A DNA stretch of 64,000 nt from Escarpia spicata (taxonomy: Eukaryota > Annelida > Polychaeta > Sabellida > Siboglinidae), in assembly GCA_963995525.1 (NCBI GenBank), contig OZ023210.1:27994439-28058438 (forward strand). The letters are read 5' to 3'. Positions 1 through 64,000 of this stretch are shown here, piece by piece. A program made the translations under genes and the position numbers. The notes beneath the pieces are model-generated. The model saw nothing but the letters and a program-made list of their open reading frames with translations, had not been told where the DNA came from and made no database searches. Each line of letters starts with the position of its first letter. Positions within the stretch are counted from its first letter, which is position 1.

Positions 1-337
1 CGGGCAGTATACCTTGCAGGTTAGTGGGCAGTATACATTGCAGGTTAGCGGGCAGTATACCTTGCAGGTTAATGGGCAGTATACATTGCAGGTTAGTGGG
101 CAGTATACATTGCAGGTTAGCGGGCAGTATACCTTGCAGGTTAGTGGGCAGTATACATTGCAGGTTAGTGGGCAGTATACATTGCAGGTTAGCGGGCAGT
201 ATACCTTGCAGGTTAGTGGGCAGTATACATTGCAGGTTAGTGGGCAGTATACATTGCAGGTTAGTGGGCAGTATACATTGCAGGTTAGTGGGCAGTATAC
301 CTTCCATGTTAGTGGGCAGTATACTTTGCAGTATATA
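1..337. repeat. 24-bp minisatellite, about 14 copies
   Basis: Tandem units of 24 bp (consensus GTATACATTGCAGGTTAGTGGGCA), with C/T and A/G variants at fixed positions. The array touches the left edge, so its true length is unknown. The last two units are more diverged (CTTCCATG, CTTTGCAG), as is usual at array edges. Because 24 is a multiple of 3, two frames stay open for over 100 codons. These are products of the repeat, not genes. Confidence 0.97.
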
Positions 338-404
338 CTCTTGTTGGGTTTGTTGAATTAAAAAAATTGTTGTTTGACAGTTGACAAAAAAGTATTTCAT
401 ATCA

Positions 405-2180
405 GCCTTTTGTTGCTCGACATCTTGTTATGATAATAGTGGTTAGTTGCGTAAGTACATCAAATAATAAACCGTCATCCGCTACTGTCAACGACATCTG
501 GTTTTGATTAGGTCACCAAATACACACTGTGTTGTTGGTGTATAAGCCAAATGTATGCATATATTTTTAACATGACTCCTGCAATATTGTGTTCTTACAG
601 GATTTATTAAAATTCCTAGCGTTTTCTCTATGATATAGGAATGTAGTTATTTCAATATTAATTACTTGTGATATGAAAGTAACGAAAAACTTGAAAAAAG
701 TATGTTGTTCGTTTTTCATACATGTTATACGCCATAAGAGGCGGTCATTAGCCGTCCACCACTCCTTCTTTCTTACACGCACACGCACGCATGCACTAAA
801 ACAGAAGGTATTATATCCTATTAGAGTTAGTCATTAAAACATTAATGTATGGTGTTCGTTTTTCATACATGTTCTATCGACCCGATAAGAGGTGGTCATT
901 AGCTGTCCACCCTTACACGCACGCAGACATGCGCACGCACGTAGCGTTTTGTTGCTCGATATCTGGTTATGATAATAGTGGTTAGTTGCGTAAGAACAAC
1001 AACGAATGGATAATGATTGTTGGTGATTTGTTAAACTGATCACAGAATTGTTCGATCTTTGAAGTGTGGTAACGCTTATCAACATCAAGCTTCGATATTA
1101 GTGGCACTACCGCCACGTTAATGTATCTATGTGACTGTTAATAAAATGTCGTTCGCTACTGTCAACAACATCTGGTTTTGATTAGGTCACCAAGTACACA
1201 CCGTGTTTTGAAGTATAAGCTAAGTGTAAGCACATATTTTTAACATGACTCCTACTATAGAAAATTCTAGAAAAAGAGCGGGACCATAGCAAACATTTCT
1301 AACTACTGATTGGTCAATTTCATGCCAGTAAAAATATCTTAGTTACCCCTTAATTACCCCTAAATACCTTTAGTTACCCCTTAATTACCCCTAATTACCT
1401 CTTAATTATCCTTAAATAACTTTAAATACCCTTAATTACCCCTTCAATACTCCAACTTACCTCTTAGTTACCCCGACTTTCCCATAATTACCCACAACGC
1501 ACACACCAAGATGAACTTTGGACCTGTTGTTGCGCAAGAGAGTCGAGGTTGCAACATATTTAATTGTGTAACGGTTAATAAGTGTCAACAAAGAAAACTG
1601 TATAACTGTTGGTCATGTGTTGAATTAAAAAAAAATGTCGTTTGACAGTTGGTAAGAACAAAATATTTCATATCAACGTTCTGTTGCTCTATATCTGGTT
1701 GTGATAATAGTAGTTAGTTGCACGAGAACATCAAAGAATTGTTCAATCTTTGAAGTGTGGTAACGCTTATCGACATCATCTTTGATCTTAGTGGCAGTAC
1801 CGCCGTGTTAATTGACATCTGTTACTGATAATATGCCGTTGTTCACTACTGTCAACAACTTTCCTGATAATAAACCGTCGTTCGCTACTGTCAACAACAT
1901 CTGGTTTTGATTAGGTCACCAAGTACACACTATGTTTTGGTGTATAAGCTAAATATAAGCACATATTTTTAACATGACTTCTACTATAGACAATTCTAGA
2001 AAAAGAGCGGGACCATAGCAGACATTTCTAACTACTCGTCGCTGATTGGTCAATTTCATGCCATTAAAAATATCTTAGTTACCTCTTAATTACCCCTAAA
2101 TACCCTTAGTTACCCCTTAATTACCCCTAATTACCTCTTAATTATCCTTAAATAAACTGAAATACCCTTAAATACCCAGA
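405..2180. repeat. Three degenerate long direct repeats with a TTACCCC-rich tail
   Basis: A block of several hundred bases recurs three times in the same orientation. The shared core (CTACTGTCAAC.ACATCTGG followed by TTTTGATTAGGTCACCA) starts near 481, 1154 and 1877. Copies two and three also share GAAAAAGAGCGGGACCATAG and a following stretch of TTAATTACCCC units (about 1330-1480 and 2065-2175). A further pair shares GTTCGTTTTTCATACATGTT (about 705 and 851). No coding capacity is visible. It could be a non-autonomous element or an old segmental tandem duplication. Confidence 0.75.
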
Positions 2181-2480
2181 ATTAAATTATGAGAGAGAAG
2201 ATGCTGAAAAGTGAGTTATATTTGTATAATTAATAAAGTTTATTAAAGTTCAATAATTTATTCATTGATAATAATTAGGGAAAAGTCATATTCTTTAAGA
2301 AATATATATATATATATCAGTTATAGAAGACTGATTGGTTGGCTGTATGTTTTCAAAGTCTGTATAAGGCACACATTAAAAAATGTGCGCTCGCACACGC
2401 ATGGTAATGAAAACCAGATGTGATGACTAAGGCTTCGAATAACTATATTGTCTGAAAGGGCGTCTCATACACTTACAAAA

Positions 2481-2508
2481 ATCGAGTGTGTGCACTCACA
2501 CACTCGAT
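2481..2508. repeat. Perfect 12-bp inverted repeat, 4-nt loop
   Basis: ATCGAGTGTGTG and its exact reverse complement are separated by CACT. It sits in AT-rich DNA with no neighbouring ORF. It resembles in sequence the hairpin at 55633-55660. Confidence 0.7.
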
Positions 2509-3079
2509 TATAAAAAGAAGATGTTGAATAAAAGTTATGTAGTAATCTCTTTGTTGTCTAGAAAGTGTTTCGTGGAATGAAGTGTTAGGATAGTGCTTCA
2601 CTATTAACTATTCACTCCTTTTCCCTTACACAGAACTACTGACGCAACATTTGTTTTTTTATAATTACTTCATGGTACAGCTTGCTTCTTGCAATGTTTT
2701 GCAGTTTATGTTCTCGTTGCTTTCCTTATAATGCAAATTAATTATAATGTGTGTCTTTCCTTCGATTAATCAATACTTATTTCCACAAATGCATTAAATA
2801 CTTTTTACACATACCTTCGTGTTAACATAATTTATAATGCGATATAATTACTTGCAGTGGATTCCATTTAAATTCAATTAATTAATTATCGCAGACATAA
2901 TCCAAATTCCAATTAGCTGGTCGCTTTGTTTTATTCCGTCTTGCTAATTTTATTCTGATTACTATTGTCATTATATCATACCAATGGGAAGACCGGTCCG
3001 GATACGTCCGGTCACGACACGTATCATTCATATTGTTTTTTTTATACATTTTTTATTTGTTTATTATTATTGTTGCACA
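2509..3079. other. AT-rich stretch, no gene seen
   Basis: Very AT-rich DNA without a convincing ORF, splice pair or repeat of note. Confidence 0.5.
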
Positions 3080-3080
3080 G

Positions 3081-3215
3081 ACATGTATTTCTTGCATGAT
3101 GACAGATATGGTGACATGTATTTCTTGCATGATGACAGATATGGTGACATGTATTTCTTGCATGATGACAGATATGGTGACATGTATTTCTTGCATGATG
3201 ACAGATATGATGACA
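3081..3215. repeat. 33-bp minisatellite, 4 copies
   Basis: Four nearly identical tandem copies of a 33-bp unit beginning GACATGTATTTCTTGCATGA and ending with GACAGATATGGT. The unit length is a multiple of 3, so ORFs run through it on both strands. I regard them as artefacts. Confidence 0.95.
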
Positions 3216-4898
3216 TGCTACACAGCATTGAGTATACTAACTTCGCATGACTAGGGTAAAACAAGGCAGTGGACAGTCGGTTGTTCTGCTATATGTTTCA
3301 AATATAATTTCTCATTTAAAGAATGCTAGCTAACGAATCATTTCCCTGGTTTCAACGAGGTACTAATGTGAATTCTCTATTTAATATACTACATGTAAAT
3401 GAGGCTGCTGATGAAGATTGTCAACCAATACGTCATTCGACATTATTATGATCTTGACAATGTTAAACTACTAGCAGAAACAAATAACGAACGGTTTAGT
3501 ATACCTAGCTCAAACATAGATTCTATTAATACAAAATTCAGCGAAATGGAAGCCTTCTTATAGGAACCTAACCATATGAAATTTTAATTAAGCGCAATAT
3601 GCTTTCAGGGAAGCTGGCTCTCAGATAATGATGATCTCTCACACCTACAAATCGAGGGATATCATTTCATTACACAAGGCAAAACATGTAGCACTAAAGG
3701 CGGGCTACTCATTTATTTAAGCACAAATACAATTTAAAAATTATTTTGTCTCTAAATCAGTTTCAACATTGGGAAAGACAATTTATCAACATAAGTTGAG
3801 GTGGGCTCTTAAAAGATATTATAATTGGAAATATTTACCGACCACCAAGAGACCTCAGTGAAAATTATCAACAGTTTTTTAGCGAATTCACACCAATTAT
3901 CTCATCGTTTGACAAATCAAAATCCGACATCATTATTGCCGGTGATTTTAATATAAACCTTCTTAAAATAAATTCACGAAAGAGGTTTTTGGTGATTGTT
4001 TTGATGTATTAATATCTTATAGCTTTTACCCCCACAGTACACACCCTACAGGATTTTCAAATAATAATGGAACACTAATAGATAACTTGTTTTGTAAATT
4101 AACCGATCCTGCAATAACACCAAAATCAGGCATTTTAACGAAACAATTATCGGACCATCAAACATATTTTACCTTTCTAAACAAAGTTCCCCACAAAGAA
4201 CCACTACCTAAATATGTTAAAATTAACAACAAAATCAAGAAGCAATTTCCAAATTCATAAATGAAATCACCCCACCAGATGTTTATAATAAACTTGATCA
4301 ATCGCCTTTTGCTAATCCAAACAAAACTATAACATTTTACATGAATTAATCAAATGCGCAAAAAACAAGCACATGTCATATAGAATAGTTAAGTTCAAAA
4401 AATACAAGCACAAAAAATCAACATGGATTACATTCGGCCTGCTCAAATCAATACGAAAAAGAAACAAATGATATAAGAAACTCAAAATGATCTTGCCTGA
4501 TTCACCTGAAAATTTTGCAATTCGGACTAACCTGATAACGTATAATAGCATACTTAAAAAAGTATACGAACAGCCAAACAACTGCATTATGAATCTTCTT
4601 GTAATAAATACAAAAATAATATTAAAAACAATTGGGAAACTATAAGCGATATTCTGTCCAGAACACGAGAAAAGAAAACTTTCCATAAATCGTTTATATA
4701 TAATGACGAAATTATAATAAACAAAACGATTATTGCAAACACATTTAATACATTTTTCACCAATATTGGCTCAAATATAACCAAACAAATCCACAATCCT
4801 ACTAACAGAAATTACAGATATTATCTGAACGAGCAGTATAGTAATTCACTTAATTTAAAAGTATTGACGAAGAAACTATATCTAAAACAATAGCTAAT

Positions 4899-5198
4899 AT
4901 GCAACCAAAAACAAATTGTGGGTATGACGGTATTTCGTCACGATTACTAACATTAGCTAAACCAGCGGTGATATCATTAACATTAATTACAAATCAAATA
5001 TTAGCTACAGGTATCTTCCCTGATAACCTTAAAATCGCTAAAGTAATTCCAATCTTTAAAAAGGGTGACAATACCCAATTCAGCAATTATAGACCAATAT
5101 CACTATTACCAGCTATATCAAAAATAGTTGAAAAGATAATTTACAACCAGCTAGATTCCTTTTTCAAAAGGCAAAATATCTTGTTCGAAAACCAATAG
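4899..5198 (+). pseudogene. Longest open piece of the LINE reverse transcriptase
   Basis: Ninety-nine codons covering RT fingers motifs: GYDGIS, KVIPIFKKGD and the strongly diagnostic YRPISLLP. The stop at 5196-5198 lies between KRQNILFENQ and GFRTEHS, where intact relatives read through, so it is a nonsense mutation rather than a natural end. Confidence 0.85.
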
Positions 5199-5876
5199 GG
5201 ATTTAGAACGGAACATAGCACTGAATTTGCTGCTCTTGAATTAACTGATAGGATAATAACACACATGGATAGAAATTAAATTCCTATAAATATTTACCTA
5301 GACCTTTCAAAAGCTTTTGATACCCTGGATCATAAGATATTACTAAACAAATTAGACAATTATGGCGTAAAAGGAGTAGCATTAAGTTTATTTAGAAATT
5401 ACTTAACAGATAGAAAAGAGTATGTTGAAATAGAGCATGTAAAATCAGAAATGCATATTTCAACTGGCGTACCTCAAGGCTCAATTGTAGGCCCTCTCTT
5501 GTTTATTGTATACATTAATGATTTTGCCAAGGCCAGCCAAAAGTTTACTTTATACTGTATGAGGATGATACCACCCTGTCAGGTACTCTTTACTCATTTT
5601 CAACATATGAACAAAATGGAAACGTAGACGTTGCTATAAATAGAGAACTGGGAAATTTGTGAATAGCTAACACTTAACAAATTATCTCTAAACTTAAGTA
5701 AAACTAAGTACATGCTTTTCAAAACAGCCAGAAGAAAAACTTTGTCTTTCCCATTATTAATCATAGATAACACTACTATTAATAGAGTGGCAGAAATAAA
5801 TGTTCTTGGACTAACTTTTAATGAACAATTTAACTAGAAAAATCACATTGACAACATTTTAAATAGGGTTTCAAGG

Positions 5877-6329
5877 ATGTTAGGTGTATTGAATAGACTA
5901 AAACAGTTATTACCTCTTAATATAAAAATTATATTGTACAATACACTGATACTGCCACACTTAAACTACGGCGTTACCGCTTGGAGTTACAAATGTGACA
6001 GAATTCAGAAACTTCAAAAGAAACTTGTCCGAATTATTAGTGTAAGCAAATATAATGCTCACACTGAACCACTGTTTAAAAGTCTCAAATTATTAAAAGT
6101 AGAACACATATTGAAATCACAAGAACTAAAACTATATTATAAATTAGTACATAACAAACTTCCTGTTTACCCCTTCAAAATTTACCGCTTCATCAAAACA
6201 ATAGCATTCACAATTTCAACACACGTGGGCAATATAATATACACACAATCAGGGTACAACACGAATTTGCGAAACAAAGCCTCAGATACACCTTGTCACA
6301 TACTATCAATAATGCACCTGATTCAATAA
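5877..6329 (+). pseudogene. LINE ORF2 C-terminal part (RT thumb and tail)
   Basis: One hundred and fifty codons open with LGVLNRLKQLLPLNIK and YNTLILPHLNYGVTAW, the conserved region after the palm in many animal LINEs. It ends in a shifted tail. The next sequence (from about 6330) is a retroviral-type gag on the other strand, so the LINE 3' end or the gag element was cut at this junction. Confidence 0.8.
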
Positions 6330-7124
6330 AATACTTACTTCTGTGTGTGGAGTAGAAGTGTATTGGCGTCTACAGACAGCCTTCCAGTGATTAACTTTAC
6401 CACATGCGTCACACCTGCTCCCTAGGGCTGGACATCGACCATTCACTGGGTGTCGGCGACCACACTTGCTACACGTTTGCTGGCTCTCCGCCCCGGCCCC
6501 ACTCTCGTGATGTCTGTTGTCACGTGGTTGCCAATGCCTACTGTGTCGACCAATGTGATTAACAGAAGCTTCACCTGAGAATTGTTGCATATTAGCAATG
6601 GTCGTTTCGTGTGTCCTAGCAATGTCCATGGCCGCTATCAATGTAAGCTTGTCATCTCGACTGAGCAGTTTCTCCTGAATTTTGTGATGTCTGACTCCGA
6701 TTATGAGTTGTTCTACTAGACGTTCCTCGGTTTCAATTTCATCCCGGAATTGACATTTCTTTGCCTGCGTCTTGCAGCGTGTCATATATTCGTCCACGGA
6801 CTCCGTCGCCGTCTGGCGGTATTTCTGCAAATTGAATCTATTTAATCGGAAGTTTGACATTGGCTCGATGAGTGCTTTAAATCTTCCCCAGATTACATCC
6901 GGCTTCTTCCTGTCTGCGTCTGTCAGATTCCATGTATCATATATCCGCCGTCCTTCTGGTCCTATCCAGAGTAAGATGTACGTGACGCGTTTCGCGTCAT
7001 CCTTGTCCGCGAATGGACCACTGAATATGAAGTAGCAATATTGTCTGAAGGCATGAAATTCGGACGGCAAGTCAGCTGCCAGCCAGTCCATGCGAGGAGG
7101 CTCAATGCCCGACAATTCGCCCAT
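6330..7124 (-). pseudogene. Ty3/gypsy-type Gag (capsid + two zinc knuckles), minus strand
   Basis: A 272-codon ORF reading leftward. The first ~160 residues resemble a retrotransposon capsid (WNLTDADRKKPDVIWGRFKA, VDEYMTRCKTQAKKC). The C-terminal part has a variant knuckle CSKCGRRHPVNGRC and a canonical CX2CX4HX4C knuckle (CDACGKVNHWKAVC). The ORF itself is intact from ATG, but protease and RT do not follow it. Beyond the knuckles, at about 6330, the sequence becomes the LINE on the other strand. The remaining gypsy pol in this window points the other way and carries its own knuckle, so this is probably a second, truncated element. A TGGTGGCAGCAGG-like stretch just upstream (about 7218-7230) may be the primer-binding region. 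Confidence 0.85.
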
Positions 7125-7800
7125 TTTTCGCCCAGTATTAGTTTATCGGCATAAGTTACAAAAAAAACAGTCACCTCACTGATTCAAGTACGTAGGTTGT
7201 TTCCTGCTGCCACCACGTCACAGTAGATATGTACTCAGGCTTTGTAGAACAACTTTAATGAACATAATCGTACAAAGTAATTACATCTGACCACTCCCCC
7301 AACTGAATAGTTCTTTCTATCTATATTTATTATCGTTACAGTAGGTAGGTAGGTTTATTTCGGAATTTTGTAATACAGAAGATAAATGAAACACAAAGCG
7401 TATACAAACTTTACAATTCCTGGTTGGCAACAGAGCCAGTAGATATACAATGTTATAACAGGAAACAATATAACTTGAATCACTGGTCACTGCCAACCAC
7501 TGATAACGGTAACGTAACATTGTTGTAGATACAACGTGCAATTTATAACTACAAGCAGACAGTTAATACACTACCATAAATGATAAGTAACAGTAGTGAC
7601 GTGGATGGTAGACACAAACATTAACATAATTTTTTTCTTTTTACATATATACAACACTAGTGCTAGATTGAAGAAGAACAACCCAGTAATAGCAATGTAA
7701 TATGTAGTAGTATTTTCATATACCGTTTAAGACTAATCAAATAATAAAAAACACAAGAGTGATAACACATTTAATACTGCGTAGTATCTTCATAGACATA
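7125..7800. other. Possible leader/LTR of the minus-strand gag element, then AT-rich spacer
   Basis: Read on the minus strand, 7125-7300 holds a purine-rich GGGGGAGTGG, a short TG-starting segment with a polyadenylation-like ATTAAA, and a TGGTGGCAGCAGG stretch before gag. That would suit a short 5' LTR and primer-binding site, but no second LTR copy was found. From 7300 to about 7800 I see a GTAGGTAGGT run and AT-rich DNA only. Confidence 0.3.
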
Positions 7801-8134
7801 GTGTTTAAGATGTCCTTTCAAGAAAGCCGAGTGCCACAAGTGTGGAAAAGTAGGCCACATAAAATCATTCTGCCGCTCCGAACGCTCGAGCAAGACAAGC
7901 AACGCCATTGATTGCAACACTGCTTCAATGACTATCATGACCTTGTTCGCACATGACCTTTTCAATAAGCCGCGTCTGGCGCTGCTAATTAATGGTCATG
8001 AAGCCGAGTTTGAGGTCGATACGGGGCTCCAATCGCGCTCGTTGGAGAAGAATTCTGGAAGAAAATCGGTTCCCCCCGGCTCTGCAGATCAAGAGTCAGA
8101 CCCTGCGGCTACGGCCAGCGTCAGATCAGCGTGA
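7800..8134 (+). pseudogene. Ty3/gypsy Gag zinc knuckle and protease remnant
   Basis: The knuckle CHKCGKVGHIKSFC (CX2CX4HX4C) is read from about 7831. It is followed by a protease start, LALLINGHEAEFEVDTG, with the catalytic Asp-Thr-Gly. Directly after DTG the frame is lost: the residues expected after the flap-side strand continue in another frame up to the pol segment at 8131. The 5' end of gag and the 5' LTR are missing. Confidence 0.85.
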
Positions 8135-8840
8135 GAGGTGAATGTACTGTTGACGTTCAGTACGGGTCGTCAGTGCTGCAACTACCGCTAATCATCGTCG
8201 ACAGCGGTGTCTCGTTGTTTGGGCTGAATTGGATACAGGCATTCCAAGTTGACGTCAACTCGCTGCTCTACCCGACAGTGAGCACTACAGCACTATCATC
8301 AACTGACGTCAACTCGCCGCTCTACCCGACAGTGAGCACTACGGCACTATCATCAACTGACATGCACGCTGTAAAAGCAGACGACCTTGAAGTCAAGAAA
8401 GTCATTGCTGATCACCCGGACATCTTCAGTCCTGGCTTGGGTCGGTGCAACAAAACAAAAGGGCATCTGCAACTGAGAGAAGGCGTGCAGCTGAGGTTCC
8501 TGAAAGCCAGACCCGTTCCTTTCGCGCGCCTCGACGCAGTTGAGAAAAAACTGAAACGTCTGCAAGAACTAAACATCATCACAAAGGTTGATTACTCGGA
8601 TTGGGCTAGCCCCATCGTTTTAGTACAAAAGCCAAATGGCAACGTGAGAATTTGCGGAGACTACAGAGCAACAGTCAATCCGTGTCTACATGTACAGCAA
8701 CACCTAATTCCCAGAATTGAGGAACTGTTCGCAAAGTTGCAAAGGGGTACTCACTTCAGCAAGCTGGATATGCGAGATGCATATTTACAGGTCGAGCTGG
8801 ATGACGAGTCAAAAAAAATTGCTCGTCATCAACACACACA
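8131..8840 (+). pseudogene. Ty3/gypsy reverse transcriptase, N-terminal half
   Basis: This segment carries the end of protease and then RT. Visible RT motifs are ELNIITKVDYSDWASPIVLV, PNGNVRICGDYR and FSKLDMRDAYLQVELDDESK (fingers and first palm Asp). A duplication of about 57 bp (CAACTCGC.GCTCTACCCGAC, near 8258 and 8315) lies in the linker before RT. After DDESKK (about 8815) the correct reading continues in another frame. Confidence 0.92.
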
Positions 8841-9205
8841 AGGGATTGTACCAGTACAACAGACTCTGCTTCGGTCCTTCTCCTGCGCCAGCAATTTTTC
8901 AAAAATTGGTTGACAATGTGGTTGCAGGAATCACAGGAGTCGCTGCATACTTGAACGACATCATCGTCACAGGACGGACGTCCGAAGAACATCTGTCAAA
9001 CTTGAGACGTGTCCTCTCTGCACTGGATGACTACGGACTCAAGTTGCAACTCAGCAAGTGTGCGTTCTTCAAAAAAGAGGTCTCCTACCTGCGCCACATC
9101 ATCTCAAAAGATGGCTTGCGAGTACCTGATGAGAGAGTTGAGGCGATCGTCCAATACCCACCTCCAGAAGACGTCAAACAACTTGAGAGTTTCATTGGAA
9201 AATGA
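8841..9205 (+). pseudogene. Ty3/gypsy reverse transcriptase, C-terminal half with mutated active site
   Basis: Reads GLYQYNRLCFGPSPAPAIFQ, then the palm motif as YLNDIIVTG where the family has YxDD, so the first Asp of the catalytic pair is replaced by Asn (codon AAC at 8954-8956). That change alone should abolish polymerase activity. The connection/thumb continues (KLQLSKCAFFKKEVSYL) to about 9205, where the frame shifts again. Confidence 0.9.
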
Positions 9206-9330
9206 ACTACTATGGCAAGTTCATTCCAGCGTTTGCGTCTGTCTGCTCTCCACTAAACAAGCTGCGTTGCAAGGACACTCCTTGGCACTTGTAGGCTGAG
9301 TGCGCTACCGCGTTCGAGCAGCTGAAGCAA

Positions 9331-9669
9331 ATGCTCGCAGAGAAGACACGGCTCGTGCATTTCGATCCAGTCAAACCGATCTTACTAGCCACTGATGCGT
9401 CACCGTACGGCATCGGAGCCGTAATCTCACACACACTGCCTGATGGTAGTGAAGAGTCTATCGCGTTCGCCTCCAAGACGCTCAGAAAGGCAGAGAGAGG
9501 CTACGCGCAAGTAGAAAAAGAAGCGTTGTCGATTATATACGGCGACCGGAAATTTTACCAGTATCTCAGTGGTCGTCACTTCACCATTCTAACCGACCAC
9601 AAGCCACTGCTGACGATCTTTGGACCAGATAAGTCGCTTCCAGTGATGTCGCTACAGCGCTTGCAGTGA
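9331..9669 (+). pseudogene. Ty3/gypsy RNase H domain
   Basis: Diagnostic residues are LLATDASPYGIGAVIS (first catalytic Asp), AERGYAQVEKEALSIIY (catalytic Glu) and LTDHKPLLTIFG (Asp). The order RT then RNase H then integrase identifies the Ty3/gypsy (Metaviridae-type) retrotransposon class. A stop at 9667 interrupts the passage to the connection domain; the expected continuation (about 9670-9755) runs in the same direction with a stop in it. Confidence 0.9.
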
Positions 9670-9872
9670 TGGGCATTGCTGTTGATGGGCCATGACTATG
9701 ACATTCGCTATCGCTCTTCCGCAGAGCACTGCAATGCTGATGCTCTTTCTTGACTCCCTGTCGGTCCAGATCTCGCATTTGACCACGATGAAGCCGTCAG
9801 CCAAATCACCACGGAAGTAGATGTAGAAGATCGCCCAGAACCGTTGCTGACTACACAAAGAAAGACGTTGTC

Positions 9873-10527
9873 TTGTCTGAGGTGCTAAGTTGCGTACGCG
9901 ATGGCTGGGTTACATCTTCAAGACGAGGACAGTCGGACAATTTGCAACCATTCATAAATGCGCAAACAGAGATCTGCGAGGTACAAGGCGTACTACTACG
10001 AGACTGCCGCGTTGTTGTACCGCAGAAACTGCAAGCGAAAGTGATCGACTTGCTACACAAATCACACCGTGGCATGATTAGAATGAAAGCAATGGCCAGA
10101 CTCTACGTCTGGTGGCCGAGAATAGAGAGTGCCATCGAAGAATGCTGCAAATCGTGCAACACTTGCGCCGTCACTGCACCGGCGCCACCAGCAAATCTCT
10201 CGCCCTGGCCTATACCCGACAACCATTGGGACAGAGTGCATGTCGATTTCGCAGGGCCAATTTTGGGAAGCATGTGGCTGCTGGCAATGGACGCATATTC
10301 CAAGTGGCCCAGCGTCATTCGACTTGCGAATTACCCAAAGACCAAGACAACCATCACGGCTCTTGGTGCGCTTTTCACCAGCTGGGGCCTACCAAAGACC
10401 CTCGTATCGGACAACGGTCCTCAGTTTGCGTCAAGAGAATTCGCAGACTGGTGCCGATCGAATGGCATCCTACACATGACCCCCGCGCCATTCCATCCGC
10501 CTTCAAACGGAGAGGCGAGCGCCTTGT
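9873..10527 (+). pseudogene. Ty3/gypsy integrase, HHCC and catalytic core
   Basis: The N-terminal zinc-binding HHCC motif is visible (LLHKSHRGMIRMK ... CCKSCNTC). The core has VHVDFAGPI (first Asp), LVSDNGPQFASREFADW (second Asp) and PPSNGEA (catalytic Glu). The frame breaks right after the Glu, near 10525. The active-site residues themselves are preserved. Confidence 0.93.
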
Positions 10528-11092
10528 TGGCGTGTTTAAGAGTGTGATGCAGCGTTCTGTGGGGGAGGAAGGTCTGGGAAAAGACCAAGCCGCTAGAGAT
10601 TTTCTTTCTCACTGCACTACCGGAAGAACTCCTGCGGATTTTATGCTGGATCGCCAGTTTCGAAAGCCGCTATCTCTGCTCCAGCCGTTTTTACCTCACG
10701 CCGAAAAGAAGCTGCCGGAGAAACTACTACACTCGACCACGTTCGCGATCGGAGACCATGTCTTCATTCGCAACTACGGCGTGAATTGCAAGATCAAGTG
10801 GATTCCCGGTCGACTAACGTCTTCTCTGGGCACTCGCATGTTCACCGTCCAGTGTGCTGACGGGGTTCATCGTCGTCACGTCGACCAGATGCGTCACAGG
10901 GTTAAAGTCTTGCCCACGCGGGCGCAACCACCAGTCGACCAGATCCGTTTTCCACTAACTACGCGAGCTGCTACTCCACCACGATTACCGAGACGCGAGA
11001 CGCCGAAAAGAGCAGTCCGACTCGAACAGTCGTCGACAGCCGAAGACGGTCGTCATCTCGCTTCTCCACTGAAACTCGTTTCTCCGCCGTGA
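10513..11092 (+). pseudogene. Ty3/gypsy integrase C-terminal domain
   Basis: After the frameshift the integrase continues as ERLVGVFKSVMQRSV, then GRTPADFMLDRQFRKPLSLL, and a C-terminal domain with FAIGDHVFIRNYG and KIKWIPGRLTSSLGTRMFTV (GPY/F-like region). It ends with a basic, proline-rich tail at 11092. No envelope ORF follows: about 100 bp lead straight to a polypurine tract. Confidence 0.88.
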
Positions 11093-11182
11093 CTTGCTGC
11101 TCCCGATGTCGCGTCGCCAGTGCTTCGTTGTAGCACACGTGATCGCCATCCGCCGAGCACGTACACCCCCTAACTCGAAACT

Positions 11183-11335
11183 GTGGGGAAGGATTGTCGT
11201 GGTTTCGTTTCTGTTATAAAATTATTGCGGACATCCTGTCGTGTGACACTGCAGCGAGAGCAGGATGACGTGGCTATAATTGTCAGTGATATGTTGTGTT
11301 TTATTTGTCAGTAATAAATAACCAATTACGCGACA
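11183..11335 (+). mobile_element. Polypurine tract and putative short 3' LTR of the gypsy element
   Basis: TGGGGAAGGA at 11183-11193 looks like a polypurine tract and sits directly before TGTCGTGG (11195). A segment of about 141 bp follows and ends CGACA, the inverted match of TGTCG. It contains AATAAATAA near 11312. This fits an LTR with TG...CA ends, but no 5' partner remains to prove it. Confidence 0.5.
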
Positions 11336-11585
11336 CAACCATTATTTGAGCACTGCAGCTGAAGAAGACAGACATGCAGTGGTAAGTATTTAGATGAGTG
11401 TATCTATAATGGAGCTACAGTCTGTGTGTCTGGGAATGGACGTATGTTAGTATGATTGTGCTGACCCGAGAATCACTACATAACAATTGCCACAATGTTT
11501 TACACGTAATAACTGTCAGGCCTGTTTGCAATGTTACACATATATTTTATAATACGTTAACATTACACGTGTGTTTCACTTCAGT

Positions 11586-11684
11586 TATTTAAGATGTTGC
11601 TTAGACGTATTTTCCCAAAGGTGAAACTAAGCCGTTTGATACACAGGACAGAAGGACCAGATGGAACGCGAAAGACTACTACAG
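11586..11684 (+). other. Possible small exon (not recognised)
   Basis: A segment is bounded by TTTCACTTCAG on the left and GTAAAG on the right. It encodes MLLRRIFPKVKLSRL and a following basic stretch. Another potential donor (GCAGTG|GTAAGT) lies at about 11381. The pieces could be exons of an unrecognised gene or chance splice-like sites. Surrounding DNA (11336-12100) shows nothing else. Confidence 0.25.
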
Positions 11685-12107
11685 GTAAAGTACTTTCTAT
11701 AGTACCTGTTTAATATTTCCCTATACCTGTACACTGTTCTACTAATATGTGAAACATCGCTGGTATGCACACAAAAGTGTACCTTACGTTCTTTATACAC
11801 ATCTTATATGGTCACTGTTCGTGGTGATGACGCAATTCGCATACAATTTAATGTACAGTCCTGTTAGTATGTTGATGTTACACATATCGGTGTAACTGAA
11901 ATACATTCTTTGTTGCATAACTACGAAATAATTACATACAATTGCTGACCCATGTTTATCCTCTCTACATACTTGATATCGGTCAATTGAATACTATGCA
12001 TACATATACTATACACACAACAAATATACATTACTACCCATAAGTACATGATGTGTGTTCCCCATGTGTGTGGCTTAGAGAAGCGGCAACCAGCGCCGTC
12101 CACCAAA

Positions 12108-12206
12108 GACCTGCGAGAGGTCCTCCTGCGAGAGGTCCTCCTGCGAGAGGTTCTCCTGCGAGAAGTCCTCCTGCGAGAGGTCCTCCTGCGAGAGGTCCTC
12201 CTACGC
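12108..12206. repeat. 15-bp minisatellite, 6-7 copies
   Basis: Tandem copies of CCTCCTGCGAGAGGT with single-base variants (TTCTCC, GAAGT). The ORFs on both strands here (RREVLL-type and RRRTS-type repeats) simply follow the 15-bp period. Confidence 0.95.
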
Positions 12207-13520
12207 AATGGTCGGGCACCTGTCGACAATAACATGCACTGTAAAGTACGCCATGTATTCTTACCATAGATGGTGACATTTATAAAGTAAACATCAGGAA
12301 CAATATCGTCCCATTAGACCAATCGGGATTCCCGATGCCATCACTGCACAGGTCATTTGTGCACTGTCAGCATTTCTCAGTGTCATCCGACTCTGTGACC
12401 GAGTGCAGGTTGGCAGTGACACACTACTCACAAGCAAATCAACAACCATGCGCGTGCACAATGATGTGCAATACATGAAGCATGTTCGCTGCCCTGTTGT
12501 GATGCCACTTCTTAACAAGGGAACATTCTGCAGACACATGTATTACGACCGAGTTCGCGCGACTTCCAAAGCTGACACACCACATATGAATAATACGTTA
12601 TTTCATGATATATTGCTGTCAATTGTACATTAAAACATACATTCCATCACATGTAACATCAGTAAATCTGTTGACTGTACATATGTAACAGAAATGTTGC
12701 TTTATCAATTATATATATATATCATATATAGAACGTAAACAGACAGAACGACGCGAGCGCACGTGCTACAGATCTTCGCTGCGGTGTCGTTCTCGACACA
12801 TGTTTAGCCCTTGGCTGCTGCGGTTGTTATGAAATTTCTAACCGCCAACTCGTGGTTACGGTAACGTTTCATGACGTCATCAAGACATTTGCCGGAGCAT
12901 AAACCAATCAGCGAATTAAACAACTCCCGCGTTTTATGACAACGAGGATGTTACGTTATCCGTTGTAAAAATGACGTGCGACGTACTATTGTAAAATGTG
13001 ACGAGGTGTCTTTCGGTCCATTTCTTCATCTTCTTCCCCTCCCATGGCATCGGGGGTCCACGACGGGGTGTTTACCGGATTTACGCAGGGCAGTCTCAAC
13101 TTATAATTGCCAGTGGCCAAAAACAACACAAAACGAAACACTTTACTTTTTCGAATTACGTTTAGCGATTTAGGTATGTTTGAAGACTCTTTTTAGAGGA
13201 TCTAAGGGTCTTAGGGGCTCTCGTAGGCTCCGCAGGTGGAGTCTTAGTAAACACCCCTGTCTATGTGGGAAATATTATGGAAAAGGACTAAACATAACCG
13301 TTGGAACTGTATACTGTCAGCGACAGAAAGGACATAGCTGTGGACTGACTATATATATAGTATTATGTATTGTACAACCCGCCAGTGTCATCCATCCACA
13401 ATGGATGTCGTAGCACCCATTCAGCTCAAGCTTGGTATCACTGCCTATGAAGAAGTCACTACTACTTGTGTTGATTAATGTTAACATAACCTCTTTTGAA
13501 GATTTCTATACGGTGGGATG
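12207..13520. other. No gene recognised
   Basis: Mixed-composition DNA. A TA-rich run lies near 12709-12730. Short ORFs (for example 12403-12633) have no recognisable content. A segment at about 12760-12960 is GC-richer and CpG-rich relative to its surroundings. Confidence 0.4.
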
Positions 13521-13534
13521 GGACGAGCACGACC

Positions 13535-14165
13535 TCGCATTTATCATAAATCAAAATAAAATAAAATAAATTTATTTTGCAACAACAACAACATAGCAGT
13601 ATACACACACAAAACAACCATTTAAAAATAAAGTTGTGTTGCATGGTGGTCACATGGCATGTAATATGTTGTCTTCCTGTGACCCCATAAACTTATATTC
13701 GAATTATATTTACACATACGTATACAATGATTATTACGAGTGTATGATATATTCTGTATGACAATGGACTGGGGATGCGACGGAGACGGAAACGAATTAT
13801 TGTAGGAAATTACTGTTAGAAAACAATGATAAGAAATTTGTGCGGATCCAAACATTAATATAAAAAGTAAACAAATATTGAATTGCACTCCGCACTTCTG
13901 GGATTTAGGCAATGCACGTGGCTAAGATAGTTGTCTAGATATTGATTAGATAATAACAATTAAATTTTTTGTCTGGATTTGACATTTTGTATCTTATAAT
14001 CGAGATTATTCCATAGTTTTATAAAATGGTGTTTAGGTAATTTAGATGAAAAATGTGTTCTGGGCTTCTCTCTATATAAGAGGTTACGTTGTCTAGTAAT
14101 TCTGATGTTAATGGCTAGATTCTTTTTGGTATATAATGTTTGAAGGATTTAGGCATGGTGATAAT
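13535..14165 (-). mobile_element. 5'-truncated non-LTR retrotransposon, 3' end
   Basis: On the minus strand this region reads like the end of a LINE: a decayed C-terminal coding segment followed by a 3' region ending in TTTATTTTATTTTATTTT (about 13554-13575 as the tail). About 165 bp (13932-14100) match, with roughly one difference in ten by eye, the plus-strand segment at 55470-55633. The two therefore belong to one LINE family in opposite orientations. Confidence 0.65.
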
Positions 14166-14177
14166 CATACATAAGTA

Positions 14178-14892
14178 GTGAGACATGCATCCAGCACAAA
14201 CACTGAAAAACGTCTGCGAATGGAGGGTGATATATCAACACTCACAAAGAAAGCCGCTTCCACGCCTAGTCGGTCTTACGCGGAGACAGTGAAGACTGCT
14301 ACGGACAAGCAGCAGAAGAAACTGACCGTGAAACCAGCACCGATCAGTCTGGAAAACATAGGAAGAAAAAAGTGGATTCTGGTAGTGTAAAACGAGCAAG
14401 TCGGCAAGCACACGAGTCACGAGAGAGTTAAGGACAGTTGGCTCGACTACTGTTGTTGACACTGCCGCACTGGTTGTTAACGATGTTGACACGCAAGGTC
14501 GCATTGATGTCAACTCGAGTGCAGGTGACTCATTCGAGATTCCTAGCTACCTTCGGCGTAAGAACGAGAGACGCATGGCTCAAAAAACAGTTACTGGAAC
14601 GGCTACCGCTTCAGAAACATTCATGGCAGCCAGAAATGGTCAATCGGTTAGAGACATATTTGTATCACGGGTCTCTAAAGAAGTTAAGCCGGACGATTTA
14701 AAGTCCTATGTGGAAAGCAAGGGCTTCACTGTGTTGAATGTTAAGTGTGTGTCACATAATGAGGCTAAAAACAGCTCGTTCAAATTAACAGTACCTTTCA
14801 CAGAATGTGATAAGCTGTTTGACAGCGGTGTGTGGCCAGAAGGCATCAGCATTCGTATATTCCGCTTTAAGAACGCGCGTAACACGTTCTGA
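14178..14892 (+). pseudogene. LINE ORF1 (nucleic-acid-binding protein), frameshifted
   Basis: Two overlapping pieces. The first (14178-14390) contains PSRSYAETVKTATDKQQKK, a linker style common in LINE ORF1. The second (about 14575-14892) contains DIFVSRVSKEVKPDDLKSYV and SSFKLTVPFTECDKLF, resembling the RRM-like/PHD-adjacent domain in CR1-like ORF1 proteins. It stops 27 bp before the endonuclease ORF, as expected for ORF1-ORF2 order. Confidence 0.75.
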
Positions 14893-14918
14893 TTTCATTA
14901 TCTTCCGACACAATCTAC

Positions 14919-15821
14919 GTGTTTAATTTTAATATGGCTAGTAACCTTACTATTTCAAGTTATAATTGTACTGGATTTGGTCCAGGTAAGCCTGAATATG
15001 CCTCAGAGCTCATCAAAGCACATGATTTTGTTTTACTCCAGGAACATTGGTTAATGGAATCTCAGTTTCATAGGATTAAAAACATACCCTGTGATAACAA
15101 TGTTAGCATTTTATCTCATGATGTTTCTGCAATAGATAATACTATGTTTTTAAATGGCAGAGGATATGGTGGATGTTCCATTTTGTGGAAAAATTCCTTG
15201 AACTGTATTGTCTCCCCAGTCATCATGAACTCTGATAGAACATGTGCAGTTAATATAACTATGCAAAGCATGTCATTATTACTTTTTAATGTGTACATGC
15301 CATGTGATACCAGATGTAATGATGATCTGTACTGCAATAGTTTGATGGAAATTATGAGTACATGTAATATAATAAACTGTTCCAATTTCATTATTGGAGG
15401 TGATATGAACACGTCTTTCAATCGTGTGTCTTCTAACTTTACGAAACATTAAAATTACATATGTGAACGTGAAACAATCAAGCCTTGTATTGATTTTGAA
15501 GGACATGATGTTTGTTATACATTTAATAGTCAAGTGGGTATGTCATTGATCATTTTCTGTTAAACAGTGCACTCTTTGACCATATGTTAGAATATTATAC
15601 TATGCACGATGGTGCAAATTTATCATTTCATTCGCCACTGGTTCTTACCTTGAGTTTAGATGTTAATTATTGTTCACCTTCTTCTAGAAGGTACATATCG
15701 AGACCTAAATGGCAAGAAGCGTCAGACTGTAACTTAAGTCAGTACGGCAAGGTTTTAGAAAGAATGATTGACGAAATATCTATACCATGGCATTCTCTAG
15801 AATGCCGCGATAAGCATTGTC
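14919..15821 (+). pseudogene. LINE ORF2, endonuclease domain, interrupted by a SINE
   Basis: The start MASNLTISSYNCTGFG is followed by FVLLQEHWL (catalytic Glu), GRGYGGCSILWK and NFIIGGDMNTSF (GD.N motif), an APE-type endonuclease. A stop at 15450 breaks the frame. The reading can be picked up further on (SRRYISRPKWQEASD, about 15688) until it meets the SINE at 15822. With the SINE removed, the reading frame resumes correctly at 16190. Confidence 0.88.
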
Positions 15822-16181
15822 CATTGTGGAGCGCATTAGCACAGCGGTAAGACCTCCGGCCTTTCGACTGAGAGAACGCGGGTTCGAATCCTGTGCGGCG
15901 GTGTCGAACCATGGGCAAGTTCGTTTACTCTACATTGCTTCAGTTCACTCAGCTGTACGAATGAGTACCTGGCTATGGACAGTGGTGGATATTTGTGTAC
16001 GAATAGTCTTCGCACATTATTTGCAGCGTGGTTGAATGCTTCCCAGAGAAGTCGAGATGGTGTTCGATTGAACAGGTCTGCCAGGGAGTAAAATGTAAAG
16101 CGCTTTGAGCAGTCCTGAGGACTGGATATTGCGCTATATAAGAACTTACCTTTACTTTTACTTTTGTCCTAACAGGTTAAC
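15822..16181 (+). mobile_element. tRNA-derived SINE inserted in the LINE
   Basis: The tRNA-related head starts near 15828. Its A box is TAGCACAGCGG (15837-15847) and its B box GGTTCGAATCC (15881-15891). A central body follows, then a tail with CGCTTTGAGCAGTCCTGAGG and GCGCTATATAAGAAC, and CTTTTACTTTT at the end. It is flanked by GCATTGTC at 15814-15821 and again at 16182-16189, a target-site duplication. Removing the insert plus one duplication rejoins the LINE frame. A second copy lies at 38597-38877 on the minus strand. Confidence 0.93.
15837..15891 (+). promoter_or_regulatory. Internal RNA polymerase III promoter (A and B boxes) of the SINE
   Basis: TAGCACAGCGG and GGTTCGAATCC match the A- and B-box patterns of tRNA genes and are spaced as in tRNA-derived SINEs. 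The second SINE copy has GTTCGAATACT at its B box, a mutated form. Confidence 0.8.
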
Positions 16182-16189
16182 GCATTGTC

Positions 16190-17194
16190 ATGATATTCAG
16201 ATATTTCATGATTCAATAATGGATTGTTGTATAAGAGCTTGTCACAACTCCATTCCACCTACTTCAAAACAGGGAAATTCGAAGGTAATAGCGGGTTGGA
16301 ATGAGCACGTTAAACCACACAGAGAAGCGTCAATGTTTTGGCATAATGTATGGAAAGATTGTGGCTCTCCTCGCAATGCTGCTATTGCTGATGTCATGCG
16401 TAGATCTCGCTCTTAATATCACAGAGCAGTTCGTTTTGTTAAATCAAAATAATGTTAAAAAAGAAAGTATGGCGACAGCTTTACTTGGAAATAAAAATAG
16501 GGACTTCTGGAAAGAAGTAAGTAAAGTTACAAAGAACAATAATATGCTACCCAATATGGTTGAAGAAGTGACAGGAGACGAAAATATTTCTAAACACTTT
16601 GCTATTAAGTATGAGGACTTATATATATCTGCTAATTTTTGGTTTTGTAATATAAACGTAAAACGTCAATTATATATGTCGTACTGTACATCTTTCTATG
16701 GTGTATGTCTGTGGAACTTACAAAACAAACATCTTGATATGTTTTATACTGCGTGGCGCAAAGGTATCAGAAAACTGTTTAATCTACCAGTTTGCACGCA
16801 TTGTAATATGGTGCCACTTTTAGCAGACTGTTTACCGATTCAAATTATGAATCGAATGGTACGATTTATGCAGAGTTGCTTGAAATGCAGTAAATCCAGT
16901 TTGGAAATGCTCTCTCATCTAGCCCCCCTTCCAGGTAGTGGGTCATACATGTCTAACAGTTTTAACTATATCATGTCCAAATTCAAACTTGAAGCCATGA
17001 CATTCTTTCGAATGAAGTCTAATCAGTTTTATGGTATGACTCAAGACCACTACCAGGAGGGGCTGGATGATGAACTAATATGTAGAATCTCATTTGCAAA
17101 AGATGTATTACATAATATAGATAATGCGAGTAGCTCTTCTTTTTTAGCCATTGACGAGCTGCGCTCATTGCTTACTGTTTTGTGTACGCAGTAA
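16190..17194 (+). pseudogene. LINE ORF2, second part with the reverse transcriptase core deleted
   Basis: The linker after the endonuclease continues (SKVIAGWNEHVKPHREAS, FWHNVWKDCGSPRNAAIADV). A frameshift lies near 16410, then NRDFWKEVSKVTKNNN. At about 16625 the reading jumps from the pre-RT linker (KYEDLYIS) directly to the C-terminal domain (KRQLYMSYCTSFYGVCLW, AWRKGIRKLFNLPVCTHC). None of the RT palm motifs is present, so an internal deletion removed the catalytic domain. The ORF stops at 17192 and is followed by AATAAATG and an ATT-repeat tail (17240-17262), the natural 3' end of this LINE type. Confidence 0.85.
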
Positions 17195-17261
17195 CTTATA
17201 TACATTGATTTAGTCGAATTGTACCATTTTTAGTACGAATAAATGTATTATTATTATTGTT

Positions 17262-18945
17262 ACCTGATTTGAAGACGGGAATGACTTTTGCAGTTTTAAG
17301 TTTTCAGGAACAATTCCCGTGACAAAGGATTGGTTTAGTATATGCTCAAGCGGAGTGGCTACTTCATGTATGGTCGCTTGTAGTAGTTTAGTGGATAGAC
17401 CGTCGAAACCTTTAGTGCTTTTTGTTTTAAATTTTCATACATTATTTCTATTTCTGTTGTCTGCGTTAGTTGCATGAAAAAAATTACGGGATAGTTTCCT
17501 CTTATGTGTCTTTCAAAATGCTTAATAGGAAGAGCTTCCAACGAAGATTCCAACGAAAAAATTATTAAATTCTTCTGTAATTTGTTTTAAATTTGTATTC
17601 TCTTGTCCGTTTATGATAACGGTTTCAGGTAGTTTGAGGAATTCTTTTTGTTTATGTATTGTTTGTCGTAGTACAGCCCATGTTTCTTTGATATTGTGCT
17701 TACGTTCTTCTAGCAGTTCTGTATAATAAGCACTTTTTGCTGCTCGTCTAATCTTATTAAAGACTCTACAATATTCTCTGTACTTGTTGATTATTTCTGG
17801 ATTATGTCTGTTTAATTTCTTTCGAAGTAACTTTGCTTTATTTAGAGATGAAGTCAATATGCCTGAAGTAATCCATGGGTCTCGTTTAATGTATTTTTTC
17901 TTAACGTTCACATATTTAATTGGACAAGACATTTCGAAAAGTGATTTGTATATTATCATAAAATTATCATAAGCTTCATTCGCATCGGCAGTGGATAGTA
18001 CAGTTGAGTAATCAGCCATATCTAATAGATTTCTAAATGATGCAATGTGTTGTGAGGTCAACTGTCGTACCTGCCTATATACTGATTTTTGTGGACGAGG
18101 GGTGCCATAAATGATATGAAATATTCCAAAATGATCGGCTAAATCAGTGATAATAATCCCCGATTCATAACTAGGATGAGTATGATTTGAATATAAGTGG
18201 TCTATAAGTGTTGCCGAATATGATGTTATTCGTGTTGGTTTAGTTATATGCGGAATAAATCCTTGAGATATTACATTATAAACAAAGTTTAGCAAATTAA
18301 TATTATAGTCGCCCATTAAATAAGCAGTTTTATTTTCAGTTGATATTTTATCCTGTATGATTATTATTTTACGTATGAACATATGGAGCAGAGTTAGGAC
18401 GATAAATTACACCTACTATAAAAGGTTTATTATGATTACCTTGAACTTAAAAAAATATAGATTAAAAAACATGGGGAATAAATATAGAGAGATCTTCACA
18501 TTTAGAGTAGATGAAGCTTTCGTTGATATGTATTCCAACTCCACCATGCCCATCATCATTTTGTAATCTTGTATTAAAAAATAAACTGTGGTAGCCACTT
18601 ATTTTGTATTGCTAGGAATCACGAATTCTAAATATTTCTGTTAAGCCAATTAAATCAAGTTTGAGTTCATTTGAAGAGCAATTAAAAAGTACTTCTTGCA
18701 CAGAATCCCAGTGTGCCTCTAAACTACGACAATTCATACATAACATCGATAGAGATATATTGTCACAGTGGAAAGCTTTTGAGAACTCAGTTGGGGTAAA
18801 TTATTTACAATCATTGGTAGTTAAAGAAAAGGGGGAATCGTGATACATTTCATCTCCGTAATGATTAATTTCATTATATAATTTTCTAAAGTCAAAGTTT
18901 GCATTTGTTTGGATCCGGTCAATACTAGTATTATCATCCATTTAC
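17262..18945 (-). pseudogene. Minus-strand LINE ORF2: endonuclease and linker, truncated in RT
   Basis: Read leftward, it begins near 18943 with MDDNTSIDRIQTNANFDF. It continues with NCRSLEAHWDSVQEVLFNC (endonuclease start, about 18740) and NDDGHGGVGIHINESF (about 18520). An open stretch at 18382-17522 carries AYLMGDYNINLLNF, LIDHLYSNHTHPSYESGI and DHFGIFHII, then the basic linker. The last part (KTAKVIPVFKSG, about 17290) is the first RT motif. The sequence then stops at the ATT tail of the neighbouring LINE, so RT is missing. It looks related in layout to the element at 3.4-6.3 kb. Confidence 0.9.
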
Positions 18946-19330
18946 AAATCTAGTTAAGTATATCATATTAAACCAATCTCCCCAGTCCGTAGTCTTTACG
19001 CTACTACCAGAAGCAACATACAAAATGTCGTCTAAATACATTGTGCGTAATTTCCCCTCAAACGACTGCACCGGTGGAGCCTCGACCATAGACTGTGGGA
19101 GGCTACTATTTATGGATGACATCATCGTAGCCTCAGCACCATAACCCCAGCTGAAGATGGTGAGACTTCGTTTATGGAATTAACCTGACCATCCCTGACC
19201 ATCCCTGACCTCCACCGGCTGTTGATGGATCTACACGGCCATTTCGTGTTCCTCAGTGGCTGATCACAATCTCAATACGCCGGGTTGCAAAAGGACTGCA
19301 AAATCGTTGACAAAGTGCAAGTGTTTCGCC
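18946..19330. other. Likely upstream part of the minus-strand LINE, then unassigned DNA
   Basis: A 63-codon minus-strand ORF (18934-19125, MMSSINSSLPQSMVEAPPVQ) lies just upstream of the LINE start. It may be ORF1 remnant or leader, without recognisable motifs. CTGACCATCC is repeated in tandem near 19185-19207. Confidence 0.35.
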
Positions 19331-21530
19331 GGATCCACATAATTTGCTAGTCGAATCACAGCTTGCGCAATTTCTTCCATGCTGCGACAAAAATGGTACA
19401 TTTGTTCAAGAATCATTACATTTTGAAAATTATCATATTATTTACGTTTTCAAACATAATATATAGCCTACGAGGCATCGTAAAAACGAACTCTGGTAAA
19501 TCATTCCTCTGCAAGTTTATAGAACAGTACAGCACACGCGCACACACACATCACTAGGTTTTCATGAGGGATTTGTGTGTAAGTTCTGCACCGGCAACTG
19601 TTCACAGCGGTACATGTTCAGACGCGTACGCAGGTCTTTTTTCCGGGTAGTCCGGAACCCCAAAATGCCACTCAGCTGGGTGATTCATACATTCGACAAC
19701 GCAGCCCATTGTAGAGCTACAAGGACGGATGGCATGCACAGACCTCCCAAGTCTTCCGCTTTATCGGAAGATCTTCCGCTTTTTCCGTTTTTTTAGAAAC
19801 GTTTACGCTTTCCAGCTTTGTTTTGAAAATCTTCCGTTTTTATGGACATGGCCGGTGATCGCAGCGCCACCCGATGTGAAAAAAAACTCACAACGTAGCC
19901 TATAGTTTGAAACAGCGCCATTTGGTGGCGTGTTATGTTTTTCAACGATTGAGATTGGACTATGACATTTTCCAGTGTTTTCCCTGGTATATGAGAAGCG
20001 AGGAGGGCCGCCTCGCCGTTTTTAATGCTGCCTAGCTCGCCTAAAATATGCCGAAATTGCCGCCTCGTACCTATTTCGTGCGCCCATTTTTTTCGTTCTT
20101 TCGCGATATATTCAGCGTCAGCGAGCGGCGCGAAATGACACCACAAAGTCACTTATATTCCTGCAAAATCGCAGATTTGTATCAACATCGTTTAGCCCTC
20201 TTAAGAAAAACGACGCCCAGGACCGGTTATGATTTACCCAAATTGCGACCTGGTTTGCGATGATCTGCGCCGTTGCGGCAGCACCTTACCGCACAGCGCG
20301 CGTAAAATTAGCGATATTGCAGCGTATGTTGATACAAACCGGTGCGCCATTTACGCCTCAAATGGGCGCAAGACGCAATATTCTTAAAGATAAATATGCC
20401 TAGGATAATGTTGAATGATGGAACTTTCTCACTGGGGTATCAAAGTTAGGCAAAACTCAAGTTATAATGGCGAAATCGAGGTGGGCCCGGATTCGAAACA
20501 ACGAACATGTGCCCACAAATCTATTCGACTAATGACTGTTCTATGCAGTTTTTTTTACCAAATAAGGAATGTGATTCGCAAGATATCTTTGTGCTAAATA
20601 TATAATATATATTCCGATAAAGTTGTGCAAAAAAACTTTTAAGAAAGTTGATTTGAGTGAAGTACTTACGAATATAAATCACCGAAGTTCACATCTTATA
20701 AATACTAACGGATTATCAATAACTTGGGCTAGACTTACCTTTTACTGACTCTGTCAGCGTGGTAACAAGGCCTAGGGTTAGGGCAAGAAAAAATCACCAA
20801 AACCAAGTCAAGTGAAAACCATGCACACCTCAACCGAGTACCAGTGGTAAAGTGGAAATCACACCTCAACACGATGAAACAATCATTATTACTGACATTT
20901 ATCTATATTGATTACTACATTTACAAGTAGTGTCTTGTTGTTTTACATCTCACCCTCTATATTCAAGAGTAAAGGTTAAAACATACCTGAGAATGCACAA
21001 TTGTTAAGCTGTTTTAAAACATTATCCGGGGGAGCATGCCCCCGGACCGCCCTAGCAACGCTTCAGGCCTGCCCTACCATCTTGCCCATCATTTTTGCCA
21101 GGGGAAACATTGCTCCACATATTTTCCACTCCGCCATTTGTAGTGTCTCCAAGTGCTACGCATTACCACCAACACGGGAGTTGTGTACCAAACGTGTCAC
21201 TGGCATTTACAGTGCTGAGCACCCACAAAACAGATGCGGAACACTGGATGTTTGAGAAATTGGGTGTTTGTTTGTTAATAAAGTTTTGTTGTTTTTCCGA
21301 ACAAAAATCTTCTGTTTTTTGTAGGAAGAGGACGATCTTCTGCTGTTTTTTAATAAAATGTTGAAAGGTCTGCATACAACATCCATGATCGAGCTTCATG
21401 GTGATCATTGCTTGATACAGGTGCTCCACAAAGTACGAACGTCGTGTGGATGTAGTGGCGCCACATGGTGGACTGCGCCAGTCTAACTGAAAACACACGT
21501 CCGCCACCTAGCGCGAATGAGCTAAGTTAA
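19331..21530. other. No gene recognised; short palindromes and repeat-like segments
   Basis: The 119-codon minus ORF at 19793-20152 has no known motif. TCCGGGGGAGCATGCCCCCGGA (21025-21046) is an inverted repeat. Two segments (about 19740-19930 and 21290-21480) share GATCTTC.GCT..TTT and GCGCCA motifs and may be copies of one unclassified dispersed repeat. CpG-rich patches at 20080-20370 contrast with the AT-rich background. Confidence 0.35.
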
Positions 21531-24500
21531 ATAATAGGGGAGAGCGGGGCACCATGGGTAAAGGGCACCATGGCGGCTGGATTATTTGGTCACGTGTACC
21601 TTTAATTACACGACGTGTACTCGCCAAATGCAATCTCTAGACATATGAAACATATGTACATGGATGATGGCGACTCATATAATCATACACAGCTCTCCCA
21701 CATATGCCTAAATTATCCATTCTCTGTAATGTGGCACCATGGCCCCCTAGAATACTGCACTTTCCACTCTGTCGAAACTGTTTGGTTATCCTGAATCAGG
21801 GTAACCAACTAAATTAAATATTGTGCTAACTCATCAAATTGGTCAGCATAAGGTTTGCAATTTCATTGGATGGATCTTACATAAAATACACCATTAGATG
21901 GATATATCGGTCACTGTGAGTACGATGGACCTCCTAATTTAATATTTTCGAAGAACATTTTGGCAGACAGGTTTTTGATGTCCTTTATTATCTAATACAG
22001 AAGGTAGCAGGACTAAAGCATCACAAATAATTTAAAGGGAAATAAATAATACCTTTTGGTATTATGCAACTAAAACAGTTAATATACACTAATAATTTGC
22101 AAATACAATAAAAAAATAAATGTCAGCAGTTTATTAGGAAAATAAGTTTGAATACACAGCTACCGTATTTCATGGATGAGATAGGCAAGTCATCACATTC
22201 TTGACAATGGGACATTTATGTTAGCAAAGATTTGTAGATATCGACTTCAAAGAGTGTTCGCATATTGCCCCTGTATCCCCTACACAGTATAGGGGAATAG
22301 CAGTACTCAGGTTACTCAGAGTTAATAAACTGATGATTTAGTAGTACACCTAGTACCAACAGTATCTGATAAAACATAATGTTAAACATACAAAGAATAG
22401 TAAACGTTCTGCATTTCTAGGCACTATCAGTGGCTCTGTTTCTTGGCATACTCCAACACCCCGTATATTACTGACAGGAAGGAAAGGCGAACGTCTTGCC
22501 TGGTGCATTTCAACCCATAAAGTACACCAGCTGCACGTAAGGGAACATTAACTGTTGTACAACTGCATATATTTCATGTTGGAGTGACACCCACCGCCTG
22601 ATGTGACACCCCACCAGAATCTGCACCACCTGCTGTGGGGGGATGTGTGAATAAACGTCTGGTCTATGTACATGGCTTGTTGATCTCACTTGTCTCTATG
22701 AATATGTCTGTCTCCATATTGATATAATGAACTGAATATGGGGGCAATCTTCAGTTCAACATACCAGGACAATACAATACGACATATATAAATTAATAAT
22801 AATCATATCAACTAGTTGAGCGGAGTGCAAAAACACAACACATGTAATAAATTAACTGATGCTAAATACAGATTTTAGTCACAGATTGCCATGTGAAATA
22901 CTGTCTTGATTTTCATTAAAACGCATTCTAAATTCTAGTAAATCCAGCTAGTACATACCTACTGTCTAAGTGCATCGATTGGCAGCAATGCAACAGCTTG
23001 AATGAAAATGATTATGTTGACAATGAAGTGACGTTTTCTAAATTCACATGAACAGCTGAATAGGTTTTTATATAACAAAATAATAAAACTTACTGATGGA
23101 GCCAAAATGACGCACAGCATATTGTGTATTATGTGCAGTCTGTATTCCTCACAAATTTAATCCAAGATTAGCTATGTTGTGCAGATCTGATCCAAGCTAA
23201 ACAAAGATAAGTTATAATAAATAAATATGAACCATTCTCTATCTTTGTGCATGTAAAATTGGCAATGAATACAGAAATAACGAAACCTCCCTATACAGAC
23301 AACACAAGCAGTCCGTCTTTTCAAGACACATATTTTATGCCACCGTGCCATACCAAATTTATGTGGAGATACCATACAGAGTATTGGTAATAGTCATTCA
23401 AACATATTTAACACAAGAGAGCAGATATGTTAAAGTCAGCAACGGAACTCCATCAGCGCTGTCGGCAAACTTAGCTACACAAACACAGAAGAACCTACAG
23501 AAACTCCCTGCCACACATGGGGTCTCCACAGTTAATACCTTCTTCTTCTTCCTTTTAAAGGGCTGGGCTCTTGCGAACGCAATTAGCCCTGTGATAAGTT
23601 ACAATAACTTCTCTAAAAATAATAGAAAATATCATACATTCTAACTTCTGATGCAAAGTCAAAATTCTACAATAAACTGTAAATATCATCTTCCACCACG
23701 ATTGGTTTAGCGTCATAAAATGAACAGGCCTTTAATCTAATGTTAATTCATGGTGGCTTTTTTATTAGCATGCAAATTAGTTGATAAAAAGGGAATTTCA
23801 AACTAACTTTTAACAATGGCAAGTTGATCTGTTGCATTTAAGGTAAAGTAAGAACAGTATTGTTCACATATTGTATAAATGCATTAAATCATGCAGACAT
23901 GGTCGCATTTATGAACGATAAAATGTGCACTGTACAAAGAGACACTAAACGGATCATACACATCGTAACACTATCGTCTCGATCATAAGTTAAAATATTT
24001 ATATATGTACACTGTAACAGCCACTACGTAACACCAGACAACTGTTATTGCAGTATTCCACTAATAGCCAGTCTCCTTACAATTGTAAGTGATATCGTCC
24101 CACTGGGATTGATTTCAGTGCATGGAACAGTGAGGCATAATCTTCCTATAAAACCCTACAACACGCTGCAACAAACTTCACATTACCCATCAACAAAACA
24201 CCCTCCATCCCTAACATCTCAAGCCAGGGCTTCAGTGTGCTTACATTACAATATATCAGAGGTTAAACTCGCTGGCCAGTGTTTATTCAGCTGACGACAT
24301 TGTTGTCTTAGAGTCCCTGACCAGGTCGGTCGCCATGGCCGCACATGGTATTCCAGGCACTGTGGTTGCCATGGTAACAACAAGTTCTAGGCGAAGTCCC
24401 CAGTCATGTCCAGGTTCTCACCAGACGCTGGTCAGTATCTGACCGCTGAAACATCAAACAGTTCCCTCACAGTCCACTCCAGATGATAAGTTAGGTGCCA

Positions 24501-26423
24501 TCCACACGTACGTCACGCTATCTGTGGACTTGTTTAGATCCTCCCCACATCCCCATCATGCTTCCTCATGCTGGCATGTACAACTCCTACAATATGTTTC
24601 TTTTGACAAAGACCCCCATGGTGTTTACATCTATAATAATTATTATAATCATTGCATGACTCTAATAACTGATCGTTCACATTTAAAATATTATAAGTTT
24701 GCAAAAGTATTAAGACATTACAGATTTCTTGCTGGAATGCTGTTGAAATCTATCCAAAAATTGGATTAACAAATAATGCTTCTGTCTGATATCAACAGGG
24801 ATTGACGGAAAAAGAATTAACCGGATTCATGGTTATGCTAAATTGTACAGCTTTTCCTTCATGTAATGTTATGATATCATATAACATTACTTTCTGCAGT
24901 TGGATATAATATTTTCGTGTGTGTGTGTATTTACTGATGTAGATTAGTTTTCCTGAGTAGCAATCGACACAATTTTTCTCAAAATAAGCTGAAACGGCAA
25001 AGGTTTTTGTGGGCGGCTTGTCTTGTTGACGTTGGCAGGTTGACTGGAGGTTCTCTTGCTTAATTTTTTCAACAAAGTTGGATTTGTGTGGAACCATAAA
25101 ATTAATTATTGTACCTCTGTTATGACTAGCGTTTGTAGGGTCTATTACATCGGAATACCACATAATAACTCATTCTGACGCTCGCTTCGACTCAACATCT
25201 GTCATTGTAAATATGCTGTGAATGTATTGAAAATACTGGCATGTTGTGCGACATTCAAGCCTCTGACGACACAATACCACGTGATCGCCTAGCTCATTAA
25301 CTATCAACTTTCCGCAGGAATCACGATACAGGTGGGTTTTAAATCTGATTTAAACTATCAATGCATTTTTCTGTCTTTTTCATATTGCCAAATGTTACAT
25401 ACAATGCTATATTTTGTGTACACATGGAAAATGGAATTTAGCTGCTGCCTTGTTCTTAGTTCCTTTAACTTGTGTGTTCTTCATTTTTAAAGTCATTAAT
25501 GTAATTTTTATAATACATCTGTAATAGAACAAATATGCTGAAGGTATACTGTCCACAAAAAATTACGCTTGAAGCATTGTTTGCAATTTAAATGTTACAC
25601 CATAGAATATTTCAAATTGTATACAACCCATTCAAAGAGTAAACACAGTTCTAGCAGAGACAGTCGGGCAACCAGCCTGGTTCCCAGAATAAAAACGACG
25701 ATTGGGACAAAGTACAACTGATTCAGTGAACTGCTAATAATTACCCATGGCTTGAGAGGGTGACTCTCAGTAACAGACAATGGGCTCATAAAGAAAATCC
25801 AACAGTAAACATAATCCAGTGTGAAATTTAAGGAGTGCTTTAATAAATGCAGAAAGCCGCTGCCATATAACAGAGGACACTATTTCAGTGAGACACTGGT
25901 GAATATGATCCAGTGGCATGTCCTGATGTTAATATTTTCAGTACACAAGATCAGCATTAAGGAGTGAAATTGATTTTAATTAACAAAATCTGACTTGTGA
26001 GACTTGTGAAAGACAGACTTTGGTACAAGTCTTGAAGAATGCAAGAAAGATGTCAAGACCATTACAACCAGACGGTTCACTCGAGAGAAACGAAAAGGGT
26101 CACCAACCACTGAGCACAAGTTGGCTATAACAGATCATGTCAACAGAAACAAGTGTCTGATAGACTAGGAGGACGCCGGAGAGAACAACAGGATAGAACA
26201 ATGAATGATGGAGGCCAACTGGATCAGGAAAACCACTCCAATCATAAATGGAGAGGGGGATACAGACTCCCTTTACACAAGACCTTAAGGATAGCTTACT
26301 CGCCACACCATCTGGCAAGCAGAGGGAAAATAATTAAGTTCCTAATAAAGACTTTGATGTAAGTTACAATTATGTAGTTGTGCTATAAAGAAAATTTGAT
26401 TGACATAAATTGACTCTACTAAC
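21531..26423. other. AT-rich DNA downstream of the IRSp53-like gene; no exon identified
   Basis: No recognisable coding exon, RNA gene or long tandem array. GGGGCACCATGGGTAAAGGGCACCATGG near 21543 is a short internal duplication. The terminal exon and 3' UTR of the minus-strand I-BAR gene should lie here. An AG followed by an open stretch ending in a stop near 24290-24360 is one weak candidate. Small ORFs are not conserved in content. Confidence 0.4.
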
Positions 26424-26980
26424 CTTTGCAAGTCATTGTTGTAGTTGAAGTTAGGCGGCGGTGGGGCAATGTTAGGGGGCGGCAATGGAGGGGCGAGATT
26501 AGGGGGTGGAAGTGGAGGGGGTGGTAACCTAGGGAGGGTGCTACTGCTGTAGACGGGGTAGTTGAGTCGACTGGCACCGCTGGAATACCCTGAACTACTT
26601 GCCCCTGGGGAGGTGGTGGGGAGATAGGTGACAGAGGGGTTGTGAGTTACGGGGGGAGGGGTATATGTGACTGGGGAGGGGGCATACACCAGGTGGTTGT
26701 GAGTGGTGTAGTTACTCCCCATCTGGTCAGTGTACCCCCACTCGCAGGACAATCGTGGAGGTCGTGACCCCTGGGGAAGGGTTGCAAGGCAGCCACTGCC
26801 TGTGGAGGTGATTGGTTGGGGGAGGTGGGTGCTAGGGGTGGCAGGGGGAGGAGGGGTGGACGGAGAGAGTGGGGAGGGTGGAGGGGGTGAGGGGAAGCAA
26901 ACGTCATCCAAGGGGGGTGGTGGGACAATGTCGAGGTGGTTCAGGTGGCTTACGTCCGGCACTGACCCACTTGTGGAGTG
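26424..26980 (-). CDS. BAIAP2: IRSp53-like exon: long proline-rich region
   Basis: The acceptor TCTGTTTGCAG precedes HSTSGSVPDVSHLNHLDIV; the donor is CAAAG|GTTAGT at 26423. It is 557 bp, phase 0 in and phase 2 out. About 185 residues are rich in Pro, Ser and Tyr, with runs such as LPRLPPPPLPPPNLAPPLPP that could bind SH3, EVH1 or profilin. If the donor is not used, the frame runs on for about 26 codons to a stop at 26342, giving an alternative C-terminus. No exon for the spliced continuation was found. Confidence 0.82.
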
Positions 26981-28018
26981 CTGCAAACAGAGATAACCTC
27001 GCTGATACGACCATACACAACACTGCTGCATTTTGACACCTTTACAATAAGCATAGCTACTATTGACACTGGACCTATAAAGAATGAACACTGTTAACAT
27101 AAGACGTTTCTAAGAAACACACACACACATTGGAACTTTACTTAAAGAATACGGTACCAGTATCATACCTTTCTATTACATACCCCCCGGTACACTCACT
27201 CTCTCCTATAGAAGGGTGCACTCTAACAGGCATGTCCACCCAGGGAAGAGATAAACTCAATCATAGAATGCACTGTCACTATAAAACATTTTTTTTTTTT
27301 AAATAGAGCCTGTCTTAGTGGACCAACTAAACAAAAGTTATCAATATTAAACCTTTCTACTAGGTACAAAGGCACTGTTAGCATTATAACTTGAATTAAA
27401 TAATAGACAGGTTTAACACCAGAGTCATCTACTAAACATGCTGTCACATTGTCAAGATAGGACATTTCTTCTACTTTGGTACAAAATATAAAAAACATAA
27501 TTTGACTAATTAAAAAACCTTCTTTGAAATAACTATTAAAAGCTGGTTGAAACAAAACTGTCAGTACCAGAACTTTCTATAAAATACATTCTAAATTCTG
27601 GACTCTTCTATTAAGCACTATGTCAACACTTGACATGCCTACTAAACACACTGTGACTGTCTACACTATAAGTATGACACAAAGAATATGTTGAATACTG
27701 AACACTTTAGTCAAGCGACATACAGTGTTAATAACAGAACTTCTACCAACAAACGCACACTATCAAAATCAGTGCACAAAGACAATATGAACAGCAGACC
27801 TTGAAATAACGAACACACTGCTAATGTAGATCATGCCTTTCAACAAATTACACAAACATCATCAGTGCCAAACTTTTACAAACACATGTCATTAAAAGGT
27901 TTAATTAAACAAACGGGTGTTGTCTATGCAAGAACCTGAAATAAGGAGCACTGAGCTTGCACATAAGTACAGGGCAGCACTGTATGTAATAGAGAACACC
28001 CACACACTGTCAGTGCAT

Positions 28019-28051
<33 letters not shown>

Positions 28052-31000
28052 CTCGTATGCATGCTCATACACCCACAAATACACCCACAAGTGCGCACAC
28101 ACACACATGCGCACTCACACACTGTAAATATTAGTATTTGCAACAAAGCACACATGCACATTGCGACATTGTAACATATCTACAAAGTGATGCATGTGAC
28201 ATCACTGTGACATGTGACATACAATCAATGTAAGATTATGCAACAATGCTCATACACCATAAGTAGCATTCTCAAAATTATCACAACAAAATTGTCATGG
28301 AAACAGTCAAAAAAGAAGCAAATGAATGTAACAAGAAACCACTTTCTCCAGTAACATCCAGGATGTGGCTTGGTCAATATATAGCAAGGAAAATATTTTA
28401 CAAACACATTTCTACTACTTCCTCTGTACTTGTATTGTATTGTTATGGTTCATACAATACGTTATTTTCCTATATCCAGTCTTTAGTACCATGTAAAGTA
28501 CTTTACACTACAACCCCAGTTCTTCACCAACTCAATCTCTCTTGAAAGCATTCAGTCATATTTCAACTGCTGCATGAATACCATTAATATGTCCACTGCT
28601 GTCTTTAGCCAGGTACTCAATTATGCAATTGCGTGAACTGAGATAGGACAAAACCCCTCACAGCAAAACACCTCAAAACATGACTCTGGTGGACATAACA
28701 TGGACATAACTCCTCACAGTCATAGGCCCTCACGGACAAATCCCATCACGGAAAAACCCTCACAGATAAACCCCTCACAATTTTAGAGGAATCACGTTTT
28801 AGAGATTGGATTGGTGATATTTGAATCAGGCTGTTTGAACATTAGCTGTGTACTGGTACGCTGTATAAGTTGCTCATGAGACACAATGTCTGTATATTTT
28901 ATGAGTAGACTTGGGGTAATGCTTGTGAGAGACTGGCTAATTTGCATATTGATTGCATTTCATGGTTACTCCTTGCGTAAAGAAATTTACTAGCTTTAAC
29001 AAGTTTGTATGGGTATCTTGTTTGAACTCTCTGATTGCATTTCATGGATACACTTTGCATTTTTCAGACCATTTGATCAATCTGTCAAGATCATCTTGTA
29101 AATGCTGTCTATCTCTATCAATTTCTTTGGTTAACTGAAAGATTGTAATATTAAACATGGCTTCCAGGATGGCATTAAACCATGCACATTTATTTTAAAA
29201 TATGGTGTAAATGGTGAAACAAATATATCAACTGACTGAGGTGAGTGAAGTGACACACATTTCTATATGTTATTTCCATGCACAGGTGGGCATGTTACGT
29301 AATCAAACCACATCCAGTCCTTAATAAGAACCTGTGTCTTATGAAATAATCAGGACACAAAGAAACCAGTGTCATGCAGAACAGGGACATCCATGGTGCA
29401 TGACTGCGTATGTGTGTGTCATCATTTTTATTAGACCATGAGTGATCAAAGAAGCACAATGTAGATCAGTGAACGTGCTTAGGCTGACCTGTATGTGGCT
29501 AAGTCTTGGAACTCTTTTGGAGGAACCAGCTGCAAATCACATCAAATACGCCTACATTTGTGTAACATTAAATGATTGTCAATTTTTTTTTAAAAGGCTG
29601 TTTCAAAACTATGTTTAACAAAATGTGATATTTTAAATATACATTAATATATATCAAATTTTTTGGCGGTTATTGATTTTTAAGGCATGATAGTCCTGTC
29701 AAGACTATCAAAACATCTTTACACCATGTTTGTGGAGAGTACACCAACTGCATCTGTATTAATCCACAATTTTCTTAAATTAAAACAGACTTACACAATA
29801 TTGTCACTGTGTATTTTTCTTCTGTTTTTTCCAGAAAGTTAGCAACTTGTTGAAGCAATTGTTGGCCAATGCAAAATACAGGTATTTAAGTATATCACAG
29901 CATTTACAGCATTATTTCTCCTACGCCGCATCATTTTTATGTTCTGTGCAACCACACTCCATGTTTACAATATGAATACCTTTTACAGCATTCAGCAATA
30001 CAGCATTTACAATATGAATAACCTTTACAGTCTGCAGCAATATTAATTAACTGGTAGCTCTTCAATATGTGCAGCTCTAGAAACTTCAGCAAGACAAGTA
30101 CAGCTTCTGCCTTCCTTGAATATCACTGACGGTTTCTGACAACAAAAATTCCTGGCCACTATAGTATAAATCATTAGCCAGCATTGCTGGTGATGCAACT
30201 GGGACTGATACTAGACTTTATGGGCAGTCGCATAAAGTTGTAATGTCCCCAAAAACACAAAGCATTTTGAATTGATGGGTAGTATGAAACATGCTACGAT
30301 TTTCTGGACACTGCACATATATGACTCCTGCACTTGTGATTTGAAACATTGGAGTGAGATACATTTGCTAAATTAATGAGGTGATTTCAAAATGACACAT
30401 CTGATTGGCTGTTGTAGAAAGTGGGCCAACGTTCAAGGTCATGCTGCTTAGAGTGGATCCTTCATGATAAAAATATAACTAGACACAGATGCTTCTGCAT
30501 GCGAACTACTTCAAGAAAGCATGATGTTACACATGTACCGCATAAAAGCACTCCTAGAAAAACTACCAGCAAGTCAAACAATACATTTACATCAGTGTAA
30601 CAAGCAGCATTAATTAAGCAATCTGATACTGACATTCGTAAGACAATCTTCTTTAAAAATTAAACGTTACCTTCAAGGAGCACAGAGATACTGCAAAAAT
30701 ATATTCTACATGTCTACTATGTAAGTTGTAACTTAACGACACCTGCTTCTAAATGTTCACTCACAAGGTAAATGTATGTTTGAGTGCTACACTGACATCA
30801 CTGCCATGGTCTCACCCTACCGCTGCGCATTAGTTCGTGTTAATCTCGCTCGCAAAAAAGAATGTGGACTGGTGCGACAAACAGCGGTTGCAACATGCTA
30901 AAACAGTGACGACGATACCTCAATACGGTCCCTAGAGCCACCACTAGGGGGAGCCACACGTTGGGTGGACAGGAAGGACGGAAGATTGTTGGGATAATGG

Positions 31001-34000
31001 CTGTCCATTTCAGACACGGGTGATGCTACGTATTTCTCCTCTGCTTCGAGAATTGTCTTTGGAATAAACATCTGGCAGACAAGAATGTATTGACAGAAAA
31101 CAGGTCCAAGTGTGTTGGAAGGCTCCATGTGAGAGTGACCATAGCATGCGAGACATTAGCTATGAAAACATCTAAAGGAATGTGGGTTAATAACCCAGAG
31201 ACAAGGAGATTAAGAGATCAAATAGAAGATCTAAAAACAAATAATTTGTCATCTATTGTGGCTACATTGTGTCAATTTTGTTTTATGACATCACCACACT
31301 ATTTACAGCTCTACTTAGACAATTTCATCAAAGTAATTTAAATTAATATATTCTCACATTCAAACTACATTGTCTACTTACTTCCAATTTTGTTATTAAC
31401 GCGGTATTCAATAACAACTGTAATTTGTAATGATGCCTTGACCATGTCAATGGGGCATTTGTAATTACATATTGTAACTACAGTAAACCTCGCATAAGTC
31501 GGATCTTTGCTCAACTCGGACAGAATTCCGAGGAATGGTTGATTTTTAATGTACTTCCCATAAAAATCTTTGTCTAAGTCAGATTATGTAAGTCGGATCT
31601 TCGCCTAACTTGGATTAACTGAGTTGATCCGAGGTAATGTGCTTTTCCTTGCCTAAGTCGGATCACAGTGTTCGACAAAAATCACTTGGTTGCGTGGAGT
31701 ACAAGTACCAGTTGAATTAAAAACATGAAACGGCAACTCCAACAAAATAACACAGACAGCCACAATAACGTATAGCGAATACGTCGATTACGCCGTACGT
31801 CAGAAATCGCCGTATTAATATCTCGCGTTAGCTGCCTATATTTCAGATGTTACCATTGAAACAGCGAAACCGAAGCGCAGTGAAGGGAGCACTCCGTGGT
31901 GAAGACGTTGCCGAGCAAAAGGTTGTTTTTTTGCAAACTTGGCTATGAATAATCAGGTTGGTAAAATATTGGCAATTAATAATTTAACATGGAACGTTTG
32001 CATGAGAAGTTACATTAATAAAAAACAAGGTTACGTACCTAGCAGATATTAGTATTGCACATAACGCGATTAATGTCACCTTCGTGTTATTGCGGTAAAG
32101 CAGTTTCGTCATTTTAAAACCGTGAGTAATTCAAAACAAATATTTGCTAAAAATATCGATATTCTATATTAGCACAAGTTCTTTGGTTACTTTATTGCAA
32201 TCTAATTGTTAGAAAAGTTGTTTTGCGTGCAATAAATAACAAACCACGAAAACCCGTCACGTAGCATGTCATACAAGCCTCGCTTTCGCTGTGCGCTCGA
32301 AGTCTTAGTCCAAGATGGCTACGAAGCAAAAGATAAAGACGAAAATGTACGAGGAGAAGTTATCAGGTTATCCAATATGTGGAAATTCATCCATCTACGA
32401 CACTGAAAGATGTAGCTGCTCATTTTGAAATGAGCACCAGCACTATGAGTGACCTCATCAAAAATCGAGAGAAGATACAGAGTGCCTGCTCCAATCCCGA
32501 TGCAAGGGCGGTTTCATCAAAGAGGGTGTGTTCAGTGACTCATGCCAACACTGCCAAGGCTTTGATTCTATGGTTCAGACAAAAATCAGTGCTGCCTGAT
32601 ATCCAGATTGACGGATCGATGCTTCTATTACAAGCAAACAAATTTCACGTTCAGCTTGAGCCGGCCGATACTAATGTCATAACGTCATCATGGATTGACC
32701 GGTTCAAAAAGAGACATGGACTTGTCAGAGTCCAGAAAGCTGGTTAGTCGGGTAGTGTGGACTTAGAAGTTGTGCGCCAATGGAAGGAAGGACGACTGTC
32801 GGAAATTCTATGTCAATACAAGCCCTCCGACATATACAATGCCGATGAAACAGGCCTCTTCTGGCTCCTTCTCCCGGACAATTCTCTCGGTTTCGCAGGG
32901 AAATCCTAAACAGCCAAAAACGAGAATAACAGTGCTTGTGGGATCCAACATGGATGGCTCCAACAAACTGCCGTTATTCGTTAGGGAAGAGCATGAAGCC
33001 TAGAGCCTTCAAGAATATCAACGTGCCAGTTGATTATACTGCAAACACGAAGGCTTGGATGACGGGAACGACATTTGAAGGCTGGTTGTGGAAGTTGGAC
33101 TGAAAGGTGAGACTCGAGGGAAGAAAAATCACCCTGATTATTGACAACTGTACTGCGCATATGACCTTGGAGTTGAACAACATCGAGCTGATATTCCTGA
33201 TGACGATGAAGCAGCTGCTTCGTTCAGAAACGTATGGGACAAATTCAGCAAGGTGTATGGAGATGCTGTTTGTATGATGGACGACTATGTTGGCGTGGAT
33301 GAGACAGCAGAAACTTTAACTACTCTAAGTGATGAACAGATCATCGAAACCATATGACACCCTGAAACAGACGGTTTACTGAGCGATGGTGAGGGCGACG
33401 AAGTCTCAGTGTCTGAAGATAAGATACCGAAGCTCAGTGATGCACACGCTGCTTTACGGGCGCTAAGACGCGATGGTTTGATGCTCGGCAACAGTGAGAT
33501 CAAAGAGTTAACCGACATGTGCGAGACCATTCTCATGAGACAGTCACAACAAATACTTACGCAGAGCAAGATGACTGACTTCTACAATCAATAATGTGCT
33601 TTGACGTTGGAGATTGGTGCCACCAGAAGCACAGAACTATACGTATTCTACTACTGCGTAAATGGAATTTTGTTTAAGTTAGAACATTAGGGAATCATGC
33701 CAAAATGAAGCACAGAACATGTCGTCTAATGTTGTGTTTGTTTAAGTAATCATAAGCTACTATTGTTAGAGATTCGTGCCAAAATAAAGCCAGAAGTAGC
33801 CTAATATGGCGTAAGTTTGTGTTGTTTGTGGACATCAACATCTGTAGAACTGCCGCAGTATCCAGCCATGTTCAGGCGTCACTCACAGGTACCTAAGGGA
33901 TTTGACAGGGCTGCCTTTGGTGTTAGCGCTGGAATATGTCATCTTCGGTTCAGTCGGATTTTCACGTTACTCAGATTAAATCTCTTGGTCCCATTGAATC

Positions 34001-37000
34001 CGACTTATGCGAGGTTTACTGTCTTTTAATGAACCAATGCAAATAATTTCATTGATCGCAATATTTTCACAGTTCCACTACTTTATGACCAAAATGATCA
34101 ATATTTTGCACACACTACGTCATCCCACTAGTCTCGTATACATACATCAACATTATCACGTACATCATGTATATTTAGTAAAGGGAGTGCAACCCTAAAA
34201 CTGCTTCCCAATGCAAATCCAGTTTTGTTATATCCAAATATATCGTGCATGAATAGTTTAAATAATATCGACATTTGGTGTTACTGTAATAAGAGAAAAG
34301 TGCGTACATCTGGACGACAAGATTGCCTTTCATCACTACATCTAACAATTTGCTGAAACCATTTGCCTGGCTGACATTTAGCCGTCAAAGTTCAAATGTA
34401 CCGATGTTTTTGGTATCATGGATTTTGTGAGAGAGCAAAACATTTGACAAGATGAACACAGAAACATGTGCATAATTATGTTGTATATTCAGGCAAATAA
34501 TCCAAGGTTGAGAATTATCTTAATCGATTCTGGGGCCAGAATTAAATAAGTTAATTATTTAATAGTTCAACTGATAATTTTAGCAAAACTACATATAAAA
34601 GTTGCCCAAATGAGCTGGCCTGTCAAAGTGGATACTAGGTTCATTTGCTTTTCAAAAAATCAATTTGAAAGGAAACGAGCAAAAAGAGTTGGAGAAAGAG
34701 TATTATCTTGCCTTGATTTATAACTCAGCCTAGTAAAACTACTTGTGTATGAGAACCAACAGATGTAATTAATAATTATACTCTTTCCATTGACATCCTA
34801 CAATGGACTACTGGATGAATGAATAAGTTAATTTCATAATTTCATTCAATACACACTTTATTTCACATCTAAATGAACTTGGTGAAAAATGTGCACAACT
34901 GAGACAGGAAAGGACCTGGAAGTTCCTCAATTTATCTTAAACATTTCTTCCCAACCAAAAACACCAACATGATTGAGAACATCATAAATTATACAAAACA
35001 AGATAAATCAAATAAAAATTATCACAAAAATTAAATGAATAAATTAAATACACAAAGCATATTAGAGACAAGACAAGTCCTAAACGAGAAGCACAGATAT
35101 AAAACTACTGACAACACCATGTTACTCTTTGCCTACATCTGAAAGCATCTTTTAACATAATATTAATTTTAATATTACTATTTAAACCATGTATGTTTCA
35201 GTACATTACAAAACAGACTGAGATTTGGAAGTGAAGTTAGTTACCGTCTAAATCCTATATGGCTCGAATAGAGCTTTCAGCATCCTCGTGATGCCTTCGT
35301 TGAGACGACAAGCAATCAACAGACACAACCGCTACAATTTCCCACGATATTCTTGGGATTGCTCTCATGTGACGAACACCAACAACGTCACATGATGACC
35401 GCGAGTGATTCAGGTCAATGCTGACAAAGGCATTGTGAGGAGGCCAAAAGCTTTGTTCGAGCCACATCGGATTCAAAGAGGGAACTAACATCACTTCCAA
35501 ATTATTAATTTAACTGAATTTGTATACAACTTACATGGTAGATGTTTCACAGAAAGAAGCAAATGATACAATGCGATACCTTTGTGAGTCCATAAGGAGT
35601 GGTTTGTACGTTGTACAACTGGGAGCCGTCGACATACATGGACATTGGGCGCTCAGCGATGGTGTGACTGCGCTGTAGTTGCCCCGTCACCGTGTCGAGG
35701 GTGAACTGGTAGTTGGGGTTACCAAGGTCATATAGATTCCCAAGACTCTTGACACGGTGACGCAAGGCGCTGGATAAACCAACAACATTCACCATATACA
35801 CTCGATCAAGTGTGCAGTTCGCTTAACAAATCTGACATGTGAAAATTTGTCAAAGTATGCTTTCTAATAAGCTTACACCAATTTCTTTGGGTGCCAAAAT
35901 AATTTCACTGTCTCACGCTAGATAATGATACTTTCTTTTTCATTCACCAGGTGGCATCGTGCAGCACATACATACACAAATATGGCGTCCAGTGTTTGTG
36001 ATAACATATGTATTTGTAACAATAACCCAGTCGATTTTTTTTGATGTAGGTGTTTCTCGCAACCTCATAGATAGCAACATTCAATTATTTCTAACAAAAC
36101 GTAGCAAATTTTGTTCTATATTTTGTAATTTGGTAGTTACTTGATTAAAAAAACCATACAAATTGTGTCAAGACTAACCTCTCCAGAATAATTGGAGTAA
36201 TGTACAGGGCAAGTCAAGTCCTAGAAACCAAAAGCCTATTTACACAATGTTATTCACTGTTTTTACCATTACTTAGTTATTGCTATAAAATCTGGGGAAC
36301 CACATGTAGTACCACTGTATATTGTATTACTCTACTGCAAAAAAGGGTGGTTAGATTAATGTGTGGTGTCAACAGAGTGTGTCACACTAATATGTTATTT
36401 CACCGATATCAAATATTGAAATTCAAAAACTTGGTAGATTTGAAGAACCAATCAATTTTGTTTAAGACCTTTAACAATATGTCAATACCTGTCAATGTGC
36501 AAAGCCTGTTTACCAAAAATAACATAATATATTCTTCTCGATTCGAATGTCAATATGTACATCAGGGTGTGAGAATTAATGTTAAATCATGGTGTCTGTC
36601 AATTTAGGTGTACAAATTTGGAATTCATTACCTATCAATATTGCAAAAGTGCAAAATTTTTGCTCATTTCTTAATCAGTTAAAAATCAATATGATTAGCA
36701 AATAAGGAACAATTGTATGATTTTCTGGTATAACAGTTTAAAAAAAAATCACTTTACATACACAGTGTTATTCTGAAATAATTATATTGTGAAATGTTAG
36801 AAAGATTCAAACGGTTTTATATTGCATTTCAAGTACAAAATACGGATTTTAACCAAAACAATGCAACAGGTTGGAGTATCTTTAGTTTAAGAATTACTAC
36901 ACAAACATCTAATTAACGATAACACAGGCATCCTTTGTGCCTACAAAGTCGAGAATCTGTTTCTTTGTTATGTACTGATTATGATTAATAATGTAAGATT

Positions 37001-40000
37001 TTGAAGCCATACATGTCTCTGCACTGATTTAATAACATGCCTGGAAAGAGCCGTCAGCCGTAATTTTAATCTTGTATTGATTGTGCATTCAACTCTCGCC
37101 TACAACAGTAATGTTGGAGCCGTGCAGATGATCACACCTACTACCAGCGCAAAGTGTACCAATGTCACTGTTGACTTATCCTAACCACCCACAGGTGGCA
37201 AGTCTACCACATTGGCAGTAGATCTCATTCTGTCTCATTTTCGGATAATCTCAGGGTCTACAGCTTTAGTGCCGAAATCTACCGCCAGACCGATATTTCA
37301 CAGCATATTGTTTCCTGAATTTTAAATCATTATAAACTGGTAAAAAAATAATTAAATTTTCCCTAAAATTTTACAATTACCCAGCTGTGGAGCAATTCCC
37401 TTTCCCACCCACACTCCCCTCGTGACTGTGGTGCCAGATCACCATCTACTGCCATCACATCATGAAAATTGGCAGGTATTCTGCTTTTTGAGCGATGTAA
37501 CTGGGCACCTCTGACTAGCTAGCTGTTTGTGTTGTCATAGCTATCGGTTATGTTGTCATAGCTACCAACTGTGCTATTTTAGCTACTCTCAGACATTGTG
37601 TGTTGTCCAAGTTAGTTGCGTTGCTGTCCTAGCTATCACCTACGTTGTTCTAGCTGCTGTCTGTATTGTCCTAGTTGTTTCTGTACTGACCTGTTCTGAC
37701 GCCTGTCAGGGCGCCTCTCTGACAGAGGTTGTGTGAATGAGATGGGAAACCAACCAATGCTGAAACACAGAAAAATAACATAATATTTATAAAGCATTAA
37801 TAAAAAAACAAATGTGTGTGTGTGTGCATGTGTACGTATGGGCGTGCATGCACGTGTGGGTATGATAATGGTTTCCTCCTAGAAAAATATCTGGTGCCAA
37901 ACTTATAGGGATTCATCTGTAACCCTTCGGAAGAATAGAAAGCCTTTACTTTTTCTAAATTTGCCGTCGGTTTATGGTTTGTACTGGTTTTAGGGTTCGT
38001 ACCAAATGTTAGACAGACACTAATCGATTGTTCACAATGTTAAATGTTTTCTGTAACTGCTTCCTGGTCTATTGGTCTGTTGGTCACATCTTATGTAACT
38101 TGCATTGCGAAACACTTATGTCCTAACAAACGTCACGTAAGAACGCTCTGGGAAACCATCTTCGCACCTATGTGTATGTAGTGCCATGGTATTTTTGCTA
38201 GCTTTCTTAATTTTAATCGCATACCTACATGATATGTTGCATTACCTCTTGGTGTGTATATTCTCCCCGTACTGCCAGCCATCTTTTCTTTCTCCCAACA
38301 CTGCAATGATGTCTCCCTCCATGAAGTTCAGCTGAATGTCATCTGCACTGGTATAGGAATACATTGCTTGCACATGTGAAGAGGCCTGCCGCTGACACGT
38401 GGCAGTCGACTTTTGTTGTGTATCTTCAAAGGCAAAATGAAAACTGTATTTTGGTGTTGTACAAACACTCTATATCATTACCCAGTGGAAACAGGGAAAT
38501 ACCAACTGTAGAGTTTGTGAATTATTTTTCTAAAATGCTGGCATCTACTAATATCTAATATATTAGATGATTTGCCAGTCAAACTGTCCATTCCTTTGTA
38601 CAAGAAGTAAAGGCAAGTTCATATATAGTGCAGTATCCAGTCCTTAGAACTGCCCAAAGTGCTTTGACTTCTCTGTAAAGCATTTAGTCATGCTGCAAAT
38701 AATGCACAAAGACTACTCGTACACTAATATGCACCACTATCTATAGCCAGGTACAGCTGAGAGAACTGGAGCAACGTAGAGTGAACGAACTTGCCCAAGA
38801 TTTGAAATAGCCGCACAGTATTCGAACATGCGTTCTCTTGAGAGTCCAATGCTCTGGACACTGAGCCACTGCACTCCATGAAGGTTCATACATGTATAAC
38901 AATGCTTCATGAAACTGACCCCCAGATGTCCAGCATGCACGCTCACCTGACTGCTGGTTCGGCTCACTGCAGGTAGAGGGCGTACTGCTGCATGTGACAC
39001 TTCCCGACTCGACACACCCGGTCATGTGACGGCCGGTTATTCCATCAGTCTGACGGTCAAAGTCACATTCGGACGCCCTGCGGTGTCTCAGGTCTTGAAT
39101 GTCCTCCACCCCACAATACATCCCGTCCTGCAGAGACGAGAGCCAAGTTGAAGGCGTTCTTTCAAACTGATCTCGCAATTCACTTTTTCATGTCTCATTT
39201 TAGAATTTAATGAAAATTTTATGATATTTTATTATGCATGTCTGAAACCTATGCAAATTAGAAAGTTGCACCTCAATTGGTAGATGGGTGAATGGTGTCA
39301 ATGAACTAACACCGATCAGCAGGGTGTAAAACACTGAAAATGACATGATTGTAGGTCTGTTTATAGGTTGTTTTAGGAATGATGGTCAGAAAACCATTTG
39401 TATGTAAGAATAAGAGAATGTGTCAGCTTTAAAATGATACCATCAGATAGGCCATAAGGGTAATATCCACCATTGAATTTAGTGTTTTGGGCATGTTTTG
39501 TGTAGTACATTTTTGCTCGCTTATCTATCTTTGATGCTAATAAATTTAGTGTTATAACATCTTATCACACACAGTCGCTCAGTTAACCAATGAAAATCAT
39601 TGTTCAGTCCCTTTAGGGGTGGTCTCATCAGTGTGCAAAGTCCAAACAAACACTGTGCATTTAATATTGGTTCATACCCCCGCACCCTTACATGGTGTAG
39701 GACTTGTGATTTTTATGATCCAAAATAGCCACAAGCATAAATTTGTAATAATGTTTCACTCGCTAGGTCAATAAATGTTTCACTCGCTAGGTCAATAAAT
39801 GTTTCGCTCGCTAGGTCAATAAATGTTTCACTCGCTAGGTCAATAAATGTTTCAATAAATGTTTCGCTCGCTAGGTCAATAAATGTTTCCCTCACTAGGT
39901 CAATAAATGTTTCACTCGCTAGGTCAATAAATGTTTCACTCGCTAGGTCAATAAATGTTTCACTCTTTAGGTCAATAAATGTTTCACTCCCTAGGTCAAT

Positions 40001-43000
40001 AAATGTTTCACTCACTAGGTCAATAAATGTTTCACTCCCTATGTAAATAAATGTTTCACTCCCTAGGTCAATAAATGTTTCACTCCCTAGGTCAATAAAT
40101 GTTTCACTCGCTAGGTCAATAAATGTTTCACTCGCTAGGTCAATAAATGTTTCACTCGCTAGGTCAATAAATGTTTCACTCGCTAGGTCAATAAATGTTT
40201 CACTCGCTAGGTCAATAAATGTTTCACTCGCTAGGTCAATAAATGTTTCACTCGCTAGGTCAATAAATGTTTCACTCCCTAGGTCAATAAATGTTTCACT
40301 CGCTAGATCAATAAATGTTTCACTCGCTAGGTCAATAAATGTTTCACTCGCTAGGTCAATAAATGTTTCACTCGCTAGGTCAATAAATGTTTCACTCGCT
40401 AGGTCAATAAATGTTTCACTCGCTAGGTCAATAAATGTTTCACTCGCTAGGTCAATAAATGTTTCACTCGCTAGGTCAATAAATGTTTCACTCGCTAGGT
40501 CAATAAATGTTTCACTCGCTAGGTCAATAAATGTTTCACTCGCTAGGTCAATAAATGTTTCACTCGCTAGGTCAATAAATGTTTCACTCGCTAGGTCAAT
40601 AAATGTTTCACTCCCTAGGTCAATAAATGTTTCACTCACTAGGTCAATAAATGTTTCACTCCCTATGTAAATAAATGTTTCACTCCCTAGGTCAATAAAT
40701 GTTTCACTCCCTAGGTCAATAAATGTTTCACTCGCTAGGTCAATAAATGTTTCACTCGCTAGGTCAATAAATGTTTCACTCGCTAGGTCAATAAATGTTT
40801 CACTCGCTAGGTCAATAAATGTTTCACTCGCTAGGTCAATAAATGTCACTCGCTAGGTCAATAAATGTTTCACTCGCTAGGTCAATAAATGTTTCACTCG
40901 CTAGGTCAATAAATGTTTCACTCGCTAGGTCAATAAATGTTTCACTCGCTAGGTCAATAAATGTTTCACTCGCTAGGTCAATAAATGTTTCACTCCCTAG
41001 GTCAATAAATGTTTCACTCGCTAGATCAATAAATGTTTCACTCGCTAGGTCAATAAATGTTTCACTCGCTAGGTCAATAAATGTTTCACTCGCTAGGTCA
41101 ATAAATGTTTCACTCGCTAGGTCAATAAATGTTTCACTCGCTAGGTCAATAAATGTTTCACTCGCTAGGTCAATAAATGTTTCACTCGCTAGGTCAATAA
41201 ATGTTTCACTCGCTAGGTCAATAAATGTTTCACTCGCTAGGTCAATAAATGTTTCACTCGCTAGGTCAATAAATGTTTCACTCATTAGGTCAATAAATGT
41301 TTCACTCCCTAGGTCAATAAATGTTTCACTCACTAGGTCAATAAATGTTTCACTCCCTATGTAAATAAATGTTTCACTCCCTAGGTCAATAAATGTTTCA
41401 CTCCCTAGGTCAATAAATGTTTCACTCGCTAGGTCAATAAATGTTTCACTCGCTAGGTCAATAAATGTTTCACTCGCTAGGTCAATAAATGTTTCACTCG
41501 CTAGGTCAATAAATGTTTCACTCGCTAGGTCAATAAATGTTTCACTCGCTAGGTCAATAAATGTTTCACTCGCTAGGTCAATAAATGTTTCACTCCCTAG
41601 GTCAATAAATGTTTCACTCGCTAGATCAATAAATGTTTCACTCGCTAGGTCAATAAATGTTTCACTCGCTAGGTCAATAAATGTTTCACTCGCTAGGTCA
41701 ATAAATGTTTCACTCGCTAGGTCAATAAATGTTTCACTCGCTAGGTCAATAAATGTTTCACTCGCTAGGTCAATAAATGTTTCACTCGCTAGGTCAATAA
41801 ATGTTTCACTCGCTAGGTCAATAAATGTTTCACTCGCTAGGTCAATAAATGTTTCACTCGCTAGGTCAATAAATGTTTCACTCGCTAGGTCAATAAATGT
41901 TTCACTCGCTAGGTCAATAAATGTTTCACTCGCTAGGTCAATAAATGTTTCACTCGCTAGGTCAATAAATGTTTCACTCGCTAGGTCAATAAATGTTTCA
42001 CTCGCTAGGTCAATAAATGTTTCACTCGCTAGGTCAATAAATGTTTCACTCGCTAGGTCAATAAATGTTTCACTCCCTAGGTCAATAAATGTTTCACTCG
42101 CTAGATCAATAAATGTTTCACTCGCTAGGTCAATAAATGTTTCACTCGCTAGGTCAATAAATGTTTCACTCGCTAGGTCAATAAATGTTTCACTCGCTAG
42201 GTCAATAAATGTTTCACTCGCTAGGTCAATAAATGTTTCACTCGCTAGGTCAATAAATGTTTCACTCGCTAGGTCAATAAATGTTTCACTCCCTAGGTCA
42301 ATAAATGTTTCACTCGCTAGGTCAATAAATGTTTCACTCGCTAGGTCAATAAATGTTTCACTCGCTAGGTCAATAAATGTTTCACTCGCTAGGTCAATAA
42401 ATGTTTCACTCGCTAGGTCAATAAATGTTTCACTCGCTAGGTCAATAAATGTTTCACTCGCTAGGTCAATAAATGTTTCACTCGCTAGGTCAATAAATGT
42501 TTCACTCGCTAGGTCAATAAATGTTTCACTCGCTAGGTCAATAAATGTTTCACTCGCTAGGTCAATAAATGTTTCACTCGCTAGGTCAATAAATGTTTCA
42601 CTCGCTAGGTCAATAAATGTTTTATTCGCTAGGTCAATAAATGTTTCAATCGCTAGGTCAATAAATGTTTTATTCGCTAGGTCAATAAATGTTTCAATCG
42701 CTAGGTCAATAAATGTTTCACTCGCTAGGTCAATAAATGTTTCACTCGCTAGGTCAATAAATGTTTCACTCGCTAGGTCAATAAATGTTTCACTCACTAG
42801 GTCAATAAATGTTTCACTCGCTAGGTCAATCAATGTTTCACTCGCTAGGTCAATCAATGTTTCACTCACTAGGTCAATAAATGTTTCACTCACTAGGTCA
42901 ATAAATGTTTCCCCACAATACATTGTGTATACCAAACCCCAATGTGATGATGTTAAAAAAATTTAAAACATCGCATATAAAGCGACCCCACTTTAATAAG

Positions 43001-46000
43001 ATTCCCATCAAAAATGGCCGACATTTTGACAAACCATTGGTTGATCAAGGGTCAAACATATTTGTCTTAGTCAACTGAGATACTGACATCGGACTGTTAG
43101 ATTAACAATTTATCCTTTTAGAACTTGATTGCCTGAAAGTATCCGGGCGCCTGCTTTCTCAAGTGCCCGAAAGCATCTTCAGCTTTGACAATGCGTGGAG
43201 GTGGCGTCATCTTGTGGATACTTTGTAACTTGTGTCACTGGATTCCTTAGTGTATCTACTGTGTGTTAGGGGTATTTTTCATATAGCTTTGTACTGGAAG
43301 TTTTTGAATGAGTGCCGTTTGAAAATATTAACTGACAAAGAGTCTGTAGATACACATTGCATTTTATACAAATACACCCAGACGCAGCACATTGTGTCTC
43401 ACGTTTAATTTAGAAGTTGATTAGTATATTTAGTAATGTCTTATGTGGAATTCAATAATCTTTAATATAAGCATAACTTCCTATATTAGGAAACAAAGTA
43501 CAAAAAAGTTAAATGCAAAAACCTAGGTGCATCCGTGTCATAGCTGTTTGTACGCGTTCTGCAAGGATTTGGAGCATGTTTCATAAAACGATGTAAGTTC
43601 TAATGGGTTAGGTGCTATATTATGTGATAGATTGCCTAGAGACAGAATGTTACGTGACCTGGCTGCGGAATGCCTGTATGACTGCCTCAGACGACTCAGG
43701 CAGAGTAGATGGGTCTTCACAAAGACTTTGCCACTCCGATATCTGCTTAGTCACCATTTGATGCATCTACAAGAGAAAAGAGAAATCCATACAAATTATG
43801 CATGTAAAATATCCATCCACATTCAATAAGATAGCTATTGTGGTATTTCAGCATATTTAATGGCTTGAATATAATACAACAATTCTTTTGGAGCAGGATA
43901 TACCACTGCATGCATTTTACAAAATAGTCAATAAATACATTATTTTGTATATTATAAGTCCCCCGTGGTATTGTTAAAAGTTCAAAAAAGGTTTCACTAG
44001 GTTGCCATCAAAAGACACGAGCTCCAGGCTGAATGTGGACAAGGAAGCCTTTGGCTCATCAAGAATCAAACAATTTTTTTTTAATTATACATGTGTAACT
44101 GTTGTTAATGTCTCTCATCAAATTACCACCTTTCTGTTCCTAGTCTTACATTTTAAATCTGTTCGTTATCTAACAAAATACATGTACTGCTGGCAGGTGC
44201 TTAGAAACAACAATGCCCGTACTTTGCAAAGACGTTCTGAGTAGTTATGCATGACAACGCAGGTTCTGTCGACGAGAAAGCAGTAGCATTGTCGTTCTTC
44301 CAGCAAGGCCTGTAACATACAGTATGTCAGTGAACCAGTTCTACCAGTGCCTATGAGGAGAGGGAGTTTATTCAACAACTAATTTCTCCTATCAGTCAGT
44401 CGCAAAGTGGGATCAAATATCAGCGAATGATAAAATAGGATCAATTTACAGCTCACAGATATACAATATATTCACTGCTAATTAGTGCAGATCTTCACTG
44501 GAGATTATACCTGAGAGCAGTAAAATACATTACTTTAATCAGCATATAGTTATATTTAGGCCATCTTTGCATTGCAGAAACCTAATACTTAGGTGCACCA
44601 GTAACAGTAGGCAGGTCATGCCACTTCTACAATTTAATAACAGATGCTGTTATTACCGAGTTATTCCCAGGCAACCATTCCATTGCTGTGGTTGCAGCAT
44701 CATCTAGAGGTGGTTGAGGCTAGATAACTTCTCTCATTACAATCATAATAATGTGTCTCATAACAACTGTGGTGTTATTTTTTAGTTGTGAATGAAACAA
44801 ACTAGCAACAACTGCACTCTTTGTGCCGGTCTAATGACATTGTTGGCTAGGTGACATGGTCTGTCGGGTATTATGGTCTGTTCGGTGACATGGTCTGTCA
44901 GGTCTTGTGGTCTGTTTGGTGGTACAGTGTATGTCGGGTGACACGGTCTGTTGGGTGGCATGGTCTGTCGTGTAACATGGTCTGTCGGGTGGCATGGTCT
45001 GCCTGGTGACACGTTCCGTCGGGTGACACAGTCCATCAGGTGACATGGTCTGTCAGATTGCATGATCCATTGGATGACATGGTCTGTCGGGTGACATTGT
45101 CCATTGGGTGTCATGGTCTGCCAGATGGCATGGTCTGTCAGGTGACACGGTCCGTTGGTTGCCATGGTCTGTCGGGTGTCGTGGTCTGTCGGGTGTTGTG
45201 CTCTGTCGGGTGACATGGTCTGTCGGGTGACATGGTGTGTTGGTGACATGGTCTGTTTAGTGCTTACCTGTCTTAGTCCTTGCAGATGAAACTCATTCAG
45301 ATTGACTCGACATTCCCTGACCTGCCTGGCATACTGCCACAACAGAAGAAACGTTCCCTCAAATAGTCTTCTCCTTTCTTCATCATCATTTCAGTTACAA
45401 TTACATGCTTACAGTACCTGTCTTGGACAAGATATAACATTTTAAAAAAGGTTGACAAAAATATTACTTTATCAATAAATTGTTATAATTGTGTGTGTGT
45501 GTGTGCGTGTGTGCGTGTTTGTGTGTGGGTGCGTGGGTGCGTAGGTGCGTGGGTGCGTGGGTGCGTGGGTGCGTGGGTGCGTGTGCATGTGTGCGTGTAT
45601 GCATGTACATGCATGCATGTGTTTATATGTCTAACACTATAGCAATGTTACAATTATTTAGACACACTCAACAAATAAATCATAATTATTATGATAATTC
45701 TATATGGCCTAAACTAGAAGAGTTATTATAATTTAGACACAATCAACAAACAAAAACTGACAATTACTGCTTTACCTGCATCTCTTTCTGATCAAATCCA
45801 TATTTGGCTTTCGTCTTCTTTTTATGTTTCTTCAAAGCAGCCTGTGCTTTATCGTACGGTACTGCATTGTACTTGTGTCCTGCCATGTACTTCTTGTAGA
45901 CTGCCTAGCAACCACAAACACACATACATTGTACCTGTGTCCTGCCATGTACTTCTTGTAGACTGCCTAGTAACCACAAACACACATACATTGTACTTGT

Positions 46001-49000
46001 GTCCTGCCATGTACTTCTTGTAGACTGCCTAGCAACCACAAACACACATACATTGTACTTGTGTCCTGTCATGTACTTCTTGTAGACTGCCTAGCAACCA
46101 CAAACACACATACATTGTACCTGTGTCCTGCCATGTACTTCTTGTAGACTGTCTAGCAACCACAAACACACATACATTGTACTTGTGTCCTGCCATGTAC
46201 TTCTTGTAGACTGCCTAGCAACCACAAACACACATACATTGTACTTGTGTCCTGCCATGTACTTCTTGTAGACTGTTTAGCAACCACAAACACACATACA
46301 TTGTACTTGTGTCCTGCCGTGTACTTCTTGTAGACTGTCTAGCAACCACAAACACACATACATTGTACTTGCGTCCTGCCGTGTACTTCTTGTAGACTGC
46401 CTAGCAACCACAAACACACATAAATGGTACTTGTATCCTGCCATGTACTTCTTGTAGACTGCCTAGCAACCACAAACACACATACATTGTACTTGTGTCC
46501 TGTCATGTACTTCTTGTAGACTGCCTAGCAACCACAAACACACATACATTGTATTTGTGTCCTGCCGTGTACTTCTTGTAGACTGTCTAACAACCACAAA
46601 CACACATACATTGTACTTGTGTCCTGCCGTGTACTTCTTGTAGACTGCCTAGCAACAACAAACACACATCAATGGTACTTGTATCCTGCCATGTAATTCT
46701 TGTAGACTGCCTAGCAACCACAATCACACATACATTGTACTTGTGTCCTGCCATGTACTTCTTGTAGACTGCCTAGCAACCACAAACAAACAGACATTGT
46801 ACTTGTGTCCTGCCATGTACTTCTTGTAGACTGTCTAGCAACCACAAACACACATACATTGTACTTGTGTCCTGCCGTGTACTTCTTGTAGACTGCCTAG
46901 CAACCACAAATACACATAAATGGTACTTGTATCCTGCCATGTAATTCTTGTACACTGCCTAGCAACCACAATCACACATACATTGTACTTGTGTCCTGCC
47001 ATGTACTTCTTATAGACTGCCTAGCAACCACAAACAAACAGACATTGTACTTGTGTCCTGCCATGTACTTCTTGTAGATTGTCTAGCAACCACAAACATA
47101 CATACATTATACTTGTGTCCTGCCATGTACTTCTTGTAGACTGTCTAGCAACCACAAACACACATACATTGTACTTGTGTCCTGCCATGTACTTCTTGTA
47201 GACTGCCTAGCAACCACAAACACACATAAATGGTACTTGTATCCTGCCGTGTACTTCTTGTAGACTGCCTAGCAACCACAATCACACATACATTGTACTT
47301 GTGTACTGCCATGTACTTCTTGTAGACTGTCTAGTAACTACAAACACACATACATTGTACTTGTGTCCTGCCATGGACTTCTTGTAGACTGCCTAGCAAC
47401 CACAAACACACATACATTGTACTTGTGTCCTGCCATGTACTTCTTGTAGACTCCTAGCAACCACAAACACACATATATACACACACACGCGTGCCTGCGC
47501 ACACACACACACTCATACTTGTATCCTGGCATGTACTTCTCTTCCTGGCATCCAAAAACACTGAATGTTGGCTGTTATCGGCAAGTTGTGTTTTGATGTA
47601 AACAATTTACTCGCTTTGAAATTTGCACACTTCACTTGAGTAGAAATGTCCAGGTTTTTGGTGCAATGTTCAACGGTCTTTATGCAATATTTATGAAAAA
47701 CCTGTGCGTGTGTGTGTGCGTGCATGCTTGTGTTATCAACCCACCTGTATCTGTTTATATTCCGCTTCGTGTTTTGTCTCCAGTGGCATCAATAATTCTG
47801 AATGAAACAGTTTTATCTGAAAAAAATTATTCACAATAGTTCAGGATTATTTTTATTCACATATGAAAGCATGCACAGGTACATGCAGGCATACGCAAGC
47901 ATGCACACATGCACGCACGCATGCACACACACATACACCCTGTATGGGTGTATGTGGTGTACAATGCACTTCATGTGTGTGTATGGTATGTGAGCATATT
48001 ATTATGTAGAAGTACTAATGTACTGTGTAACCTGTAATACACTCAAACAACCCATTGCTACCTTACCTGGTAATGAACTTTAACACATAGCATTAATTAC
48101 ACAAAGTTGTTAGCATAATGAAACAGTTAAGTGCTATTAGAGGTGCCACTGCCTGCTCTGTCACAGGAGCCACACCCTCTGCTAAGTGTAGTCCTGCACA
48201 TTTCCCCTTAGATAACAACCACACTGTTATCCCACAATTACTGATCAATGTTACATAAGTACAGTTTACAGTGGACATATTCTGAATTGCTGGGGACCCT
48301 TTCCCTAAGACTATGAAGTTGTAAGGAAAATCTATCATTAAACAGAATCTGCTGTTAGCTTTAAGGAACATTTTTAATATGCCAAACGCCAAGATATTGG
48401 GGAATTGAAAACCAGGTTTCTTGTAGAAAAATTAAGACTAATGAATATTAAAGCTGCCAGCAAGTGAATAAATGTGCTGCGGAGATAAGAAACCTAAATT
48501 CGGTGAAAACACCATGCCTTCAGATGACAGAGGAATCTTACTACATTTCTTCCTGACCTAACATTTCACTACAGCAGGTGTGTTCAGGTGGTGATTATGA
48601 CTTGAGCGTCTGTGATCGCTTGTGGCCACTTACATTGTCGACAACCTGCGTATTGATGTGTCGGCACACTTCCGCAAGCTGCAGCAAGGCAGTCCCTAAA
48701 ACGAACAGGTGCAAATGTGAGGCAGACCACACCTTCACACTTTATGGACGCTACAGAAATATAGCCAACATTAAATCTTTATGCAGATCATGCATTCGTG
48801 TGTGCGTGTGTGTGCATGTGTTTGTACTTTGGTGCAGTCTATGTCCATGTATAACTGTGTATGGTTAGTCAACTGGTGAATGTGCGGTTTGTCTATTTCC
48901 GCAACTACGCTATATAATTACAAGATGGCATAATGGTTTCACAGAGCCGTGAAGAACTAATAAATTATTCAACTTAGGGGTGTTGTGATAATTAACCAGC

Positions 49001-50673
49001 TCATTAATGTAATACGAAAGCTAATTAACTTGAGTAGTAATTATGCTTTAGCCTAATATATAAAGTTTAATTAGTTATTGCAGGTGACACATTTGTGGAG
49101 GTAAAACCAGTGACCTTCATCAGAATAGGCTAAGAGGTAATCTAATCCGGCCTGGACATTTATACTGTAGTCGTATTAGTAAGCTTGTCTAGCCTTCATA
49201 TAATCTGTCAGCATTGCACATTTCACACGAAACTCAGAAATATGTATACAGAATCTTACTACCAATGCTTTAAAGTCTGAAATGTAAGCATCACATTTTC
49301 ATTTAAAAATCTAAAATGTGAGACAAATAAAATTGGATAAATTTCTCATAGATTTCTACTTTACAATCACTAAATTTCTAATGTACCTGGAGCAAACGAA
49401 CAGTAACATTTTAAAAGTTATCAGTACACATTGCGGTATCATCTTGAATGATATTGACAGAAGTGGAACATTTTCAAGAAATAGGTGAAATATTTTAGAC
49501 CGCAAACACTCTCAATGGAAGATCACTTTCCCAATGAATCTGACATTTTATAAGTATTATCAACTATTTCTGCTAAATCTGAAACAAGAAATCAGTAAGA
49601 CGGAGGCTATTAAATATTTAATTTTAAATATATATATATATATAATAGAAATAGACTGTACCTCAGATGGCTAATCTGACAAATAAAAAAGGTATAAATA
49701 GTGTAATTTTGTAAAGTTTATTTCCCTGATTAAAGGCCAGTTGCACAGCTGAGCTGAATTCATCATGATGGGCATAATTTAATTAATTTTAATTATATCC
49801 TAGTGCAATAACCGAGTGCAGTACAGTTAATCGGTCACCCATCCATTTATATTATCACAACCTGTTACCTATATATCAGTCTGGTGTAAGACTGGAAGTA
49901 GCGGGCTGTGCCTACATGCTCGATATACAAGTCGACACCCGTACAGCTGGTAGTGGTCTTGGGCCATTCAACTGATGTAAGAGCTGGTAGGCTTACAAAA
50001 AGTAGTGCCCAAGGAATCGACCTCTGCCAAGGCCCTGTATAGCAGCTACAGGGAAAACATTCATTATCTCAGGATAGTGCCTGAATGGCAGCCTGCTACA
50101 ACTTGAAGCAGTTGCTATGTGCAGCAGTGGTGAAGGGGACAGACCACAATTGTAGTTTGTTTACCTTGAAATGTAAACATAATAATATAAACAATGTAAC
50201 AACAATGTGACTATTGTAACAACATTGTAAATATTGTAACACTACAATAAAACAGTATATCACTAACATAACAATTGGGGCTACAGTGTAAACAATGTAA
50301 CAACAATGTAACCGATGTAAACAATGTAACACATAACATAAAAAATGAATGCTATTCTGTTTTTACATGTGGCCACATTTATGTTTTCTTTTATCATATT
50401 ATTGAAGGATGGTGCCAATAACATTCACTGAAACAAAACTCCCATTACAACACATGTAAAACACTGTTTCGTTGTTTATTTCTCACTGTTCCCTGTTCCA
50501 CTGTGCACTGTTCAGATGTTCTGTGCTAACTTGTCCAATTACCACCATCCAGGGATGAGTTATATTTGATGTCCTCATCTCAGATGAGTCCACATTACAA
50601 GCGTCGTTTCGTCTCTTCAGTAATACAATCAATACCATGCTGTTACGGTCATGGTAGGGACAAACTAAACCTG

Positions 50674-50709
<36 letters not shown>

Positions 50710-53700
50710 CACCTGGTGAAATGGAGTAAGCCTTCCCTACAGGTACTTAGCAACATGTGTCAATACTGTGCAGGTAAATTGCACAGGATAGTTCCTATTG
50801 TTGTTTAGTGTCTACTTTTGTTCACCAATAACAACAGATATACTGACAATTGCTGCTGAACTGCTCATGACGTAGTCACGTTGCTCATTCAGAGTTGGTC
50901 AATTCAAACATGTTTATTTCCATCATCTTCTGTGATTTGGTCGCTCAGAAGATAGCGCTAATGTTCATGGTCAGTTTTGTTGCCCTTTACATTTTTGACA
51001 AGGTGATTGTGGCGTTCACTCCACAATAAGAGCAACTGTTTTGACAGCAACTAATGCAGCACCCAAATGTGTTTCTGTAGATGGAACCTATAGACTCCGG
51101 GGTGTGTTTCAAAATGTGTCTCACCAGACCCCAAAAATTAAAATCATTATCAAGGCAAAACTATTCATTGTTTCTAATACCCATATGAATACTCTTTCAG
51201 GAAAAACTTTCAGTTTGTCAATATCTTGTTCGATGTTGATTTTATAGAATTTTTTCTATTTGAAACTGGAGAAAACTTATGTGAGTTTTGGTGTCTTATG
51301 GACATAGCTAGTAAATCTACAACTAAATTCTGCTGAGATCTTTGATATTATAATTGCCCCAAATTATGAAGAAAAAATTCCAATCTGAATTGGCCAATCA
51401 TACCCCCTCCTTCTTTGGGATAATTAACATAATTTATGCATGTCGCTTAGAAATTAACATTTTTCATCCCAAAAGTTTTCTGAAAATACATATACAAATT
51501 ATTGGTATGGAAAAACACATTAAGCTATCAATTTTTATGGTAAAGTTTGATCACATAGTGAACAAAAATGGAATTGACTCCTTCGCTAACGAATATCACA
51601 AGACAAAAAAGTTTCCATCCGACACTAAAACTTTCCATCCAATGCGAAAACCAACAGGGATCAGATGAAAATGGTGAAGCTGTGAGAAACTTCATTGTTA
51701 CGCATTATATCCATAGTTTTAGAGCAAAGCCAAACCGGAGTTTGTTGAAAATAGACCAAATGTACATGTAGACCTATGTACCGTGATACAGCCTTTGCAT
51801 GACATTTAGATGACATTTCAATGTTCAATTTTCAATGTTCTGTGATTTCACATGTTCCAGAGTCACATTCATAACAGTTATTATGATATGATATCAAAAT
51901 CAAATGTTGATGTGTTACTGGATATCTATGAGTTCTAATTGTGATTTCTTCAGCTAACATGGGTTTCGGTGTCGAATGGATATTTTATCAAATGATGGAT
52001 GTAACAGTTTATCATTCAAAAAGGAAAGATAAACACCAGAAGAAGCTTTCTACAACATTTTTCAAGGAAACATGGATTATGGGGGTGAAAATGCTGTTTT
52101 ATATTTCAATATCTGATGATTCCATCCGACACCAAAACCATTTCCATCTGACACCAAAACAAATCATACCCCAGAGGGAAAGGGGTTAATCTGAAAAATA
52201 TTAATTATTATGCCAGGTATTTGTTACCTTCTCTGGTCCTTGATGACAGTCTGTTTTTAGCATTCTCTTGTGTAACTTTGATGAAATATTGAATAAAATG
52301 CAACAAACTGGGAATCTTGATTTTCATCAGAATCCGACACCAAAACTATTAAAAGGGCTGTCAGGACAAAGGGGGTTAATTCTGATATCTGGTTACTGGT
52401 GTTATAACGAGAGGTCCTCTAGCCCTATCTATCCCAACCAACAATCACTCTTCATCAAGAGTGAGAATAGTGGTGTAAGACCATGAATTTGTCAATTCCA
52501 TCCAACACCATAACGGGCATTTTGAAATGGAAAATCCTGATGTGGACTCACGGACGTGAGTCCACATCCCTATTTGGGATATTTGACTTTCCCTGACACA
52601 TACACCAGGGGCCGGTTTCATGAAGTGTACTTAATGTTATGCAATTACTTAAATTCACAGTTTTGCATAAACTCCTATGTTTGCTCGTATTAAAAAAATC
52701 GCCTAATATACTAAGAAAATCATCTTAGCGTTAAGAACGCTCTTAGCCATTTCATGAAACCGGACCCAGGTTCTTCTCTTCTTCCAAAAGACACTGGCAA
52801 AATTACCCAAGCTTCAAAAGAACAGGAAGTGTACTCGAACCCTGGGATCCTCCAGTGCTCTGCCATTAGATAAATGTGGCCTACTAAACGCAACATTTAT
52901 GGTTGTTGTTGGCATGTCAATAGATAAGAACGCAATATTTAAACAAACCATCTAAACAAATAAATTCTAATAGCAAGAACTAAACCTACATTGGAGCTTT
53001 ATTTGAAACTTGCAATTCAAGTTCAATCTTGGAGCCATGAATAATATCTTCCATAAATATATTCTAGATATAATGTAGGAAAGAATATGCTGGTTTTTTG
53101 TTACAGAAACTCCAAAAAAGTTTTATTCATGTGTGGTCAGCCAAGCCTTGAAAACTCAAAAATGAATGTTTTGGTGTTGAAACTGCGACCCATAACAACC
53201 GCTGTTACTATAAATACACTGAGGCCTGTGTCAGGCAAAGAAGAATGTCTGTTAGGCTTGTTACTGTTAGAACCACTTAACTTTTCCTCTTATCACCTCT
53301 ACCCAAAGCCACAGTCACTTTTTACTCATGCCTGGCTCTTTCTTTTCTTTGTACCAAAAAGCAGGCAGTGCTGGCCAAAAAACTGGTTGACTTTGTAAGG
53401 CTGAGTCTCTAAACACTGTGTTACCTAACACACATTGTGTCAAGATTATGTTTTAGCAGTATGGTGCAAAAATCGAGATGCCAATGTGCTAATCTCCAGA
53501 TTGGAAATATCGTTTTTGCCAAATTTGGAATATTTCCTGCTGACGTTCGTCATCAAATAATCTTTCTTTTTTAGCCATTCCATCAATTTGTTGTAAATAA
53601 TAACAATTATTTCTTTTCATTTCTTTCACAAACATTTCCATGTGGAGATTTTCCTTCCTTCTAGGTGTATAATTTGACAACTCTAAATAACATTCTCTTG

Positions 53701-56700
53701 TAGTTTTACAAACCAATCCAGATACAATGGCAATAAAACATAATTTTAATCAAGTAAATTTGTTTAATGTTTCAGGGTACACATATTGCAATGACAAATT
53801 TGTTTTCTGTGAATATCTAAAACTAGCCTAATCTTCCAGATTTAAAGGCTGTCATCCAAACAAATGAGATTTCATCTCTAAACTTGGTCTGACAATGTAT
53901 TATTTATTTAAATGTGTTCAGTCCAAATCTGGGCAAGTGACCTTCGATATATTTAGAAATGTTGTTCCAGTACTAGAGTAGGCCTGGGTGTCTGAGGGGG
54001 TAAGTAACTGGGGTGAGGGAATGTTATTCTAATACACCCAAGGTAGGAAGTTATCTAGATGAAGATAAGATTATAGAACCAGGGAAAGTGCACATACAGG
54101 AAGCCACAGGATTGCATACTGACAAACTGAAATGGCTGTGAACTTTTTTACACCGATACAAATTATTGTTAAAACACTGAAATGATAAAATACAAAATTT
54201 TTGAAAAGAGAAACCTCACTATCAATGTCACCATGAGGACTTGGCCAAAGGGACCTGAATAGTGAAGTGACCTTAATAGAGGGATTACTTTCTGTTAAAG
54301 CTGCGTCTGCTTCATTACATGGAATCAGCTGAGGTGGTAATTATTAGTAGGAAGTCCAATGAATCAGATGTATTGAATGTGGGAAACACGCAAACTCACT
54401 GAACATCAAAGTTAACCCAATTGGTAATCACGATACTGCCAACAGTTAATGTTTAGTATGAATGTTTTTGTTTACAATTTGGACTTTTTGTGGTAAACTA
54501 TTTAAATTGTGAACACAGTTTAATTATTTGTTATTTAAAAATAATTTTGTAGGTGGTATACGTACAACTTATTTACTCAAGACTAAGAACAAATGAGAAA
54601 CAGACTGCTTCTGATTAAGGTTCATTTTAAATCCGTGGTGACTGGTCATGCTGCAGATGTCACCACTCAAAGTCCCCTCCCGACACAAACGCTGGCTCTT
54701 CAAACACACAACCAAAGACCCACAGTGACTGGAATTGTTTAGACGTACACAAACACGATAGTGTTGCCTGGCAGGAAACATGTGAAATGCACAAGAACAC
54801 ACGCACACACACACACATGAACACCTGGGACCAGTAGTAGATCACAGCCAGGTGAACGTGTGTGTGATAATTTGTCTGTCAATTCACCATGTGATCCTGC
54901 CTGCTCCTCTCACATCTGTGCCTTTTGACGGTCGACAGCACAGCAGACACACTAAGTGAATCCTTTCACCACACAAATCAATTCTATCCATTAACTGCTC
55001 CTGGCGGCAACTCAAAGAACGCAAGACCAGTTTTCTCTCATGCTGCTGTGATATTTTTTACTGGGAATAATTTTTTAAGGAGAGCATTTTTCAAATTAAA
55101 GGTGTTTACATTCCAAAAGCTTCCGAAAGAAATATTTTTAAAATAAATATTTTTTTCATAAGTGAATATACATTATATGAAAAGAATAAATAGTTGGTAC
55201 ATCATAATGTTCCATCACTGATGTTATACTTTTACCCCACAACTCCCTGTCAGATTTTTAAAGGTGCATCCTAAATTACATTTTTTCACTTATTTCATTT
55301 CAAATTAATTCTGTGAAAAAGCAAACCTTCCTAGTATCCATTACACTATGCTAGCTTGTTTGTGCAACCTTTTTTATGCAGCTTTGGTGATATCAACATG
55401 TAGGCAGATTATGGTACTTATTGTTTGCCCAAACATTAGTTCATGTGATCAGAATTACTAAACAATGTAACCTCTTATATACAGAGAAGCCCAGAACACA
55501 TTTTTCATCTAAATTACCTAAACACCATTTTATAAAACTATGGAATGATCTTGACATAAAAATCTTAAGATAAAAAACGTCAAATCCAGACAAAAATTCA
55601 AATTGTTATTATCCAATCAATATCTAGACAACTCGAGTGTCTGCACTTGCAGACACTCGATTGTCTGCATGCACCCCGATCTTGACTCCGTATCCCAATC
55701 GTGCCATGCGTTCAATTCAACCCCAATCACCGTTAAATTCTTAATCATGTGTACAAAAAAAAATAATAATATGTTATTATGAGGAGGCGCTGACCTTCAA
55801 AAGTGGATAGACTAGAGTGAAGGACTTTTGCAGAGCATCTCGACTTTACACATCTCTAACCAACCCTAATAATGATAGTTTCTTCAAAAGGTAAAATCTG
55901 ATGGCCGGGAGACTTCTACCATTAGATTTATCATTAAATTCTTACTCATGTGATGTGTGCAAAATTTAAAAAATTTGTTTTGATATGAGAAGGCGCCAAA
56001 CTCAAGACCACAGCCTGTTTGCGACACTCGCAAAGCGCCAGCAGGACCGTTACCCAGGACATGTGATTAGAAAAATAATGTTTTATTCATACACTCTTTA
56101 TTTGTTAATGTAACGACATATAATGATAACCAACGACGTTTAGTATAAAAAAATTACTATGTTGCTTGTACATTTTTATCTTCTAAATTGAACGTAACAG
56201 TATATCTCAATTTATGTTAAGCTAGCCCAAAGAAATTTTGCACACATATTACCTTTGTTTAATATTCTCTGTGTATATTGAATATTTTTCAGATTGACGC
56301 AAATTAAAACGTTATGTAAAGCTGAATGTTGTGTTTTGTTCTACAGATGCTTGCCCGAGCCTATATTGTAATACATAAATATATGTATACACTGTGTACA
56401 TAATAATATTAATAATAACTATCTCATTGTATACTTTTCTAAGCATTATCTACTTCCTTCTTTATACAACTTAGTTTCCAGAAGAATTCAAACCATAATG
56501 AAAGGATTTCTACTGAACCATCAGAAAATAACACTGATTAACCACTTCCTGTTTCACATGTAATCTTTGACACCCGATAGTAAATCCAACTTCACTGCTC
56601 ATTATTGCAAATAGCTGCTTGGTGGAAAGGACGCATTTCCATTAACAGATCGTTTCACCTATAAATAAAAACAGCATGACTCACAAAGTACAAGGGATTC

Positions 56701-59700
56701 TGGGTCTGTATATATTAGTGTGTCACTTTACCATTAACGATGCTGTAGCATTTTCATGCGAGGAGTCAGAATGTTACGCTAATTTATAGAAAGCAGAAAA
56801 CAGGACCAGTTTTTATAGGCGCGGGAAGGGGGGGCAGCTTTCTCCCTGGAATTTCTCGGGGGGGGGCAATCATATGGTTCTGCTCCCATGAAATGTGAGC
56901 GTAAATGTTTGTTTTTGTGGCAAGAGTCAATGACGTGTGGAAATAAAAATTATATTTTTGTTGAATGTGTGCAATTGGAAGGCAGACATGGTTTTCGGCC
57001 CCCCCCCCCCCCAGTAATAGGCCACAAGGTGAAGGAAGATATGAAGATATGCGGCGGCGCGGCGGCAAACATTTTTCATTTGTGCTGAAGCTCTGGTAGT
57101 CCCCCTCAATATGAATTTCGTTCCCGTGTCACTGCCAATATTCCAGGAGGGCCACTGTTGCTTGGGGTTCAAAGACTGAATTCCTGTGAAAAATGATGCC
57201 ATGTGTAATCAAAACCACAGCGGGGGTGGACATCGATACAAAGATCTTATTAACTAGAACCTGAGGTTTGTAACAAGAGATGCTCAGTTTGTGGCATAGT
57301 TGTCTTGAAGGAATACTCTTTCATAATTAATGCGCAAGTTGGAACTGCTTTGTACCGGTTTACTGCAGAGATACATGTGCAATCCAACACCAATATCATT
57401 ACATACCACTCACTATATATAAGTTCTCGTGCAGTGTTCTATTAAAGTTGTACTTAGGAGTACGGTAGAAACAGAAAACTGGCCTGACTTAATGACATTT
57501 TCAAAAGTGCTACATGCGTGCAGAAATGGATGTACACATGCAGGCGCACACATGCATACATACATAATAATATGTATGTTTTCTTTTCTGTCACTGTCAC
57601 TTATCTGTCAATGTGTAACTGTAGCTGTCAATGTATCACTGCAGTTGCCAATGTGTCAACTTAGCTGGCAATGTGTCACATTTTTTTCAATTTGCACTAT
57701 ATATATATCAATGTGTCACTACAGCTGCCAGTGTGTTACTACAGTTGTATATGTGACTCTACAGCTGTCAAAGTGTCACTGCAGCTGTCAAAGTGTCACT
57801 GTAGCTGTCAATATGTCACTGCAGCTGCCAGTGTGTTACTACAGTTGTATATGTGACTCTACAGCTGTCAAAGTGTCACTGCAGCTGTCAAAGTGTCACT
57901 GTAGCTGTCAATATGTCACTGCAGCTGCCAGTGTGTTACTACAATTGTATATGTGACTCTACAGCTGTCAAAGTGTCACTGCAGCTGTCAAAGTGTCACT
58001 GTAGCTGTCAATATGTCACTGCAGCTGCCAGTGTGTTACTACAGTTGTATATGTGACTCTACAGCTGTCAAAGTGTCACTGCAACTGTTAAAGTTTCACT
58101 GTAGCTGTCAATGTGTCACTGCAGCTGTCAAAGTGTCACTGTAGCTGTCAATCTGTCACTGCAGCTGTCAAATTATCACTGCAGCTGTCAATGTGTCACT
58201 GCAGCTGTCAATGTGTCACTGCAGCTGTCAAAAGTATATCACTGCAGCTGTCAAAGTGTCACTGCACCTGTCAGTATTACTTCTCTATTATGCCAGTGTC
58301 TGTACACAATGACAGATACAAAATTCAAGGCTATTTCATGCTTTTCAGTGCTAATGAAAGGACAATTCAAGGCAGTTTAACCGAGAATTAACAGGCACCA
58401 GACCATTCACAGCAACCTACAGCAGGTCAACAAAAGATGGAGTGACATTAGCAAATAACAGATCTGGGTGGAATACTTTGACTGCCTTGATCCATACATC
58501 ATTAGATGGATGGACCTGCCTAAGTAAGTAACACCCATACCCATACCCATAAAAGTTATTGGTCCAGGAAAATCAGTTTGAATGAACAGGAAGCTCTGCA
58601 TCATAAAAAAGAAAGTCTATGGGCAACTGTTGTGCAATATATGCAGATAAGCTGATGTGCAGCAGAAGTGCTCCCCATCCATGTAGGAGGGGCTACTGAT
58701 GAACAAAGGCTACCTGGGTCAGTTGGCAACTGTAGCTAACAGCAGTGCCATGGAGTATACAAAATAAGCAGATAAGGGAACCTGGATCTCAGTGGGTCTC
58801 AGGCTGAGATCAGCAGGGAATGCACTGGCTACCAGTGAAGAAAGACCAGAGGCAGAGCCTAATCAAGGCTTTTCAAAGCTGCAAGCCTGAATTCAAGGAT
58901 ATCAAAGGGCTTGAACTGGGAGTGATGCAATTCAAGGATTTCAAGGTCCCCTATGGTCCCTAATAAACATATCCCCCAGTTTCTGTACCAACAAAATTTC
59001 TAATGGAATGGTCTACATACACAAAAAGCCATTTTAAAATCAATGAATCTGACTCAGCAAGGAATATGGAACTTGATTAATTTTCGATACCTGATCCTTG
59101 CCTGGCTGGCCAATAGGAACTCTGCCTCTTAGACTCAGTGTTCACCTAATTATCACCTCAAGCTGTCTATCCAATCTTGTTACTTGTTAGTCATTCCAAG
59201 ACAAAGCCTGAAAGCTTTCACCTGAGCTGACCTGAAATGGAGTCAATGACATTTTACATAATGTCACCTGCCACAAATCGGGTATTAAGTGGCACGGGCC
59301 TAATCTACACATGTATGAGCAAAAACTTGCAGTCAAGATCACGTCCCATTAATTTTTTACTTATTTGATTTTGGTAGAACTGCGTACTTATAGTCTTGTC
59401 TTTCAGTGTCCAGTTTACTTTCCTCGACAAATAATCCAAAACTAATAAAATACATGCATTTAGAAACACACACAGATAAAAACAATACACGGTATTGTAT
59501 CAAAATGACTTAATTTATCAAAATATGCCTTTTTTGAAAAGTTTGCATAAATTGTAGCAATAAATCGAAAACTACCAAAGACATTTCAACTAATGATGTA
59601 TCGGGTTGTAGCAGATCATCTGTTGAATCCTAAAAGGCACAAAACTCCATCATTTTGCAACTTAATACCCACTTCGCTGTGGCTGTTACTTCCCCAGACA

Positions 59701-62700
59701 CGGTGCGAGGTCAAAACCCCAGCGGACATAACCCCAGCAGACAAAACCCCAGCCTCTTATTTTAAATGAGGACAAAACCCCAGCGATGCCTAGAATGTTT
59801 TGGTGTATCATAAATTGTCTATGTATACATTATAACCTTATTTAAATAAGTGTTGAATTTGTTTATAGTAATGCACTTTAGTTTCCAATATTGTTGATAG
59901 ACATTATTATATTTTCCAATTAGGGGTATAATAAACAATTAGCAGCAGACACTGGGTAGAAGAGTGAGGCTGTTAGCATTACATCTCAGACACATGCAGA
60001 GTGTGAACAAAATTGTCCACGCTTCAAAATAGCAAGATACATGAAATGTGCCACATGCTGTGATAAAAACCGGAGAATAAAATTCAACCGACCAAAAATG
60101 TAAATAATCAGGAAGTAATGAACATTATAGCTGTTGGTTAGTCATACACTGTGCCCAGTGCATGGTCAATGTTCTCTGTAGAGGCCCAACTCACTTGTGA
60201 TCCTGCATACCCGATAATACTTAGAACGTCAAATTATCATCCCTCATCATAGGAGACAGACATGGAAGAATTAATCAGATTTTAATCAGATGGTGCCTGG
60301 TAGTTACGTTGTTAGTTATGGTTGTTAGTTATGGTTGTTAGTTATGGTTGTGACTAGGACAGGTCGCTTGGTTCGCAATGTGGGAGTCCTCTCCAGGTCA
60401 ATCTACCTTCAGCAAGTGAGTACCAGTGTTGGATTCATGCTGTTTTCTTCAAATATCACATTCCTACATTTTGTATCTAAGTTTGGGCCGGCCACTGTTT
60501 TTGGTTGTTTCCAACAGTTGTGAGAATAGAGTTTGTGGTCATCCGTACAAACCACACAACTGTTTGTCTGAAGTTTATCTGCATAGGAAGTTGTTATATG
60601 CTTTGTTTGCCCTTTTGAATATTTCTTTGTTGGTAATGTGCACAATATCTCCATATTGGATTCTTCCCCAAAATACTGTACGCCCCTTCATCTCTGTGTG
60701 CTTACCGACATCGCTGGTAGCCCCCTTGCATACTTGGCCATTCTGGGCCAGGCCATACATACAGTCTATGTAGGACTTGGCCGCCGATGTCATATCTGCA
60801 ACAAACATCTCCAATTTATGAGATCACGAGTCAAACTAAAATTATAATTACAACCACGTTAATAATGATTTTCAGAAATAAATTTTGTACAACAGATTTT
60901 GATCATTTATTTTATATAACATTTTTTATTACTGGAAAGGATTTTGCACAACTAATCTAAAGATACATTTAACTGATGCTGCTCTCTAGATTCTAGTGAT
61001 ACTAGATTCTGCTATGACACCATTAAGGTCACCCTCTAGACTCGACTAGAGTCATCTGAATGGTGAGGTGATCATAAGCGGGACTAATTTCCTATACTTT
61101 TGTGTTGCGGAAATAATGTCCTAGGGTGATCATAATTGTAAGATGTCTGTATTAGAGAGGTGGTTGTAATATAAGGTTTGACTGTAGATAGAATGGCATA
61201 AAACGATGGAGGAGAATGCTACTAATTCCATGAAGGGTTCGGGGGGGGGGGGGTCAAGTAAATTAAATCTGTTTTGATAACAGGCATTACATGTAGAAAT
61301 GATGTGTCATTTGTCAGTAGGCCCAATATGCATACAGTCTAATTGGCTGTTCTCTTTTGGTTGTAAATTATGTACAAATTACACAAGCTGTATCTGACAT
61401 CACTAAGTAGATGCATTCATAATCGACCAGGGTGTACAGCGCTGTATTTACAAAGTTCACTATTTGTTTTGTTTATATCTTTATATTTACTGTGACATGG
61501 TGGTGAAAACAGAACGATGATAGAATTGGCATCAAAACAAAACCTTTGTTGCAAAGTGGTGGAACGCAGTCAGATTGAATTAAATTCTTCATTTATCATT
61601 TATATACTTTGATATATAAATTAATAAGTATTAGAAGCAATGTTTCTCCACTTGATATTGATTGGTTCCACATCCTACGTGTAAGATAATCTGCAGCGGC
61701 ACTTTCACAACAAAACACACACGGGTCTCAGGAGAATCCACCAGGAAATTGCTTGACTCACTGGAGAGTGTAGCAAGAATTATTCATGCCTTGGAAACAC
61801 TGCAGCAACAAGAAATGTGAAAACGTTTATTTGTTCAGAAAACACCAGGTACCTGTGTCATGTGACTCAGATCTGACTGTCAGAGACAGGACTAGAGTCT
61901 GGCCACACTGTGCATAGAAGCACTGGATATTAGTGTTCTAAATGTTGCCATGTAGAGGTGAAGTAATCACACTCAGTATTCATATTTCGTAACCGTAACC
62001 ATTGAGTGATTGTACAAGTACTTTAGTACATTTGTCAAAAGTCAAAGTAATCATAATCATGCTTGAATTCAATGCCAAAGTAATCATAATTTATCAGGAT
62101 CATAATTACAACAATCGTTGTGTGTGAGTCCAAAGTACAATGCAAGCAGGCAGACTTAGGTGACTTACATACTACCCATTGTGCCCTCTGGAGTTTAGGG
62201 CAGCGACAAAGTTCCTCCAACTTAGGCGAACTACATAAAAATTTATTTGCTAGCATCGTTTCTACTTGTTAGTATGTTACCCCTTAGTATTGTAAATTAG
62301 AAAGCTGTAAAGACGTTGTGCAGTGGAACCTCACTATTAAGGTCACCCTTGGGACTAAATCAAAGTTATGTGAATAGCCAGGTGACCGTATTAGCGAGAC
62401 TGATATTCAATACTTAACTGTATTTCTGAATATGGATCAACTTTGGGATTATCCTAGGATGACCTTAATTGCGAGATGGCTATATTACTGAGGTGACCAC
62501 AAAGCAAGGTTCGTTTGTACATACAACTGCTAAGCCATGATTGCAATCATGATTACACAAATGTAATCATATCTGCAACCACATACGTACAAGGACTATG
62601 TAATCGTCCTTGTACGTATATCCATGAATTTCAGCAATAATCTTAATTGTTTACATTTGTGGTGTAATCACCCTATCTCTTCTGGGGAGATACTCCACTA

Positions 62701-63520
62701 GCATACATCCATAAAATATTTATTGGGACAGAAGGATACGTCACAATCCTGTCAATAAATAACTAGTCAGACAACACAGTTTTAAAACCTGAAATTTGTT
62801 TACTTCTGTTAACACAGAACAACAGAATATGGACTATTTGTGTGTGCTTGTGTACATGCATGCATGTTTGTGGTGATGGTGTATGTGCTAATGTGTATGC
62901 ATCACAGCTTTACCTAGAGACCCATCCACCCATCTTTTGGATGGACGGAGTTCATTTTGGATGGGTGGAAATTTGAGTTGAGGGACTGAAAAAAAATTTT
63001 TTATTGAAGATATTGTTCATGGCTACAAGATTAAATTTTAATAGCAAGAATTAAATTTACATTGGACCCGTATTTTAAACTTGCAACATGACATCAGATC
63101 AAGATCCGCTGTAGACGGATCGAAACGTTGCATGTTTCAAATACAACTCCAATGTAAGTTTTATTCTTGCTATTAAATTTGTTTTATTATTATTATTATT
63201 ATTGATTCTCATCTGTGTTATTTGTCCATTATGCTTTAAAATGTATGTCATACTTGTGTTTGTTTGTATTATTGTGTACATGCGCATCTCTGTATCTATA
63301 TATGCATCTGGACTGGATTATACACATGTACACGCAGGCAGACGTGTGTATCTACCGGGACGTTTTTGGTACCAATTTGATCCTGCACAAAGGCATGAAG
63401 ACATGCGTGCATCTGGTGCATGTGTGTCCCACCCCAACACTTACTGAGCACTGACTTCTGGTACACACGTCCTGTACTGATGAGTTGCTTGATGCCAGGG
63501 TTGAAATTGTCTATCAGGTT
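26424..63520 (-). CDS. BAIAP2: I-BAR/SH3 adaptor gene, BAIAP2 family (IRSp53/IRTKS-like), 13 visible exons
   Basis: Exons run right to left: 63520-63445, 60795-60706, 48695-48634, 45900-45776, 45333-45268, 44309-44223, 43766-43659, 39127-38947, 38423-38246, 37759-37691, 35769-35580, 31071-30919 and 26980-26424. All have AG acceptors and GT donors, and phases agree at every junction except 48634 to 45900. The first seven encode the IMD/I-BAR domain (membrane binding, Rac), then a linker, an SH3 domain (binds proline-rich partners such as WAVE or Mena in known members) and a proline-rich tail. The initiating exon is beyond 64000. The symbol denotes family; whether it is orthologous to all vertebrate paralogues together is inference. 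Confidence 0.9.
27001..30918 (-). other. Intron of the IRSp53-like gene
   Basis: Holds an AC microsatellite (28017-28047) and a degenerate region of CCCCTCACAGA/GGACAAA-like pieces (28650-28795). GATTGCATTTCATGG is repeated near 28953 and 29034. No coding exon was recognised. ORFs through the AC tract are artefacts. Confidence 0.6.
28017..28110. repeat. AC microsatellite and ACACCCACA-type extension
   Basis: An uninterrupted AC run from about 28018 to 28047 is followed by impure CA-rich DNA containing CACCCACAAATACACCCACAA. Confidence 0.9.
30919..31071 (-). CDS. BAIAP2: IRSp53-like exon: linker after SH3
   Basis: Acceptor TTGTCTGCCAG and donor GAG|GTATCG. 153 bp, phase 0 to 0, 51 codons: MFIPKTILEAEEKYVASPVS, ending with GGSRDRIE. 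It is Ser/Pro-rich and has no known domain. It is placed by open frame and exact phase agreement with its neighbours rather than by strong similarity. Confidence 0.78.
31481..34021 (+). mobile_element. Tigger/pogo-like DNA transposon with matching terminal inverted repeats
   Basis: CAGTAAACCTCGCATAAGTC at 31481 is matched exactly by its reverse complement ending at 34021. The left flank is TA, the right flank is TC, so the TA target duplication is damaged on one side. The motif AAGTCGGAT recurs inside the left end (about 31497, 31589, 31657), with further forms at the right end, which could be transposase-binding sites. The element is 2.54 kb and encloses a broken transposase gene. It lies in an intron of the IRSp53-like gene, antisense to it. 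Confidence 0.93.
32315..33594 (+). pseudogene. Tigger/pogo transposase (CENP-B-like), broken
   Basis: The start MATKQKIKTKMYEEKL shifts frame within the first helix-turn-helix, then STTLKDVAAHFEMSTSTMSD (psq-type HTH) and ITSSWIDRFKKRHGLVRVQ (CENPB-type DNA binding, ending 32744) follow. After a stop come the catalytic-domain motifs SDIYNADETGLFW (first Asp, about 32830) and ITLIIDNCTAHM (second Asp, about 33130). The tail has DDYVGVDETAETL and ends TQSKMTDFYNQ at 33594. At least four stops or frameshifts make it inactive. Related host genes are TIGD/JRK. Confidence 0.92.
34022..35579 (-). other. Intron sequence, no further feature seen
   Basis: AT-rich intron between the exons at 35580 and 31071. 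No repeat element or exon was recognised outside the Tigger copy. Confidence 0.5.
35580..35769 (-). CDS. BAIAP2: IRSp53-like exon: Tyr/Ser-rich linker
   Basis: Acceptor GGTTTATCCAG and donor AAAG|GTATCG. 190 bp, phase 2 in and 0 out. It encodes LRHRVKSLGNLYDLGNPNYQ, then LQRSHTIAERPMSMYVDGSQ and LYNVQTTPYGLTK. SLGNL recalls the short S-x-GNL motif in the linker after SH3 of vertebrate members. Several Tyr residues are in acidic or Asn-Pro contexts. Confidence 0.87.
36190..36720 (+). mobile_element. 5'-truncated LINE: C-terminal end of reverse transcriptase
   Basis: A 135-codon ORF has LPLLSYCYKIWGTTCSTT and LQKRVVRLMCGVNRVCHT, the conserved post-RT region of many animal LINEs. It then runs through a stop into a further conserved-looking tail. 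There is no endonuclease or RT core, so the copy was truncated at the 5' end on insertion. It sits in the intron between 35769 and 37691, antisense to the host gene. Confidence 0.82.
36721..37690 (-). other. Intron, no feature beyond a short imperfect repeat
   Basis: GTTGTC.TAGCTA/TTGTCCTAGCT-like pieces repeat loosely at 37530-37680. They give a spurious Cys/Tyr-rich ORF. Nothing else is recognised. Confidence 0.5.
37691..37759 (-). CDS. BAIAP2: IRSp53-like exon: end of SH3 domain
   Basis: Acceptor TCTGTGTTTCAG and donor ACAG|GTCAGT. 69 bp, phase 2 to 2. It encodes IGWFPISFTQPLSERRPDRR. The GWFP.S(Y/F) motif is the last conserved block of SH3 domains and matches GWFPFSYT in IRSp53. Confidence 0.93.
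38246..38423 (-). CDS. BAIAP2: IRSp53-like exon: main part of SH3 domain
   Basis: Acceptor TTTGCCTTTGAAG and donor AAGAG|GTAATG. 178 bp, phase 1 in and 2 out, both fitting the neighbours. It encodes a short linker, then SSHVQAMYSYTSADDIQLNF, MEGDIIAVLGERKDGWQYGE and NIHTK. The ALYDY-like strand, the acidic RT loop and DGW.YGE with ..TK agree specifically with the BAIAP2 family SH3 (DGWHYGE..KTK). Confidence 0.95.
38597..38877 (-). mobile_element. Second copy of the tRNA-derived SINE
   Basis: On the minus strand it reads GAGTGCAGTGGCTCAGTGTC, then GTTCGAATACTGTGCGGC (B box, mutated), GGGCAAGTTCGTTCACTCTA and CTAAGGACTGGATACTGCAC, followed by TATATGAACTTGCCTTTACTT. This is the same order of blocks as at 15822-16181, with small internal deletions. 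It lies in the host intron before the SH3 exon, sense to the host gene. Confidence 0.92.
38947..39127 (-). CDS. BAIAP2: IRSp53-like exon: linker between I-BAR and SH3
   Basis: Acceptor CTCGTCTCTGCAG and donor TCAG|GTGAGC. 181 bp, phase 0 in and 1 out. It encodes DGMYCGVEDIQDLRHRRASE, then CDFDRQTDGITGRHMTGCVE and a Ser/Thr/Cys-rich end. This linker is poorly conserved across the family, so the call rests on splice sites and phase. Confidence 0.82.
39752..42911. repeat. 3.16-kb minisatellite, 24-bp unit, about 132 copies
   Basis: The unit is CACTCGCTAGGTCAATAAATGTTT, almost free of length changes. The one clear indel is a 2-nt loss near 40845, which splits the repeat ORF in two. Variant units (CTCCCTATGTAAAT at 40035, 40659, 41353; CGCTAGATCA at 40301, 41019, 41619, 42099) recur at 20, 25, 26, 29 and 30 units, showing segmental higher-order duplication. 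TTTATTCGCT and TTTCAATCGC variants alternate near 42620-42710. It lies in the host intron between 43659 and 39127. Confidence 0.98.
42912..43658 (-). other. Intron, no feature
   Basis: Unique-looking AT-rich intron between the 24-bp array and the exon at 43659. No repeat or ORF of note. Confidence 0.5.
43659..43766 (-). CDS. BAIAP2: IRSp53-like exon: end of I-BAR domain
   Basis: Acceptor TTCTCTTGTAG and donor CCAG|GTCACG. 108 bp, phase 0 to 0. It encodes MHQMVTKQISEWQSLCEDPS and TLPESSEAVIQAFRSQ. It aligns with the KLPLWQQACADPSKIPERAV region that closes the IRSp53 I-BAR domain. Confidence 0.92.
44223..44309 (-). CDS. BAIAP2: IRSp53-like exon: I-BAR helix with EERRRFCFLV-type motif
   Basis: Acceptor TGTATGTTACAG and donor GCAAA|GTACGG. 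87 bp, phase 0 to 0. It encodes ALLEERQCYCFLVDRTCVVM and HNYSERLCK. ALLEE....CFLVD..C is the best conserved signature of the family's I-BAR domain. Confidence 0.94.
44845..45257. repeat. 17-bp minisatellite, about 24 copies, abutting a 5' splice site
   Basis: The unit is GACATGGTCTGTCGGGT with frequent single-base changes (copies are more diverged than in the 24-bp and 62-bp arrays). On the minus strand it begins about 10 nt after the donor of the exon 45268-45333. It generates a long minus-strand ORF with HPTDHVTRQTM-like repeats that is continuous with the exon. I regard that ORF beyond the donor as an artefact. Confidence 0.93.
45268..45333 (-). CDS. BAIAP2: IRSp53-like exon: I-BAR domain
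   Basis: Acceptor TCTGTTGTGGCAG and donor GACAG|GTAAGC. 66 bp, phase 0 to 0. It encodes YARQVRECRVNLNEFHLQGL and RQ, aligning with the YLE.....CELQNFHSSGLRQ-type segment of family members and leading directly into ALLEER in the next exon. Confidence 0.92.
45492..45620. repeat. GT-rich microsatellite with GGGTGCGT units
   Basis: A GT run passes into about seven GTGGGTGC/GTGGGTGCGT copies and then mixed GCATGT. It is a simple repeat in the short intron between two I-BAR exons. Confidence 0.93.
45776..45900 (-). CDS. BAIAP2: IRSp53-like exon: I-BAR helix; source of the 62-bp array
   Basis: Acceptor GTTGCTAGGCAG and donor GCAG|GTAAAG. 125 bp, phase 1 in and 0 out. After two bases it encodes YKKYMAGHKYNAVPYDKAQA, then ALKKHKKKTKAKYGFDQKEM and Q. 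It aligns with LKKYQTEQRSKGDALDKCQAELKKLRKK...DKELQ of IRSp53. The basic KK.KKK cluster is the membrane-binding face in known I-BAR domains. The first 35 nt and the acceptor are repeated some 25 times upstream. Confidence 0.92.
45901..47475. repeat. 62-bp tandem array of splice acceptor plus first 35 nt of an exon, about 25 copies
   Basis: Seen on the minus strand, every unit is GTTGCTAGGCAG (acceptor), 35 nt starting TCTACAAGAAGTACATGG, then GTATGTGTGTTTGTG. Units stay in exact 62-bp register from 45900 to 47450 with no indel except at the last unit (CTCCTAG for CTGCCTAG). The AG acceptor survives in all units I read, while the GTATGT donor-like site is lost in some (TAAATGG variant near 46421, 46670, 46918, 47228, spaced 4, 4 and 5 units). 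Confidence 0.96.
47476..47560. repeat. Degenerate edge copy of the exon-derived unit and CA tract
   Basis: On the minus strand, TTTTTGGATGCCAG is followed by GAAGAGAAGTACATGCCAGG and ATACAAGTATGAG. This is clearly related to the array unit but more diverged, with a CA/GT tract between it and the regular array. It may be the oldest copy. Confidence 0.7.
47561..48633 (-). other. Intron; expected I-BAR exon not found
   Basis: By alignment, about 25 residues of I-BAR domain should be encoded between the exons ending at 48634 and beginning at 45900. I read the minus strand of this stretch in all frames and saw no similar segment. It holds CA/GT-rich DNA and unique AT-rich sequence. A lone donor-like CAG|GTAAGG at about 48066 has no matching exon. 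Confidence 0.5.
48634..48695 (-). CDS. BAIAP2: IRSp53-like exon: I-BAR domain
   Basis: Acceptor TGTTCGTTTTAG and donor ACAAT|GTAAGT. 62 bp, phase 1 in and 0 out. With the previous exon it gives TALLQLAEVCRHINTQVVDN, aligning with LGDVLFQMAEVHRQIQNQLEEM. Direct splicing to 45900 would shift the frame and hit a stop after about 22 codons. Confidence 0.9.
48696..50150 (-). other. Intron, no feature of note
   Basis: AT-rich. A TA run lies at 49629-49643. No exon or element recognised. Confidence 0.5.
50160..50340. repeat. Imperfect AACAATGTA-type minisatellite
   Basis: Units of 9-15 bp built from AACAATGTA and TATTGTAACA recur irregularly, partly in inverted sense (ACAATGT/ACATTGT). They give a Cys/Tyr-rich spurious ORF on the minus strand. 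Confidence 0.75.
50675..50707. repeat. CT microsatellite
   Basis: An uninterrupted (CT)n of about 16 units. Single-base slippage is expected to vary between individuals. Confidence 0.95.
51360..52520. repeat. Loose repeated modules with a CATCCGACACCAAAAC motif
   Basis: TCCATCCGACAC.AAAAC or close forms occur at about 51617, 52122, 52145 and 52332, with a weaker form at 52499. GGGGTTAAT occurs with them near 52180 and 52373, about 195 bp apart. This suggests two to three diverged modules of about 200 bp. No coding content is recognised; ORFs of 60-100 codons here look incidental. Confidence 0.5.
52539..52568. repeat. 14-bp perfect palindrome arms, 2-nt spacer
   Basis: GATGTGGACTCACG, then GA, then CGTGAGTCCACATC. 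It lies 40 bp before the MITE at 52608. Confidence 0.85.
52608..52767. mobile_element. MITE-like element with 17-bp terminal inverted repeats
   Basis: The left end GGGGCCGGTTTCATGAA is mirrored by TTCATGAAACCGGACCC at the right, one mismatch in 17. The 160-bp interior is non-coding and contains a second inverted pair (AGCGTTAAGAACGCT). The (C)CGGTTTCATGAA terminus type is widespread in marine invertebrate genomes. No target duplication is certain. Confidence 0.85.
52967..53015. mobile_element. Fragment of the foldback element seen at 63033
   Basis: CTAATAGCAAGAACTAAACC then TACATTGGAG, followed by AAACTTGCAA, corresponds to the left arm of the element at 63033-63180. The right arm is missing. 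Confidence 0.65.
53060..54200 (-). other. Intron, no feature of note
   Basis: ORFs at 53087-53398 (plus) and 53489-53716 (minus) show no recognisable motif and no consistent splice context. I treat the region as intron. Confidence 0.4.
54205..54320. mobile_element. Partial MITE copy (AACCTCACTAT family)
   Basis: AAACCTCACTATCAATGTCACC, then ACCTGAATAGTGAAGTGACC and TTAATAGAGGGATTA, follow the order of blocks in the copy at 62321-62517. The right end is not preserved. Confidence 0.65.
55470..55660 (+). mobile_element. LINE 3' fragment ending in a hairpin
   Basis: ACCTCTTATATACAGAGAAG, CCCAGAACACATTTTTCATC and following bases match the minus-strand LINE fragment at 13932-14100. In translation the segment HFIKLWNDL fits a RT C-terminal tail. 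At 55633-55660 it ends in a perfect 13-bp inverted repeat (TCGAGTGTCTGCA, 2-nt loop). Confidence 0.65.
55661..57590 (-). other. Intron; poly-G and poly-C tracts, no exon
   Basis: G8 and C12 runs occur at about 56863 and 57000-57012, and a CG-rich patch GGCGGCGCGGCGGC at 57050. A related GGCGC..-type stretch is at 56000. No coding exon recognised. Confidence 0.4.
57590..58275. repeat. 20-bp minisatellite with 100-bp higher-order unit
   Basis: The basic unit is GTGTCACTGCAGCTGTCAAA. A five-unit block including GTGTTACTACAGTTGTATAT is repeated exactly every 100 bp (starts 57731, 57831, 57931, 58031). Most units carry the palindrome CAGCTG. ORFs with CHCSCQ or VSLQLS repeats follow from the period. 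It lies in the intron between the second and third visible exons. Confidence 0.96.
58280..60300 (-). other. Intron; a short AAAACCCCAGC cluster
   Basis: CCCATA is repeated at 58537-58554. At 59715-59785 the motif GACAAAACCCCAGC(G) recurs about five times with interruptions. No exon is seen. Confidence 0.5.
60308..60352. repeat. 13-16-bp tandem repeat, 3 copies
   Basis: GTTGTTAGTTATG is repeated three times in a row. Confidence 0.85.
60706..60795 (-). CDS. BAIAP2: IRSp53-like exon: I-BAR domain
   Basis: Acceptor GATGTTTGTTGCAG and donor TGTCG|GTAAGC. 90 bp, phase 1 to 1. It encodes MTSAAKSYIDCMYGLAQNGQ and VCKGATSDV, aligning with VTYAAKGYFDALVKMGELAS of IRSp53. A junction codon AAT is formed with the previous exon. 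Confidence 0.94.
61017..61186. mobile_element. MITE copy (AACCTCACTAT family)
   Basis: ATTAAGGTCACC at the left and GGTGGTTGTAATATAAGGTT TGACTG at the right frame about 170 bp, with internal ATCATAAGCGGGACTAATTTCC and CCTAGGGTGATCATAATT. The blocks correspond to those at 62321-62517. Confidence 0.7.
61187..62320 (-). other. Intron, no exon seen
   Basis: A G11 run lies at about 61240. The minus ORF at 62035-62256 shows no supporting splice context. Confidence 0.45.
62321..62517. mobile_element. MITE, most complete copy of the AACCTCACTAT family
   Basis: The left end CAGTGGAACCTCACTATTAA then GGTCACC is mirrored, imperfectly, by GGTGACCACAAAGCAAGGTT CG at the right. Ends of the type CAGTGGAACCTC are typical of small Tc1/mariner/pogo-derived elements. 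Internal AGCGAGACT and CCTAGGATGACCTTAATTG are shared with the other two copies. Confidence 0.75.
62536..62619. repeat. Palindrome cluster
   Basis: CATGATTGCAATCATG is a perfect 16-bp palindrome (62536-62551). ATACGTACAAGGAC and its exact complement GTCCTTGTACGTAT form 14-bp arms with a 9-nt loop (62583-62619). Confidence 0.85.
63033..63180. mobile_element. 148-bp foldback element with hammerhead-like core
   Basis: The left arm AATAGCAAGAATTAAATTTA, CATTGGA is mirrored at the right by TCCAATGTAAGTTTTATTCT, TGCTATT. A second inner pair (AAACTTGCAAC / GTTGCATGTTT) encloses a core with stem GATCCG..CGGATC followed by GAAAC. This layout recalls the CTGANGA-stem-GAAAC core of hammerhead motifs carried by Penelope-like elements and retrozymes, but CTGANGA is degenerate here (CAGATCA). 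Confidence 0.7.
63184..63204. repeat. TTA microsatellite
   Basis: (TTA)6-7 directly after the foldback element, possibly its tail. Confidence 0.85.
63445..63520 (-). CDS. BAIAP2: IRSp53-like exon: I-BAR domain (first visible exon)
   Basis: Acceptor GTCGCTCTCTTGCAG and donor CTCA|GTAAGT. 76 bp, phase 0 in and 1 out. It encodes NLIDNFNPGIKQLISTGRVY and QKSVL, aligning with IMEQFNPSLRNFIAMGKNYEKAL, residues about 20-45 of IRSp53. Upstream exon(s) with the start codon lie beyond the window. Confidence 0.93.
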
Positions 63521-64000
63521 CTGCAAGAGAGCGACACAGAAGAACAATCAATACATCATAAACCTCACAAGAACTAAAAATGCCGACCACTGGTCGACAT
63601 ATAATCAATGCACGTGTGCTTACATGTGTGTGTGTGGGGGGGGGTGCTTATGTGTGTGTGCTTGCATGTGTGGGTGTGCATGTGTGCACGAAGCCTGTTA
63701 GAAAAAATGTCTGTTTGACAAAATGTTATAATTTATACCAACGCCTGCTGCCACATACAAGAAGGATGAACAACTAATTGCTCGACAATGGAGGTGTGAG
63801 CCAAGACTCAACCTAAACAATATGCAGTTAACCAATTACACATATTAAATTCAAAGATTAAAACTCCTTTGTTGATTAATTTACCATGATGAGGGTAGGA
63901 TAAATGCATTAAAAAAAAAACCTTTTGGCAATTATTTCTGATGTGTTGAACCTACCAACAATTGATAATGTAATAATAATTATTAATGCAGGCTTATGCA
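63521..64000 (-). other. Intron upstream of the first visible exon
   Basis: GT-rich stretch (63622-63690) with a G8 run. No exon recognised. Confidence 0.5.

Follow-up and report, generated by a model that had tools for sequence, protein, structure and literature searches.

A tandem array of mirage type across an exon-intron boundary of an I-BAR gene in Escarpia spicata

Within the window, by which we mean the whole 64,000-nt stretch of Escarpia spicata DNA that was analysed, a tandem array of 62-bp units runs across the 5' edge of an exon of an IRSp53-type I-BAR gene. Its unit straddles the border between an intron and an exon of the host gene, as the structural definition of a mirage requires, and the array (45865-47475) is a long, clean, single-locus example of one. 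We consider it very probable that it is a neutral minisatellite of the acceptor type that is spliced out with its intron, a silence that would rest on the precedent of the amphioxus cases discussed below.

The array arose by tandem duplication of a segment that comprises the opening 39 nt of exon 5 (E5) and the 23 nt of intron directly before them. Unequal exchange or slippage in the TG-rich end of the intron was probably the cause, and the segment spread to about 26 copies, partly, it would seem, as multi-unit blocks, as the likeness of units at lag 4 suggests. The real exon edge is the unit that is transcribed last, and the extra copies are intronic. Most likely the spliceosome skips these extra copies, since under exon definition only the last copy would lead to a full-size exon with its own donor, and E4 would join E5 as usual.

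The host gene and the exon edge

The host gene lies on the minus strand, and its exons are listed in Table 1. E3, E4 and E5 joined encode 86 residues, which match the Pfam IMD domain at 39.3 bits (cut-off 26.2) and align without gaps over 76 residues (E 3.3e-10) with IRSp53 in PDB 1wdz, which we take to be the human protein; the assignment to an I-BAR gene in the sequence-only reading is thereby borne out. In the later part of E5, the alignment to an approximate guide sequence has a three-residue gap. Taken singly, several exons match this guide weakly (E 0.004 to 2.9), and E2 to E8 joined without any array unit are open throughout. The two features of an IRSp53/BAIAP2-type gene, an IMD and a downstream SH3 domain, are both present, the latter at 38457-38248 (E 2.4e-7) and, with GWFPISF, at 37755 (E 0.57; tblastn with the approximate guide). 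The gene model is a prediction from exon order, open frames and splice signals.

A search for homologous proteins gave 708 candidates, none of them at E <= 0.001. In a profile search of the genome with PF08397 (I-BAR), one match was listed, a single stretch at C11:22255146-22255355, and the split I-BAR exons of the window itself were absent from that list. The C11 match is from a later part of the domain and presumably belongs to a MIM-like gene; nothing in the 30 kb around it matched the start of E5.

E5 begins at 45904 at phase 0, with the acceptor gttgctag/GCAGTC, rather than at 45900 as had been read before. The true start is fixed by E4, because a start at 45900 would lose four bases and shift the frame. 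E4 had been overlooked, and with it in place the phase gap that was claimed between the exons at 48634 and 45900 disappears: E3, E4 and E5 join at phase 0, and the two extra array copies that were invoked to bridge the gap are not needed. The unit itself has to be redrawn as well, from the 3' splice site with 35 nt of exon plus 15 nt to 39 nt of exon and 23 nt of intron.

Table 1. Features of the array and of its host gene in the window, with the basis on which each was placed
Feature	Position	Strand	Basis
Tandem array	45865..47475	-	Tandem Repeats Finder and units in register
Diverged unit copy across the boundary (with intron end and exon start; 6-nt deletion)	47501-47561	-	Local score against shuffles
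Terminal part of exon E1, ...NLIDNFNPGIKQLISTGRVYQKSVL	63445..63523	-	Guide sequence, E 0.25, weak alone
Exon E2, 90 nt, MTSAAKSYIDCMYGLAQ...	60706..60795	-	Placed by eye
Exon E3, 62 nt, last residues VDN, phase 0 at its end, donor AAT/GTAAGT	48634..48695	-	IRSp53 alignment
Exon E4, 72 nt, phase 0-0, IKLFHSELLMPLETKHEAEYKQIQ	47745..47816	-	IRSp53 alignment
Exon E5, 129 nt, phase 0-0, AVYKKYMAGHKYN...KEMQ	45776..45904	-	IRSp53 alignment
Exon E6, 66 nt, YARQVRECRVNLNEFHLQGLRQ	45268..45333	-	By eye, from domain order
Exon E7, 87 nt, ALLEERQCYCFLVD...	44223..44309	-	Guide sequence, E 0.004
Exon E8, 108 nt, MHQMVTKQISEWQSLCEDPSTLP...	43659..43766	-	Guide sequence, E 0.022
SH3-domain exons of the I-BAR gene (38457-38248 and 37755-37702)	37702..38457	-	tblastn, guide sequence

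Extent, register and variation of the units

Tandem Repeats Finder describes the array as 26.0 copies of a 62-bp unit, with 93% matches and, after rounding, about 0% indels. On the minus strand, each unit consists of 23 nt of intron end, GTATGTGTGTTTGTGGTTGCTAG, which opens with a donor-like GTATGT, followed by 39 nt of exon start, that is, 13 codons for AVYKKYMAGHKYN. Together with the alignment of the units to the 5' edge of the I-BAR exon, this confirms the 62-bp satellite of exon starts that had been noticed from the sequence. Unit 0 is the genuine E5 edge, made of the first 39 nt of that exon and the 23 nt preceding it. The register, which had been described as perfect, is so in units 0-24, none of which has an indel, but unit 25 (47453), the farthest of the array, has a 1-base deletion. 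A diverged copy of the boundary is found beyond the extent first given for the array (45776..47475), at 47501-47561. This copy has a local score of 55, compared with 24 for the best of 500 mononucleotide shuffles, and its exon part alone scores 40 (27 for shuffles); it is probably an older relic outside the Tandem Repeats Finder array. No further copy of the unit was found at 47817-48633, where the local score of 23 was reached by 11 of 500 mononucleotide shuffles.

One might suspect that the copies were inflated or misjoined by the assembler, especially as the locus turned up in a single assembled copy, with no second haplotype for comparison among the matches scored. However, the units differ from unit 0 by 0-5 bases, no 120-base word occurs twice within the array, and the flank 47520-48720 matched full-length once in the genome (best 40 of 344 candidates scored), so that long reads would resolve the array easily; we regard such an artefact as exceedingly improbable. 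A two-unit query against the 1.06-Gb genome gave 14 matches among the best-scored candidates, all of them in the array, in a search that skipped very common words and scored the best candidates only. Other matches to the flank are short pieces of two repetitive stretches, ~48280-48391 and 47858-47945. The stretch at 48280-48391 is a dispersed repeat of ~100 bp that occurs on many contigs, with 76-91% identity among the matches listed, and is perhaps a piece of a SINE.

Variation was counted in units 0-24, unit 25 being left out for its deletion. Variable sites number 15 of 39 in the exon part and 10 of 23 in the intron part, with 36 and 20 differing cells, respectively. Within the exon part, the variable sites are spread over the three codon positions as 5/5/5 and the differing cells as 19/11/6, and the distinct changes comprise 4 silent and 11 replacement changes, where the silent fraction expected without selection is 0.24 under a transition bias that we set ourselves. 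Exon and intron parts thus vary alike, and the counts give no sign of coding constraint. Selection on the exon-derived codons would appear to be absent, although the power of the counts is weak, as the events are few and shared by copying.

Units 0, 2 and 5 are identical, and the mean difference between units is 3.1 at lag 4, compared with 3.75-4.74 at every other lag up to 12. This pattern suggests block duplication and a homogenisation that reaches the real exon edge.

Tandem repeats occupy about 7600 of the 64,000 bases of the window (Tandem Repeats Finder rows, merged by hand), and in such repeat-rich surroundings a boundary-spanning array is less surprising than it would be elsewhere.

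Three further repeats were observed. An array of 23.9 copies of a 17-bp unit (44850-45256) sets in near the 12th base of the intron that follows E6; it was considered as another mirage and rejected, because the E6 donor lies outside it. About 130 copies of a 24-bp unit (39750-42911) fill part of a later intron of the I-BAR gene and show long open stretches in one frame, an openness that is expected of a unit that is a multiple of 3. A 54-bp duplication (8250-8361) is located in a long open frame that, by eye, resembles a retrotransposon pol gene.

Splice signals in the copies and their possible use

Most copies retain the signals that would be needed for splicing. Of the extra units, 25 in number, 24 retain AG, 21 retain GT and 20 retain both. 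The donor-like GT is thus present in many units, as had been stated, and the AG, said to be in every unit read, is in all but unit 6 (46276), which reads AA. Such retention could reflect upkeep, although recent copying would give equal retention.

Acceptors and donors were scored with a rough weight matrix. On this scale the real acceptor scores 1.79, and among extra units 1-24 ten acceptors have the same score, three reach 3.72, seven have 0.82 and three −0.15, while the remaining unit has no AG. Of the 25 array donors, 19 score 2.36 and two −1.67, and four units have no GT; the eight real donors of the gene range from −0.64 to 7.07, three of them below 2.36. For comparison, on the minus strand at 43.8-63.4 kb, a background that includes most real sites, 7.9% of 1019 other AGs equal or exceed the score of the real acceptor, and 2.3% of 1116 other GTs equal or exceed that of the common array donor. 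The consensus unit contains no branch-point-like YTNAY word, which leaves the real exon, like most copies, poorly provided with branch points. Of the seven such words in the intron, three precede the array and the remaining four lie in variant units, ~21 nt ahead of the acceptors 46400, 46648, 46896 and 47206; acceptor 46648 is also one of the three with the top score. These four acceptors may be better than the real one, and their YTNAY words count somewhat against the array being silent in splicing. RNA folding of three array stretches was ordinary (z −1.31, −0.66 and −0.83, with 40 shuffles each), and Rfam gave nothing at gathering score within the 64-kb window.

If such acceptors were used, some transcripts might run from an array acceptor to the E5 donor and be truncated, and the length of the array would then lower gene output via mRNA decay. 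All 25 read-through forms (AG-less unit 6 included) do run into a stop, which is, however, expected, because a 62-bp repeat (2 mod 3) is read in changing frames. By the rough weights, several array acceptors equal or surpass the real one, and the four with a branch-point-like word have what the real one does not. Against this, the amphioxus mirages that were tested reportedly splice normally (PMC3087553), and we consider tuning by poison acceptors very unlikely.

Alternatively, single or spaced units might be included as mini-exons of 39 nt, each adding 13 residues to the I-BAR helix. A single cassette is frame-neutral because 39 nt is 0 mod 3, both flanking exons join at phase 0, and of the 20 units that have AG as well as GT, 19 proved to be in frame and free of stops when taken as single cassettes. 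Nevertheless, the replacement changes among the units are about as frequent as expected without selection. Moreover, 39 nt is short for an exon, adjacent units are 23 nt apart and too close for mutual splicing, and an insert of 13 residues is off the heptad. Cassettes of this kind are, in our judgement, very doubtful.

Both outcomes could be combined in a splicing switch set by copy number, in which ~25 competing acceptors poison the message or add 13-residue blocks, and the length of the array would thereby set how much I-BAR protein is made or what shape it has. The units of the acceptors 46400, 46648, 46896 and 47206 would be the ones used, and an array homogenised with the real edge could also pass replacement changes to E5 by conversion. 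We hold such a switch to be distinctly improbable. Regulated use of the array is possible, but the noisy or tunable splicing that the sequence-only reading had proposed finds no support here; the unconstrained variation of the units and the reported behaviour of amphioxus mirages favour a neutral array that is removed with its intron.

Relation to known mirages and to intron gain

Minisatellites that span exon-intron boundaries were described as mirages in amphioxus, in Adh3, the globins BflGb6 and BflGb9, and troponin C (PMC3087553). Repeats of 60 and 108 bp over splice sites were found in lancelet PGBD5 (PMC3902484). The BflGb6 unit joins an intron's 3' end to the 5' portion of exon 2, measures 150-160 bp, and is present in 6 and 3 units in different haplotypes, and the units of the Adh3 mirage are 10-72 bp long (PMC3087553). 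Many mirage units carry AG/GT, which the authors regard as possible cryptic sites, whereas RT-PCR of BflGb6 and the Adh3 data were taken as regular splicing with no interference (PMC3087553). Amphioxus mirages are homogenised inside, with the boundaries of the cluster exempt, and the authors propose mirages as a source of introns and discuss the tandem duplication of segments bearing AG/GT, from which new introns or mini-exons could be made (PMC3087553).

The array in Escarpia resembles BflGb6 in that its unit joins an intron 3' end to an exon 5' part and carries AG/GT in many copies, and its 62-bp unit falls within the range of Adh3. Units that are alike inside and diverged at the edge of the cluster are seen here too, the latter in the copy at 47501-47561. 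In contrast to BflGb6, there are about 26 copies of a much shorter unit, and no divergence is seen at the real-exon edge. Unlike in the amphioxus mirages, the exon part here amounts to exactly 13 codons with a donor-like GTATGT directly after them and is frame-neutral, and the host family is that of IRSp53-type I-BAR genes.

Intron gain by tandem genomic duplication was reportedly described by Zhuo in 2007. As in that process, a segment that carries splice signals is repeated in tandem in the array, but the extra copies lie inside an existing intron and no new one is evident. Human duplicated genes have internal tandem repeats where exons meet introns, and these may turn cryptic sites into active ones and so create introns; in recent human duplicates they average 4 units of 30 bp (PMC2812944), compared with about 26 units at one locus here.

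If the array is silent, it would provide a clean natural experiment in splice-site choice, in which ~25 copies of a true acceptor are offered in a nearly matched context and one is picked, and junction reads would measure the weight of exon size and a downstream donor relative to that of the acceptor itself. If the copies are used, the length of a minisatellite would be linked to the output of a gene. The array may also extend mirages beyond amphioxus.
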